A stretch of 64,000 bases of DNA from Pyrenula massariospora. Taxonomy: Eukaryota; Ascomycota; Eurotiomycetes; Pyrenulales; Pyrenulaceae. Shown here piece by piece: positions 1 through 64,000 of this stretch (positions are counted from its first letter, which is position 1; every line of letters starts with the position of its first letter). Made by a program: the position numbers and the translations under genes. Location of the stretch: assembly GCA_021030905.1 (NCBI GenBank), contig JAGFMI010000003.1, forward strand, positions 248,001 to 312,000. Direction: 5' to 3'. The notes beneath the pieces were generated by a model. It searched no databases. It saw nothing but the letters and a program-made list of their open reading frames with translations, and was not told where the DNA came from.

Positions 1-1571
1 TGCAATACCCGATGGAAGCCTTCAATGACAAAAGTGTCATCCTCAATATCATCCACATCACTGATCCCATCATTTTCACTAAATGCGGTGTTGACTCGCA
101 TACATACTAGATGAGCGAATTCCAGTTCCTCGCGAGTTTCGATTGCGGGTGGTTCCGTTTCAGGGATTCCAAGATTCTTCAGTCTCGACTTATCCCACAT
201 GACATACCCCCATTTGCAAAGCTTTGAAGTTCCTAGCTGCCGGTGAAGGGGTTGGAATTTGCCGTGGTTAGCCCAGGACCATCCAGAATTGAGTTTCTCC
301 GGATGATCGCCAACGAAGGGGTCAGGGACGCCATGAAAGTATGCTTCGACGGCGGGGCAGTTTCTTCGGAGTCTAGGAGGCACTGTCATCAATGCAGCAG
401 AGAGGCAGAACGAGTCTATTCGCGCCTTATTTGGCTTGTCGGGGTTGAACCCCTGACGGAATGCATCTAAGCGCCCCGCACAGCTTGAAGCACATAGTAC
501 ATTCTCAAGCCATGCTATGCCAAAGCTTGCTGATGTTTCCAAATAAGAACGATAGTATATGTCTGTTTTTATTTTAGATAGAACGCTGTTCAGCAGCTCA
601 GAGAACTTACTCTCGGGCTCCAGGTTGTACCCACCGGGATACTCCCAATCAAACCAATTTGGAATCAGGTCGTCAACCAGCACGAATGTGTTTGAAGGAA
701 GAGATGACGGTGGAGTCTCCCAAGGCATTATGACGATGAATTTTGGTGGATCTGTAGCTATAGCCGCCATTATGTCACGGAAGACAGCAGCCATTTGATC
801 GTATATGAAATCCCGGACACAAGCTATCTCTTCGACTTCCCATGGATGGAAAGCAGCGAAAATACGAGGAGATTGGCATTGTTGGCTGAGGTCTGCTTCT
901 TCTGAAAAGAGTTCACAAAACACCTGATAGCGATAGAATGCTCGGTGTATACGAATCCGCTCCGTCATTGACAACGTGACTCTATCATAGATATTGTTAG
1001 GTGAAGGTGCATTTCGAAGCGCACACGTCGCAAATTTATTGGCAAGGCGCGTTATGGTGAGATGGTTTGTCACCATCTTTCTCAAAACTTTCCAAGGAAT
1101 ATCTTTCGGCATATCAGGAGACCGAGAGATCTCGGAACGCCTATTGACGAACCGCGAAAGTGTGTGGTGTGTCAAGTGATCATCCGAAGGCCGCAATATA
1201 AGCCTCCGATTGGGTCGTAAGTTCGAGGACTCAACCAAACAGAGAGCTTCACGTCCTAGTTCAAGTCCAAGGCTATTGAATAGTATACTGGTAACAATCT
1301 GATGCTCACGGTTTCGGCGAATGTTGTTGAGGTTCCTTGAGGCAAGTGAGACGTTTTTCAACGACTCGAAGTCAGCGAGATGCTCAAGCACCATTTCTCC
1401 AATTTCTAGAGGCAGGCTCTCCAAGTAAGAGCTATGCATAGTCATCGATTGTGTCTGAGGCTGAAAACGTGCTTCTTCGCCAATCGCTCGGGTAGGGACC
1501 TGACGGTTTACTTGCCTTTTCACATGTCTTGAGCGCACAAGGTCGACAAACAGAGAACCTAATGATACCAT
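1..1571 (-). CDS. F-box-like fungal protein, cut by the left window edge
   Basis: The minus strand is open without a stop from an ATG at 1571 to the window edge, about 523 codons, so the C-terminus lies outside. The ATG sits in a good context (CGAAATGG). Around residues 50-85 there is an F-box-like stretch beginning SLPLEIGEMVLEHL and continuing with a typical LKNVSLASRNLNNIRR helix. By family knowledge such motifs bind Skp1 in SCF ubiquitin ligases; the rest has no repeats I recognise, so a substrate cannot be named. The downstream part is rich in aromatic residues (IPNWFDWEY, HPWEVEE) and ends in an acidic stretch near the edge. No intron is needed to keep the frame. The open frame is seen directly; the F-box call is inference. 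Confidence 0.72.
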   Translation of the reverse strand, partial: MVSLGSLFVDLVRSRHVKRQVNRQVPTRAIGEEARFQPQTQSMTMHSSYLESLPLEIGEMVLEHLADFESLKNVSLASRNLNNIRRNREHQIVTSILFNSLGLELGREALCLVESSNLRPNRRLILRPSDDHLTHHTLSRFVNRRSEISRSPDMPKDIPWKVLRKMVTNHLTITRLANKFATCALRNAPSPNNIYDRVTLSMTERIRIHRAFYRYQVFCELFSEEADLSQQCQSPRIFAAFHPWEVEEIACVRDFIYDQMAAVFRDIMAAIATDPPKFIVIMPWETPPSSLPSNTFVLVDDLIPNWFDWEYPGGYNLEPESKFSELLNSVLSKIKTDIYYRSYLETSASFGIAWLENVLCASSCAGRLDAFRQGFNPDKPNKARIDSFCLSAALMTVPPRLRRNCPAVEAYFHGVPDPFVGDHPEKLNSGWSWANHGKFQPLHRQLGTSKLCKWGYVMWDKSRLKNLGIPETEPPAIETREELEFAHLVCMRVNTAFSENDGISDVDDIEDDTFVIEGFHRVL

Positions 1572-2258
1572 TTCGATGTAGATAGTCCAGATTGAGAGCA
1601 TGTGCAGAACCTCAGGAAAACAAATTTTTAAAATTGTCGATGATGGATTGGGCGACTTTTAAAAGAAGCCCTCCTTTCGGATTTGAAGAAAGTGACTCAT
1701 GAGGCTGAAAAAGACAGAGAACCCTGTCCAATATTTGCAGCAAATCGTCGAAAAAGGCTCAATTGCCCGCTGTTCGAGCATCTGTGACACCTACCTAGGT
1801 ATTTGTCCATAGAAAATCTATCGACGATGAAAGGACCGAGAGAACAACAGAGAGAACAGAGCACACTACTATGGTCTTAGCACCAAGATCGCTCACTTTG
1901 CGAGGTAGGGTGACAGAAGCCATGGTTGATGTTTTGCCCCACACCACACCAAAAATCGGCCACGATTTCTATCACCTTGCCTTGTTGGGGCGTTAAAGCA
2001 TGTCGGATTTACACTCACCCCCAATTTTATGTGCTTCACGAATTCCACTGCTATGTCCACGTCTTGACGATCTTTAAACCAACGCTTAGATTTCCAGCGT
2101 TGCAGGGCTACTATGAAAAAGCGAGGTTCGGCAAATAGTCTCTGCCAGATCCTCTTTCGCCTTTCCGCAAACATTTTCAATCGAAGCTGACCGTACACGC
2201 GGAGGTAGAAACCTTGGGAAGAAGCGATTGGTTAACAGAGAGATGCCAACAAGGCTCA
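1572..2258. other. intergenic, contains one MITE-like element
   Basis: Between the start of the F-box-like gene and the 3' end of the transporter. Apart from the inverted-repeat element at 1909-1976 I see no gene; small ORFs here overlap that element and show no recognisable protein. Confidence 0.5.
1909..1976 (+). mobile_element. MITE-like element, copy A (68 bp)
   Basis: It starts GGTGACAGAA and ends in TATCACC, imperfect terminal inverted repeats of about 14 bp. The core contains CCCCACACCACACC. Copy B at 61766-61836 matches end to end when reverse-complemented, including the core, while the flanks do not match, which defines the borders. Internal length is far too short to encode anything. 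No clear target-site duplication is visible. It could instead be a conserved hairpin RNA or regulatory palindrome. Confidence 0.5.
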
Positions 2259-4435
2259 TCAGATTTTCTCGTCTTCTCCTCCAAATGAGTTCGTTCTCCC
2301 GGCCGGCACAGCCCCAACATCAAGGCTTAATCCCCTGGCAATGCTCCCGCTCCTTTTTCCCACGCTGCCACCCTCCATCTCTCCAACAACATCTTCTCCC
2401 CTCCTCGCTGCGCTCACCAAGTCTGGATTTTGTTCCTTCAGCAATTTGAAATTTCTCTCTGCTTCCCAGTTCCAGATACTGTCTGAGGCGAAGAGGAGGT
2501 TCATCTCTTCAAGAGTCCGCTGGTTAGATTCGGGATAAAGGGCCCAAACCATGGGGATGGTGAGCGCATTGCACGCAGCAAATATGTAGAGCGTCTTTTC
2601 TTCAAGGGCATTGAACATCACCGGGCATAGCAGGGTCTAAGACGAGACAGTCAGCCAATGGTTTCCAAATCGAAAACCTTAGTCGGCAAAAGAAGTAAAA
2701 AAGGTGACAGCTTACCAACCACCCATTCCCAATACTCCAACCTACAACCCCCCAGGCATTGCCCTTGGCCCTGACCTCCAGCGGAAAGATCTCCGCCGGA
2801 TACAGCCATGGCACTGTCAACCACGTTGCGCCGAAAGTGAAGGTAAACAAGAACACCATGCTGACTGCTCCAATGCCGTAGCTGTTTGACTTTGAGGAGC
2901 CATCAGGGGCATCGAGCGCGATGCGGGAGAAGCCGCCGGCGAGAAAGAGCGAAATGCCTTGCAGGACGGAGCCCCAGTATAGCGTCCAGCGGCGTCCGAT
3001 CCGGTCAAGAGTGAAGACACATACCAGGGTTGAGAACTGCGGAAAGTAAGTATGATATTGGAAGACGAGAGAAACGGGAATTGGCACCATATAGAATATG
3101 TCGTTGAGCCCGGATATCCACTGTACGCGGTTATGCGGGACTTGTCGTTATCAGTATAAGTAGGTTCTTCAGGGCTAGAAGACATATTTACCTCCAGCTA
3201 TGGCGAAAATGCGAGGTGCATAGATAGTGACACCTGCAATGCCAATCCATTCTGTTTTCAATTCGCATCAGTCTGCTGCGTAGAGATTTTCTATACCAGA
3301 GGTCCGTACCTTGCATTATCTGCAACCAAATGACCAACTGCACCCTCCGCGCCGTGTGCAATTTCCCACTCCCGATGCCAAAGAGCATATGAAAATACGA
3401 TTGCCTTTTGGCGGTCTTGTGCTCAAGCTCGACGGTATTCCGGATATCTTGGAACTCTGCTTCAGCCTTGACGATATCTTCGCCGGAGTCGCCTCTGAGC
3501 CGCCCTAAAACGTAACGAGCTTCGTCATCTCGACCAACCTTGGTGAGCCACCTTGGCGACTCTGGAAAGAACCAGACGATGCCGAAGAGGAAGAGTAGTG
3601 GAAGAATTTGGAACGCAATGGGAAAGCGCCACACAAATTGTCCGCGACCGTCGCCGTAAAAGCTACACCCACTATCCTTATGTGAGAATGTTGTAACACG
3701 AGGCCATCACCGTTGACTCACTACTCTAGCCAATATGCAACAACGACTCCAAAGATATTCAACGTAAACTCAATGGAGATGAATTGACCACGGCTAGTAT
3801 GCTCTGCCGTCTCCGTAGCCCAGACAGGGACGATAGCATTGAGGATACCGGTTCCCCAGCCGTTGATGAGTCGAGCTGCGTTGATAGTCAGGCTGATCTG
3901 TCGCTCACAAGACGACTTTAGGGATGGGATTTCTGACCGCAAATCATCCAATTTCGATTTTGAGCCGAAGTCTGCAACGAAGCTCCAAATACGCCCCAAG
4001 CTGCTCCAAGCGCAATTGTCTTGATACGACCAAACTTGTCCCCAAACCAGCCGCCAGCGAGGCAGCCGACCAAAGTTCCGAGATAGTAGACCGAAACCTG
4101 GTCCCTGTCAGTGCCGCGCCATTTTATAGAGACCTACGGATGAGCCAACAATGCCCCCTTGAAGCAGAGCGTCCTGCACGATCGGCTCATGAGTCTTGGG
4201 ATCTTCGACGCCAAATCCCATTGTTTTGTGGTAATAGTTGTAGGCACCGTTGACGCCGCCCATCATGCCTTGATCTGTAGCGTGGTACTGCTTCAGTAAT
4301 AATCCAATTCGCTATAGGGTGGCACTGACCATATCCGAAGAAGAAGATCGAAAGCCCAGCGACACAGTTTATCGCAATGAGAAGACTCCGCTTGCGAAAC
4401 CGGTGAACGACATTGTACCTGGATATTTGGTCCAT
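2259..4435 (-). CDS. MFS sugar transporter (hexose/STL1-like), 9 exons
   Basis: A 12-TM proton-coupled sugar porter of the plasma membrane by family. Exons on the minus strand: 4435-4330, 4274-4150, 4097-3938, 3875-3722, 3671-3310, 3251-3192, 3140-3088, 3036-2716 and 2636-2259, giving 572 residues in one frame. Family signatures are all present: FFFGYDQGMMGG in TM1, GDKFGRIK in loop 2-3, PESPRWL after TM6, DRIGRR in loop 8-9 and PAEIFPLEVRAKG in loop 10-11, then YPESNQRTLEEMN at the end. The substrate cannot be told from sequence. Introns are 50-79 nt; the one at 3037-3087 has a weak donor (GTGCCA). The start at 4435 (MDQISRYN) is the first ATG in frame with TM1. I see no break in the gene. 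Confidence 0.88.
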
Positions 4436-5048
4436 AATGCTTGACTACCAACACGATCGCAACACGGTTCTCAAAGGATGGTGCAAAGGCGGCCTTATGG
4501 GTAAGCAGGTTGCAGGGACGCATAGAGCAATTGTCTTGATAAAACCCGTCGAAAGTTAAGAAAGCCTCTTACGCCTCGAAAGGAGATCTGCAATCCCCAG
4601 ACCCTAGCCCGACGATCAATCTTAGTAAAATCCCCCGGACTTTCAACATCCTGAGTCAGTCAATAGCCGACCCATTTCCCGAGTTGTATGCGCGATATTA
4701 TTTCAAAGAGATTGGTCTTGACAAGCTCATCCGCCGGTCCTGGAACTACGAAGCTCGACCCGACCAAACGCGTGATACATGTTTTCTGGCCCCCGGCAAA
4801 GATCTCTCGCAACTTCGGCGGCAGCGCCGACGATGTGTCAATGCAAGCCAGCGTCCGGCAGGCTGCAGGTAGAGATACCTGTTGGGGTATGCCGATCCGA
4901 ATGGAGGCGTGACATAATTATTCCCCTCATTTGTCTGGCTGCTGCTCGTGGGGTAACTTTGACGATTAGTCCTCTTATGCGGTGAGGAGAAAGGTCGGAT
5001 CCCATGGATAGTATTTAGTTCCGACGCCGCATCAGGGCGAATAAGAGC
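4436..5048. other. intergenic: transporter promoter side
   Basis: Upstream of the transporter and of the tRNA-Leu gene. Short ORFs on both strands look like chance frames. No repeat or recognisable regulatory motif stands out. Confidence 0.4.
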
Positions 5049-5081
5049 GACAGAATGGCCGAGCGGTTAAGGCGCGGCACT

Positions 5082-5131
5082 GTGAGTTCAACTATGCCAC
5101 GAAGGGCGATCAATAGCTAATTGCTTTGCAG
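5082..5131 (+). other. spliceosomal-like intron inside tRNA-Leu, between U33 and C34
   Basis: Fifty nucleotides starting GTGAGT, with a GCTAAT branch-site candidate and a TTTGCAG acceptor. This is the size and signal set of the protein-coding introns in this window (many of 46-55 nt). Removal rebuilds the anticodon loop exactly. The position, directly 5' of the anticodon, is not the canonical 37/38 tRNA intron site, and the sequence shows no obvious bulge-helix-bulge for the tRNA endonuclease. Confidence 0.75.
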
Positions 5132-5135
5132 CAAG

Positions 5136-5166
5136 TCATCAGACTTCCTCTGAATAAAGAGGCGAT
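5136..5166 (+). other. canonical tRNA intron (31 nt) after position 37
   Basis: Located between G37 and T38 as expected for nuclear tRNA-Leu(CAA), which carries an intron in yeasts too. The sequence AAGTC at anticodon/intron start pairs with GACTT inside the intron, and CCTCT pairs with AGAGG further on, giving the anticodon-intron helix that the SEN endonuclease recognises. Confidence 0.8.
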
Positions 5167-5210
5167 TTGCCGTGTGGAAACACGCAGGGGTTCGAGTCCC
5201 CTTTCTGTCA

Positions 5211-5959
5211 AATCATTTTTGTTGAACCTGATATCTTTTTTGGACGTCTTAAGCGCCAGTAGGTGCGAGGATCTAATCGCACTCAATTCGAGGGGGTATA
5301 GACGAAGCCGGTGGACTGTCAATCCCACAAGCCTTGCCCCTTTCTTCTCGCAACGGAGATCATTTTCGATGATTTTCTAGTCACCGCGATGCATAAATAG
5401 ATCTCAATAGCACATTACACTTTCAATGAGTTTACTTGTGTGATGGGTTGAGAGGTTGACCCCCGAGACCCCCTGAGGAGCCCGCGAAACCTTCCTAATT
5501 TGGAAGGGTTCTTGGCACACCTTTACCTTATGCGCCTGTACGCACAGCTCTGTGATCCTTCATAGCTGAATATTCGTAACATCGACTCATATTCATAGGC
5601 CTTTACCCCTAGAGAGCGATTTATTACAACTTGCACCCAGACACACAATGTAGAGGTGCTCTGTCTAGAATAGGACATAATGCCTTTGTCCGGTCCTTAG
5701 CTTATGAAACTATTGGCTTTGTCTGGGCCACAAAAACCATCCTACATGAAATACTTTGAGGAGCGGACAACAAAGCAGTGAGATTCCTTCTTACGCTAGG
5801 TATAAAAACCATCGGAGTAGGTTCAGAATCCAGACTTCCGATTTGGTAGAACTCAAAGAGATTTTGAGGGAAGACGAGAAAAAAAGTGAGCGAGCTATAC
5901 AATTGTAAGTCAAAGCGTACTCGAATCCATCTTTGGAGACAGATCTCCTCTGAGTCGCC
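5211..5959. other. intergenic; T5 Pol III terminator at 5216
   Basis: The T5 run at 5216-5220 just after the tRNA is a likely Pol III terminator. The rest holds no gene I can support. Confidence 0.5.
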
Positions 5960-7063
5960 ATGTGCCGAATCACGCTATTTAATCTGCACACCGACTGCAA
6001 TCACCTCGCTCCGGTCTATAAGCGTGACAGTTGTGAATCTGGACTAAGTTCTTCCTCTACTGCTCAAGTAAGAGTTCGACGCGTTGCTAATCTCTGTCCT
6101 CTGTGTACAAGCTCAACCCCATCATGGCTGATCGAAGAGGGCCGTGCATTGTACTGGCTGAGGAATCTGATTACGTCTTTGTACCCGGAGAGCCTCACTC
6201 GAGCCGACTACCACTTTCTGTGTGAGCATTTCAATCAAACGGGGTTGTCGTATCTTGACGCTGTTGAGCGTCTTAACGGAGATTGCTGGACGGGGACCCC
6301 CTATTACTTCGCTCTCACATATGGCCCTCCTCCGGATATGGAATGCATAGACGGAGTGGACTTGCAAGACGGAGACGGTCCTCTCGATATGACCGTCGAA
6401 GACCCAACTCTTGCGAACCATCCCAACTACCATGCTGATGTGCTCACAATCTTCGATGAACATGACACTACAAGTGCCTCGCCGATCGATGACCCCGCGG
6501 ATACATGCCCACCAAGCCCATACAGCCCATCCATCATCGACTTCTACGTCGACGACGACCAGGAGCCCCTCCTCACCGCCTCATCACCCTCCAACAGCCC
6601 TCCATCACCGACCCCTCACACTCCCACTCCTCCCCCTTTCCTCCCCCAAATCCTCCAAGCCTACGACCCCGACCGCCAGCGCTGGATCCTCATTTCCTCC
6701 CCCATCCTAGCCCCAGACTCCCCCCTCCTCGACCTCCCCCCGGGCGACCCCCGCCTCCGCACCGCGCTCAAAACCGACGAAGGCACCTACGTGCCCTTCG
6801 CCCGCCGCCGCTTCCCCGGCGACACCCGCGACTGGCACGACATCTTCTACGGCGGCGTCCCGCCGTACGACCCGGAGAGCGTGTCGCAGGCGCGCGACCT
6901 GGACGGGACGGGGGAGTATCTGCTGAATGGGATTCCGCTGGCGGAGTGGGGAGGGCTGTTCAATATGCCCGAGGGTGTGTTGGAGGAGCTGGAGGAGAGG
7001 ATACGTCCATCTCGCGGGATGGAGGGTTTGCAGAGGACGTTTCCGGCGCTGCAGATGAGGTAA
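5960..7063 (+). CDS. unrecognised 367-aa protein, Cys-rich start, proline-rich middle
   Basis: Single open frame from ATG 5960 (MCRITLFNLHTDC) to a stop at 7063. The first 55 residues carry several cysteines, including LCPLC. Residues about 60-150 look globular; residues about 185-235 are proline/serine-rich and acidic (low complexity); the C-terminal third looks globular again. GC content rises sharply from about 6500, so overlapping frames are also open there, but this frame is the longest and least biased. A possible 44-nt intron (GTAAGA at 6068 to CAAG at 6111) would end the protein early, so I prefer the unspliced frame. No family recognised. Confidence 0.55.
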   Translation: MCRITLFNLHTDCNHLAPVYKRDSCESGLSSSSTAQVRVRRVANLCPLCTSSTPSWLIEEGRALYWLRNLITSLYPESLTRADYHFLCEHFNQTGLSYLDAVERLNGDCWTGTPYYFALTYGPPPDMECIDGVDLQDGDGPLDMTVEDPTLANHPNYHADVLTIFDEHDTTSASPIDDPADTCPPSPYSPSIIDFYVDDDQEPLLTASSPSNSPPSPTPHTPTPPPFLPQILQAYDPDRQRWILISSPILAPDSPLLDLPPGDPRLRTALKTDEGTYVPFARRRFPGDTRDWHDIFYGGVPPYDPESVSQARDLDGTGEYLLNGIPLAEWGGLFNMPEGVLEELEERIRPSRGMEGLQRTFPALQMR

Positions 7064-7365
7064 GTTCGCTTTTGCTGTGTTTTCTTCGTCTCTTTGGTTG
7101 TCTGGGAAGGTAAGGAGGTTTTTCTTTGTCCTAGGCCGATCTAAACTGCCGGGTGGTGTATGCACGAATATCATTTACTCATGCATCCCTTTTCTGTTAG
7201 TATCTCAAAGTGTTTCCTGGCTTTCTTAATTTCCTTATCCTATTTCAGGCGTTTCGTGAATGTAGACTCTAAAGTTTCTTTTATATCGCTGTTTCATTAT
7301 GGTAAATTCCGTAAGATTGAAAGGGTATCGCTACTCATGTGACTAAGTTCTTTCACTTCCGAACC

Positions 7366-7986
7366 CTACAGAAGTCCTCTACACACTGTTTTTCCTCTCA
7401 GGTGCTCGCAACAAAACGCGACGGCTTTGGTGTATCTTCGGAGATATTCCATGTATTTAGACACGGCCTTATAAACTTCTTCATCCTCGTAGATCTCTAC
7501 CTTCTTCAGATTGGGCGGCTTGGACGTATTACACTCCATCAGCCTCTCAATCTTCTTAGCGACAACAGGTCCACACCGCCGCGCAAGCTTCCCATTAACA
7601 GCCGCAATCAAATCAAGCGCCGCCCCACACCCTCGCAGAAAAGTTGTGATCTTCACAATCCGGAACTCTTCGAGGGTCGGCATCGAATAAAAAGCACCCC
7701 GAAGGTCCTGAAAGATGGCATGGGCTCGCCATGCGGCTATCACGAATCGCTGACGATGCTGGTAGAGGAGTATGTTGAATTCTGCATGCGGGGCGTCGAA
7801 ATCTTGAGGCGTAGAGGTTGGGTCGAGTTGGGAAAGTTGCTTTTGCAAAAGCGTTAGAGGTTCGGAAAGCTTAGTCTGGTCCAAGTGGGCGAGCTACGTT
7901 TCTAGAAAGGCTAGAGGCTCTGAAAGCTTGGCTGTGAATAGATTTTGATACATGTCAATAGTGATCAGGTGTTGATCCGTCTTCAT
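7366..7986 (-). pseudogene. unrecognised ORF with an in-frame TAG near its start
   Basis: An ATG at 7986 opens 30 codons that end at TAG (7894-7896); the same frame then continues 176 codons to a stop at 7366. The downstream part has no ATG until well inside, so the natural start is 7986. The peptide KLSEPL occurs on both sides of the TAG (AKLSEPLAFLE and TKLSEPLTLLQ), suggesting a short internal duplication. The downstream part looks like a folded, mostly helical protein (RQRFVIAAWRAHAIFQDLRGAF). The ATG overlaps the stop of the upstream ORF (ATGA). It could be a recent nonsense mutation, stop readthrough or a mis-modelled intron. No family recognised. Confidence 0.4.
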
Positions 7987-8540
7987 TCCGAGTAGGCGGC
8001 CAGTCTAAACTTTTTCTCCTTCCTCTCTCTTTCGGCGGCTATTTCGGTGGCGGCCATCTTGTTTCCTTCACTCTTGACGGCTTTTCTAGCAGCTTTTCTC
8101 AAGAGAAATGATCCAAGGGACATGCTGAGATGGTCGTGCGCGTCCTGAATTGCTTGGCTCCTTGCATAGACGGGGTGATCGTTCAAGGGCGGAATGCAAT
8201 TCACCTCCTGTCCAACACCTTCAAGACGACCTTCACGGGAGAATGGACTTGCCAAGCCCATTCTGGCGATAAACGCTCTGTGCAACGGCCTTGATTCCCT
8301 TTCTATGCATTGTGGATCATTCAAGAGTCTGTATGACCACTGCCGTCTGATGTCTTGAGAGTGGCACCCATTGGAATGCAAATCCATTACGGCCCTGTAA
8401 GCTGCGGGCGATTTTGAAAGTGGCGTAGAGTACATTTTTTGAGTAAGAATGGGAGAAGTCTGCGTTGAATAACTGGATCCGGCAGTGACTTCTGTTGGAC
8501 GTAGCTCAGTTTTCGATGACCTCCTTCTGGCAGGAGTCAA
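7983..8540 (-). CDS. unrecognised 185-aa protein
   Basis: Open frame from ATG 8540 (MTPARRRSSKTEL) to the stop at 7983. Polar N-terminus of about 35 residues rich in S, T and R, then a helical body, and a charged C-terminal helix with AAERERKEKKFRL that could form a coiled coil or a nuclear-type basic tract. No known domain recognised. Its stop overlaps the ATG of the next ORF on the same strand, so the two may belong to one spliced gene that I could not resolve. Confidence 0.45.
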   Translation of the reverse strand: MTPARRRSSKTELRPTEVTAGSSYSTQTSPILTQKMYSTPLSKSPAAYRAVMDLHSNGCHSQDIRRQWSYRLLNDPQCIERESRPLHRAFIARMGLASPFSREGRLEGVGQEVNCIPPLNDHPVYARSQAIQDAHDHLSMSLGSFLLRKAARKAVKSEGNKMAATEIAAERERKEKKFRLAAYSE

Positions 8541-9345
8541 GACGGAGCCGTTCCAGAGGAAACCTCTCCAAGCGCTTATGATGGCAGAGAAGTGTGTTGT
8601 CTGAATTTGGAGGAAGCTTCAACGACAAAAGGGCTAGAATATGATGGAGGTTAGAAGCTGCGTCTTTCAGACAAGATCAAGCTTGACATATATGGAGGCT
8701 TGACGAGACAGAAAAAGAAAGGTTGAGAATGAAGCTAGCTAAGGTAAGGGACATTATGTAGTGGCCGTTGTAAAATGGGGTTTTTGCATTTCCATGTTTT
8801 TTAAACTATGGGTCGAAGCGGTACTCCGTCAACAGCCCACCTTCTTTCTCGGCCTTGAGTAGATTCTACTACTAAAAGGCTACATTGACAGCCCTCATGC
8901 TTCGCTGGAATCAGAGTCGTCACTTAGAAGGCCTTTATTGCTGTAGCTCAATTAATATGATTCTGGTCTGTATCCACACACATTTGATATTGTCCGACAG
9001 TTACGTCGACATTAACTCGTTCTTCCCTAAGGTCTAATAAAGATTTTACCGTCGTAGAATACCTTTTGGCATTACGAAGCGTCCGAGTTCTGGACGGCCG
9101 ATGACCCAAATAGCGAAGCATGTCACTACATTCAGGGCCATCACAGGGCAATAGTACGCTAGGGTGAACACCAGGTTGGGCTGACGCGCGGTCAGACGCA
9201 ATGACGGCAATTCCGAGCTGTAAAATGCAACATGCTTCGCAAGCCAGATGCAAAGAGGGCGGAATTGAACAAGGATTTGTCAGAATTGACACGACTCAAG
9301 ACGTAACTTGGAATTCCTGCAAACATATCGTCGCGGTAGGTCGCC
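8541..9345. other. intergenic
   Basis: Nothing I can support as a gene. A minus-strand frame at 8948-9292 shows no family resemblance and is treated as chance. Confidence 0.4.
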
Positions 9346-10482
9346 TCAATCTTTGTTCTCAGCAGGGAGCCACATCGCAACCTTGTTGTCTCCAGTAGCG
9401 ATCATGTTGTAGCGCGGATTGCATTCGACAACAGCTGCTCGTTCTCTACCTCTAATCTTTGCGATCGGTTGCAGGTAGCCACCAGTATCGGCACTCTGCG
9501 TGGCGTCCCAGACTAAGGTATCGAGGTCTTCGCCTGAGCCGCCAACAATGAATTTACCGTCGGGGGTGAAACAAGCGTCCCCCTGACCGAGAGTTTTGCC
9601 GCTACTTGATACGGGAGCTGCGCGGCCAGCAGACCCACTTCGTCCGACGAGGAAAGATTTTAGGTTGCCATTAAAGGCGTCCATGAGAAAGTGTCCACGG
9701 TAGTCGGTTCCTAGTAGTATCGACTTGCCGTCGTTAGAGAACTCAAGTTTCGTCCAGCCGCGCCCCTTAGTTTGAGGGGTATACCTTTCTTCAAGAGAAC
9801 TGATATCGAATGTCGCAAACGGTGGCTTATCATAATTTCGGACGTCGTAGAGAAGTATGCTAGACGTCGACTGAGAAGCGATCGCAAAGACGAATGCACT
9901 TGGGTCATATGCAGCAAGGTAAGGCGTGGAAAGTTTAAGCTTGCCCTGTGGATTCCGACTTGAAAGATCCCAGAGACAGACTGTATCATCTTTTGAGCAG
10001 GAGATGAAAGTATCGCTAGAAGGGCTGAGAGCAAGGCAAGTGACAATGGATTGATGAGCGCCAAAGTATCGGACATAACTTTCACTATGCAACTCCAAAA
10101 GCCGAAGAGAATCGTCGCCTTTGGTGCTGGCGTAAAGGATTTGGCGACTGTGGTGTGTAAATCGCGCAAGATGGACCCCGTACTTTTTGGATGCCACTGA
10201 TTTTGTTTTCTTCCCCTCCTTGATATCAAATATGTGCATCTGTTCGTCATCGGAAGCAGCAACTAGGAAGTCTCCAGAGTCGTCGAAATCAAGGGAGGTT
10301 ATCTTGGAATCGACTGGTTCGCCTTTGGCCGTGGTTGTGAATTGCTACAGACTTCGTCAGCCGGACTTAATCAAAGCAATCGCATAGAGCCTTACTCTTG
10401 CTGGGCGATAGCTCTTGATAACATCTCCGACTTTTTGGGTCCTCTGACCCATAGAGAGAGGTGTGTCCGGCGCGTCGTCCAT
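9346..10482 (-). CDS. SWD2: Swd2/WDR82-type WD40 protein (COMPASS and CPF subunit)
   Basis: Two exons, 10482-10396 and 10344-9346, joined across a 51-nt intron, giving 361 residues. The whole length follows WDR82/Swd2: KVGDVIKSYRPAR at the start, SKKYGVHLARFTHH, then WD repeats with FGAHQSIVTCLALSPSSDTF, KDDTVCLWDL and SNDGKSILLGTD, and a final MWLP. In yeasts this nuclear protein serves both the Set1/COMPASS histone H3K4 methyltransferase and the cleavage and polyadenylation factor. The gene faces EBP2 across 444 bp and probably shares its promoter. The start at 10482 (MDDAPDTPL) is the only ATG in frame before the splice donor. I see no missing blades. Confidence 0.9.
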
Positions 10483-10926
10483 TTTGTAGGGACAATGAAT
10501 TGGATGTGCATTCAAAGTGGGTTGAGCCTCACGCCTTTACCAGAGAGCCTGAAAATCTGCACAGCATAGCCGGTTGAAGTAACAGTAGCATATTCAGAGG
10601 CATGTTGTGCAGCAGGAACTGACATGCCCGCACAGAGTGTCAGGACAACTTCAAGTTTCCACTCTAAAGACCAAATTTCTGCAGCAATAGGCGCGCTAAG
10701 CGCGAGTGCGGGGTGCCAGCCTAAATTTTTTCGCACCGAAATAATCGCGCGATAATTGTGGTCCCCTGGGTCCCAGGTGCTTTTCGAGGTTTAGACAAGC
10801 TGCTGGGCTTTGGTTGAAGAAAGAGTGAGATCCGCAAACGAACTTTTCCGTCCTCCTGTCATTAAATTTTACATTCAGAAGCAAGCCCGCCGGCCAGAGA
10901 ACTCGTACCAATCGTGTAAAGAAGTC
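10483..10926. promoter_or_regulatory. bidirectional promoter region SWD2 / EBP2
   Basis: A 444-bp gap between two divergently transcribed housekeeping genes, so both promoters must lie here. A minus-strand ORF at 10512-10736 shows no protein family and is not called. No specific site is identified. Confidence 0.5.
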
Positions 10927-12139
10927 ATGGCAAAAAAGAGCAAGCTCTTGTCGGCTCTGGATGCGCACAAGGGTAGAGACTTTGAAGTAGAGAAGCGAAA
11001 GAAGCAAGTCAAAAGTGCGGAAAAGCGAAAAAGGAAGAGGGTCGACGAAGATGACGAGGATATCGACGAAGAAACGTCATTAGCTCCATCACAAAGTAAG
11101 AGTCGGAAAGAGCCTCTTGTAGCTATACAGGCGTTGCAGAATGGTGATATAGTCAGTTGCAAATTGCAGAACTATCCTCGATTATCTTTTCGGCTAATAA
11201 GTTCAGGATTTCCAGCAGTCTTCTCCCAGCCTGTCAGCACAAGATGACCACGATGAAAACCAAGCGAAAACCGACATACCCTCCAGCCCTTCCACATCAT
11301 CTGCCTCAGAAGACCCCTCTATACTCTTATCGGACCTCTCGGAAGAAGATCGCGCCGACACAATTCCCCACCAGCGTCTGCGCATCAACAATACTCCCGC
11401 CATTATCACTTCCACAAAACGCATACTCCTCTCCCACCCACATCCCCGAACTCCCTTCTCGAAAACCAACTCTCTCATCTCTTCCCTCACCACCAACATC
11501 CCAGATCCCAACGACGACCTCGTCCGCGAAGCCGAATTCGCACGTGTCTGCCAATCCGCCGCCATGACAGCGCGAGACTTGCTAAAGCAGGAGTCTGTCC
11601 CCTTTACCCGACCCTCCGACTACTTCGCCGAGATGGTCAAATCCGACGAGCACATGGGCAAAGTCAAGCGGAAAATGTACGAAGAGGCCGCGGCGAGGAG
11701 AGCCTCGGCGGAAGCCAAACGGCAAAGAGACCTGAAGAAGTTCGGCAAGGCGGTTCAGGTCGCGAAAGAGCAAGAGCGAGCTAAGGAGAAGAGGCAGACA
11801 CTGGAGAAAATCAAGGACCTGAAAAGAAAAAGGAAGGGCCAGGATACGGGCCTAGTGCGAGAGCCGGATGATGACCTGTTCGACGTGGGCGTAGAAGACG
11901 ACGACGATGCAAAAGACGGCAGAAGGAAGAACAATGGCGCCATGAACGGCGAGAGAAGCAGAGCGAAACGCCAGAAAAGAGACCAGAAGTTCGGGTTTGG
12001 GGGTAAGAAACGCTTCGCGAAGAGCGGAACGGCAGCGAGTACGGGGGATATGAGAGATTTCTCTACGAAGAGGATGAAGGGGCGCGGAGGCGCGAGCAAG
12101 CGGCTGGGTAAGAGTCGCCGGGCGAAGGCGAGGAGCTAG
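10927..12139 (+). CDS. EBP2: rRNA-processing protein Ebp2
   Basis: Two exons, 10927-11151 and 11207-12139, 385 residues. The N-terminus MAKKSKLLSALDAHKGRDFE is lysine-rich and acidic with a predicted coiled coil. The C-terminal half has the family core: FTRPSDYFAEMVKSDEHM, RQRDLKKFGKAVQVAKEQER, the acidic DLFDVGVEDDD, then KRQKRDQKFGFGGKKRFAKS. Ebp2 is a nucleolar 60S assembly factor needed for 27S pre-rRNA processing in yeast. An in-frame ATG at 10810 would add 39 residues, but MAKKSK matches the family start better. Basic nucleolar-targeting tracts lie at the very C-terminus. It shares its promoter with SWD2. Confidence 0.92.
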
Positions 12140-12623
12140 TTGTTACTGTGTATCATTTGTGCGGGATACTAGAGGCACTATATGGTTCGCGATAGGGTCT
12201 ATTAAATCGTGATCCGCATCAATTGACGATCCTTGCCAGCATCACCGTCCATAGCCTTGAAAAGTGAATCAAGCACTCTGTATTTCTTCATGTGCCACGC
12301 ATAAAACCGTAGAACCGACATACAACAAGCACTAAGAGTATGTATTTCGGCATGAGCATGGTGTAGCCAGATAATGCTATGTAGCGTACGGATCAGCCCT
12401 TAAATCACGTCTCCTTCCTTCGACTTCCACTTCCCACAGCCGCGCCAAAGGTGATCTCTCCGTAAATATCTACGATCCAACAAAGCTGTACTATAGCACT
12501 CCTTCTCCATCCATCACGCTCTTGAGCCGTCATCGTCATAAGACAGAAGCACCACCCGATCCTTATCTCATCATTACGAGACTCGGTCCTGTCACTCCCC
12601 ATTCTCAACAAACATAAACTCTC
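12140..12623. other. 3' ends of EBP2 and DCP2
   Basis: The two genes converge here. Only untranslated sequence is expected; I see no gene or repeat. Confidence 0.5.
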
Positions 12624-15510
12624 CTAACCCTGCCCCTTAGCAAACCTCTCCAGATACCCCATCAAAAACGCTTTATCTCCCGGCGTCGTGGTCCGCGCAC
12701 TAGTCGGCGTCTGCACTCTCTCCTCCCTCTGCCCCGCTCCACTAACCATACTCGACAAACTCCCCAGCCTCGATCTCACCACACTTGGCGGACTGATACT
12801 GTTCGTCCTCAACACAAGCGATGGGGGTTGCTGCTGCTCCTGGAGCGGACTGACGGCTACCGAGCCAGTGCGCGATGGTGGGGCCATGAGGTTGGAGGGG
12901 TCGATTGCGGGCTTTGGAGCAGGGGCGGGGTTTGGCGAGGAGAAGAGGGACAGGAGGGTTTGTTTTTGTGAGTCGGGTTGGGAAGGGCGTCGGTCAAAGG
13001 GCATGGATGTCGGGATGGGAGGAATAGCCTGCTTGGTTTGAGTAATAGCCGGTGGAAGTATGTTCGCTGAGATTAGGGGCTTGGATTCAGCGCTGTGGGG
13101 AGGGCTAATGCCAGGAAGTTCCTGCACAGCGTCTGTAGGCAAAGACAAAGGGCTTGGCGAGGGGCTTTTCTTTTGTGAAGACTGAGGGCGTTTGAGTATC
13201 TGAGGTTGGAAGGGCTTCGGAGGGTCATCAAGCTTTCGCGGTGGCGATAGCGGTGAGACATCTGAAACAGGCTCAGCTGGTGCCTTTGGTGATTGAGACG
13301 GCGTATTGGAGGTTTGTGGACGAGAGAGGATTTTGACGGAGCCATGCGGCGGAGCGTTAGGGGTCTTTGACTTCGGGGTGTTTTTAGGGGCACCATTGAC
13401 CGTCTTGATTTTCGAGGTAGACTTCTGAATGCCCTCAAAATGTGGCATATTCAAAGGCCCAGAAATTGTTGCAAAGGTCTCCCCCTTCTTCGAAGTATTC
13501 TGCATCTTCTTAGGCGTGACATCACGGTCCTTTGTGGCGGGAGTCTTAGTCAACAGAGACAACAGATCTCCTGAATGAATTTGAGCAGCTTTCGGTGAAG
13601 GGGTAGCTTGAGCAGCCAGCTCTGCAGGGCCAGTGTTTTGCATTGGCGTTGTAGCACGGGCGTCTGGAGTAAGGGAGGGTCGTCGGAATAGATCCAGTAG
13701 ACTAGTTTGGTGTGACGAGGGTACTGTTTGAGGCATCGGCTGGCCATTTGCTTTGGGGCGTGCTCTTCGATCAATTACGGTTGGAGGCGTCGCCGACTTG
13801 AATATATCGCGCGGAGTATTTGAAGCTCTTCCTGAAGAAGATGGATGATGTTGTGATGGAGTCTCAGGAGGCTGCCCCTTGGCTTGTGTGGATGGTCCGC
13901 TTTTGAACACATCTAACAATGCACGTGTATGACTATTCAACTTCGGAAGATTGCTCGCGGGTGGAATTGCAGGTGCTTCTGTGCCTGCAAGTTCAGGACG
14001 AGCAAATTGAGGATCTCCAGTTCTTTGATACGGCGCGCGTGGATGTTGGTGAGCAATTGAATCAGGCAAATTGGGTGGAGGTGCTTGAATCGCGATGGTA
14101 TTGTATTGACTTCGTGGATTTGGCATATCGGGCTCGTGGACCACCTGTGGTAGATTCGCGGACGCAGAGTAGTTATGAGAAGGATGTGGCCGGTCGAGGC
14201 GACTGACATTCTCATCTTCGGAAACATAAGGCGACACCGGAAAAGCCGGTGGGGGAGGCATTTCCGAGAATTGAGGTGGTCTGGGTTGATGGTGATGAGG
14301 TGTTCGAGGAACCTCTGGAGTAGTCATCGTTTGATCCATTGGTGTGTTTGGTTGCTGAAGGGTAATACTAGGTTTTGCTTTACCCCTTAGAAGATCGAGC
14401 AGTGCATTCGCTCTCGCGTCTTTCGAGACTACTACATTGGCAGGAGATATTACCTCAGGAGCTGCAGAGTCCGGTTGGACGTTAAGAAGTCGCTTCAAAT
14501 GCATAGACGGATCATCAACTTGTGGATTTTGGAACGAAACCTCTGGTAGGTCGCTGGGCACTTTTGGATGCATGTCAGGCCGAGGCTTCGAGGACTTCCC
14601 ATGCATTACTGAGGCATCCGTTAACGGCTCCTCATTGATCATACCTGCCACCTCTTTCGGCTCGTTCTGAATTCTAAGAGCATCTCGTTTCTTCTCTTGA
14701 GATATCCATTTTTTCAACTGCCCTAAGAACGGCGCAACATTGTAAAACTTGTTAGCATGATTAACCAGGCTCTCACCATTTTCGCCATGGTGTTTGGTCT
14801 TCTTCAAAGTCGGGAGCTCCGATAGTTTGTACCATTCGATCTTGCTTATTTCCTTTCGCGTCTTTGGCTCAAAGTGAGCATCTTGTGGCACCCCTCGGAA
14901 AACGTAAAGCCTTAGATTTTGTTCACGTATTAACATCTCAAAATGCTTCATGGCTTTTTCTTCCTTCACGAGTCCCGCGCGCCTCAGATCATAGCCTGTT
15001 TCCTCATACACTTCTCTGATCGCGCAGTCCAAATCGCTTTCGTCCTTGTTGATCTTTCCTCGGGGAAAGCTCCAGTGAGCTCCCTTCTTCCAGCCTTTCA
15101 CCAAAAGGATTTCATCCATCGCCTCGTTCAACATAATAGCGCCGCGAACTGGAACACGGGTTTTGTACTCGATAAACTCCTGAAAAGCAGCCTGGTAATG
15201 ATGTTCGTTCCATGATGCGAAAAGAGGGCAATGCTGGAAAATCCGCAGACTGAAGGCTCGCAAGTTCAATGAAGGGAGCGAAGGATCGAGAGGACGTATG
15301 AAATCTTCGTAGAACCATTGCGCTTCTTCGACCTGGAAACATATTCTCTCCACTGACTCAAGCTCTTCATGGGGAAGGTTAATAATAAAGCGGACGCAGA
15401 GGTCGTCCAGCCCTTCGGAGGATCCATGTCAGCTTCCAAACCACGCGCGTCTGAGAATGAGTGCCAGAAGAAAGCTTACAGTCATCCAGCTGCATCTTTT
15501 GATCTGTCAT
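12624..15510 (-). CDS. DCP2: mRNA-decapping enzyme Dcp2
   Basis: Exon 1 is only 31 nt (15510-15480), followed by a 67-nt intron and exon 2 15412-12624, giving 939 residues. The N-terminal regulatory domain starts MTDQKMQLDDWLDDLCVRF and contains QVEEAQWFYEDFIRP. The Nudix domain carries the box GKINKDE...REVYEETGY with its catalytic glutamates, then box B (EWYKLSELPTLKK). The remaining 650 residues are low-complexity, rich in P, S and Q, with repeated short leucine motifs such as ALLDLLRG, ALLDVFK, SLLDLF and TLLSLFSS. By family knowledge these helical leucine-rich motifs bind Edc3 and Pat1. Dcp2 removes the m7G cap to start 5'-3' mRNA decay in cytoplasmic P-bodies. Confidence 0.94.
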
Positions 15511-16203
15511 GTTTCCTTGCTCTGAGCATTTCCGAAGGGTCTGCGAATAGGAGCAATGACAGCCAGAGCCACTAGAAACGAGGGGCAGACTGCGACCGCA
15601 GCTCAGGGCCTGGTGGGACACGGCAGATCGATATTGCTGGAAGTTTGAAGAATAGAGATCTCTAGCGCGATGGAAAAAGATGAACGTCTAGATCAATGCT
15701 ACCGATAGATTGTAATTGGTTTGTCCATAGTTTGCGGTGGATATCAGCACCGGAAGCTCAATAGAACACCGACACCGCTGCTAGCCGTCACCCGCCACAA
15801 GTGGCTGTGCATTATCGGCAATCGCCTGCGCCACAGCTAGTCGCGCGCGAACGCCATTCTGATGACGTACCATCATTGGAAGATTCCAGGATATTTCCCC
15901 TGTGAGACCGCATCCACTCAATCAGGGTCGAGAGAGCTAGCCTGCGACACCAAACAGGCGGTCACCTTTGTTTTAAAAGTCATGCGTCTCTACACTGGCC
16001 TTTGTTTGCAGGCCGCATTCACCTTCAATCTTCCAAAAATGTGCACTTTACGACCTTCACTCTGACCTCTGCTGGGGAGCACGAGTTGCCTGAGTCACCA
16101 CCACCCTATATTATCCCTCTCGAGTTTCCCCCTTACCTGCCACTTCATACAACACCAACAGAGTCCTTTGTGATCTCTTCTGCTTCATCAGGCATCCGCA
16201 ACT
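15511..16203. promoter_or_regulatory. divergent promoter region DCP2 / DUF4112 gene
   Basis: Region between two divergent starts. It holds pyrimidine-rich stretches upstream of 16204. No gene is supported here. Confidence 0.4.
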
Positions 16204-17129
16204 ATGGCGACACTTGTCGGCAAAACTGTCACGAAAAGGATCATCAAAAGTAAAGGTCAAAATGAGAATGACGTTGGTGATACCTTTCGAATCACTTGCT
16301 GCCTTGAGCTAATAGACGCAGAATCCTTACTACGATGTAATCGAGAAGAAACGTTTCGGTGGCTTATACAAGTCCAAGAAGAAAGTTGCAAAGGGACTTC
16401 CGCCTAGCCTATCTGAAGAAGAGCAGAAGATCTTCTTGAAGTTTCGTGAACGAGCTCGCAAGCTTGACCTTGCCTTCATAGACACCAAGGCGTTCTCATG
16501 CGGCTATAGCGCCTTGATAGGCCTCATGCCTGGGTGAGCTTCTCCTGCTCTATGTCAGTAAACCTCAACTAACCCATACTAGTATTGGCGATGCCGTCGA
16601 CAGTCTTATCTCCATAAAGATCGTCCAATCCGCCCACAGAGACCTAAAAAAGGCAGGCGTCCAAGTTCCAACAGCAACATGGGTGTACATGGGTGGCAAT
16701 ATTCTCGTCGACTTTGGCGTCGGCCTAGTTCCGTTCCTCGGAGACTTTGCAGACTGTTTCTTCAAATGCAACACCCGCAACGTCATCATTCTCCAAGCCA
16801 AGCTTGCCCAACTTGCTGAGAAACGCGACAAGGCTGCTGGCCGTCACCCGCACGTCGATACGGAGGATTACATCGACTCCGACACGGAAATGCAGCAAGT
16901 CAGCAATGGGCATACCGCGACTCGCAATGGTTCTCGGCGTGCTGGTCGTGGTGAGACACGAAACGGCAACAGCGGTCGAGGCGACTATAATGATGAGCGC
17001 ACTGGTGGCCTGACGAGAGAAGAGGAAGCGACCTTAGCCCGTCGGCAGGGAAGCAGACGAGATGAGCGCAGTCACGCTCCAAGCCGAGGCGCATCGACTC
17101 AGCTACGCAAAGAGCGGCGGCAGCGTTGA
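16204..17129 (+). CDS. DUF4112 membrane-associated protein
   Basis: Three exons, about 16204-16272, 16322-16533 and 16583-17129, 275 residues. The core is the DUF4112 fold: ARKLDLAFIDTKAF, GYSALIGLMPGIGDAVDSL, then a second hydrophobic segment with DFGVGLVPFLGDFADCFFK and CNTRNVIILQ. The paired GLxPxxGD motifs are diagnostic. The N-terminus reads NPYYDVIEKKRFGG after the first splice, typical of fungal members. The C-terminal 90 residues are charged and disordered with RGD/RNG-like repeats. Function unknown; the hydrophobic pair suggests membrane insertion. The donor of intron 1 (GTTGGT at 16273) is weak and could be elsewhere, but the frame demands a junction at this point. Confidence 0.82.
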
Positions 17130-18231
17130 GTTATTTGTGACCATGCCATTTATTTGTTCTCCCTTTCCCGAGTTTGGTCATCCAGATACATAGACGACTG
17201 GGATCTTAGATCACATGGCGTTTCTCTTTAGCTCAAATTATTCCCCAATAAATCATCCTTCAAACATTAGTACGTAATGACAATATTAAGTTCTTTACCT
17301 GGAGAATATGTACGTTGATCCTTCTGACGGTTTTCGTACACCCCAATTGGGCACGAGTAGGCCTCTCAAAATATCATCGCCTACCGAATCCATAATGTAA
17401 AGCCATAACGGCACCCCCCTTTTCAGCTCATCTCGAGAATACACGGTGCCTGACCTATTTAAAGGATTCCCCTTGCCTTACATGGAAGTAAATCTCCCTC
17501 GCCTTCTTCTTGTGTACCTATTTACTGGAGGAAAGTAACTCATTTTAAAGGTTTGTCAGGCTTGGGCTGACTAGTAGATCGCCATTGTGGTTCATGTCCC
17601 GAGCTCCGATTGATTAATCATGTGGCCAGATTCTTGAAGGTAAAATTGGTAGATGTTTCTAGCCTGCTGGGAAAGAAAGCAAAAGTGGTAAACCTTAATT
17701 TCGCGGGAGAGGACAGAGGAAAGTATGAGAGATGAAAATTAAGCTGGACGGAGTAAGGGCACGGAACGAGATATTAAGGACGAGTCTAAGGAGCAAAAGT
17801 TCGGAGGCTGTTAGTGAGCAAATTTTAGCGGAGGATGAAGATATTCTGGCAGAGCGAACTTAGGAGTAGCCCGCTGTTGTCACGATCGAATAATTTGCCT
17901 ATTTCCACTTTCCCCGACCGTCTACTCCTTTGGTGAACCTCGAAACTTTTGATCATGAAGAATGTGCTCATGAGTAGATGGGGGATGGTGCTACCTGAAC
18001 CGTTGATAAAGGGTATGCAAAGCCGTAGGGCACAGATCATAAGGCAATGATCGAGTCCGGATGTGATGCGCTTTATTGTTCTTCTCATCTAAGAGTCATT
18101 CTGCTTCAAGCAGCTAACGTAGCTGCACGATGAGCCTAGAACCCCTAGATCGTCGTCGGAGAATGCGCAATAACACAGCAGAAGATGCCTTAAACGAATA
18201 TTTCTGATCTCTCGCAAACTAGCCACGCATT
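17130..18231. other. intergenic, 1.1 kb
   Basis: Lies between the end of the DUF4112 gene and the end of RPL12. A minus-strand frame at 17825-18088 has no family resemblance. Nothing else seen. Confidence 0.4.
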
Positions 18232-18836
18232 TCACTCATCCGGAACTACCCATCGTCAATGTCCAAGATCTAAGGATCCCCTATGATGTAACATACCTTC
18301 AATCTCTCCAGCTTCGATATCGTCGCTAATTTCCTTGGGGCTCCTTCCGTCCACACGACAACCAACGCTAAAGGCCGTTCCAAGAACCTCTTTGACCGTG
18401 CCTTTCAAGTCCTTAGCTAACGACTTGTACCGCATCGTCCGCGCAATGTCGATTATTTCGTCGAGAGGGACGGACTTTGTGTGCTTGATGTTCTTCTCCT
18501 TTTTTCGATCCCGTGGTGGCTCTTTTAACGCCTTTATGACGAGGGACGAGGCAGACGGCACGACAGAGACGGCGGCTTGACGATTTTGGATGGTCAATTT
18601 GACCGTGACACGGAGACCTTTCTAGAGCAGTAGAAGTTAGCAGGGAGTAGTACTTAATGTTCCTCACGATTGCTCACCCAATCGCCTGTAGCTTTGGCAA
18701 TATCTTCACCAACCTTCTTCGGGCTCAATCCCAACGGGCCAATTTTTGGAGCGAGCGATGAACTTGAGCCCACCTCTCCACCGGTAGCCCGAAGATGAAT
18801 GATTTTTACTTCATTTGGGTCGAATTTTGGTGGCAT
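18232..18836 (-). CDS. RPL12: 60S ribosomal protein L12 (uL11)
   Basis: Three exons: 18836-18678, 18621-18297 and a final 14-nt exon 18245-18232, giving 165 residues, the usual length. The sequence starts [20 protein letters not shown], contains the uL11 signature [18 protein letters not shown] and ends EIEVPDE. It forms the base of the P-stalk on the large subunit, where it contacts elongation factors. The last exon is so short that a gene finder would easily miss it and run into the intron instead. Highly conserved and intact. Confidence 0.96.
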
Positions 18837-19339
18837 GTTGGGAAGCCGAAGAGTTTTGGTGTTCGTTCTGGTCAAGGTCGTTCTCTGCTGCGAAATCTCG
18901 AGATTTAGAAATTATGTGTGCGAGTGCGGCGGCATTTCTTCGGGACACATCAACAGGCGGGGCTCTAATCACCTAAATGGCGACCTCTAAGCGCCATATC
19001 AGACACGCCGTCGTGATTGGAGACGTGGCCGCAAGGTGCGTCTACTGTGCTTGGGTTCTGTCTCTTTAGCTCCTCTCTCGCGCTAATCGAGGGAATACTC
19101 TTAAGGAGTCGTGAGAGCCAACCGCTCAACAGTAGTCTCGACTGTAGTCACAATGAATCACAGAGTTGGCGCTTGTTGGAAGCTATGTCCGGGTCACCAA
19201 GAAGAGCAAACAACTTTGCATAGCCTTCTCGCGGATATTGACCGACATCTTGAAAGGTAAGGTGGGCTGTTTTGTGACATGGTGTAGGCGTAAACTCTAG
19301 TCTATCCACCAAATCTTTACAGTCAACTTATCCGAACTC
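18837..19339. promoter_or_regulatory. divergent promoter region RPL12 / secreted protein
   Basis: Upstream of both RPL12 and the secreted metalloprotease-like gene. No supported ORF; specific sites not identified. Confidence 0.4.
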
Positions 19340-20682
19340 ATGTTGATTTGTCAAAGAATCATGATTACGTTACTCATTTTGCTATCAATGCCCCAGCTAC
19401 TAGTAGCTTACAGAGCACCATATGGAACTTACTCTTACTGGATTGATGCGTCCTGTCGTCGGCCTGAATTTGGCTCGCACGTTCAAGATGCAATTAACGG
19501 GATGAGAAAATGGGCCTACAGAGCAAGCTATCGGCTTGAAAGACAGGATCCAATACAGATGGATGCATTCTGGCGACTTTTCACGGTAGATGGTGAAGAT
19601 GAGATAACGAAACAGATGGACATTGATCATGTTAAGGGTCAGTACTTACTAGAATGACGAATTAAAAGTCTGGCTATCTCATATGTTTATCGTGCAGAAG
19701 CTCTACTATCTGTAGCTTATCTATATCAAGAGCCACGCGACAATCGCAATAGCGCACATTATCGGGTCTGCTGAAATGTTTTATATCTGCAGGTGGATCT
19801 GATGGCTTGAACTAGTTCTATTGCGACGACGACCGTCCACGCTCTCAAGGAGGAAGATGGGAACTGCAATCCGATCCAGAGTCTCCGCCCCTCTTTTATC
19901 AACAACAAGGGCAGCGTGCTCCGCGAGGTATGCCACAAGATCGGTTCGGACAATTTCAAGTTTGGGAGGACACGGACAACCGCATGTGAGAGAGGATAAA
20001 TGTCAAATACTTTCAATGATAGTTGCTGACATCATAATCCTGTTAAGACGCATGGGTGCATTTTCAGGTTGCCGAGAGCCTATGAGAAGGACGCAAGCTA
20101 CAATTTATCGATCACGAATGAGGCCGCATAGGGATCAAAACGTCCAGAGAGCGACCATTACGGTACGTAGCTGCCTACATTTCTCCCGAATCTGCTGACT
20201 AAAGTGTTACTAATATTTAGTTGTGCGATCTCCAGCTTATTCAAGGGCGACTTACCCGCGGTCATCCCATTCTCGACAATCTACAGCGCACCCAAGCACT
20301 TGTCACCCTTGACGATCTGCCCGAGAGAACAAATTTTGGAGCCTTGGAGTCGCTGCAACTGACAGGCTATTGGGCCGTTTCCCCATTGAATCGCTTTCGA
20401 ACCCTTACTGCCTGGGTTTTATTGTTCGAAGTGCTGCACAACTTTATCGAACCGTACGACAAGCATAGCGGTCATGGTGTGGGTTGGGAATCGGTGACTC
20501 GCAGGAGACATCGCCATGAAAAACTTGATGCTGCACCAAATTTTGCCTGGTTTGGCCTACTAGCCGCTCTTGCTGATCGCGGATGGCGCCTGCTTCCCTC
20601 AGGAGACCGGACGGTCCCTTCAAGATTGCAGTGGGCTCCGTGGAATATACCGAATCTCGAATCCCCTGATCCGGAATTCTGA
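19340..20682 (+). CDS. secreted metalloprotease-like protein, copy 1 (degenerate HExxH)
   Basis: Five exons (19340-19637, 19698-19765, 19816-19985, 20048-20162, 20221-20682) give 370 residues. A signal peptide of about 24 residues (MLICQRIMITLLILL) leads to SYWIDASC, then YRFYCDDD, RMGAFSGC, a hydrophobic LTAWVLLFEVLHNF and the conserved NFAWFGLLAALADRGWRLL. The same blocks in the same order occur in the gene at 52486, so the two are paralogues. The FEVLH segment (20425-20439) sits where deuterolysin-type enzymes have HExxH, with the first histidine replaced by F. Catalysis is therefore doubtful. The metalloprotease relation is inference; the paralogy and signal peptide are seen directly. Confidence 0.78.
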
Positions 20683-21165
20683 GGCAGGGGGGGTTGAAAA
20701 ATAGGGTAGAATAGAGAGAGGGGGGCAGCGAAGACAAAGGGGACTGTTGCGGAAAATTACGTCTCCACTCAAAGCAGTCGAACACACATCGGTACCACTG
20801 TTAGCGTTTTCAAATGATTTACCAGAAACTCAATAGCTTTAGAGTTGAGAACGCCTCTCGCGTAGCAGGCAGGCCTCGAAACCCCTTCAACAGCTAATCT
20901 TAGCCGCTGTGAAGAACTTGGGACACCTAGACGTGCCCATCAGAGCGCTGGGGAATCTGCAATACAACCATTAGAAAAAGTAATGTTCTACTCGGCTGCT
21001 CGCTGATAGCTTGTCCTAGCCTCATCATCTGCCAGTATTGTCCTTTGATGGGGTGTTGCATGGTCTTTACAGCCCCTTCGACTTTATCTAAAGGGATCTA
21101 TGCCGCAAATTTTTTCATAATTATTATGTAATATATATACTATTATCAAAAGTTTACCGTGAAAT
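20683..21165. other. intergenic
   Basis: Contains a G-rich/A-rich stretch at about 20685-20735 just after the stop and an AT-rich approach to the tRNA. No gene seen. Confidence 0.4.
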
Positions 21166-21286
21166 GGCTCAATGGTCTAGTGGTGAGAAACTTCTAGGAA
21201 ATTTTGTAGGGTCGTCAATTAACCGAAGCAGGTATGATTCTCGCTTTGGGTGCGAGAGGCCCCGCGTTCGAATCGCGGTTGAGCCC
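21166..21286 (+). tRNA. tRNA-Pro(TGG) interrupted in the D-loop by a spliceosomal-like intron
   Basis: The acceptor stem GGCTCAA pairs with TTGAGCC. The anticodon arm is CTCGC-TTTGGGT-GCGAG with anticodon TGG, and the T-arm is CGCGTTCGAATCGCG. Seventeen bases in, after TCTAGTG, 49 nt are inserted (21183-21231), after which the D-arm resumes with GTATGATT. Without the insertion the gene is a standard 72-nt proline tRNA. The A-box stays readable because the insertion itself begins with G; the B-box GTTCGAATC is intact, and a T5 run follows at 21294. As it stands the D-loop could not fold normally, so either the insert is spliced out or the gene is dead. Confidence 0.9.
21183..21231 (+). other. 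spliceosomal-like intron inside tRNA-Pro, between G18 and G19
   Basis: Forty-nine nucleotides starting GTGAGA, with an ATTAAC branch-site candidate 13-15 nt before the GAAGCAG acceptor. Same donor start, size and end as the insertion in tRNA-Leu at 5082-5131, but the two share no sequence outside the splice signals, so they are not recent copies of one element. Excision yields a perfect tRNA junction. Confidence 0.78.
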
Positions 21287-21293
21287 CATTATC

Positions 21294-21298
21294 TTTTT
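21294..21298 (+). terminator. Pol III T5 terminator of tRNA-Pro
   Basis: A run of five T residues eight bases after the tRNA 3' end, as expected for Pol III termination. Confidence 0.6.
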
Positions 21299-21582
21299 GC
21301 ACCTTCTAGCATCAATATTTGAATTAAGTTGCTTAACATGGGTCGATTATTTTACCAAGATTAAGACTTAAATTTCACCACCAGATACCTAAAGAAGCAG
21401 ATTCCTCGTGCCGATCCAGCCCACGGTCAAAACGGCGGGGGCCGTGCCAAACCCCGTTACGCGTGCTCGCTCGCTCTATGTCGCGTGCTAAAAATGTAAT
21501 TAGGGGCACGATGTAACTTGTAATGTTGTAACGTGAGCATGTCTTTTATTTTTTTAGAGGCAAACATATTGTTATTCTAAAA

Positions 21583-23961
21583 TCAAACAGCGCGGTCAGA
21601 GAAGTCCGCGCCATCGAATAGGCTGTCAAATAAGGCCATGTCTGCGCCTTGTAAAACCCAATCACCTGCATCTGCTGCGAGTCCTGGTATCAGCAGATCT
21701 CCCACATCGAGAGATTTATCGTCCAGTCCGAAGGGCTGTCCATCGCTTACTGTCGCTTGAGACTCTTCGGCCGGATCCAGGAGCTCGGTATGGGATAGCA
21801 CTGCTTGCGGACTGGCATGTGCAGAATGAACACCGATTTGACACGTGGATGGACGAGTTGCGGAAGGCGATGCATCCCGTCTTGATTGTTGTCCTGCTCG
21901 ATTTGAAGACAACTTCGACTCGAAGGAAACCTCCTTCCCGGAACGTGATTCCTTCGACGCCAAATTGGGCCAGGCGTTCTCTTCACAAGGTTTATGTGTC
22001 ACCTCGATATATCTCACGATCCCGCTATGCTCAATCTTGATAGTCCCAAAGTACGGAATATTGATACACAAGGTATCACTAATCTCGTTCTCGTTGCCGC
22101 CGCCAAGAAACACTTGCTCACCACGCTCGGAGGAAAGACTAGCACTATAGCAGCCGCCGTTGGCAGCGGCCGCCTCAACAGCGAGTAAACGCTCTAAGAT
22201 GCTTGCAATCTTGCAAGCTATGGCATCATTGTCAGTCTGAGCCATCTTCTCCATACTCTGGAGCGTGCGTTCCATCAGCCCGCGGTCAGCAAGTCGCTGG
22301 TGTACAAGAAAATGAAAGACGGTGGCACAACTACTCGTGCGGATCCCACGCTGCCTGCGAACATCGATGTGGGCAAGACACAATGTCGTGCTTGCAACAA
22401 AAGCAAGGAAATCAATACCTCGGCAGTAGGCAGCGATCATGTTTGAGCCGCGGAAATGCACAAAGCGCAAAAGTATCTCACGACTAGCGTTTATGGCCGT
22501 GATCTTGCTATAATCGTACTTTGAATCGTCAGAGGATTGCAGCATGTACGGCAGGTGTAGTTGTACGAGTAGATGATAGTGCGCAAACTGGTTGTTGATG
22601 CGGATAGTCTCACGAAATGCATTTGCGTCAAAACCAGCGATGGTGGTGACATCGGAAGTTAGCCACCACTGAGGTGGCATTGAGGCAGCAGCATCCTGTA
22701 GTAGTTTGTCGATACCATGTGTTGCTTCAAGATTGTGCAAGTCTTCCCTGTTGCGCTGAAGGATGAGCCCTCCTACACCCGCCTCCATTCTCTCCATTCG
22801 CTCCAAAGCCGCGCAATCTTCCAAAGCCTTTGAAGTGGCGAATGGGCTCTCTTGAGAGCCCTGCGGTAGACCAAGTACTAAAGAGAGGTAACGGTCTAAG
22901 GATACCAAACGGAACCACATGTATTCCGGATGTATACGTTCTCTGGTCTTGACGTCAAGCACAAGCACATTGGACAAAGAAGATTTGCCCAGATGAAGTC
23001 CCATCAACTGTGCTATCACCATCGCCCGGCGGTTGGTAAGCCAGGCTTGACGGAGGTTTCCCGCGTTGTTGTGGTACATGCTCTCGATCATAATGCACTC
23101 AATACCCTCGAGCGAAACGACGAGGTCGTCGTTGTGATTCACCAGCCTGCTTGCTGTCTCGACGACACGAGACATGACTTCACGGTATTTCATATTCAGC
23201 CTCCCCAAGTCTTTGGCACCCCCTGGCGAGATGCCTTGCAGGAAAGAGCCTAGCAGTAAGAGCTTGTGGGCTATGGAAACCGGATGGGACCCTGGAGGAG
23301 GTAGCTGGAGCATTTCTCGTGGCGATGGCAGGTCCTTGCTAAGGAAACTAGAGTATGGCATGAACACTGTGCCGTGAAAAAGCACTGCGATCCCAACCGG
23401 CACGCTCGTCATGAGATTGAGGTCACGTTGGCTGGGCCACACAGCAAGCAGGGCGCCACATAGACCATCATATCTACTTTTGGTCTGGATATTCGGGCCC
23501 GAAGTGGTTGGAGAATCGGAGATTGAGGTTTTTAGAGATACAGGGGGAATTGGCTCATCGATGCTCACGCTCTACTTTTTCCATCATTAGAATCGATACC
23601 AGCGTAGATATCTGCGACAAGTACTCACCATTGTCTTCGTCCTCACATCTTGGGTGCCATTGGCCAACAAGCCTGGTAGATCAGTACCACCTCGTTTAGC
23701 CAATTGCTCGACCAAAGCTTCCACCCGGTCTAGTCTATCCACCTTACCTTTAGCCGACTCTGGACCATTGTCAAACTCTTGGCTAAGGCAATTGACTCCA
23801 CGACTCCTGCAGCCGTCACAGATCGGCTCAGCTGGCGTTCTAAAGGTACATCGGATCTTACGCCGTTTGCATTCCCAGCAACTTTGGGTGCCTTTGCGAA
23901 GCTTCCTTCTCTTAGGTGCCGGTGACCTTCCCGTGTCGAAGTCGATGGTTGTTTCTGCCAT
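21583..23961 (-). CDS. Zn2Cys6 transcription factor with fungal-specific regulatory domain
   Basis: Two exons, 23961-23629 and 23571-21583, separated by 57 nt, 773 residues. The N-terminus has the binuclear zinc cluster CWECKRRKIRC...CDGCRSRGVNC (six cysteines, about residues 28-58), a short linker and a coiled-coil-like VDRLDRVEALVEQLAK dimerisation helix. The middle (about 200-460) matches the fungal-specific TF domain, with RRAMVIAQLMGLHL and ERIHPEYMWFRLVSLDRYLSLVLGLPQG. The C-terminus is acidic (DLLIPGLAADAGDWVLQGAD), a likely activation region. It is divergent from the NmrA-like reductase, so it may control that gene; this is inference from position. Confidence 0.9.
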
Positions 23962-24535
23962 TGTACCCTAAGAATTTCCTACCGATGCGATACAATATGA
24001 AACGCGAGAAGACGAAAAAATTTGCTCTTCAGTGAGGATCATTGCCAAAGCCGCGGCAGAGAAGGCAGACAAGCGAATCTGTAAAAGGTGGCTGGAATGC
24101 CGTATTCCTGCTTTCGTCATCTCCGCCGCGGCGGACCAAGAACGCTTTGACAATGACTTCCAAGGGGCGGAGCAGCGAACGTCATGTTTGAATCAACGAG
24201 CGGATGAAATACTGCCAACACTGATAGGTCAATCGTACTAAGACTCATTTGACTAGTAATTTACGAGATAAATGCCGATTATTACATGGCAGAAGATAAA
24301 TCCGCCGTCATGTACCGGACGGATAATGCTTTGCGAGGCGCTATCGACGTGAAAAGAATGATCTTACTCCGTGGATTTTTTACAGGCAAGGGTACAAGTA
24401 AATATAAACGTTTTTTCTCTCTTTCCCACGTTTGTAATCCAGCACACTGTTATCGGAGACTCGCCCAACGAAACTGGTATTGCCTCGCCTTATTAAAGAC
24501 TCAAGATAAAAGGTCATCACTTTTGCACAGCCGGA
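23962..24535. promoter_or_regulatory. divergent promoter region Zn2Cys6 regulator / NmrA-like gene
   Basis: A 574-bp shared upstream region. Zinc-cluster regulators usually bind paired CGG triplets; I did not find a convincing spaced pair that I would mark. Confidence 0.4.
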
Positions 24536-25766
24536 ATGGTCAAAATAGCCATAGCAGGGGGCTCGGGCCGTGCGTCACAACCTTTCCAGTCCATGTACAA
24601 CCCGCAATGACACAATTTCTAGAGGTCGCTAAGGAAGTCATCGATGCCCTACTCGCTACAAGCAGACACGAAATCACCATTTTGAGTAGAAACGTTAGCA
24701 TTTCCCCTAACCCTCTTAAGCTACACTACGCCGGCTGAAACAGTTCAGGAGGTTCCTATGGATGATGCTCTGCCCGGAGTCCGTTGGCGTGTTGTGAATT
24801 ATAATGATCAACTTGATTTGATGGAAGCATTGCGAGGGACTCACACTCTTTTGTCGTTTCTTCAGCTCCTTTCAGACCCAGAGAGCAAGTCTCAGAAGAA
24901 TCTGATCGATGCTGCCATTGCCGCCGGCGTGAAACGCTTTGCGCCGAGTGAATATGGAAGGTAATATGTTACAGGCGGTGATATATCTGCTCTGTGGTTA
25001 GAGCTAATGGCATGATAGTGCTGGTACGATCGATCTGCCATGGTGGACTGGAAAAAAGAGTACCCGGGAGTATTTAAGGGAGGTCAACGACAATGGAAAA
25101 GCAAGACATCATTACAGAACCTCCATGCTGATCTAACGTTTCCGCAGGTCCTCGAATACATCCTTTTCCAGCCTGGACTGTTCTTGGACTACCTTGCCTT
25201 TCCCTACAAAACGGCAAAGCACATTGACCCGTTACAAAGCATCTTTGACTATCAAAATTGCCGTGCTATCGTGGTAGACGGTCATGAGAACGCCATCATG
25301 ACTCTCACTACGGCCGCTGATGTTGCTGCTGTTGTCGCTCGCGCAGTTGACTACGAGAGCGAGTGGCCCGAGATTGGCGGAATGCAGGGGAATAGAGTGA
25401 CTTTCTCTAGGATTATTCAAATCGGCGAGAAAATTCGAGGTTTGCCCTCACCGTTGGTCAAATTCACAGAAGATCAAGTCTGTCTAACATGATAACACCA
25501 CAGGCCATCCATTTACCATCGAAAAGGTCAAGTCAGAGGATCTAAAAGCCGGGACTCTGAATACCTCATGGGCCTTAGGGGAGCGACACAGAGCTGTTTC
25601 TGAAGAACAGTCAAACAACTTTTTGAAGACGGTAACCATCGGCATGCTGCTCAGCAGTATAAAGGGTGCATGGAATGTGTCGGACGAACTCAACCAACTA
25701 TTTCCTGATTACAGATTCGACAAGATGGAGGACTTTCTCGCGACGGTATGGAACGGAAAGCCATAG
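24536..25766 (+). CDS. NmrA-like / isoflavone-reductase-like NAD(P)-binding protein
   Basis: Six exons (24536-24569, 24623-24693, 24749-24960, 25019-25100, 25148-25439, 25504-25766) give 317 residues. The Rossmann start MVKIAIAGGSGQVAKEV carries the GxxGxxA/G dinucleotide motif. It continues with HEITILSRN, a VRWRVVNYND segment, AAIAAGVKRFAPSEYG and the typical YILFQPGLFLDYLA. By family these are atypical short-chain reductases or redox-sensing regulators binding NADP(H). The intron at 25101-25147 has a GC donor (GCAAGA), an uncommon but accepted type. The gene lies next to a zinc-cluster regulator. Substrate unknown. Confidence 0.85.
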
Positions 25767-26873
25767 TAGCACTTGCAGTGAAATCTAGCATGCAGACCTA
25801 TTCAAGCTTCCAATATCAGGCTCCAATGAGGCCAATATAGTTTCGGTGCTGATCGTAGCTTCCGCATGTGATCGTTCAGATGTAAATTCGCATTGCGCAC
25901 CAAGACCTTGGACAATGAAACGCAGCCATCGAGAAAGATAGCGAATATACCAAGTAAAACGCCGTATCGTCAGAGACGGAAAGCTATCTAGTTGGCCACT
26001 AGCTTTCATATTAAGCGCAGGATACGGAAATTTCCGTAGATTTGCTTGAGCTTCATACGACATCTTATTAGCCTCAGCCTCCTTTCATTCCTGCATTTAA
26101 GTAGTCAAAAGTCGGGATCCACCGAGGGCACGGCTTGTCGCATTTTAAGGTGATTAAGGTACCCGAAGTAAGACGGCGTCACCGGGCGACCCGCATGATT
26201 CCGAAAAACTTTTTTCATCCTCATACAACGGTGAGATTCTAAAGTCTCGTTCTCAAGCTAATTTGGACACAGGGCTTGCTACGCTAGGCCAAAATTGCAA
26301 ACTTGAAACTTCTCTCCGGCTTTCCCACCAAGACTGCAAAGTAAAACAATCAAGTCTCGGCTGGACCCTGAAAGAAATAAGCCCTTTCAGACCCCAAAAC
26401 GCTTTCATAGGGGTAACCTGGGTTTTTTTTCATGATCAAAATAAGCGCATGAAGGCGCCTAAGCAATTCCGGGGAGGGAATGTCAGCTACCGCGCGATAT
26501 AATGGGGCCATTCCACGTGATTCCCACTTTTTTCCAACCCAATTGCTGCTCCTATCCCAAAGTACAAGGCGTAGCTGGGAACTCCGGGACCAACGTGACA
26601 CTCATGAAGTCTCGGTTGCCGAATGACGTCCTCTGCTGACTCCCTAGCGTTCTTTACCGTGTCCGGAGCGAGTGCGGTCAGCATGCCTTGTAGGTACAGA
26701 CAGCGCTGGCTTTAAATCGAGCTTGGTTTCCTCTCCCTTTCAAAATTTTTGGGTTGTGCAGAGCATCGAGAAATTTTCTTTTACAAGTCCACCATATCTC
26801 CCATTTCAGATTTAAAACGCCTAAGGCCCTTTTGCTCCGTCCTCTACTAGGCTTTAAATCAAAGACCCTCGCT
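25767..26873. other. intergenic, 1.1 kb
   Basis: A minus-strand 92-codon frame at 25785-26063 and two short frames near 26.5 kb lack any recognisable family and are not called. Nothing else supported. Confidence 0.4.
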
Positions 26874-27174
26874 ATGTATACGAAGCTTTTCTCCCTCTTT
26901 ACACTCTTCTTTGCGGCTGCGGCCGTCTCCGCGAAGCCGCTGCTAACAGCGCGCGTCACGCCGGGGTTTTGCGCGTCGGTAAGAAAAGCTAGAATCCGTT
27001 CGCCCCACTTCTGCGTCAAAGAACTCACCCCTTGGTGGCTAACACATTTCTCTTACCTGTCAGACCACTACTTGCACCGTCCAAGGCGAGGGCCTCACCT
27101 TTCAATGTCCTGATGGACAGACCTGCCTGCACTCTTGCGATTCGCCGACACCGGGGGTGGTGGAATGCAGTTAA
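26874..27174 (+). CDS. small secreted cysteine-rich protein (71 aa)
   Basis: Two exons, 26874-26978 and 27064-27174, around an 85-nt intron (GTAAGA...CTGTCAG). The signal peptide MYTKLFSLFTLFFAAAAVSA is clear, with cleavage near residue 20. The mature part, about 50 residues, has six cysteines (GFCAS, TTTCTVQ, FQCPDGQTC, LHSCDS, VECS), an even number consistent with three disulfides. No family recognised. Secreted proteins of this type in fungi serve as effectors, antimicrobial peptides or surface proteins; which one cannot be told. It has no paralogue in the window. The gene is invisible to an ORF scan unless spliced. Confidence 0.72.
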
Positions 27175-28746
27175 AAGGCCCCCCCGCGACTATGGACAAA
27201 GTCTGGTGTTGTGATTGTGTTGTGTGAGGGAGCGATACCCGCTATATGACCAAGAGAGATTTGCTGAAAGAGGAGAGAGGCTTCTTCCAACGGTGATCGG
27301 GGCTAGCGAAAAGATTCATCGTCGACTCCGATTTGTATAACACTCTCTGAAGCAATATCAACTAGTCTATCGTTAGAAAGGCATGCTTCCGGATGATATA
27401 TTGACTATTTATTCGATCGTTATATCAAGTCGACTATATCCTTCTACTATAGTACAATATCAAAATGTGAATTAAGGTTTGGATTGGCGTTCTTCTCCAC
27501 GACCGAACACTGGCATCAAATTTTGTCATCAAGCACCCGGATCATATCATTCTTTTCGACCTCCTTCACCTATCGAAAAATTCGAGCAACGAAAAGTAAA
27601 ATACATCTAGTAGTGGCATATCAGAACCTGATCCAATCCCTCTCATCTAACAGCACGCCAGCTTCGCGGTTCTCGTAGATTCTCTCCACGCCAAAGATCT
27701 CAAGAGCATAACGGCGATTTTGCGGATTCTTGAGTCTTTCCTGCATTTCAGACATGTCCTTGACCTCGTTGAGGTCTTTCCTTAGCCACTGAGAGAGCGG
27801 ATTATTTAGGCAGTCCCTGCGGGGCCGCATTTTGGGACTCAGACCTTGCAAAGAAGCGCCTTTGTTTCACCAATCATTCGATATGTTAGGCTTCTATGCC
27901 TCTCGGTCGGATTTATCTTCCAGACTTTTCGTGACATGAATATCGTGTTGTCTGCCTAGCTGTGTGTCCAGAGTTAACATTGTTCTATTACGCAAGCCAT
28001 GGGCAGTGATATGTTATGGTTTACCAATCCAAGCAGTGATCAGAGTCATGACAATCAAACACAAAATGTCTCGGTGAAGAAGACTCTGGTTCAGACGCGA
28101 TCAACCATTCATGTACACACTAAGGCAGCTAGATTCAGAGCATCTTTTCGTGACCGTCGCAGATGGGTCTTGAGCTAGTCTTACCCTACCCAAAGCTGTA
28201 ATCCTATCGGGGTCTGCCCCTCTTTTGGACACATCGAAGGACCGGTCAATTCCCGTCGTTAGACAGGCAAAACCTGATTTGGACATAATCCATCTCTCAT
28301 CAAACCAGTTAGACAAATTTCCAAGAATCTCTTTGGGGGATTGAATTAGACAACCCCTTCGATACACAATACTTCTCCTGCAGGAGCAACACAGAACTCC
28401 GAGCGGTCCAGAAATACAATAGGGGCTCGCAACGAAAATTTCTCAAGTGAGTCTAAATAAGAATTCCCATTTTCCCCTTCTTGCGCCTTTTTTTGATCTT
28501 AGTCATATCCGGCTGGAAAGAATTCTGTAGCAGGCGAGATGTAGATTTGAAACTTCTTGTTTCAATTTAGCGAATTTCTTTGACAACCAAAAAAGTAGTA
28601 TTGAGGCAAAGTTCTGGTTTGACGCCATCTGTCTGTTGACTTGCCTGCTGTTGCTCCAGCCGCATCGAAATCACTAAAAGAAATCATAGTACTGGTGCTG
28701 AATGCGGACGACGTCTCGACGAAGACGACGTCTCCTAACCAGGAAT
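27175..28746. other. intergenic, 1.6 kb, possible gene remnant on the minus strand
   Basis: Two minus-strand frames look protein-like: 28101-28367 (contains SPKEILGNLSNWFDERWIMS) and 27621-27851 (ends ENREAGVLLDERDWIRF). They could be exons of one gene or relics of a decayed one, but I found no splice signals that join them, and the stretch between has many stops. Not called as a gene. Confidence 0.3.
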
Positions 28747-30855
28747 CTACCTTGTCGAACGTCTGCTTCGAGCGGGAGTTACAATGGGCGAATGATGAGG
28801 AGGATGAGGAAGGGAAGAGGGAAGAGGGGGAGCAGGAGAATGTAAGGATATTTCTGTGCCGAGCCCGGGGATGCACAGATCATCCTCGATTCTCGGCACT
28901 TCAGCTTCCAGAAATATCCATTCAGAGTACCCTGCACCCTCGTAAGCCTTCCGTTGGATTTGTAATATACCATCCTGGATCCACGGCTTCATGTGTGGGG
29001 AAGATAGGAGATTCCGCCGGTGAAGATACTTCAAAGTCGGTACGAGGCTCAAGTTGGTCAGGATGATGATCCCAGACAGGGCAACAACTAGAGCCAGCCC
29101 GAATACGTTGATGTTGCTATAACCATCAGGAGCTCCCATGCGCTGACTGCTGCAGAGACCTGGCCACGCCAGGGGTTCCACCAATCGATCAAAGTCCGAC
29201 CGCACGATGCCTGGTCCAGCAGCAAGATGTGGGATTGTAGTTTGTGTGACAGCCAAAAGAAATTGCAACCAAGCTTGTACCTCGGCTTCCCATTGGTTCG
29301 AAGGTATCCCCAGTTGAAAAGAATCAAAATTTCTGGTCACCAACATGGGTGCTCGTGTTACCACGTAAAAGGTAGGAGTCTGAAGAAATAGGTAGCGTAG
29401 TATTTCATTTTGCTGAGCCGTCCGCGCAATGTTCCGGGCTTGGCCGTATGCTGAACCCGCGCCGAGCAGTTGTGTGCAACCTCCTTGGGCGAAACAGAAA
29501 CGCATCTGATTAAGAGTCAGTGCTCGGCGTTTAATGGAACTAAGGAATGCCGGATAAGGAAGTTATATACCTGTTCCGCGCAACCTAGAAAACTTGCAGC
29601 TTTATCTGCTGTATACATCGTAGTATTAGAATTATCGTCAAAGAGAATGTGCTTTTCTCTATGTGCTGCGAAGAAGGGATCATTGTTTGGCGCGTAAAAC
29701 CTCAGTCCATTGCTATTGATCGCAATAATATGCGTATCCGCATCTTCGCGGCGTAGTTCTGGGATCGGGTCGAAAGTAGTGTTGTGCCAACCCTTTATAG
29801 AACTTCCATCAACTAGTCCGTAGTACGCTCGAGGACTACTCGTGGAGATGGTGTCATTAATCGCCAAGGTTTAAACCGCATCATAATAACAGCACTTACG
29901 TGAGATCAGGGTTGTTGGAAAACACGGATGTATAGTTAGATTGCCAAAGAGTAGAATTGAATGGCCGTAGGCTCATTTTCAAAGGTCCCACAGACCACTC
30001 GAATAGCTGCTCCCTAGGTAGTGCTTCACGGTCGTGGTACCGTTTCAAATAGTCTGGTGGGATGGGTTGAGCAGTGAAATATCGATCAGTGTCTATTGGA
30101 GTGCAGGTGATGACCCTTTGCATCTTGACTCGAAGATCTAAGACGGTGTTGATGCCGAACACGTCGCTTGAGTCAAGGAGGCCCGTGTCAAGACTCAAAG
30201 CTGAATGGTTTGTGCATACGTCTCGAAAAGGGCAGCCTGTATGGGTCACCTTCTGAATCGGAACGGCCATTTTGGCGTATATATTGCATTGGGGAAGGGG
30301 CCCAGTCTTATTGTAACAACTTTCTGAGTAGGTGAGAGCCTGACTAAAGATTGCTTGCTGATACTCGCGATGTTGGCTTGTCGTTTCGTTACGCCAAGAC
30401 AGCCATCCACATGATTCGGAATGCACCAGCACTTGAAGGTCGGAGCTTGACACAACTTGTGAAACAAAGACGCCTGCAAGCAAGAATCCAGCGCTGCAGA
30501 GGAAGGCACAGGCTGCCACAATGGTCAAGCTGGACAGAATGCTGTTCTGTCGCCATGACCAGCCAACTTTGGCGACTTCAAGAAGGAAAGCTCCAGGCGA
30601 AGTAATGTTACGAGCTAGGATCTGCAATTGGTGGTGAAGAGCGCTGCGGCGACGATTCGATACTCCTACCCAGTAGCGCACGAATGCAATCAGATCCCAA
30701 AGATGCGAGCCGGTAAAAGTGATCAACACAGACAGAACAGCGATAACGAGATTGGCATTGGACGAGGTAGTAGTGATAGTGGGTCCAAGGACCGATCCGC
30801 GCGTGTGATCGATCCAGAAGCCATGGTGGACACGGTTTGAGGGCAGTGCAGCCAT
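28747..30855 (-). CDS. large fungal integral membrane protein, unknown function
   Basis: Three exons (30855-29900, 29838-29571, 29505-28747) give 660 residues. It starts with the motif HHGFWIDHTRGSVLGPTITTTSSNANLVIAVL, shared by a large family of uncharacterised Pezizomycotina proteins. Membrane spans are visible at about residues 35-65, 110-140 (TIVAACAFLCSAGFLLAGVFV) and near 565-590 (GLALVVALSGIIILTNLSLV). Between them lies a large region with many Asn-X-Ser/Thr sites and paired cysteines (TGCPFRDVC), which suggests an extracytoplasmic domain. The tail is charged and cytosolic-looking. No catalytic motif. Start at 30855 chosen by family resemblance. Confidence 0.75.
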
Positions 30856-31898
30856 GATAGGAAGATGAGAAGCGCATAGTCACAAGTATCGCCAGCTAGG
30901 GCACTCTAACAACACCACGGATCGTGCAAACAGTCGTATCAATTATAAGACAAGAATTATAGGCAGGCGACTGCTGTCAACACTGAGACATTTGCAACCA
31001 AAATAGAAACTTGTTCCTTGGATCGTGATGGCGGGCCTTCCAGCCATGGCTCACGACAAGTGTCCGCCATGATAGCCACGGGAAGATGGCGAGGCTATCT
31101 TCAAAGACTACCGACCAAGGGTCAGTTCTCATCTCGTGTCACCTGATTTCCGGATTGACACAAATTCTGGGTGAAAGGTTGATGCTATGACGCCTGTGGA
31201 TAGTACAATATTGAATGGCGTCGTCGCGCGGATGAGTGACGAGGCCTCTCGTTATCCAAAATAGGCGTTACTAGCGGGACATGGCAGCCCATAGGGCTGT
31301 TCTCGATGACGCCCTCGTAAGGCTGATCGGGACCGGCCCATGACTCGGCGAGGGAGTCCACACTTTCCTTCTTCTGCTCCCTTGTTCTTGTGGCGCATCG
31401 AGTTGTTTGCATTGACGCCCATCTGGCGGATGTAATTGGACGCCCGACGATTTCTGACACCCAGCCAAGTGCCCCCGAGGATTACCCATATAATGCGGCG
31501 AACCCTGCCATCAGAGCTTAGGACTAGACAGGTAGACCCTTTGGGGATTATTGTCCATTTACTGTGATTCTATCAGTCTTCTACTACTTGTCAGCTTAGC
31601 TAAACTGATATATAGAATATTTCGAATGATGTATTCGCGTGTGTAATGTAGCAATAAAAGCTTTTCGGCTGCAGGCATGACATCCCAGCATAGCCTTGCA
31701 GGCTGTTCAGCCCCCTCGGTGCGAAACACTAGACGTTCTACGTAGTAACACAGGCTCCGGTACGTTGCGTTGACAACATGACAACATTTATAATGCCCTC
31801 CTATTTCCAAGTAAGCGATGTAAGCCTAGATTCAGAGACACGAGCACCGATGGCAATGACGCCTCCAACTAAGAAAAGGCTATAAGTCGTATCCTCTA
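30856..31898. other. intergenic, 1.0 kb
   Basis: Short minus-strand frames around 31185-31490 overlap each other in two frames and match nothing. Promoter of the NACHT-ankyrin gene lies at the right end. Confidence 0.4.
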
Positions 31899-34800
31899 AT
31901 GGCGTCTTCTCTCTGGAGCCGGGCGGTGGCGGAGCTGAGCGAAAAGGATCAGCGAATGTTCAAAGTCGGAAGCGCCGACCAGCATCAAATCCTGCGTGAT
32001 ATTCTCTCAGCAGTCGAGGGGCAGCGTGATCGGTGTCAACGAGGTCGTTGGAAGGTGCGGCGCCGTAACGGGCAGGAGATCATTGTCCGGGATGTCTGCG
32101 CAAAGATCGTCGCATGCGTCAAGAAGTTTATGAGCGTAGTCGATGTTGCTGTGTCATTTGATCAAGTGCATGCTGCGCTGCCATGGGCTGGGGTACGGTT
32201 TATATTGCAGGTGAGAGAAAGAAAGAGAGATACAAAGGTTCTGCTGGTAGAGAGGCGTGAAAGCTGATCAATGACGTCCTAGCTGTGTGTCAACAGCGCA
32301 GAGGCATTCGACGCCATGGTTGAGGGCTTGGAGAAGGCGTCGAGCATGATTGCTCGCTGTGCCATCGTCGAGTCGCTTTATCTGCATGGCAGTCAGTCGG
32401 ATGCGCAAAAAGCGCTCGAAGGTGAAATCGGGAAGCTATATGGAACTATACTCAATTTCCTTTGCAAGGCAAAGAAACATTACGACAGCACGCTTATGAG
32501 TAAGATTTGGGCCACGATCCAGCACGTATATACTGACAATCTTCAGAACGCGTCGTGAATTTGACATATAGACAGAACCTCGAGGATGCTGTCAGATTGA
32601 TGGATGAAGCGGAGGCAAGGTTTCAGATGCAGAAGGGCCTTGTCGATGGAGAGAGTTAGCGACCTAGTTGAGATGATAGATCCATTATACTAAGTCTTGT
32701 ACAGGGATCAAAAGCATTGACGATACCGTCCTGAACGCTAACCTAGTGGTGAGAACGACGAATGATGAAATTAGCGAGGTGAAAGGTTAGTAGCTCACAG
32801 CCAGACCGCGAAGTCCTGTTGACTCCCTTGCAGCAGTACAGGAGCGGCTAAAAACTACATTGCTGCAACTGGAGAAGCCTATCGTTCGAACCGTGGACCA
32901 AGTATCTAAGATGTATAGTGCTCTGAAAGGTACTGCTCCACTGCGCAAATTATACGCCAGCTTGACTGATTGCGAGAAGAAACCGAGAGAGTGAACCTCC
33001 TGAAGTGGCTCTCTACGATACACGTCCAGGAACACTACAAAGCCGCACTGGCATCCTTGTTGCCAGGCTCAGGTGAGTGGCTACTGACAGGACCTAGCTT
33101 CACCAGCTGGAGGGACTCGAGTGCTACCGAGACATTCTGGTTGCATGGTATACGTGAGTGAAAGCAGGTGCAAGTGCTGGGGAATTTATGCTAATAGTAT
33201 GTGTAGCTGGTTGCGGCAAGACAAAACTCACGTGAGTCATGTTGAAAGAGCCATCAGCGGTGTTGTAGCTCATTAGAAAATAGTACAGCAGTAATCAGGC
33301 ACATGCGACAACACGGTGGTAATCTCCTTCAGGCAGTACCGATTGCTCATTTCTACTGCTCCAGGAACCCTGCTGAGCCAGAGCGTGGCGATGCACATCA
33401 GATAATGAGATCTTTGGTCAAACAGCTTTCCTTGAGCAGGGATGATGAGTATGTACGGCGTCCGACATTAAATGAGCATAAGAAAAAACGACAAAAAGCA
33501 GAACATGATGGCGAAGCTCCAGGAGCTCTAACGATAGAAGACAGCGTTCGAGTCTGCCTCGAGCTGGGCCGAACGAGTCCAGTGATAATCGTCATTGACG
33601 CCGTGGATGAGTGTGACTCACGGCAACGTGCTCTGCTCCTATCAGCCCTGAATGAAATATCTTCAAGATCTCGTGATATCGTGAAGATCTTTGTTTCAAG
33701 TCGAGATGAAGAAGATATTGCAGCATACTTTAGACACGGATCGACTGTCAGAGTAACAGCTAGAGCCAACACGGACGATCTCAAACGATTTGTCGAGGAA
33801 AAGACTGGTAGTTTCATACAGACCTGGTCTACAACGCACGATGAAACCGCGGAAACGCTACAGCATCTCAAGAAAGAGATCATAGAGACTCTTATGAAAG
33901 GCGCGCAAGGAATGTAAGCTTCTTGAAAATAAGTCATGAAGGCCTTCGCCATATTAAATAAATCATCTTAGGTTCCTGTGGGCCACACTACAACTAGAGG
34001 CGATTAGCGATACGGAGCGGATCAAGGACAAAAATGACATCTCGCTAGCTCTGGCATCTTTGCCCTCGACACTAAGCAAATCGTACGAGGCGATATACAG
34101 TCGAATCCAGTCCATGGGAGAGAAGGCTAAAACAGTGGCGACCCTAGCGCTTCATTGGCTCCTTTGTTCTCGGAGAACACTTTCGGTCTCCGAGTTCATT
34201 GCTGCTGTTGGAAGAGCATCAAGCGATCTTTCACCAAAGTCAGTCCTCGACTATTGTTGCAATTTGATTGTTCTGGATAGTGACGCAGATTCATTCCATC
34301 TATCACATCCCACTGTGAGAGAGTATGAATTCACCTAGTCCAATTCTAGAAAACCAACTGACAATTGTTTCGAGGTACTTCGAGTCTCTTGAAAGTTTCT
34401 CTATGAATAATATTCACTTCACTTTAGCTGAAAGATGCTTAGGCACTTACCTTTGGGGAGAATCGGGCGAGGACGGCCTTTTGAGCTATTCTGCACACTA
34501 CTGGCCCGCTCACTTGGAATATCTGAGAGACTCTGCGCAGAGAGCTGCTATTAATCCTCTACTGATAGATTTTTTCACTCAAGAGGAACACTTCGAAGAT
34601 TGGTTGGAACATGTCAATGACCTGCCAGTTGGAGAAGGCTCCAACTGGAGTAATAGTCTAGAGAGAAAGCTTGACGCCTCGCTAAGCTCACCACCGTCTT
34701 CGCTGTTCGTGATCTGCTGCTTCGGGCTCATCGAATTGCTCGAGCAACCTATAATCCGCGATCAACTTGATTTGGAGCAGAGAAACAAGCACGATACCTC

Positions 34801-37800
34801 CGGTCTATACCTGGCTGCACGGTGGGGCCATACGAAGGTAGTTTCGGAGCTGCTGAATCAAGGCGTGGACATGGAATCTCCAGGATTTCAGTATGGGACT
34901 GCGGTACAGGCGGCCGCATCCGCTGGCCATGATGATGTTGTCAAACTTCTCCTACAGAGCGGAGCTTCCACCCGAGGTGCCGGTGAATTCTCGAGTCCTT
35001 TGCAAGGAGCTTTGGCAAACGGCCACAAATCGACTGCCGAGGTTATGCTGGATGACGATTTTAAATTCTCGGAGCAAAGCCAATTTGACAAAGCTCTAGA
35101 GACAGCAAGCTTCATGGGCTATGTGGACATCTTGCAACGGTTACTGGACGGCCAAGCTGGAGATTTTGCACCAAAAGACCGCCCTGACCCTCTCCAAGTC
35201 GCCCTGTATGGTGGTAAAGCGAGAAAAGCGGCGCAGTTATTGCAGAAATGCACTGACATCAACGAGGAGAAAGGGTACTTCGGCAACGCTCTCCAGGCTG
35301 CTATAGCCGGAGGAAAATGTAACCTTGTGAAGAGTGTCGTCGAGGCCGGCGCCAAGCTTGACCGACGTGGACGTTTCGGCTATCCATTGCGAGCCGCTGC
35401 AATTGCTAACAAAATCGATGTTGTCACGTACTTGCTAGATAAAGGGGCAAATCCAAACGCAGAAGATGGTGAATTAGGAGATGCTCTGCAGGCGGCTGCG
35501 TCCCAGGGCAACTTAGACATCATGACACTCCTGCTAGACAACCATGCTGCTGTCGAGGGACAAGGCGGGTTTTTCGGAAACACACTTCAGGCGGCTGCCT
35601 TCGGAGGCCATGACCTGGCTGTGCACCTATTGCTAGACTATCGACCATATAATGAGTGGAACGAGTGTGGTCGGAGAGGTCGATATCGCGATGCCTTACA
35701 AGCTGCGGTTTATGCAGGACATTCACATCTTGTGGGACTCTTGGTCGAGAAAGGAGGTCAGCTTAATCCAGGCCGCTTTTGCAGGGCCTATCCGTGTGGT
35801 ATGAGATCTGAACCAAAGCGCATAGCACTTCCAGGGGTTCGCGAGCGGCGTGGACAATTTGACATCCCGTACGAGCTAGGTCCGCTTGAGATCGCTGCCC
35901 GCCATGGGAACGTTGGACTCATCCGCATACTTCTAAGCAAGGGAGCTCGAGTCGATGCCCCTGATGCTCCCTGGGAAGATGGTGAACATCAAACCGGCTG
36001 TGCCTACACTGCTCTGCAGATTGCTGCATTCTGGGGACACGTCGCGGCAGTGGAGTGTCTTCTGGACCATGGAGCTGATCCCAATGCAGTGCGCCAAACG
36101 CTGGGCACGCCGCTACAAGCAGCCCTTGAAGGCTCGAACCTCGACATTGCAGACTTGATGCTTGCTCGTGGTGCACGAATCGACGAACGCTGGACAGTTT
36201 TTGGATCTTGCCTACAGGTCTTTTGTGAAAGGGGCGATATTCGGGTCGCCGAGTACCTTCTCAACAACGGGGCATGCATCGAAGACGGTGGAGGTCAGAA
36301 CGGTAATGCGTTGCAAGTTGCCAGTGATGCTGGCCAACTTGATGTCGTTCGTTTTCTACTTGACCGTGGTGGTACTGATGTTAATGCTCCGGGAAAATCC
36401 AATGGCAGCGCGCTGCGAGCTGCATCAGCAAGCGGACATCATCGTGTGGCTGAGCTACTACTCGATAACAATGCGAAATTGGATGGCAACGCAATAATCA
36501 TTGCTGCGGCTCACGGCCATGAAGAAGTGTTGCACCTTCTTCTACGAAGAGCAGCTATCACCAACGGCATGACGCATTTAGGAGACGGTGATGCCTATTC
36601 TGGTGGTGTTGATGTCTTTGACAATGAAAAGGATGCCTCCGCAGGAGGAACATCTGTTCGAGCGACCGCGCTACATCAGGCGGCTTACTATGGCCACAAG
36701 GCCATAGTATCCATTCTAGTCGAGGATTACCAAACGAACGTGCACCTCGAGCACAAAATGCCCTCCATCCAGTCGGGCACTCTTGATCAATGGATGTACG
36801 ATGGACGATCTAGCAACGCCATGTTCGCGGCATGTTACCAAGGCTTTGCGACCATTTCCACGCTATTGTTCCTGCACGATCCTTGGGGCTACGTCAAGCG
36901 GTCGACGTTCGCACCCGCGCTTGAGGTGAGTCTTGCTTGTAAGCGGGAAGAGGCGGCAGTAACGTTGGTTCATGAAGCAATTGGCTTAGGCTTCAAACCA
37001 GAGGACTTCGACTACTCATTCAAATTCGCCTGTGAAAAGGGCCATGCGTACTTCGTTGACCTATTACTGAACTATTTTCCGCTGACTTATTGGCCAAGCG
37101 GTATGCTGCAAGCCGCCACAGCCGGGTACGGCAACTGGATCGAGGTGATCCGGATCTTGGTCACAGCTGGAGCTTGTGTAGATGGTCTGCAAGGCAAAAG
37201 TAACGATCTAAGAAGGGCAATCGCGGAGAATGGACGGGTGGAAGTTTTTGAGCTATTAGAGCGTCGCGGGTGCTGTTTATTCCCAGATGCTGCAAGCTAT
37301 TCCGAAGCGCTTTTGGCAGCATCCCGGGCTGGACAGGCCCAAATGGTCCGTCATCTATGTGGAAAGCGCGTTCCAGGGCTATCGGACGTTCAAGAAGCCC
37401 TCTTGGCAACTAGCAAAGGTCCTACGGACAACGTGGAAGTTGCAAGAGCACTATTGAGTCTCGATGTGGCTCTAGCCTGGGCCGATAATGAGCCCCTCCG
37501 GACCGCCTGCGAATACGGCCACACAGAGATCGTTAAGCTGCTTCTTCAGCAGGTCCAACATGATATGAGCGCCATTGAAGTTGGTCTGGAAGCGGGAGCA
37601 ATGCAGGGCACATGGAATGTGTTCGAGGAATACTTGATTTCCTGGACAAACGGATTGACCGGTCGGAAATCTGCACGCGAGTCCTTCTGCGGTGCCTGCC
37701 CTTTGGACGGTGTGGAAAGGAGCTGACGGACTATCTGCTTAGTCAAGGTGCTCAGCCCAACACTCGCAATTCTGATGGGCAGACAATGCTATATATTGCC

Positions 37801-38382
37801 GCTAAGGATGGGTATTGGTGTACTGAAGATCTAAGAGCTCTTTTACAATATGGGGCAAATCCGAACTTGAAAGGCAGCGATCACGGAACTGCTCTACATG
37901 CAGCTGCTGAGTCCGGGTCGGCCCTCGCTTCCCGACTGCTAATTGACGCCGGCGCAAATGTTGACACCAATGACGGTCACTACGGGACGCCATTGATGGC
38001 AGTGATGGCGCAGAGGTGGCGATTCTCGTGCTTGGCCTCGATGGGGATTGGAGAAATTGACGACCGGAGCTGCCATCGCTGCTGCGCACGCATTCTGCTC
38101 GATTCCGGCGGCGATTTTGATGCTCAGAGTGGCTTCTACGGTATGGCCCTCCAGGCAGCTGCCAAAGCTGGAAATTTGAAGGGCGTCGAGATGCTTCTAG
38201 CAAGAGGAGCAGATGTCAACCTCCGCTGCGGCGAGGATGGCAGTGCGCTAGCCGCCGCCAGGTCTGGCGATTGGCGCAATTGCGACAAGTGTTATTGGGA
38301 TAAAGAGCTCCCTAAGCCGGAAAAGGGGTGCAGGCACATCATCCAGCTCTTACTTGATGCGGGTGCCACGGATACATCGTGA
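31899..38382 (+). CDS. NACHT-ankyrin NLR-type protein with an apparent frameshift near its end
   Basis: Ten or more exons. The first ten start at 31899, 32283, 32547, 32705, 32834, 32977, 33207, 33284, 33972 and 34375; exon 10 runs to about 37.6 kb. The N-terminal 100 residues (WSRAVAELSEKDQRMF) match the fungal NACHT-associated N-domain. The NACHT domain follows: Walker A PGCGKTKLT is split over two introns, Walker B is VIIVIDAVDECD, then KIFVSSRDEEDI. A winged-helix-like part with HPTVREYFE leads to roughly twenty ankyrin repeats from about 34.8 kb to the end. At about 37.61 kb the ankyrin reading frame shifts: one frame ends at 37726, while the next one carries the repeats on to 38382. Family role: cytosolic sensing, incompatibility or cell death. 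Confidence 0.85.
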
Positions 38383-39162
38383 GTTATTCTGAGTATCGTA
38401 GCTTAGCGTTACGAATAAGCTTTCCTGTCACATGCGTGGAACAAAGACGACAGCTTATTCAAAGATACGACAGCCATTCATTAGCCGATTAGTAGAATAA
38501 AGTTGACTGTGGTAATTACATCAAAGATGTTGACAAGCCCTTGAAGACATGCATAAATATACTTGGATTGATGCCTGTTGCGCATGGAAATGCCATCCAT
38601 ACTGATAATAGACTCTACAAAGCTCACATCGAGACATAAGCATTCATAAAACGAACGACCGAGATCTATGGTAGCTCCCACAGTATATCAGATGCGCTCT
38701 TAGACGTACCTGGCTCTTGTGGCGTTTATCGCTTGCTGCACAGACGAATGCGGGACGCGAGAGGCACTCCCATTCCGCGAAGTTTGGTAACTGGGGTATA
38801 TTCGGATACTCATCGTACGATCCGGGCTGGCTGAAAGGCACGAGACGGTATCAATGAAACCCGGGACTCGCCAAAATAGGAATCTTAACGGGGGCTGTAT
38901 GGCCCATCTGCATGGATTGCACAATCTCTCGTCTAGCTTTTCTGTAAAATGAAAGGTAATTAAGCAGCTAAATAAGATACAGCATCACCTCGACATAAGG
39001 AATCGCGCGCGGTACCTATACGCCATAGGAAGCACTTTGGTTCGTCTTTGCGGTCTGGCGTGTCCAAATCTGGCGAATAGTCATCGCGAACGATGTTGAT
39101 GCATTCACCACGAGTCGTTGGGCGCTGAGAAGAGCTTTGCCGTATTGGAGTCTCATCATTCT
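38383..39162. other. gap between the two converging NLR genes
   Basis: Contains the 3' ends of both genes. No gene or repeat seen. Confidence 0.5.
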
Positions 39163-42100
39163 TTACGTCTTTCCATGGCCCTCTGAGCTCCTGATGCTCT
39201 TAAGTTCAGCAAGCGTTGACTCCGACTTGAGCCGATATGGATGTGTCTCAGGCAATGTCGTTTTCCTAATGTTTACAACATGTTGTAATATATCCACCGC
39301 CTTCTCGACTTCCCCTTTCTCTCCGTAGGATTTCGCAAGCCAGTGTTGCGATATCAACTGCCTCGGGTGGTCCTCTGCGAGAGTATCTCTTTGTATTTCG
39401 ACTACTTTCTCTAACAGCATGATGGCCTTTTCACACTGTCCGCTGACTAAATAGACTCGAGCGAGCTCATGTTGCGATGCTAGCCGATTGGGGTGGTTCT
39501 CTGTTAGCGTGTTCTCTCTGATATTGACTACTTTTTCAAACAGCTCTATCGCCTTTTCACTTTGTCCACTTTCCGAATAGGCTCTCGCAAGCTCGTGTTG
39601 TGATGATAGTCGATCGGGGTGAATTTTGGTCAGCGTGCTAGCTTGGATCTTGACTACCTCTTCAAACAGCGCCGTCGCCTTTTCAATCTGGTCATTTTCC
39701 CGGTAGGCTATAGCGAGCCGATGCTGCGAGGCTATTCGACTAGGGTCAGTTTCCGGCAGCGTGTTTTTGCGGATCTTGAACAATTTTTCTAGCAGTGATA
39801 TGGCCTGCTCAATCTGTGCGTTCTTGAGATATGTCATCGCGAGCGCGTTTTGAGTAAATAGTCCAGCTTTGTGAACCTCTGCTTGTGTGCCTTCTCCGAT
39901 CTTAACTATTTGCTCGAGGAGTTCAATCGCCTCTTTATACTTTCCGGCCCATCGAAGGCTTTCTGCTCTCAGTTCGTACAAAAGCAAATATTTCTGCGAC
40001 GGTGTCACGATATCGATTTTGATCGCTCTGAAAATGTCCTCTAGAAGCCTCTCAAGTCGCTCGTCCTCTCTTATCGATGTCAGTGCCCACCCACACCCAA
40101 CTAAAAGTGGTAATTCTGCGCCGTCTTCATCCCGGAAAACGTTAGTCTACTATTTAAGCCTCGGGTTTTGGGACTCGACAAAGTACCTTTGAGTTTGAAC
40201 CGGATACCATTCTCGACTATGACATTATCGAGGTAGGCAAGTACATGAGGTCGTAATTGCCTCGGCTGGCTTCTGTAAAGGTCAGAATTAGATCCAGAAA
40301 GTGCGATAATACACCCTGTCATTATCCTTGAACAATCTTGTTGCTCTGCATCCTGGCGATCTTTTGCCCACGCATGCGCTAATGGATGCATTGAAATCAT
40401 AGAAGATTCGTCATTTCTTAGTAAAGAAAGCGATTTGAGTAAAGCAATTGCCTCGCTAAGACGAAATGAGTTCCCCTCCTCATCTTGTACCTGGATGAAG
40501 TTAGGAAGCCGAGAGACGTGCCAGTGACCCAATTTAGTGACATCTTGTGTATCTGAATCTTTATCATATTGTACAGAAGCGATTCCCTCCCAGGCTTCTT
40601 GAAACACCTCAACGGGAAGTGAACCAAACTGAAGCATTGACAGGATGTTTAGCAGCTCTAATGCAAACGTGGCAACATCAGTATGTGAGCATTCCAGGAT
40701 CTCAGCAGACGCCTCAAATGTGGCGTAAACATCACCGTATCTCGATCGCGCCTGCTTTGTTCGATATTTCAGAAGTCGAGCTCGCTGTCGTTGGTAGACT
40801 TCCACGTATTTGTCGAATGAACAGTGCCCCTGGGCAACATACGCACCAGCCTGGATCAGGGCGAGCGTGTGCGCCTGTAATAGATTGGAGATCTCCCTCG
40901 CCTGCGTCTGGTAAGATGGCCATTGGTCCTCTGGAATATTCGCAGCCTTCAGCAGAAGCTGCGTCGAGTACTTCAACTCAAGCTGTTCAAGTACTTCTGA
41001 CCCGATTGTGCTATATCGAGCACATTCAGGATTACGAGATGTCATAATGACTGTGCCCTGACTACCTGGTGGGAAAAAGCATTGATAATCAAACTCTGGA
41101 TCATCAGCATTATCCAAAATAAGAAGCCAGCTTTGCTTAGTATTCGCAAGGGCTTCTCTAGCATCTTTAAGACGTTGAGCCGATAGACCAAGCTTCTTAG
41201 CAACAGCAATAAAGTCTTCCTCGGCGGTCGAAGAATTACTAACATCGACCCAAAACAGACCCCAGAATCTGGTATCATTAGCTCGGCACAAAGCATACTC
41301 CGTGAATCAGCTCACTCGTCTCGAGCTACATCCGCAAGCTTGATGCAAAGTTCACTTTTGCCCTGTCCCCCATCTCCAGTAATGACAAACCTTCTTTGCC
41401 CTGGGTAACAATTCTTAGGTCTGCATATAGCATCATGTATATTTTGGACCAGCCCTGTCCGTCCGGTAAATATTGGATTTAGCATTCTGGGAATGGCAAA
41501 ATGCACGTTCCTCGTTACAGGAGAAACTAGACATGGATCAGTGCTGTGATGTCTAAAGTGAGCTATAATTACATGTTTGAAGCCCCGTAGGCCGCATGTT
41601 GTATTTCTATTCTACGTAAGCTTTACCTAGATGATATCCTGAGATAAAGTAGGCTTACGCGTAAAATGGAGGCCAGTTCACCATCGGCTTTGTCTATTGG
41701 AGTTGGTTAGAAGAAGACATCTCATTCAACAAAGCAGCGTTCCAGGATACACACTTTGCTTCTGGCTCAAATTCTCTGCGCAGTCACGTATTCGAAATTT
41801 TTGTTGAGTATGCCGGAGATACTCGTCGGTGACCGATTCAATGACCCCTCGTTTCTTATATTCGTCTAGTCTGACATCTTGAAGGCCTTGCTCAACGTTG
41901 AAGCGAAAGTAGCGCTTCATATCAAAATGTTGACCCCATCGAGAGATAAATTTTGTTGCAGTATTTTCCGTTTCAACCGCCATTCTGACTAACGTTTGCG
42001 ACAGAAACTTGAACAAGTTATCATCGATTGCTTTTTTACCCGCATGGCCTGTTCCAATCGAAACGAAGCACTTCACCAGGGGTTTCAAGTCACGAGATTC

Positions 42101-43093
42101 AGAACACCAAATGTTCGAAGCCTCTCTTTCCACTTCATCCACAGGGTTATTGGCCCCGAATGCGCCGTCCACGAATTGGCGTGCCCCAATAGATGCAGGG
42201 CCGAAGAAGCTAGTTGCTGCCGATGTTGCCAGAGCAGCATCACAGATAGTCGCAGGAATATCAGGCTCATCAGGAAGGCTATAGCTTCGCAAATGCGTGA
42301 TTCCAGCAGTCTGTTTAGCTGTAGTGCATACAAAACTGATTACGTTAGCAACCGACTAGATTGCCTAGGTTATTGAACTTTCAACACAAACAATCGCTCG
42401 TCTCAATAATGTCTGCGTATCCAGGAGCTCCGAATATTTATTTGCATATCCCAGCAACATAGGACAAGGTATTATTGTAGAGATCATCGTTGAATTCTTG
42501 GTGAAATTATTGATGTTGAGAAGCATAGAGAGACTCTGGAAATCCCGTTTCTTGTGTCAAAAATTTATAGTACCACTTACATACGGCATCCACTGGGGTT
42601 CCCATTATTGAAGAGATCCGTCCGAGATTTACCTGATCGGATGATGACTTTGTCAATCGCATCCTTGAGTCGCGTTGAATCGAATCGTGTGCGTGTTCTT
42701 CCGGCGAAGCTGACTGGCAATGTATGTGATTTTTCCTCAAATATGGATACCATTAGCTCATTGTACGCCGATATACAGTCCTCCACATTCATCTCTAGCC
42801 GGCCGAGCATAATGGCTATCAATCTGCGAACTTTAGTATAGCGGGCAGTATTTCGCTGGTCATACTTTCCCTCCCGTGCTTGTTCCACCAATCAGATCGA
42901 ACACGTCACAAGGCTTTACGACTGCCAGGCTCTTTTGCTGGCGTTCGTGATTCAGTCGGTTCATGAGGCCCCTTATGATATAGAGCGTTGACAAGCCACG
43001 GACGCCACCACCATCTAACGACAGGAGACAAAGGCCGTTTTTATCGAGCGGGTTCTGCTCTCCAGCTTGAGCTGAAGCAAGGACTTGCGCCAT
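39163..43093 (-). CDS. patatin-NB-ARC-TPR NLR-type protein
   Basis: The order of domains is a patatin phospholipase, a nucleotide-binding STAND domain and tetratricopeptide repeats. Patatin parts: GGGVRGLSTLYII oxyanion loop, GGTSTGG nucleophile elbow (GxSxG) and DGAFGANNP (Asp of the Ser-Asp dyad). NB-ARC parts: P-loop GDGGQGKSE and Walker B SWLLILDNADDPEF. TPR parts: six or so 42-residue repeats of the type HPDRLSSQHELARAYSESGQ. Identified exons: 43093-42870, 42823-42581, 42335-41755, about 41693-41659, a stretch to 41316, 41268-40187 and 40100-39163; the junctions between 41.3 and 41.7 kb are not resolved. The first intron has a GA start where GT is expected, and intron 2 is 245 nt. Proteins of this class trigger fungal cell death and non-self responses. 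Confidence 0.85.
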
Positions 43094-44828
43094 CTTAGCA
43101 TAAAAGGTGCTCAGTATAGGTGAATGCAGAGCCCGTGTCTCGGCCTAAGATCTATGAACACCATTCGTGCCACATAGTTGAAGCTGGCCATTAAACTCTC
43201 ATCCTTGGGGACTGGTAAGACGACTTTGAGAGAATTTTGATCACTGAACTAGCTAGCGCGTTACGAGATGCGCTGTTGACGACCACAATGCCTTGTAGCA
43301 CAATGTCGAACACCTCTGAGGGGCCCATAAGACCTCATAGATGCATTGCTGCATCGAGAGCTTTCTGCGTCTTGGCTCTGGGCGAAGATAAAGCGATGCA
43401 AAATGAGTGCTTTGCGTTTGTGGCCAGTGGTTGAAGATGGGAGAGAGCTGGGGCTGCGATTCTGCCTTAGGCGTTTTCCCAGCTCCCTCGCATGGTCACC
43501 GGCATGCAAAAGACCAGTTATAGGGGTCTGTTTCATCCTATTTTCTGACATGCCTGTCTAGTGGAAATGGTTGGTGATGATTCGACAAGGATTACTGCAG
43601 CCTTGCAGAGGAAGTTTTGGGTTGTCCCGGGCGTCAACCGGCCGACTTATCATCTAGGAGGTCCTTGCCGTCAATTACATATCAACATCAGATTCAAGGT
43701 TACTATGGGATCATAGCTTCTTATTAGCGAATAATCTATGAGTTAGTTATGGGTTAAACTTTACACGAAGATCGAACGACTTAAAATGGTTTTTACATGT
43801 AAAAGAGCAGTGAATGGCGAGAGTCTGTTAGGAACTCCAGGCACAGCCGTCTACCCTGGTAGTTGAAGAGCTGAGGACCTTGATATTTTTAACAGAGTTC
43901 ACCTACGTGGTGCCGGCCGCAATTAGTCTTTAGGGTATTGTAGCCTTGCCATGGTACAGGTACGTGATAAGCAAGTCGAGGTAGGTTTCATCAGACCTCC
44001 ACGATAGCAAGTCTCTGGAAATTTTTTGAAAATTTAACGAGAGCGCTTGGGAACCTCAGCTGATTTTCCTGAAGAGTCTTATCGATAGTATGGAGTCTTG
44101 CCAGCCGTGCTAGCCATTTTCTCCATCTACCGTCGTTACCTTCCTTAAAGACCAATACTGACAAATATAACATTTGTTATGAAAGACCGAGAGCAGCAGA
44201 GTCCTCCTAATATAACGTGATGACGAGCGTCTACTCTCAAACAGCGTAAAAAACTGTCTTTCAAGAGCATAATGTTTCACGTGCGTATCTAGCCGACGCA
44301 ATGTTCTGTGGACAATACTCCGATAGATGCCACGAGAACTTTTCGACGCATTACTTGATCCTTCCAGGGTCAACGTCAAGCGCTACGAAGGCCACGATAG
44401 CTGTGCCCTCTATACGCAGATATTTGCCCGTTATTTACGCTGAAAGCTTGTATAGAGCGCAAAGGCATTAAAGGTCTTGCCTACGTCAGTCGCACCAAAG
44501 ATGCATTTGTTTGGTTCCCATGCTTTAGTCGCCGTGATCCAGCCCGGGAAGATGTTGTGGTGGTGGACTGTACAGTTTTCCCGGCGATGGTGGGTTGTGG
44601 GGGCGTCGGAGTTGAGCCATATTTGCTCTTCCCAGACGTCTGATACCCTGAAGAAGATAACTCTGGATAGCTGCGGGTATTATATCTTAAATTCAGCTAG
44701 GCATTTCTTTCTTCGATTCATATCGTCTTTCGCACCTCGTCCAACACTTGACCCCAACACAACGTTACCCCTAAGCTGACCTCACAGGCACCCTTTCGGT
44801 ATTCTACAATGAGGACAATCCACCCAGA
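43094..44828. other. intergenic, 1.7 kb
   Basis: Short frames only. A minus-strand pair at 43991-44379 could be joined by an intron into a small basic protein, but no family supports it. Nothing else seen. Confidence 0.4.
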
Positions 44829-45884
44829 ATGGATGACCATTTGGCAAGCCTGCCTCCAACCTTGAAGCTTCCTGTCGAAATTCGGAAAATGATACTTCAG
44901 AAAGTCTTCGCTACGGTCCCACGAATTTATCCCTCAATGACTTCTATCAAGAACCGGATTTCGGCCAACTTTGGCGCCTTGAAGTTCAAGAATAAATGTG
45001 CCTTTCGAGTCTGCCGAAACTTCTATGAGGAGGGCATCTCGCTGCTATATGGCTCAAACGTTTTCAACTCGAGCATCTTAATCGAGCAATTCTATCGTTT
45101 CGACAACTGGAGCTTGAGTGAGACAAGGTACTTTGCGCCTCGTCAAAACTTTCGACAAAGGATAGGTGAGCAGAACTGGTCCCTCATCCAGCACGTTCAT
45201 CTGGATGAAAGATACACGCGAGAATTTTTTGCCAAGGTTGCCTTCAAATGGGTGTTAACAGAGAATGCTTCCATCATGAACCTAGCAGCCGAGCTTGGTA
45301 ATGGAGGCAACATTGTACACCAGATATGCTCACTCCCTCAATTACGATCCCTCTCCATTCAAGCATCCGCACACATTTCGCGGTTCGTTGACATGATGCG
45401 CCAGGATATCTGGATTAGGATTCTTGCGGCGAATCGGGAAACTGATAGGCTATGGACTTCTGTGTTCACAGCAGCGGTTCGTATACTGGAGGCAGCAATT
45501 ACCAACGGTCACGAGTTCATCGCGATCTGTACAACTGCATTCATGTCGCGGCATGGAAACCGGCGCTTCAAACTCAAATCACTGCGAGCTTTCAAAGTCC
45601 ATATCAAGTGGCTGTCGGAGCGGGAATATTTGAACAATCATCCAATAGAAAATGGAACCGTGATCACTAGGGATCGTTTTCCGCAATCGCATTCGACGCC
45701 AGAATATGACCTTCTCGCATCCGCAGAAATTCTTGACAACGCTCTGAGAGGGTTTCACAGGCGGCATATAGCCAAAGAATCTCTTCATGAGCACGGGGTC
45801 AGGGAGTTTCTGGAAGGAGTACGAGAGTATGAACTGCGGAGGGATCCACGGCGAGAGGGAAACACGGCATACTTTGAGCGATAG
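44829..45884 (+). CDS. F-box/2EXR-like fungal protein, 351 aa
   Basis: A single exon starting MDDHLASLPPTLKLPVEIRKMILQ. The LPVEIRKMIL segment (residues 13-22) followed by FRVCRNFYEEGISLLYGSNVF (about 58-80) is the arrangement of fungal F-box-like or 2EXR-type proteins, a very large group of unknown function. The remainder is helical without recognisable repeats. The C-terminus is basic and charged (REYELRRDPRREGN). It is not closely similar to the F-box-like protein at the left edge. Length and composition look intact. Confidence 0.7.
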   Translation: MDDHLASLPPTLKLPVEIRKMILQKVFATVPRIYPSMTSIKNRISANFGALKFKNKCAFRVCRNFYEEGISLLYGSNVFNSSILIEQFYRFDNWSLSETRYFAPRQNFRQRIGEQNWSLIQHVHLDERYTREFFAKVAFKWVLTENASIMNLAAELGNGGNIVHQICSLPQLRSLSIQASAHISRFVDMMRQDIWIRILAANRETDRLWTSVFTAAVRILEAAITNGHEFIAICTTAFMSRHGNRRFKLKSLRAFKVHIKWLSEREYLNNHPIENGTVITRDRFPQSHSTPEYDLLASAEILDNALRGFHRRHIAKESLHEHGVREFLEGVREYELRRDPRREGNTAYFER

Positions 45885-46380
45885 TCTGTCTTGTAATCCG
45901 AGGTCGTAGGTGTCGCAACCCAACATTTCGACACCTTCGACGAGTCCTAACGGCAAAACTTTTGTTTATCTAATGCAGGCGCTGGACAGATATGGCTACA
46001 CCATTCGTTTAGTAAACGAAGTCGGAAAATGCCAAATGCTCAGGAGGCTCCATCGTTGATTGGGGCAGGAATCAAAATCGATTCTTTCACTGTAACCTCA
46101 CTTGTGCGCCTGTACTCTTTATTTGAGAAATTAATTTCGAGCGCGTCAACTCTAATCCTTACATATTAGAAAATGTGATGACAACTCGACATTACCTATT
46201 TCCCTAAATAGGGGAGCTTTCAATTTAAGCTTCGACCCCTGTAATAGCAGAATCTAGTATGCTAATAATCTTCATGACGTTACCTTACAGACTTTTCTCG
46301 CGATATGAATGCATGACAACACAAAATGTAATTGTTTCGAAGTGTACATAGTCACTAGATTGACATCATTAATAGCAGAC
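45885..46380. other. gap between converging genes
   Basis: AT-rich 3' region of the F-box-like gene and NCS2; no gene seen. Confidence 0.45.
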
Positions 46381-47538
46381 TTACTTCATTTGTCTTATCG
46401 GTGCAATCTCAGCCCTCAAGTGTCTACACCCATAGCAGAGTCTCTCATCTCCTTGATCGCTGTCTTGAGGGGTTGAAAGACCGCAAAGGGTGCATACAAA
46501 AATCCCCGGTTCGTTTGCTGGATTTTTTAACTTGCTCGCTGTACGTACAACATTTGCCATAATACTTGGGTATTTGTCACCCTGAGATGTGATGTAATTA
46601 GTTAGCAGCGCATCGATAGACGTGTCTTTGATGGATGGAGTGGATAATGCTGATGATCGATCCTGGATAACGAGATCAATTATTGGTGGATCCGAGAGCT
46701 TAGTAAAGAGGTCCAGCTCTGATTTAAAGATATCTCGAACAGGGTAATTGAAGACAACACCCCACGGAGACGGTCCGTCACAAATCTGCTGAGGCACAGA
46801 GCCTCCACGACCTTGAGCAACACCGGACAGTGCCTTGCCGGCTAGCCGACTGTCTGAATGACCCCATAGAACATGATCGCAGCTTTGGCTCTTTGCGAAA
46901 GAAGCGGCAAGTCTTATCAGTAAGGTGTCCAGCATATCGGTCTGCGAGGAGGGAGACCGAAGTCGGGATAAGACATGCCGTAACTTATCCTCATTGCTCT
47001 TGTCGTCATTAAACAAGTCTCTTTGAATGCCAATTTTCTCCATAGATTCGCCTATGCTCTTGTCATACTCGAAGACTGCTGCTAAAGGCTCTAGGGTGTA
47101 GACATGGGAGGAGTATCTGGATTTTAATGCGTTCAAGAAAGCAAGGTCCGGGCCACCTGAGAGGACACTTGATGTATCGACCACTAGAACATGGAGATCA
47201 TATGACGTCCTGTTCTGATTGTTGGTTCGCTGTCTTTCGAGCTGTCGGTCCAAAATGTGTAGTAGCGCGGTCGAAGATATGCCCCCAGAAACCGGTAACA
47301 AAAGCTTCCTCCTCCTATCAGGTAATGCCTTGTTAAAGCGGTAAGACACCATCCGCTGCGTTACCTTTCCGGCGACGTATCGTAGGAAGCATTCACTATG
47401 AAGAAAAGGTCAGCATTGGATTTTTAGGAGGAGGATAGCGGTCAAGGCATACTTGCAGAGGCGGCGTTTGCGCACGGTCACGGTTGAGTTGACATCCTGA
47501 CAGTCAGCGCAAACCGTTTGTGGGGCGGTCTCAGCCAT
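46381..47538 (-). CDS. NCS2: cytoplasmic tRNA 2-thiolation protein Ncs2/CTU2
   Basis: Two exons, 47538-47453 and 47395-46381, 366 residues. The N-terminus carries the zinc-binding pair CADCQ and RRLCNECF, then YVAGKVTQRMVSYRF. The ATP-PPi-loop-like segment reads LLLPVSGGISSTALLHIL (the PP-motif SGGxSS). Later come DHVLWGHSDSRLAGKALSGVAQGRGGS and a C-terminal zinc motif CTLCGLS...CYGCRH. With Ncs6/CTU1 it thiolates U34 of tRNA-Lys, -Glu and -Gln, using sulfur from Urm1. Ncs2 is the non-catalytic partner by family knowledge. Length is somewhat short for fungal members but the ends are present. Intact. Confidence 0.9.
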
Positions 47539-47925
47539 AGTTGGTCCTGCACCTTTGCGTCAAGCGTCAGGACACTTTCAACGATTGCAGAGCCTTGCTT
47601 TTTCTCGACTATTGTGAGGTGCGCAAAGATCAACTTTGAGACAGGGAATCCCGCACCGGCTAACTACCTATCTAGCGATCTCCGAAATTCATACTTTTTC
47701 TCGGAGCTTGCGGAGCTGAACCGGCACCCATCGACTACCTCTGTTTACTTGCATGACGAAGGGCTATACGCGCAAAATCGGCCACCCAAAATCTCGAACT
47801 GAAGACAAATGCTTTGACTTGACGTTCGAGGGGTATAGCTGCCAAGCAACTCGAAAATTACTACACTCGTGGCACACCTTGACAATACGCTACTTTGGAG
47901 CTGAAAGGCCCCAGCTTGGGCTAAG
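47539..47925. promoter_or_regulatory. divergent promoter region NCS2 / PTM1-like gene
   Basis: Shared upstream region. An ORF on the plus strand at 47518-47802 overlaps the NCS2 start and is judged chance. Confidence 0.4.
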
Positions 47926-49681
47926 ATGAGAACATGGCTTCCAGTCTTGGGCTTGCTTGGTCTACTCGCAACATTTGTGGCGAGCAATGAAGTTGCTCTG
48001 GTATATCACGGATCCAAACCGCCGTCAACCATTGTCTAACAATTCTTCAGAACGAAAAGGACGACGATCGGCAACGATGTTCTGGAATGTACAGTCGCAA
48101 GTCCTGGGGAGGCTCGGTGGACCCCTTTATCCTCATCAAATGGATAAAAGACACATCAGAGGGAGACTCTGACCCTCTCGTGAGTCTGGTGATATTTGAG
48201 TGGAAAGACGAGCACCTCATTGGCCGATACAAAGACGGAGACGACAAGCTCGTAGGTGCAATACTGTCTTGGTACACACAGTACTTACATCGCATAGGAG
48301 ACAATCTGCGACCGAGAAAACATTGATGCAGGGCTCTGCGAAGAGGCCGATATGGGCGCCTTTATCCTTAGTCCGAACGCCACTGAGTCAAAAAACCCAA
48401 TTAGATCTCAAGCCATCCACTTGAAAGACCCGCCTGCGACCCAATATCCTGTCAAGAAGACTGGCTTTTACTGTGTCAGCACGTTCTCACAGAATGCAAA
48501 ATACAAAGCTATAGTGGAATGGAGAAATGCTTTTGGCGAGCTACCAGCGGCTCAAATACCGAAACTGCCGTTCTACGGTGGATTAACTATCACTTATGCT
48601 GTGCTTGGAGCGTGAGTACCAATTATCGGCCTGGACCGACGTGGTGCTAAGATGACGCAGGTTCTGGGCATTCCTCTACGTTCAAAATCGTAGCGACATT
48701 CTCCCCGTCCAAAACTACATCACTGCCACCATTATTTTCCTGATTGTCGAACAACTCATGACCTGGGGCTTTTACGACTATCAAAATCGGCATGGGTCCA
48801 ATGCGGTGGCCAAAGTCCTCATGACTATCGTCGCCATCCTTAATGCAGGCCGAAATTCCCTCTCATTCTTCCTCCTCCTAATCGTTTGCATGGGCTACGG
48901 TGTCGTCAAACCCTCCCTCGGCCGGACCATGATCTACGTTCGCTTCCTCGCCATCGGCCACTTCGTCTTCGGCGTTATCTACGCCATCGCATCCCTCTCC
49001 ATCACCCCCGATAGCGCCGGCCCGCTCGTCCTGCTCGTGATCCTTCCATTAGCTGGAACACTCACCGCGTTTTACGTCTGGACCCTGAACTCCCTCAACA
49101 TGACAAAGAAACACCTCCTTGACCGCAAACAACGCGTCAAGTACACCATGTACCAGCGTCTATGGTGGTGCATCCTCGGCTCAATCCTAGTAATCTTCGG
49201 CTTCTTTTTCATCAACAGCTTCGCCTTTGCCGGCCGCTCCGAGGCAAACTTCGTCCCCGAGCACTGGCAGACTCGCTGGTTCGTGCTCGACGGCTGGCTC
49301 AATCTGGTCTATCTGTGCGACATGGCGTATATCGCGTACCTATGGCGACCGACGGCGAACAATCGACGGTTCGCGATGAGCGACGAGATCGCGCAGGATG
49401 ACGATGGGTTTGAGATAAGGAGTCTGGCCGACTCCTTGGATGAGGAGGATCCGATGGGGCCGAGTCCGCAGGGCGTGCCGCAGCATGACGGGCAGGCTTC
49501 TACGCCGAATGGCGCGGCGAGGGGCCTGTCGCCGAATCCGCAGAAGGCGGCGAGGAAGTCGAGGGAGTCGTTGGACGGGGAGACTATATTTGCTGTGGGG
49601 GAGGAGGGCGAGAGGTGGTCGGACAGCGATGACGATGAAGATGAGGAAGCGAGGCAGAAGCTGACTGGGAAATCAGGATAA
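47926..49681 (+). CDS. PTM1-like seven-transmembrane protein (lung 7-TM family)
   Basis: Four exons (47926-48000, 48051-48251, 48298-48611, 48661-49681) give 536 residues. Signal peptide MRTWLPVLGLLGLLATFVAS, then a lumenal domain with NEKDDDRQRCSGMYS, KSWGGSVDPFILIKW and the cysteines CDRENIDAGLC. Seven membrane spans follow from YGGLTITYAVLGAFWAFLYV to LNLVYLCDMAYIAYLWRP, with MTWGFYDYQN in between. The last 110 residues are acidic and disordered, facing the cytosol. By family these proteins sit in Golgi/endosomal membranes and take part in membrane traffic. Exon 1 ends right after the signal peptide. Confidence 0.88.
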
Positions 49682-50034
49682 GAAATACTCGGGCGATGGG
49701 TTTGCGACGGCGGGTAATATACGGTTCTATTGTATATTATGCTGCAAATATGATTTGGAGGATTTCGGGACAGCGAGCATTGCAGGCGCAGGAGAGGGAA
49801 GGACTATGCATTGGCCGGCCTCTCTGTACCGAGTACTTCTTGAGTTGAAGTCTATTTGCGCAGATAGACGGTATCTAGGTATTTACGCTTCCTTTTTTCT
49901 CGTCATCCTGTTCTTCCCCAAACTCTGCCGTGAACTATTCAATGGGAAACCGGTCAGCATTCCTAAAACCTCACTCCGAGACCCATAGCAACCAAATTCG
50001 AGTCAATCTCCCCAACTCAAAAGGCCAAACGTCC
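49682..50034. other. gap between converging genes
   Basis: 3' untranslated sequence of the PTM1-like gene and the DUF1308 gene. No gene seen. Confidence 0.45.
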
Positions 50035-51840
50035 TCAACTCTCCACTGCCTTCGCCCTCCTCCACGGCGGACAAATCGCCTTCAACCGCTCCTTCTCCTT
50101 GACCCCCAACTCCTTCCCCACCAAGCTCCTCGCCGGATCCACAAAGCACATCCGCGGCCCGATCCACACCTCCTCCCCCTCCCCGTGCCCCTCTTCCGCG
50201 GGATGCGGGCGTGGGTGCGGGTATTGTTCGCGCTGCCGCGCCTCGAGCCAGGCGATGACGCGCGCGCGGAGCTCGCGGCAGACGGCGCGGTTGCTGGTGA
50301 CGGTGGTGCAGCGGCGGGCCCAGCCGAAGAGGAAGACGGACTGGTTGATCGGGCTGAGGTGGGGGATGGTTTCGCGTGCGACCGGTGGGAGATCGGCGAG
50401 GGTGGGGGAGAGGTCGAAGGGGAGGATTTTGACGGGGAGGTGGATGTCTGGGGGGAGGTGGTGGTCGGAGAGGGAGGCGAGTAGATCGGCGCAGGGTTCG
50501 GGGTTGGCGTCGTCGAGGCCGAAGAGTGCGGCGCAGCGTTTGCGTTCCGAGTCTGTGCCGATGGTGTTGACGATTTCTCTGCAGCGGTGCGCAGCGGGGG
50601 CGGAGCAGATTAGATCGTGGCCTTGGAGGATGGGGTAGAGTTTTGAGGGGAGGAGAGGAATTTTTGCTTCGCGGTCGATTTGGCCGAGGAGATTTTGCTG
50701 GAAGGGGAGCGGCGGGTCGGGGAGATTTTGTAGGATGGAGATGTTGGAGGGGTCGCTATGAGAGAAGTCGGAGATAAGGGCGAGGAGGATTGTGCAGTCT
50801 AGGTTTAGGGTAGGTGTGGGCTGGGGGTGGTGGGGCGAGGGGAGGAGGTGCTCAAGGACTGTGGGGAATGGTGGTGGAGGGGAAAGAGATTTGGATGTTG
50901 ATAGAGTGATTGAGGGGGATATGGCACGAATAGAAGTGAGAAGCGAGTCAATCTGAGGGATCTGGTTCGTGATGAGATTTGGGAGGACAAGATGGATTCT
51001 TGGGTGGGTATAGGTTGATGTCCAGGCGGACAGGGAGGCCCGGTGGAGGTCTTGGGCCAGACGAACGATGCGAATTCCGCGCTTATCGTCTTCATCTAGG
51101 GCACTTTTGCCGTTGGTCTGATCAGAAGAGTTATACCCATCATATTCGTTTTCAGTCGAATCGCTGTCGTCGCAGCCTACGCCTTCTTTTGCCATTTCGA
51201 AAAGGAGGCGCTTTTCCGTAACGTTGACGACTTTGACCCATTCTGAGCCGTTATCACTCACAATGTCGACGATGACACCAGACTTGGTCTTGTCGATCTC
51301 CTGCCGTCGTTTCCTGGTTGATGAATAGCTAGGGTCATTCGAAGCAGTGCTGGTAGAAGTGTGTTCACGGTCTGGCTTGCCCCAGCAGAAACGCTTTGAG
51401 ATTGCAATCATCCCACGGCAGCGTTTTGCCTGATTCCAAACGGAAAGAAAAAATGGTAGATTCGATCCATTGAGAGATCGCCGCTTCGACAAACCCTGGT
51501 CTGGGTCAGCGGCGAGGTCAAGCCTAGCGACATGCTTGCGAACTTGCTCGACTTTCTTCCTCTCGTTCTCGACATGGGACTTGAAAGTCCGTAGATCAAT
51601 GAGCTGATGAGATCCAGGAGCATAGTTAAGATTTCGAGGATATTTCTCTTGGAGATATTGTTCAAATCGTTGGATCTCCTCCAGAACCTGTCGGGCAGAT
51701 TTTAGAGCAAATTCAATGAGGTCAGAGGTTGAACTATGGTCTTTGATCGCGCCATTTTCGTGCGATAGTCTCAAATTTCGTTGCAGGACACCAGAGGGCT
51801 CCTCCTCCGACTCCGCCATTTCGTGAACCCTATTCCTCAA
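50035..51840 (-). CDS. DUF1308 / UPF0415 (C7orf25-like) protein
   Basis: A single exon, 601 residues from 51840, or 594 if translation begins at the better MAESEEEPSG (51819). An N-terminal helical part of about 170 residues (QVLEEIQRFEQYLQEKY) is followed by the characteristic SGVIVDIVSDNGSEWVKVVN. A PIN-like C-terminal half follows, with NLDCTILLALISDFSH and RCREIVNTIGTDSERKR. The family is found from fungi to man (human C7orf25) and has no established activity. GC content rises to over 60% in the proline-rich stretch at about residues 310-350 (coding 50.8 kb), typical of the high-GC ends of other genes here. Confidence 0.82.
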   Translation of the reverse strand: MRNRVHEMAESEEEPSGVLQRNLRLSHENGAIKDHSSTSDLIEFALKSARQVLEEIQRFEQYLQEKYPRNLNYAPGSHQLIDLRTFKSHVENERKKVEQVRKHVARLDLAADPDQGLSKRRSLNGSNLPFFLSVWNQAKRCRGMIAISKRFCWGKPDREHTSTSTASNDPSYSSTRKRRQEIDKTKSGVIVDIVSDNGSEWVKVVNVTEKRLLFEMAKEGVGCDDSDSTENEYDGYNSSDQTNGKSALDEDDKRGIRIVRLAQDLHRASLSAWTSTYTHPRIHLVLPNLITNQIPQIDSLLTSIRAISPSITLSTSKSLSPPPPFPTVLEHLLPSPHHPQPTPTLNLDCTILLALISDFSHSDPSNISILQNLPDPPLPFQQNLLGQIDREAKIPLLPSKLYPILQGHDLICSAPAAHRCREIVNTIGTDSERKRCAALFGLDDANPEPCADLLASLSDHHLPPDIHLPVKILPFDLSPTLADLPPVARETIPHLSPINQSVFLFGWARRCTTVTSNRAVCRELRARVIAWLEARQREQYPHPRPHPAEEGHGEGEEVWIGPRMCFVDPARSLVGKELGVKEKERLKAICPPWRRAKAVES

Positions 51841-52485
51841 TGAATTGTGTGTAGATTGATCCCTAGCGGGCCTAGTAGGCAGCTACGTTTGTGCAGTCTT
51901 ACCGAACATCTGAGCTTGGCGCGCTTGGCAGAGACCAAGAAAATTCTCCCCGCCGTTCGACTGGAGTCTTCTAGAAAGTTTGGGTGTATCTCTGAGGTGA
52001 AGAGATGTCATGAATTTACATTCCATAAAAGGTTCATACAAATCCCTCTATGCTCTACAGAGCATGCCGCCAAGCAATTGATAAGTCAACGATGGTTGGC
52101 TTCCATTGCCACTTTTTCAAGGCAGATAGACAACTTGAGTACAATAAACGACACCGAGACCCGCTCCGCTTTTGGATTCTCCCTTAGCAGATCCGTTTTT
52201 AGAGCGCTGCAAGGCTATGAACCTGACTGAAGTGGCGTAGACAATGGACCCACTATTATCATTACCAGGGTTCCTTTTCTGCTTCTTCCGATGTGGCTCA
52301 TACGCACATAGGCCACTGCAAGTGCAAGATGTTCTGTTAGCCCTCGCATGTGCGCGATCCCTAGGTAGCGATGTCGATCAGGACATGTGGAAAATGCATC
52401 ACGAGTAGGAAGACTTCTTATGAAGTGATCATGTTCTCAATATCCATGCAACATCGGATCGACCCATCCCGCCCAAGCTGTTACT
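51841..52485. promoter_or_regulatory. divergent upstream region DUF1308 gene / secreted copy 2
   Basis: Shared upstream sequence; short frames only. Confidence 0.4.
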
Positions 52486-53891
52486 ATGAAACACCACGCG
52501 TTCCTCTTTTCGTTCCTCTCCCTATCATTGATATCTGCAAAATACACTCACTGGATCGACATGTCGTGCATTAATGTACCTGGTATCACTCTTTACACAG
52601 CTCTTATCGGCGCTCAAGAAATGGCGAAACAAACTCTTGACAGATTGTTTAATAGGGGCGGCCCACCCGTATCTGACACGGTCACACCCGATGTCTTTAA
52701 AAGGATCTTTAAGGCAGACATGTCGAATCTTCAACAGGACGAGAATTCGAAAGTCTTCCAGGAAGTTGTCGGTAATGAGTTCTGCTCATAATTTCCCGGA
52801 TATTTGACTAATAATAGCTATAAGAACTGTTCACGGCCCTTGCCGAAATGGAAGAGACTATTGACCGACGTCAGTCAAATTATCGATACTACTGTGACAA
52901 CGACCCTCAAGACCCAGAAGGTACAACAAGATGGACCATTCGGCGAGATCCACTAGCTGTCCCAGGAAATTATATACCGCAAAGAGAGCGAACTACGCGC
53001 TTTGAAAACGAGCGAGAACCATATCAGGAATGGGAAGACGCGGAGAATGCTGTATGTCTGACGCGATTTGGGATACATAGTTTTGACGCTTTTCAATTCT
53101 CAGGTCTTCATGGGTCCCGGCATAGGTTGTCTTCAGGATAAGACTCAAGCCAAGACATATTTCCCCTACCTGAACAAGAGTGCACGACCTGTATTCGGAA
53201 GCCCTGCAGCAATAGATCAACCCGCAGTTCGGGCCACCACTACTGTTCGTGAAAGCTATCTGCCTACCTCGGTGCTGCACAATGTCGAGACCGACATTAA
53301 TCTCACCACAGGTTTGCGATCATCAAAGAAGAGGACGCCTCCATTCCTTCCGTAGCATACTACGTGATATAGATCTCGCGTCACATGCAACTGTAACAGG
53401 AGGCAGCAATTTAGAATCCTTGCGGAGCATGACTGCTGTCGTTCTCATTACTGAGGTTGGCCATACTCTACCTCCAACGATAATTCAACTATTCAATTAC
53501 TTACCAGACAATCTACAGTTTGCTCGTTATCCTCCGTTCGAAAGTGAGTCACTAGTCACCTTATCCCCACAAGGTCGTCTGTGCGACCCAATAAAATTCT
53601 TGTCACACAGCGCTCTAAGGTACTAACAACATGACCTTCTTCCGCACAGAGTCCGATGTCCTCGTCCCCAACCTCGTTTCCGGCCAAGGACCCGTCGTAG
53701 AAGCTCACGACTGGAGAACCATACAACGCATCTCTTCTTCCTCGGAGGCCACGAAAAACGCTGCGAGCTACGCGTATTTTGCTCTGTTGATGGCGCTCGC
53801 GGATCGGCGATGGCGACTTTCCAGTGAGCACGCTGACTGGGCGGAGAAGGGAATGTTGGAATACCACTATCCCCCTTCTGAGCAGAGATGA
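52486..53891 (+). CDS. secreted metalloprotease-like protein, copy 2 (degenerate HExxH)
   Basis: Five exons (52486-52771, 52825-53051, 53104-53311, 53400-53543, 53650-53891) give 368 residues, almost the same length as copy 1 (370). Signal peptide MKHHAFLFSFLSLSLISA, then THWIDMSC, YRYYCDND, FMGPGIGC, the hydrophobic MTAVVLITEVGHTL and SYAYFALLMALADRRWRLS. Three of the four introns fall at matching places in the two paralogues. Here the HExxH-like segment reads TEVGH (53450-53464): glutamate and second histidine are kept, the first histidine is T. Catalytic activity is doubtful. The copies lie 33 kb apart on the same strand and are far diverged, so the duplication is old. Confidence 0.78.
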
Positions 53892-54538
53892 GAGATTGAT
53901 GGCGGTGAAGACTATTTCCACGATTTTGAAGCGCGCGAGGTGCATAGCAGCACTAGATGGGGGCAGGATAGTGCGGGCTTAAGGATATTTATTACCTTGA
54001 CCGCGCTGGCTAGTTAGTGGCCGATGCTCCTTACTGAGAACTATCGACGGTTATTAAACGTAAGGCGTGGGGGAACATGGGGAGATGAGGTGACTCTTCC
54101 GTCTAAACATGCGGTGTATCGGTCGACGACGTGATGTTGTTCGAATGTTAAATATGTCCAGCCTTGGGCACTGGTGAGGTAGGGTATGTGTATCAGTGTT
54201 GATGGGGGAGGAGCAGTAGGAGATTTATCTAAAGTAGGGATGGGCTCAAGGTGGTGGGGATGGGTCGGAAGCAAAAGGCCTTTTACGGTTAGGATGAGGT
54301 GTGACTACTTATTCCTGCATAGGGACACGCGGTTGTAACCTGGGTATTGCATTAGAGACGGTGGCCGCCCTCTCACCCAATGCGCTTGTAGTAGAGAATA
54401 TACGTTGGTGAACATGACAGGACTGGAGCTCCGGTCAGAAGGCATATGTGGTTGGTACTCACGAATAGCCTCAAAGAAGGAGATTGTTTCAAGAACGTCG
54501 CTTGCTTGAATACTTCTCTATTAACACACAGTTCAACG
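53892..54538. other. gap between converging genes
   Basis: No ORF with support; purine-rich stretch near 54180-54260. Confidence 0.4.
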
Positions 54539-55986
54539 CTAAACCTCCGCTGAAGGACGGTTCATGACAAAGTCGAGCAAGTGGCTGATTCTTGCGCCAC
54601 GGTTCCCCTCCGACTGAACGACATTGATCCTTTCCGCCATGACCACACCGCGTTCTTCCATCTTCACTGAATTGGGACTTAAAGGGAGGGAAGTGTCCCG
54701 GTCAGTCTTCACCTTAAATGGAGACTCTTCATTCGGCTCCAGATCATTAGAAGGGGTATTATAACCTGTTTTGACAGGTTTGTCATCGTCTTCTTCTTCA
54801 TTGCTGTCATCGTTGCTGTCATCATTGTCTCCATTATCAAGATACTCGTTTTCTTCATCCTCATCCTCATCGTTTCCTTCTTCGGCGTCACGGACGCCAT
54901 CCACAGCCTCCATGTCGCTTTCCTCATCCGACTCAATATCAGACATAGCAGGTGCTTTGCCTCGTTTCTTGCTGGATTTGACAGGGCGAGATGAGGTTGG
55001 ACGCAACACCGACTGTCTCGGGCGTGCTTTCGCGCGGCGGCCCTGGCCCTTAGGAGTCTGCGGAACCGGGTCTGTCACGGGTGGCAGTTGAGGTCCTTCA
55101 TCCTCGCTCTCAAGTAGGTTATCCTCTGATGACTCTGCTTGATCTGACGGTGGGCTTTGGGTGTCTTCTGTCTCATCTTCCGCTTCCGCTTCATTCTCGA
55201 TATCAGAATCGAGAATGCGCAGCCTGATGTTCTGCGTCGCGTCAGGGAAGGCTTCGGAGAGATTCCTGAAGATTGGTGTCTTTTCCCAGCCTATGCCTTG
55301 TGTATCTTTGAGCATCTCCGACAGAAGGAAGTAATGGTGTTTATACAGCAGCTCTTGTACAGCATCAGCATCGGCGCAATCAGACCGCGGCGTAGCGGCA
55401 TAGGCCTTGAAAATCTGTTTCGGAATAGGACGTCTTTGGTGGGGACGAACTGTGTATTGGTCACACATGAAGTAAAAGAGCTTTACGCCTTGCATCATTT
55501 CATCGTAGACGTTCTGGTATTTTTGTGAAGGGTGTATCTCGAACCAGCCAGTCTTTCCAAACGCCCAGAGAACACATTTCTGCTTCTTGCCTCTACCATA
55601 GGTGCCAGACGCGAACTTGGTGACATCTTTGAGCTGGATGCGGTGGTTGATACCCTTTTCATCTTTCACTGATGCTTATGAGTAAGAGGTGAGAATGCAG
55701 CAGACACGAGGGACACACCATATTGGTCATAATTTTCGCCTACAGGCTGCAGAATTCCATTGACAGTCAATGGGAAATCCGGATGTGCATGGTGCAAAGG
55801 GTGTGGTCGCCTATGGTGTTTGGAAGAGACATTGGCGTCTTCGAGAAGATAGGTCGGCCAGGCATCTTCGTCATCCTCGGGGAGCTGCGGTATTCGCAGG
55901 ATCGACTCTTCGCGGAAGGCCATGCAGTACCCTCCTCCGTCGCATTTTGATCTTGGCTCTGCTACGGCGATGGTGAGTCTGGTCAC
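54539..55986 (-). CDS. RFTS-like domain protein with long acidic tail
   Basis: Two exons, 55986-55719 and 55668-54539, 465 residues. The first 200 residues hold a folded domain (PVGENYDQYGVKDEKG, LKDVTKFASGTYGRGKKQKCVLWAFGKTGWFEI, then an aromatic helix GVKLFYFMCDQY). This resembles the replication-foci-targeting (RFTS) domain known from Dnmt1 and from fungal heterochromatin proteins. The remaining half is disordered, with acidic runs rich in D, E and N and a basic patch RRAKARPRQ plus SSKKRGKAP. Such a make-up suits a nuclear chromatin protein. The RFTS assignment is from memory of the family pattern and needs a profile search; the acidic tail is seen directly. Confidence 0.6.
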
Positions 55987-56662
55987 GGTGGGTTTGGCAT
56001 TGCGCGTAGTGGCTACAGCCGCGCGATAGTAGGCGATTCAACTGGCAGGGCTTCCGTCCCCGATTGGCCGAATCGGAGCTTCCGGATTTTATATTTTCCG
56101 AAACCAATACTGTCGGTTCTTCAGGAGATTGAAAGGCTCGTACAAAACTCCATTTTAAATATTTTCTATCACATACATATTTCTCTGTACCCTAACTGAA
56201 GGACCTCAATCGATTGAATAGTAAGTGATATATAGAAGCTTTTAAAAATGCTTCTGCACTCAGTCTGTACTTGAGAACCGCTCGCTGAGACGTCTTCGAA
56301 AAGGGAACTTGCAGCGTTCCTAAAGACCTCCCTTTCTTAAGATAGTTCGAAGAGCATTCCCTAGTGTGCTCCGATTGGATCTTTGTTTCTACGATCTTAT
56401 GGCCTGTTTCATTTGTTTGTTGTTCATACAATACTGTTTGACTTACAATCTATATTGCATACTACTATTTAGATATTCACTCAGTTGGCAATTTCTGATT
56501 CTTCAATCCTTGTGCTAAATATCTCGGTTTTCTAGCTATTTTTCTCGGCATATGCATAGACCCGATAGGATTTTGTTTCGCTTTCAAGCCAGACACCAAA
56601 GACATTTCGATCGACCAAACACGACCACCGCTAGATTTTTCAATGGCAAAGCATTCACTAAA
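55987..56662. promoter_or_regulatory. divergent upstream region RFTS-like gene / PUS4
   Basis: AT-rich around 56140-56470. Minus-strand frames at 56192-56431 and 56477-56719 overlap the PUS4 first exon and are not called. Confidence 0.4.
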
Positions 56663-58020
56663 ATGCCGGACCAGATAGTTGAAGGCGTCTTTGGTATTAT
56701 CCGACCCGTCTCTATGCATTAATCATCCCTCCTCCTCATCCCCTTCCAGTACAGAGATACTAGCTAAGCTCCTAACCCACAATTCCAGGAATAAATAAGC
56801 CCCCCAACAAAACCTCTGCCGACATTCTCCGGGACCTCGACACCCACTTCCGCTCTTCCACACTCTTTGCCCCACTCCTAGAACGAGAAAAATCGCTCCG
56901 CGCCAAAGAACCCACTTACCAACGCAAACGCCGCCGCGACAAGTCAATCAAAGTCAAGCTTGGCCACGGCGGCACGCTCGACCCCCTCGCCACTGGTGTC
57001 CTCGTCGTCGGCGTCGGCGCCGGTACCAAATCCCTGCCGACTTTCCTCGGATGCACAAAGACATACGACACGGTCGTCCTCTTCGGTGCGGCGACGGATA
57101 CGTATGATACGGAGGGCAAGGTTGTGGCGAGGGCTCCATTTGAGCAATTAACTAGAGACAGGATCGAAGAGGCTCTAGCGCAGTTTCGAGGGAAAATCAA
57201 GCAAATTCCGCCACTATGGAGTGCGATTAGGATCGAGGGGAAGCATATGTATGAGTATGCGCGGGCGGGGCAGAAGCCACCTAGAGATTTGGTGGAGAGG
57301 GATATGGAGACATTTGAAGTAAGACTACTAGAGTGGTATCCTGGCGGAACACACGAGTGGCATTGGCCAATCGAAGAAGCGCCTATGGAGGAGAAGCAGG
57401 CCGCGGACAAGCTTCTACAAGAAGCTAACTTCGCTACGGAACCCAAAGCCACCGACCAAGGCCCCGAATCAAAACCTATCGATAGTATAGAGGAGCGGCA
57501 AGCCATCTCCTCCCCTCCCAGCAACCCAACCCAAACCCCGCCTACCACTGACCCAGCAACCACCCCCCTCAAACGCCCCCCTCCTTCCCTATCCCCCTCC
57601 CCAGAACCCCACAAGAAGTCCAAACCCACCACCCACGCTCACCGCTCCCCCCGCTACGTCCCCCCTCCCACAATCTCCACCACCGCCCAACCCCCCTGCC
57701 CCGCCCCCGCAGCCCTCATCCGCCTCACCGTCACCTCGGGCTTCTACGTGCGCTCCTTCGCGCACGACCTCGGCCAGGCGGTCGGCAGCCTCGCCACCAT
57801 GTCGCGGCTCACGCGCACGCGGCAGGCGGATTTCGCGCTTGAAGGAGAAGGAGAAGGGGGGGGTGAGGGGAGGATTGGAGTGCTGGAGTATGAGGATTTG
57901 GGGAGGGGGGAGGAAGTTTGGGGGGAGAGGATTAGGGGGCTGTTGGGGGAGTGGGGGGTGAGGGAGAGGGAGAAGGAGAGGGGTGGGGGGAGGAGGAATA
58001 CGAGTAGTCCTGAGGCTTGA
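56663..58020 (+). CDS. PUS4: tRNA pseudouridine-55 synthase Pus4 (TruB family)
   Basis: Exon 1 is only 31 nt (56663-56693, MPDQIVEGVFG), followed by a 95-nt intron and exon 2 56789-58020, giving 420 residues. The catalytic motif HGGTLDPLATGVLVVGVG carries the active Asp. Other TruB blocks are INKPPNKTSADILRDL, KTYDTVVLFGAATDTYDTEG, PPLWSAIRIEGKHMYEYAR and SGFYVRSFAHDLG. The enzyme makes pseudouridine 55 in the T-loop of all elongator tRNAs. A proline/serine-rich insert of about 90 residues splits the domain (about 240-330), and the C-terminus is a low-complexity G/R/E tail; both are common in filamentous fungi. GC content is high there. Confidence 0.9.
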
Positions 58021-58385
58021 GAGGGTTGTGTGGGAAGGTGGTATAGCCCTAAAAAGCCTTCAGCAACATTAAGTCTCCTTATTGCTATTGACAACAGTCT
58101 GAAGCGGGAGGGAGGTTTTGCTGGTTGATTGAAGGGCCCAGCATCTGAAACAAAAACCACATAAATGTCATCATTCCGGCTCAAACTCCCACTACAATAA
58201 TAGCAAATAAAATGCAACTCCTCAATAATCACCTGATCCTGCACATCACCTATATTTACGTAACCTCAATTTCCACCCACACGGCCCAAAACGGGAAGCC
58301 GGAAACCGGCACCAAGAGCCTCATGCTCTGACGCTTACAGCCATCCTTTCTCGTACGATATCTCCCGGGTGCAATTTCGAGATAC
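58021..58385. other. gap between converging genes
   Basis: 3' untranslated region of PUS4 and the DUF924 gene. No gene seen. Confidence 0.45.
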
Positions 58386-60023
58386 CTACATGAAAGAAAC
58401 CCACTCCATATTCCTCTTTTGCATCTCCGGAGCGAATCCGCGCCAGAGGCGTCGAAATATTTGCCTCGGAACAGGTTTCGTGGATGTTCCTGAGAGCTGA
58501 TTGGCGACGGAGACTGGCCGCTGAGACGTTCCGTCGGTCCCGACGCCCTTTTTCTTGTGCATTGGAGCTGGAATTTCGACTGGTTCGGGAATTTCAACGA
58601 TCTTGACGGCCGCTGCTGGCTTCATGCCGAGGCCAAACTCGACACCGGTGGCGGTGTGCACATGATCTCGTGTGACCCGATTCATTGTTTCATAGAAGTC
58701 GTCGAAGCCAATCGCTCCCCGGCCCGAGCCGTCAGACTCGTCAAGCATTTCCTTACATTCCGCGCTGGTCACTAGAGGGTCGATGGCAGTCATCCGAGAC
58801 GCGAGCGCAGAAAGACTAATGCACATCTCCCCTGTTTCGTTCCCGGCAAGATGTCTTGTGAGCTCAAAAGCATTGAAACGTTTCAGCGCACGCGCATTCC
58901 GGGAAACGTTCTTGAGGGGAAGTTGAGCAACAACAGCGAATTGCTCAAACGTGATGCCGTAGCTAGCTCCCGTGAAGAAGCACGAAAATGTGAGACGGTC
59001 GAGGAACGCGTGCAATTTGGCTTCGGAGGGAGTCCAGCCGGTAGTTGCCGTTAAAAGCGAAAAGAGTTCCCCAGATTCAATTACTCCATTGCCATTCTTG
59101 TCGAAGGTGCGAAACGTAGCCCGAAGGTCTGCAGCAAAATCCGGGGAGAGCGTACCCAAATCTGCAGCTAGCAGACTAATTGGCACAGGCACAAGGCTTG
59201 GCGTGTCGATGAGCGTCACTATATTATCGACGACGTCGAGGACAAGATGAAAACATCGCCAAAGCTTGCCGGCATCGTGCCCAAATTGCATACTGCCATT
59301 CTTGCACACGAGCGGTAGATCAAAGCGAATCTTCGGGTTATCAAGCAACGCTTGACCGATCTTCGAGGTTTTTCGGCTGTAATAATGATCTCGGTGCGGA
59401 AAGCAGCCGCAACGCTCGATGATATGACAGTGTTCTTCGAAAATGTTCCGGAAAATGTGGAGTTCGGATTGAAGCCGTGGCTCAAGTTTCTTGAATAGCT
59501 CCACACAATCTCTTTGATCCTCCACATTCTCTTGGTGAGTGAGGACGAGACATGGCATGAAAATGCACTCTTCGGGTGATAGCTTCTGGAGCCAATCTGT
59601 ATGAGCATCGACTAATTGCCGAGCAATCTTGTCACCATCAAACATCTTGACTGTGTGCCGGTAGATATTGCGCGGAAACTGGTCGACGAGGATCATGAGG
59701 GCAAGACATCCGCTTGGTGTTTCCTTCCACTCGGAGTATTTCCCATCAAGCGCGTCAGAAACATGGGTAGCAAACCGTTCACGAATATCGTTATCCGTAG
59801 AATCATTCTTCCCAAACCAAAGGGAAAGACACGCTGGTACATCAAGAGATCCGTCAACGCCGCGGATGAACATGTAAGAGATAATTTCGTCTTGCAGGGT
59901 ACACATTTTGCTGGAGCGGTACGGCAAGGGAAGGTTCCTTGACGATCGACTACTGTAAGGGTTGCAGGAAGTATGGCGAACTCGAGACTCTGTTAGCTGC
60001 TTGTGAAGAGCGTGTTCAATCAA
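58386..60023 (-). CDS. DUF924 domain fused to EF-hands
   Basis: A single exon of up to 545 residues. The first 39 codons have no family resemblance, so the natural start is probably the ATG at 59906 (MCTLQDEIIS). Residues about 60-240 form the DUF924 domain, with LSLWFGKND, PSGCLALMILVDQFPRNIYR and ELFKKL. Near residue 310 follows a textbook EF-hand loop, DKNGNGVIESGE, in TFRTFDKNGNGVIESGELFSLL, and near 430 a weaker one (DGSGRGAIGFDD). The C-terminus is basic with a proline-rich linker. DUF924 alone has a helical, TPR-like fold and unknown activity; the calcium-binding part suggests Ca-dependent control. No frameshift or intron is needed. Confidence 0.82.
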   Translation of the reverse strand: MIEHALHKQLTESRVRHTSCNPYSSRSSRNLPLPYRSSKMCTLQDEIISYMFIRGVDGSLDVPACLSLWFGKNDSTDNDIRERFATHVSDALDGKYSEWKETPSGCLALMILVDQFPRNIYRHTVKMFDGDKIARQLVDAHTDWLQKLSPEECIFMPCLVLTHQENVEDQRDCVELFKKLEPRLQSELHIFRNIFEEHCHIIERCGCFPHRDHYYSRKTSKIGQALLDNPKIRFDLPLVCKNGSMQFGHDAGKLWRCFHLVLDVVDNIVTLIDTPSLVPVPISLLAADLGTLSPDFAADLRATFRTFDKNGNGVIESGELFSLLTATTGWTPSEAKLHAFLDRLTFSCFFTGASYGITFEQFAVVAQLPLKNVSRNARALKRFNAFELTRHLAGNETGEMCISLSALASRMTAIDPLVTSAECKEMLDESDGSGRGAIGFDDFYETMNRVTRDHVHTATGVEFGLGMKPAAAVKIVEIPEPVEIPAPMHKKKGVGTDGTSQRPVSVANQLSGTSTKPVPRQIFRRLWRGFAPEMQKRNMEWVSFM

Positions 60024-61765
60024 GAATTGTGTTCGTAAAACAAACGGGGAAAAGTACTCGATGTTTAGGAAACTTCGCTACCTATATACTCTAGGTCTGA
60101 TCTTACTATCGAACCAACGAACATCGATACCAATGCGAACATCATCTTACCGATCCCATCGAACCTACCACATTCTCTTGCCGTATCATCCGCAGGAGGA
60201 TCTCGGGTTGCTCTGAAAGAAGGATGTGCTTCGGACCTAGCTGTTAATTACGGCAGTTGACATTCGGATTGCTATTGAAGCATCTGCCGCGTGTAATAGC
60301 GATTTAGGAGTGTCAGCGCCTATCACATGGACAAAGCGCCTCCGCACAGGCGGACAAGTTGGTTTCCCGACCGATTGTCTCGAGTTCCGAGTATCTCTGA
60401 AGGCGATCCAGCTTCGTCATTTGCTCTCTCGCTCCGAATTCACCCCCACTTACAGATGGAGGTGTTGGTATTTTTGGTCGGTCACGTAAGTGTACCACGG
60501 AATTGATCGTTCTCTGTGGATGACATAACGAGTGAACCCAATGGCTCTACATTGAAAAGACTGAGATCTTCACAATCGAGCACAAAACAGTTAATCTTTC
60601 CTAGGCTATCCGGAATCCTAGAATGCGGAAGAGGTAGTCTTTGATGTGTGTCGATCACGTGATTGGTGATTATATGACCAAACATTTTTGATAGTTGACC
60701 GCAGAACTAGCTGTTAGCATGAAGCCGCTATTGGCATCGTGTACGAACATTTCGCCAATTTGAGAAACCCAATCTTGAGTGGTCTCTGAGCAAGGCGGAA
60801 GAAGGCTAACTGTCTCCCAAGGTTAGAATGCCGTAGAGATAAATTTAGGGTATAGAAATAGTCAAGGTTGATACTAGTTTTAGCTGGTTCCAATGAGTGA
60901 TAGGTCTTTCATCTAACAGGCCCTGTACTGCATTCACCAGAAACTTATGTGGATGGGATTGTGAGGTCCGTCTCAGCCCACCTTATACCCACAAATGGCG
61001 GCAGTCATAGCGCCGCATTCAAACCGAAGGAAGGGTGCCACTTAGACTGTGTCTCGGGTCATGATTGTTGGCTTCAATTCCTAACCCGTAAGTTATGCAA
61101 GGTGCAAGACAATATGATCCTTTCCCCAAGAAGGTACTCATCAGGAAAAATCGCCTTACAAGTAACGGAAAAGGAACCGCTCGTGGCACTAATTGGAGAG
61201 ATCATTTCCAAACGCATTTGTTTGAGCTAGAGAAATTGTGATGAGTGATTCCGATTCGAGTAGACTACGTAGACACGAAAAGGGCCATAGGGCCGTCAAG
61301 TGAGCGTCTAGACCCAGCGGGGACATCGAGATAATAGATTCTCCTAGATTTGCCGTAGCCGCCAAGAATGGCCGAGGTGAGAAGGTCTTACCGTCACTTT
61401 GCACCTAAAGGGTCACGTCGCCCAGTATTCGTTTCTAAAGATACAGAACAGTCAAGGGTGATAATCAGAGAGCCTTATCGCAACAGAGTGCATGGTTGGG
61501 ATGCGTTGCTTAAAGTAGTGGTGACGCAAGCAAGGTCTCAAAGTGTCTGACACGCGATTTGCGACGAGCAAAAAAGTCTTCCAAAAGGCGTTTTCTTTCA
61601 AGTGATCTTTTTTCGATATTTTCATCTTTATTAAAAGATTTTTTTTGAGCTATGAAAGTACAATTTGTAATAAAAACTTATATTTAGTATCTGACCAACA
61701 AAACCGCACCTGAAATCAAATTATTTTAATTCCGATATTTACCCGATTTTGAGCAATCGAGGCTG
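60024..61765. other. intergenic, 1.7 kb, AT-rich at right
   Basis: No supported gene. The sequence becomes AT-rich from about 61560 to 61760. Short frames (for example 60949-61230) show no family resemblance. Confidence 0.4.
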
Positions 61766-61836
61766 GGTGACAGAAATCGAGGCCTATCGTTTTGATGTGG
61801 TGCGGGGAAAACTAATTTGCCACGATTTCTGTCACC
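61766..61836 (-). mobile_element. MITE-like element, copy B (71 bp)
   Basis: Perfect 14-bp terminal inverted repeats, GGTGACAGAAATCG at the left and its complement at the right. Reverse-complemented it aligns with copy A at 1909-1976 over the full length with two short gaps. The flanks share nothing with those of copy A. No protein-coding capacity and no obvious target duplication. The better preserved repeats suggest this copy is younger. Confidence 0.55.
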
Positions 61837-61948
61837 TAGTCTTGAATGCTAGCCTGTAAAATGAGGTTCATCACGTGTTGGGCGGGGAGCGAATATATTC
61901 AATATACTTGATATATATTACGTTATCTTTTCTATTTGTTGATTTGTG

Positions 61949-62020
61949 CTCCTGCTGGCGCAATGGTAGCGTACATGACTTCTAATCATGAGGCTCTCGG
62001 TTCGAGTCCGAGGTAGGAGA
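61949..62020 (+). tRNA. tRNA-Arg(TCT), uninterrupted
   Basis: The acceptor stem CTCCTGC pairs with GTAGGAG (one G-T wobble), followed by discriminator A. D-arm GCGC-AATGGTA-GCGT, anticodon arm CATGA-CTTCTAA-TCATG with anticodon TCT (AGA codons), T-arm CTCGG-TTCGAGT-CCGAG. Seventy-two nucleotides, no intron, in contrast to the two other tRNA genes of the window. A T4 run at 62023-62026 would terminate Pol III. It sits in an AT-rich island. Confidence 0.88.
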
Positions 62021-62026
62021 TATTTT

Positions 62027-62810
62027 AATCTAAATGATGATTCAAGTTGGTAGAGAGATATCACAAGTTCTCTCTGCCTTATTATATTAATTTTATTCAA
62101 TACAATTAAGGCACACAAACTATTGCCAAACTTTTTAGGATATCTTAAAAACTGTTTATTTTCAACAGTCTATTTTATAAAATATTACTAAATCTTTTAC
62201 TGTTAATTATCTATTTTTAAACAAACTTTTTTTAAATAAATAGATTTTAAATGGACGGATCTTGGGCGAATGGATCTTAAATAAGCGGATCTTAGACGGA
62301 CAAAAACAAGAACAAACTGCGGCGAGGAGGAAGAGCATAAAATGGGAAGATTTGCTAGGCGATGGAAATCGACTTTACCTGATTACGGTGACTATATGGG
62401 AAGGTTTTCCGAACAGCACGGCCAACTAAGCGGACGTTCTGTGCAAAAAGCCTGAGTGGCACTCCCAGGGCGTGCCGAAAGAATATTCAGCCTCGATGCC
62501 CTTCTCATAGCATGTAAAATAATAAGACATGATTTTCGAATAGGATTATGGCAACAAGGGCCGCATTGATACAAGGTTACAATGCAAAAGAGGTGGTTGA
62601 CACATTTGCGTTTTGCGCATTCGCGCGTCGTCACGCCACCTCGTCAGCCTCACGAGGCTCCATGCTGCCCAAAGAAGGTCGGTATGCCTTCTTTTTAATC
62701 CTTTTTTGCACTGTTTCTCTTATTCCTCCACTTTTGTAACATTTTGATTTCCCTTCTCAATTCTGCTCTGTCGATATCATCGCATTCGCGGAAAAGATTC
62801 AAACCCGATC
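62027..62810. other. AT-rich intergenic region left of the C2H2 gene
   Basis: Strongly AT-rich from 62080 to 62250, then a short tandem repeat. No gene supported. Confidence 0.4.
62257..62301 (+). repeat. three imperfect 15-bp tandem repeats
   Basis: The heptamer GGATCTT recurs at exact 15-bp spacing (62257, 62272, 62287) with related tails GGGCGAAT, AAATAAGC and AGACGGAC. Minor feature. Confidence 0.5.
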
Positions 62811-64000
62811 ATGGAACTATCCCAACATGATGACCTACTCTTTGCTTGGCTGACCGGACACGAAAGCGGGGGGGCCGGTATTTCTGGTAAAAGCAAATCG
62901 AGAGAATGCGAGGGACGAGCTTTTCTCCCCTTAATATTAAATCAAGCTGATAGAAATCTCCCCTCTTTGAATCTCCTCCAGCAGCCTCACAGACGCAATT
63001 CGGTCTCAACACTTTCAAACGAGGATTCCTGTTCCACTACTGGAACAGTCACCGTATCAGAACCAAGCCTGGACTCATGCTTTGTTTACAGTGATGACGA
63101 GCCTGAGCTTGCCCAGTTTCACACTCAAAGGAGGAGTGAAGATAGCATGCCAGAGTACTCTACGAGTACTACTGACCAAGCAGACGTTGCCAGTTCTACT
63201 CACATGTTTTCAGACTCTGCAATCTGTACCCAGCCAAACAAGGGATGTACTATGGAGGACACCAAAGCTGACGCTCCAGCACTATTGGATTCCAAAATCC
63301 ATAGCACTCTGCATCCTCGTAGCCACTCCGTGGCTAACAGTGGCTGTAACAGGGATAGTGCTCAACCGCAGGTAACACTGCAACCAATAGACCCAATAAC
63401 GGTGAACGGCGAAGAAGAATCAACTAGAGATCGCGTCAATGGGGCTGGCGATGATGACCACAATGATCGTCACAATGACCGTGGCGGTATGGATGTTGAG
63501 ACTACTGATGAAGACGAGGATACCTTTTTCCATTGCCCCTTTTATGTCCGGGATCGTCTAAGGTGGGAGGATTGCTACCACTGCGGGTCGGATTCAATTC
63601 ATCGGGTGACGTGAGTATCGTGCCAAACGCTTTCATCGTCGTCAAGTAATGTTGAGCACTTCCTGACAACGACTTTGCAGAGACCATCTAGTCCACGAAC
63701 ATGTTGCTCGGCCATCGCGGTCTCAGTGTCTCCGATGTTGCAACTTTTTTGAAAGTAGGGCACTTATGATTGAACATTTACAAACGCAAGAGCCTTGCCC
63801 ATTAGGTCGAAATGATCCTTACGACACTATAGACGATCAAAGGAAACACATGATAACTTACGTTCTTCATCAAACTGATGCGTCTAGTATCAATAAATGG
63901 CGGGCAATGTACCACATTTTGTTTCCTCTGGAAGATCTTGAGTCATTACCCAAACCCTGTAAGTTTCTTTTCTTGGATTACTCCTTCATGTCCTAACCTG
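62811..64000 (+). CDS. C2H2-type zinc finger protein, cut by the right window edge
   Basis: Exon 1 62811-63610 and exon 2 63681-63958, with a further donor (GTAAGT) at 63959; the rest lies outside. The first 230 residues are disordered and serine/threonine-rich, with an acidic end (ETTDEDEDTFFHCPF). Then cysteine/histidine pairs appear: CPFYVRDRLRWEDCYHCG, the helix TDHLVHEHVARPSRSQCLRCCNFFE and IEHLQTQEPC. This layout is typical of a widespread group of fungal C2H2-like proteins of unknown function, often linked to signalling or NLR genes. Start at 62811 (MELSQHDDLLFAW) is the first ATG in frame. The nucleotides right of the donor are intron as far as the window shows. Confidence 0.7.

Follow-up and report, generated by a model that had tools for sequence, protein, structure and literature searches.

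The genome of the lichen-forming eurotiomycete Pyrenula massariospora contains, within the stretch of 64,000 nucleotides analyzed here (the window), a leucine tRNA gene that is interrupted twice, and the question raised by this locus is which machinery removes the first of the two interruptions. Introns of tRNA and introns of mRNA are kept apart in textbooks and are removed by separate machines, and to our knowledge the spliceosome does not act on tRNA. The reading preferred here, with a probability of roughly 0.87, is that the insertion at 5082-5131 is a short U2-type (major) spliceosomal intron in a nuclear tRNA gene of the Pol III type, because the internal promoter boxes are intact and a T-run follows the gene, because the length and signals of the insertion are like those of introns in U6 and mRNA, and because its removal contributes to an exact restoration of tRNA-Leu(CAA). 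The features of the locus are as follows.

5049..5210, forward strand: tRNA-Leu(CAA) gene, unspliced, 162 nt including discriminator A73 at 5210 (Rfam RF00005; ARAGORN after removal of the introns)
5049..5081, forward strand: exon 1, with the 5' strand of the acceptor stem, the D-arm, the 5' strand of the anticodon stem, C32 and U33 (sequence, cloverleaf)
5056..5066, forward strand: A box TGGCCGAGCGG, internal Pol III promoter, intact (sequence; pattern match at C27:253056)
5082..5131, forward strand: spliceosomal-type intron, 50 nt, at 33/34, donor GTGAGT, acceptor GCAG (sequence, ARAGORN)
5117..5121, forward strand: branch site CTAAT, presumed branch A at 5120, 11 nt from the intron end (branch-site scan)
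5132..5135, forward strand: middle exon CAAG, anticodon CAA plus G37 (ARAGORN)
5136..5166, forward strand: canonical tRNA intron, 31 nt, at 37/38 (ARAGORN; 5-bp anticodon stem outside)
5167..5210, forward strand: exon 3, with the 3' strand of the anticodon stem, the long variable arm, the T-arm, the 3' strand of the acceptor stem and A73 (ARAGORN)
5189..5199, forward strand: B box GGTTCGAGTCC, intact (B-box scan, C27:253189-253199)
5216..5220, forward strand: TTTTT, first likely Pol III terminator (T-run count)

The stretch 5049-5210 scores 44.3 bits against the Rfam tRNA family (RF00005, gathering score 29), and at gathering scores the whole window has two tRNA matches and nothing else in Rfam; a self-splicing intron (group I or another type listed in Rfam) was rejected on the latter result. 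A sequence-only reading of this DNA had placed the two insertions in the gene, and its borders are exact to the base (5082-5131, 50 nt; 5136-5166, 31 nt). Once both are deleted, ARAGORN finds the leucine tRNA that had been claimed, a tRNA-Leu(CAA) of 81 nt whose variable arm is long and whose discriminator is A73; once only the 50-nt block is deleted, it finds tRNA-Leu(CAA) interrupted at 37/38 by a standard intron of 31 nt. The joints of the 50-nt block at 5081/5082 and 5131/5132 are fixed, neither being shiftable by one base. Because neither insertion breaks the anticodon stem, ARAGORN reads the full sequence as tRNA-His(GTG) with one intron of 81 nt, which would combine a histidine anticodon with a body of the leucine type. 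This output would be taken at face value if the gene encoded a leucine-type tRNA with anticodon GTG, purposeful or decoy, and a single ordinary intron of 81 nt, but such a reading is hard to credit: body and anticodon disagree, and the genome would be left with no Leu(CAA) gene among those found. The ten interrupted genes listed below, when submitted to ARAGORN unspliced, are likewise assigned an unfitting isotype in six cases, no tRNA in two and the right isotype in two (Ser(AGA) and Arg(ACG), the latter with a 48-nt intron proposed by the program unaided), whereas after virtual splicing nine of the ten are assigned the expected isotype (Leu(UAA) is called Lys). A single long intron is also inapplicable to the introns that lie in the D-loop, at 26/27, in the anticodon stem, in the variable arm and in the acceptor stem.

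The insertion at 5136-5166 has the properties of a canonical eukaryotic tRNA intron, a substrate of the SEN endonuclease: it lies at 37/38, and all five pairs of the anticodon stem form directly outside it. The anticodon-intron pairing that had been claimed for it (AAGTC/GACTT) is present in the predicted fold, with the qualification that the minimum-energy fold of the one-intron intermediate partly differs, part of the anticodon stem being paired with the D-arm instead. The insertion at 5082-5131 differs in position (33/34) and in stem geometry (three of five pairs in the canonical outer stem), and a bulge-helix-bulge at its joints would have two of four central pairs, one of three outer pairs and one of three inner pairs. 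Ten ordinary tRNA introns from these and other genes are 12-32 nt long and none of them is GT-AG; the 5-bp anticodon stem lies directly outside 10/10 canonical introns versus 0/12 spliceosomal-type introns (best 4/5 pairs, in two), a stem count that is partly true by construction, as the borders of the canonical introns were set on the outer stem, which does not apply to the contrast in length and ends. A full central bulge-helix-bulge helix, sought in one fixed geometry, occurs in none of the twelve spliceosomal-type introns, a count of little power because canonical introns in this genome (four correctly bordered ones) lack it too.

That limited power is one of the two points in favor of removal of both insertions by the tRNA endonuclease, the first as a non-canonical intron resembling a bulge-helix-bulge. 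The other is that non-canonical introns, several per gene and at many scattered positions as in P. massariospora, are known from tRNA genes of archaea, nucleomorphs and red algae such as Cyanidioschyzon (PMC4090602). The introns of those organisms are tied to the bulge-helix-bulge and the endonuclease. Removal by the endonuclease is nonetheless very unlikely, given the poor pairing at the joints of the window's intron and the absence of the outer stem and of the full central helix from all twelve introns: unlike the introns of those organisms, the ones in P. massariospora have splice-site and branch signals (and the strict motif, in a test of limited power, is not found in them), the endonuclease leaves their GT-AG ends, branch sites and size of 47-52 nt unexplained, and introns of the same build are present in the U6 gene. 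We know of no instance in which U6 is a substrate of the tRNA endonuclease.

Spliceosomal removal of the 50-nt insertion, in turn, is consistent with its signals. The donor GTGAGT, the branch site CTAAT and the acceptor ending in GCAG that the sequence-only reading had named are all present, GT and AG stand at the exact joints, and length and signals resemble those of mRNA introns of this genome, as expected of a U2-type intron. A CTRAY motif whose branch A lies 8-13 nt before the intron end is present in 8/12 tRNA introns (including that of the window), 3/3 U6 introns and 4/11 mRNA introns, compared to 90 of 4,970 (1.8%) GT..AG segments taken at random from this window at lengths of 45-55 nt, and a GTRNG donor is present in 9/12 tRNA introns, 0/3 U6 introns and 5/11 mRNA introns, compared to 10% of random GTs; as the twelve tRNA introns were first spotted partly by eye for splice signals, these enrichments are not clean probabilities. 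Branch sites are weak in the 26/27 intron of Leu(AAG) (CTAAA), in Gly(GCC) (CTTAT) and in the acceptor intron of Ser(AGA). The best branch sites of the U6 introns lie 10-11 nt, and those of the mRNA introns 10-21 nt, from the intron end. The eleven mRNA introns of the window, which were located at gaps in homology to proteins of Pyrenula and other organisms and whose borders were set by eye, are 46-79 nt long (eight of them 46-55 nt) and have similar signals. Among the window's proteins compared with their closest named relatives, which are from Pyrenula, a Pus4/TruB protein has 56% and a sugar transporter 84% identity, and a PTM1-like protein has 88% identity among named relatives and 94% to its best match. 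Elsewhere in the window (34319-41306), a large ankyrin-repeat reading frame lies near TPR-repeat and weak NB-ARC-like reading frames, an arrangement resembling a fungal NOD-like receptor region.

The U6 snRNA gene (L049, C27:330471 onward, forward strand), located approximately 18 kb past the end of the window, has three introns of 49, 49 and 51 nt with branch sites CTAAC, CTAAC and CTGAT, and its joined exons make a well-formed U6 that is followed by a T-run. Another U6-like locus (L048, contig C11) has no interruption and differs in sequence. No intron was seen in 5S genes, at least five of which were among the matches listed, all full length (47 of 1,812 candidates scored), and an RNase P RNA gene of 354 nt was found.

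The insertion in Leu(CAA) is one of twelve spliceosomal-type introns in ten of the approximately 37 nuclear tRNA genes recovered (our own tally, from an incomplete census). They are 47-52 nt long, eleven being GT-AG and one GC-AG, and lie in the D-loop, at 26/27, in the anticodon stem and loop, in the variable arm and in the acceptor stem, as listed here by gene.

Leu(CAA): 33/34, 50 nt
Leu(UAA), gene Leu(TAA): 33/34, 47 nt, GC-AG
Ser(CGA): D-loop after GGTTAAG, 49 nt
Ser(UGA), gene Ser(TGA): D-loop after GGTTAAG, 47 nt
Ser(AGA): variable arm, 52 nt, and acceptor stem, 49 nt
Arg(ACG): single intron, anticodon stem, 48 nt
Gln(CUG), gene Gln(CTG): 31/32, 48 nt
Gln(UUG), gene Gln(TTG): 31/32, 47 nt
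Leu(AAG): 26/27, 48 nt, and acceptor stem, 47 nt
Gly(GCC): 35/36, 49 nt

The interrupted genes were found by pattern and B-box scans followed by inspection of the surrounding regions, and isotypes were read by eye for genes on which ARAGORN was not run. The tally of approximately 37 consists of 23 genes from a tRNA family search, which scored 63 of 1,116 candidates and did not have the window gene among the matches listed, and 14 others; 18 family-search matches on contigs C25 and C26 were excluded as presumably mitochondrial. The B-box pattern GGTTCGANYCC occurs at 97 places and GGTTCAANTCC at 68, all of which were examined, belong to known loci or are on C25/C26; of the remaining 50 places with GGTTCAANCCC (215 minus 97 and 68), 13 were examined. 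These patterns leave out T-arms with another 52/62 pair, and the stem and A-box filters applied to B-box places can miss tRNA genes that are split more heavily. Genes for tRNA seem to be few in this genome: GGTTCAANCCC occurs at 215 places versus 253 for a reversed-pattern control. A Lys(CTT)-like gene (L052/L193, C3:627728-627865, reverse strand; isotype by eye) has at 33/34 a 48-nt block of the form GTGAGT..GCTAAC that ends in TTTG and is without AG. Possible readings are that it is mutated, dead or uses a non-AG acceptor site; it was counted among the approximately 37 genes and not among the ten interrupted ones.

Several other observations were made in the course of the census. Position 73 is T in spliced Arg(ACG) and in both intron-bearing Gln genes (L096, L063, L051), which is unusual for Arg. 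Four loci left out of the tally, L111 and L112 (C29:281265 and 282059, reverse strand, 0.8 kb apart), L088 and L097, have both promoter boxes and an acceptor and a T stem that pair, but no convincing tRNA was seen inside any of them (L111 and L112 having also been scanned), and they are possibly tRNA-like RNAs or tRNA-derived elements. L172 (C28:1899208, reverse strand) is a tRNA-like gene without a spliceosomal-type intron. C25 and C26 look mitochondrial, and six tRNA matches on C26 are in mirror-image order, which suggests that the assembly of this contig is palindromic.

The junctions were compared with alternatives by a cloverleaf score that is blind to splice signals, a fairer test than the signal enrichments, applied to all deletions of 30-80 nt (1,733 to 3,875 per gene) after excision of the acceptor-stem introns from Ser(AGA) and Leu(AAG); as the genes had entered through a look at GT-AG ends, the scan is a test of the junctions, not of the choice of genes. 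For four introns no deletion scores better and exactly one of the tied deletions is GT-AG: Ser(CGA) (0/3,212 better, 7 tied), Ser(UGA) (0/2,906, 7 tied), Arg(ACG) (0/1,733, 2 tied) and the 26/27 intron of Leu(AAG) (0/3,263, 5 tied). Few deletions score better for Gln(CUG) (1/2,345, 10 tied) and Gln(UUG) (3/2,396, 5 tied). Structure by itself settles neither Leu(CAA) (5/3,875 better, 1,517 tied), Leu(UAA) (5/3,569, 93 tied) and Gly(GCC) (4/3,314, 97 tied) nor the variable-arm intron of Ser(AGA) (71/2,396, 30 tied). The scan of Leu(CAA) is indecisive because the intron sits in the anticodon loop; the junctions of Leu(CAA), Leu(UAA) and Gly(GCC) are decided by the match of tRNA body and anticodon. 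For the two acceptor-stem introns, counting the intron itself, 7 and 6 among 408 deletions give an equally well paired stem; 4 and 3 of these have the right discriminator base as well, and among the latter one is GT-AG in each case.

The Leu(CAA) gene also has the organization of a Pol III gene, with both boxes, a T-run terminator and no internal T-run longer than three. Internal T-runs in the ten interrupted genes do not exceed four, which is weak evidence because 10,110 of 11,600 segments of 152 nt have no run of five or more. A T-run of at least five starts 1-21 nt downstream in nine of the ten genes (at +68 for Ser(CGA)), compared to a background of 385 in 18,276 stretches of 26 nt. In Ser(AGA) and Leu(AAG), the terminator T-run lies beyond the acceptor intron, and therefore a Pol III transcript would contain that intron.

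The interrupted genes might instead be pseudogenes hit by insertions while intact copies do the work. Intron-free copies were found for Gln(CUG), Gln(UUG), Ser(AGA), Leu(UAA) and Gly(GCC), so some of the interrupted copies could be dead; the interrupted Gln(UUG) gene has an acceptor mismatch (score 5 of 7); and with 63 of 1,116 tRNA candidates scored, further copies may be unseen. As a general explanation this is highly unlikely: random insertions would not be GT-AG, 47-52 nt long and base-exact, and the window gene has seven acceptor pairs and five T-stem pairs as well as both boxes and a T-run behind it. Moreover, no uninterrupted copy of Leu(CAA), Ser(CGA), Ser(UGA), Arg(ACG) or Leu(AAG) was found within the limits of the census. 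A search for Leu(CAA) genes without the 50-nt block, which had been proposed as a check with the sequence-only reading, found no second Leu(CAA) gene by pattern scan, by BLAST or among the B-box places examined in the incomplete census, and BLAST with the spliced Leu(CAA) sequence at E up to 10 matched the two large exons of the window locus only. The same reading had named an assembly error as a possible objection; nothing was found in its favor, and with the pattern repeated at ten loci with splice signals, in what is likely an Illumina-based SPAdes assembly of a mycobiont culture according to the part of the source publication concerned (PMC8809443), the probability of an artefact is negligible.

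The window locus has no second DNA match in the rest of the genome (37.8 Mb, 33 contigs), and a repeat or introner family was rejected on this result and on the lack of clear similarity between the introns outside their signals. Three isoacceptor pairs share an intron position (Leu at 33/34, Ser in the D-loop, Gln at 31/32), and the similarity of their introns has z values of -2.1 for Leu, -1.3 for Ser and 2.6 (weak) for Gln; the best z among all 325 pairs of introns compared is 3.8. With positions shared and similarity weak or absent, the introns of these pairs must therefore be old or else have been acquired two times at the same position.

The spliceosomal reading is not without precedent. 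The mRNA-type intron in the U6 RNA of fission yeast, a Pol III transcript, is established, is spliced as such and is thought to have arisen by reverse splicing, as summarized in part of PMC10484740. The U6 introns of Schizosaccharomyces pombe and other fungi are like that of Leu(CAA) in being short, in having a branch site and in occurring in a Pol III transcript, and differ in that the host RNA in P. massariospora is a tRNA with a second, unrelated class of intron in the precursor. Spliceosomal introns are present in the rDNA of lichens such as Cladonia grayi, and yeast removes one of 57 bp from a Pol I RNA, according to sections of PMC8527467. These are also ectopic short spliceosomal introns in a structured RNA of a lichen mycobiont, although they interrupt multicopy rRNA genes transcribed by Pol I, whereas P. 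massariospora has them in low-copy tRNA genes of the Pol III type. The precedent in lichen rDNA that the sequence-only reading had cited thus holds but is too narrow, as it extends to U6 in fission yeast and, by sequence, in this genome. Fungal U3 snoRNA has spliceosomal introns in a small structured RNA that is not a tRNA, and a 2017 paper singled out U3 and U6 as the only small structured RNAs in which interruptions were known to be frequent (PMC5832005). The string "spliceosom" does not occur in the searched text of the tRNA-intron review (PMC4090602), and in the portions seen of papers on permuted tRNA (PMC3978253) and nucleomorphs (PMC4494063), spliceosomal introns are mentioned only in protein genes or apart from tRNA. 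Judging from listings of open-licence literature other than preprints, no published report of spliceosomal introns in tRNA was recognized. The precedents for such introns are U6, U3 and rDNA.

The presence of two intron classes in one tRNA gene, one spliceosomal-type and one ordinary, as first proposed for this locus, is supported by the twelve introns in ten tRNA genes and the three in U6, and processing of one pre-tRNA by two splicing systems is the best reading, with splicing inferred from sequence. Pol III is predicted to produce a doubly interrupted Leu(CAA) precursor, from which the major spliceosome would excise 5082-5131 in the nucleus as a lariat at A5120, in the way that it processes U6 in fission yeast; the SEN endonuclease would then cut the one-intron pre-tRNA at 37/38 and tRNA ligase would join the exons, and the same scheme should apply to the nine other interrupted tRNA genes of P. 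massariospora. As for the origin of the introns, a guess is that excised introns were inserted into Pol III transcripts or genes by reverse splicing. The sequence-only reading had also held that the spliceosome must act first, its intron disrupting the anticodon loop that SEN measures. The order stands as a requirement for the correct product, with a refinement of the reason: neither intron interrupts the anticodon stem, so SEN might still cut the unspliced RNA, and a premature cut placed by its ruler would fall 4 nt inside the first intron and yield a leucine-body tRNA with anticodon GUG, and therefore the spliceosome is needed first. In yeast the tRNA endonuclease sits on mitochondria, and the spliceosome is in the nucleus. 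By analogy, the order could be enforced by place (nuclear spliceosome, mitochondrial endonuclease) beyond any failure of recognition.

Taken together, the genes suggest that spliceosomal introns have probably invaded a fraction of the Pol III genes in the lineage of this lichen fungus, such that the supply of tRNA-Leu(CAA), tRNA-Arg(ACG), tRNA-Leu(AAG), tRNA-Ser(CGA) and tRNA-Ser(UGA) would depend on the spliceosome, and for most of them on two unrelated machines acting in a fixed order. A tRNA that needs both machines would show that the spliceosome is able to act on tRNA precursors, and would offer a natural system in which to study the ordering of two splicing machines and a view of intron gain in structured RNA; the known cases of rDNA and U6 make this claim directly testable. 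Such introns would also account for the genes that tRNA finders overlook or mislabel in genomes of this kind. For the organism, splicing in the wrong order at Leu(CAA) would produce a leucine tRNA with a histidine anticodon, and splicing capacity would set the supply of tRNA and the rate of translation, a possible tRNA counterpart of the role in slow growth and desiccation tolerance that has been proposed for the rDNA introns of lichens.
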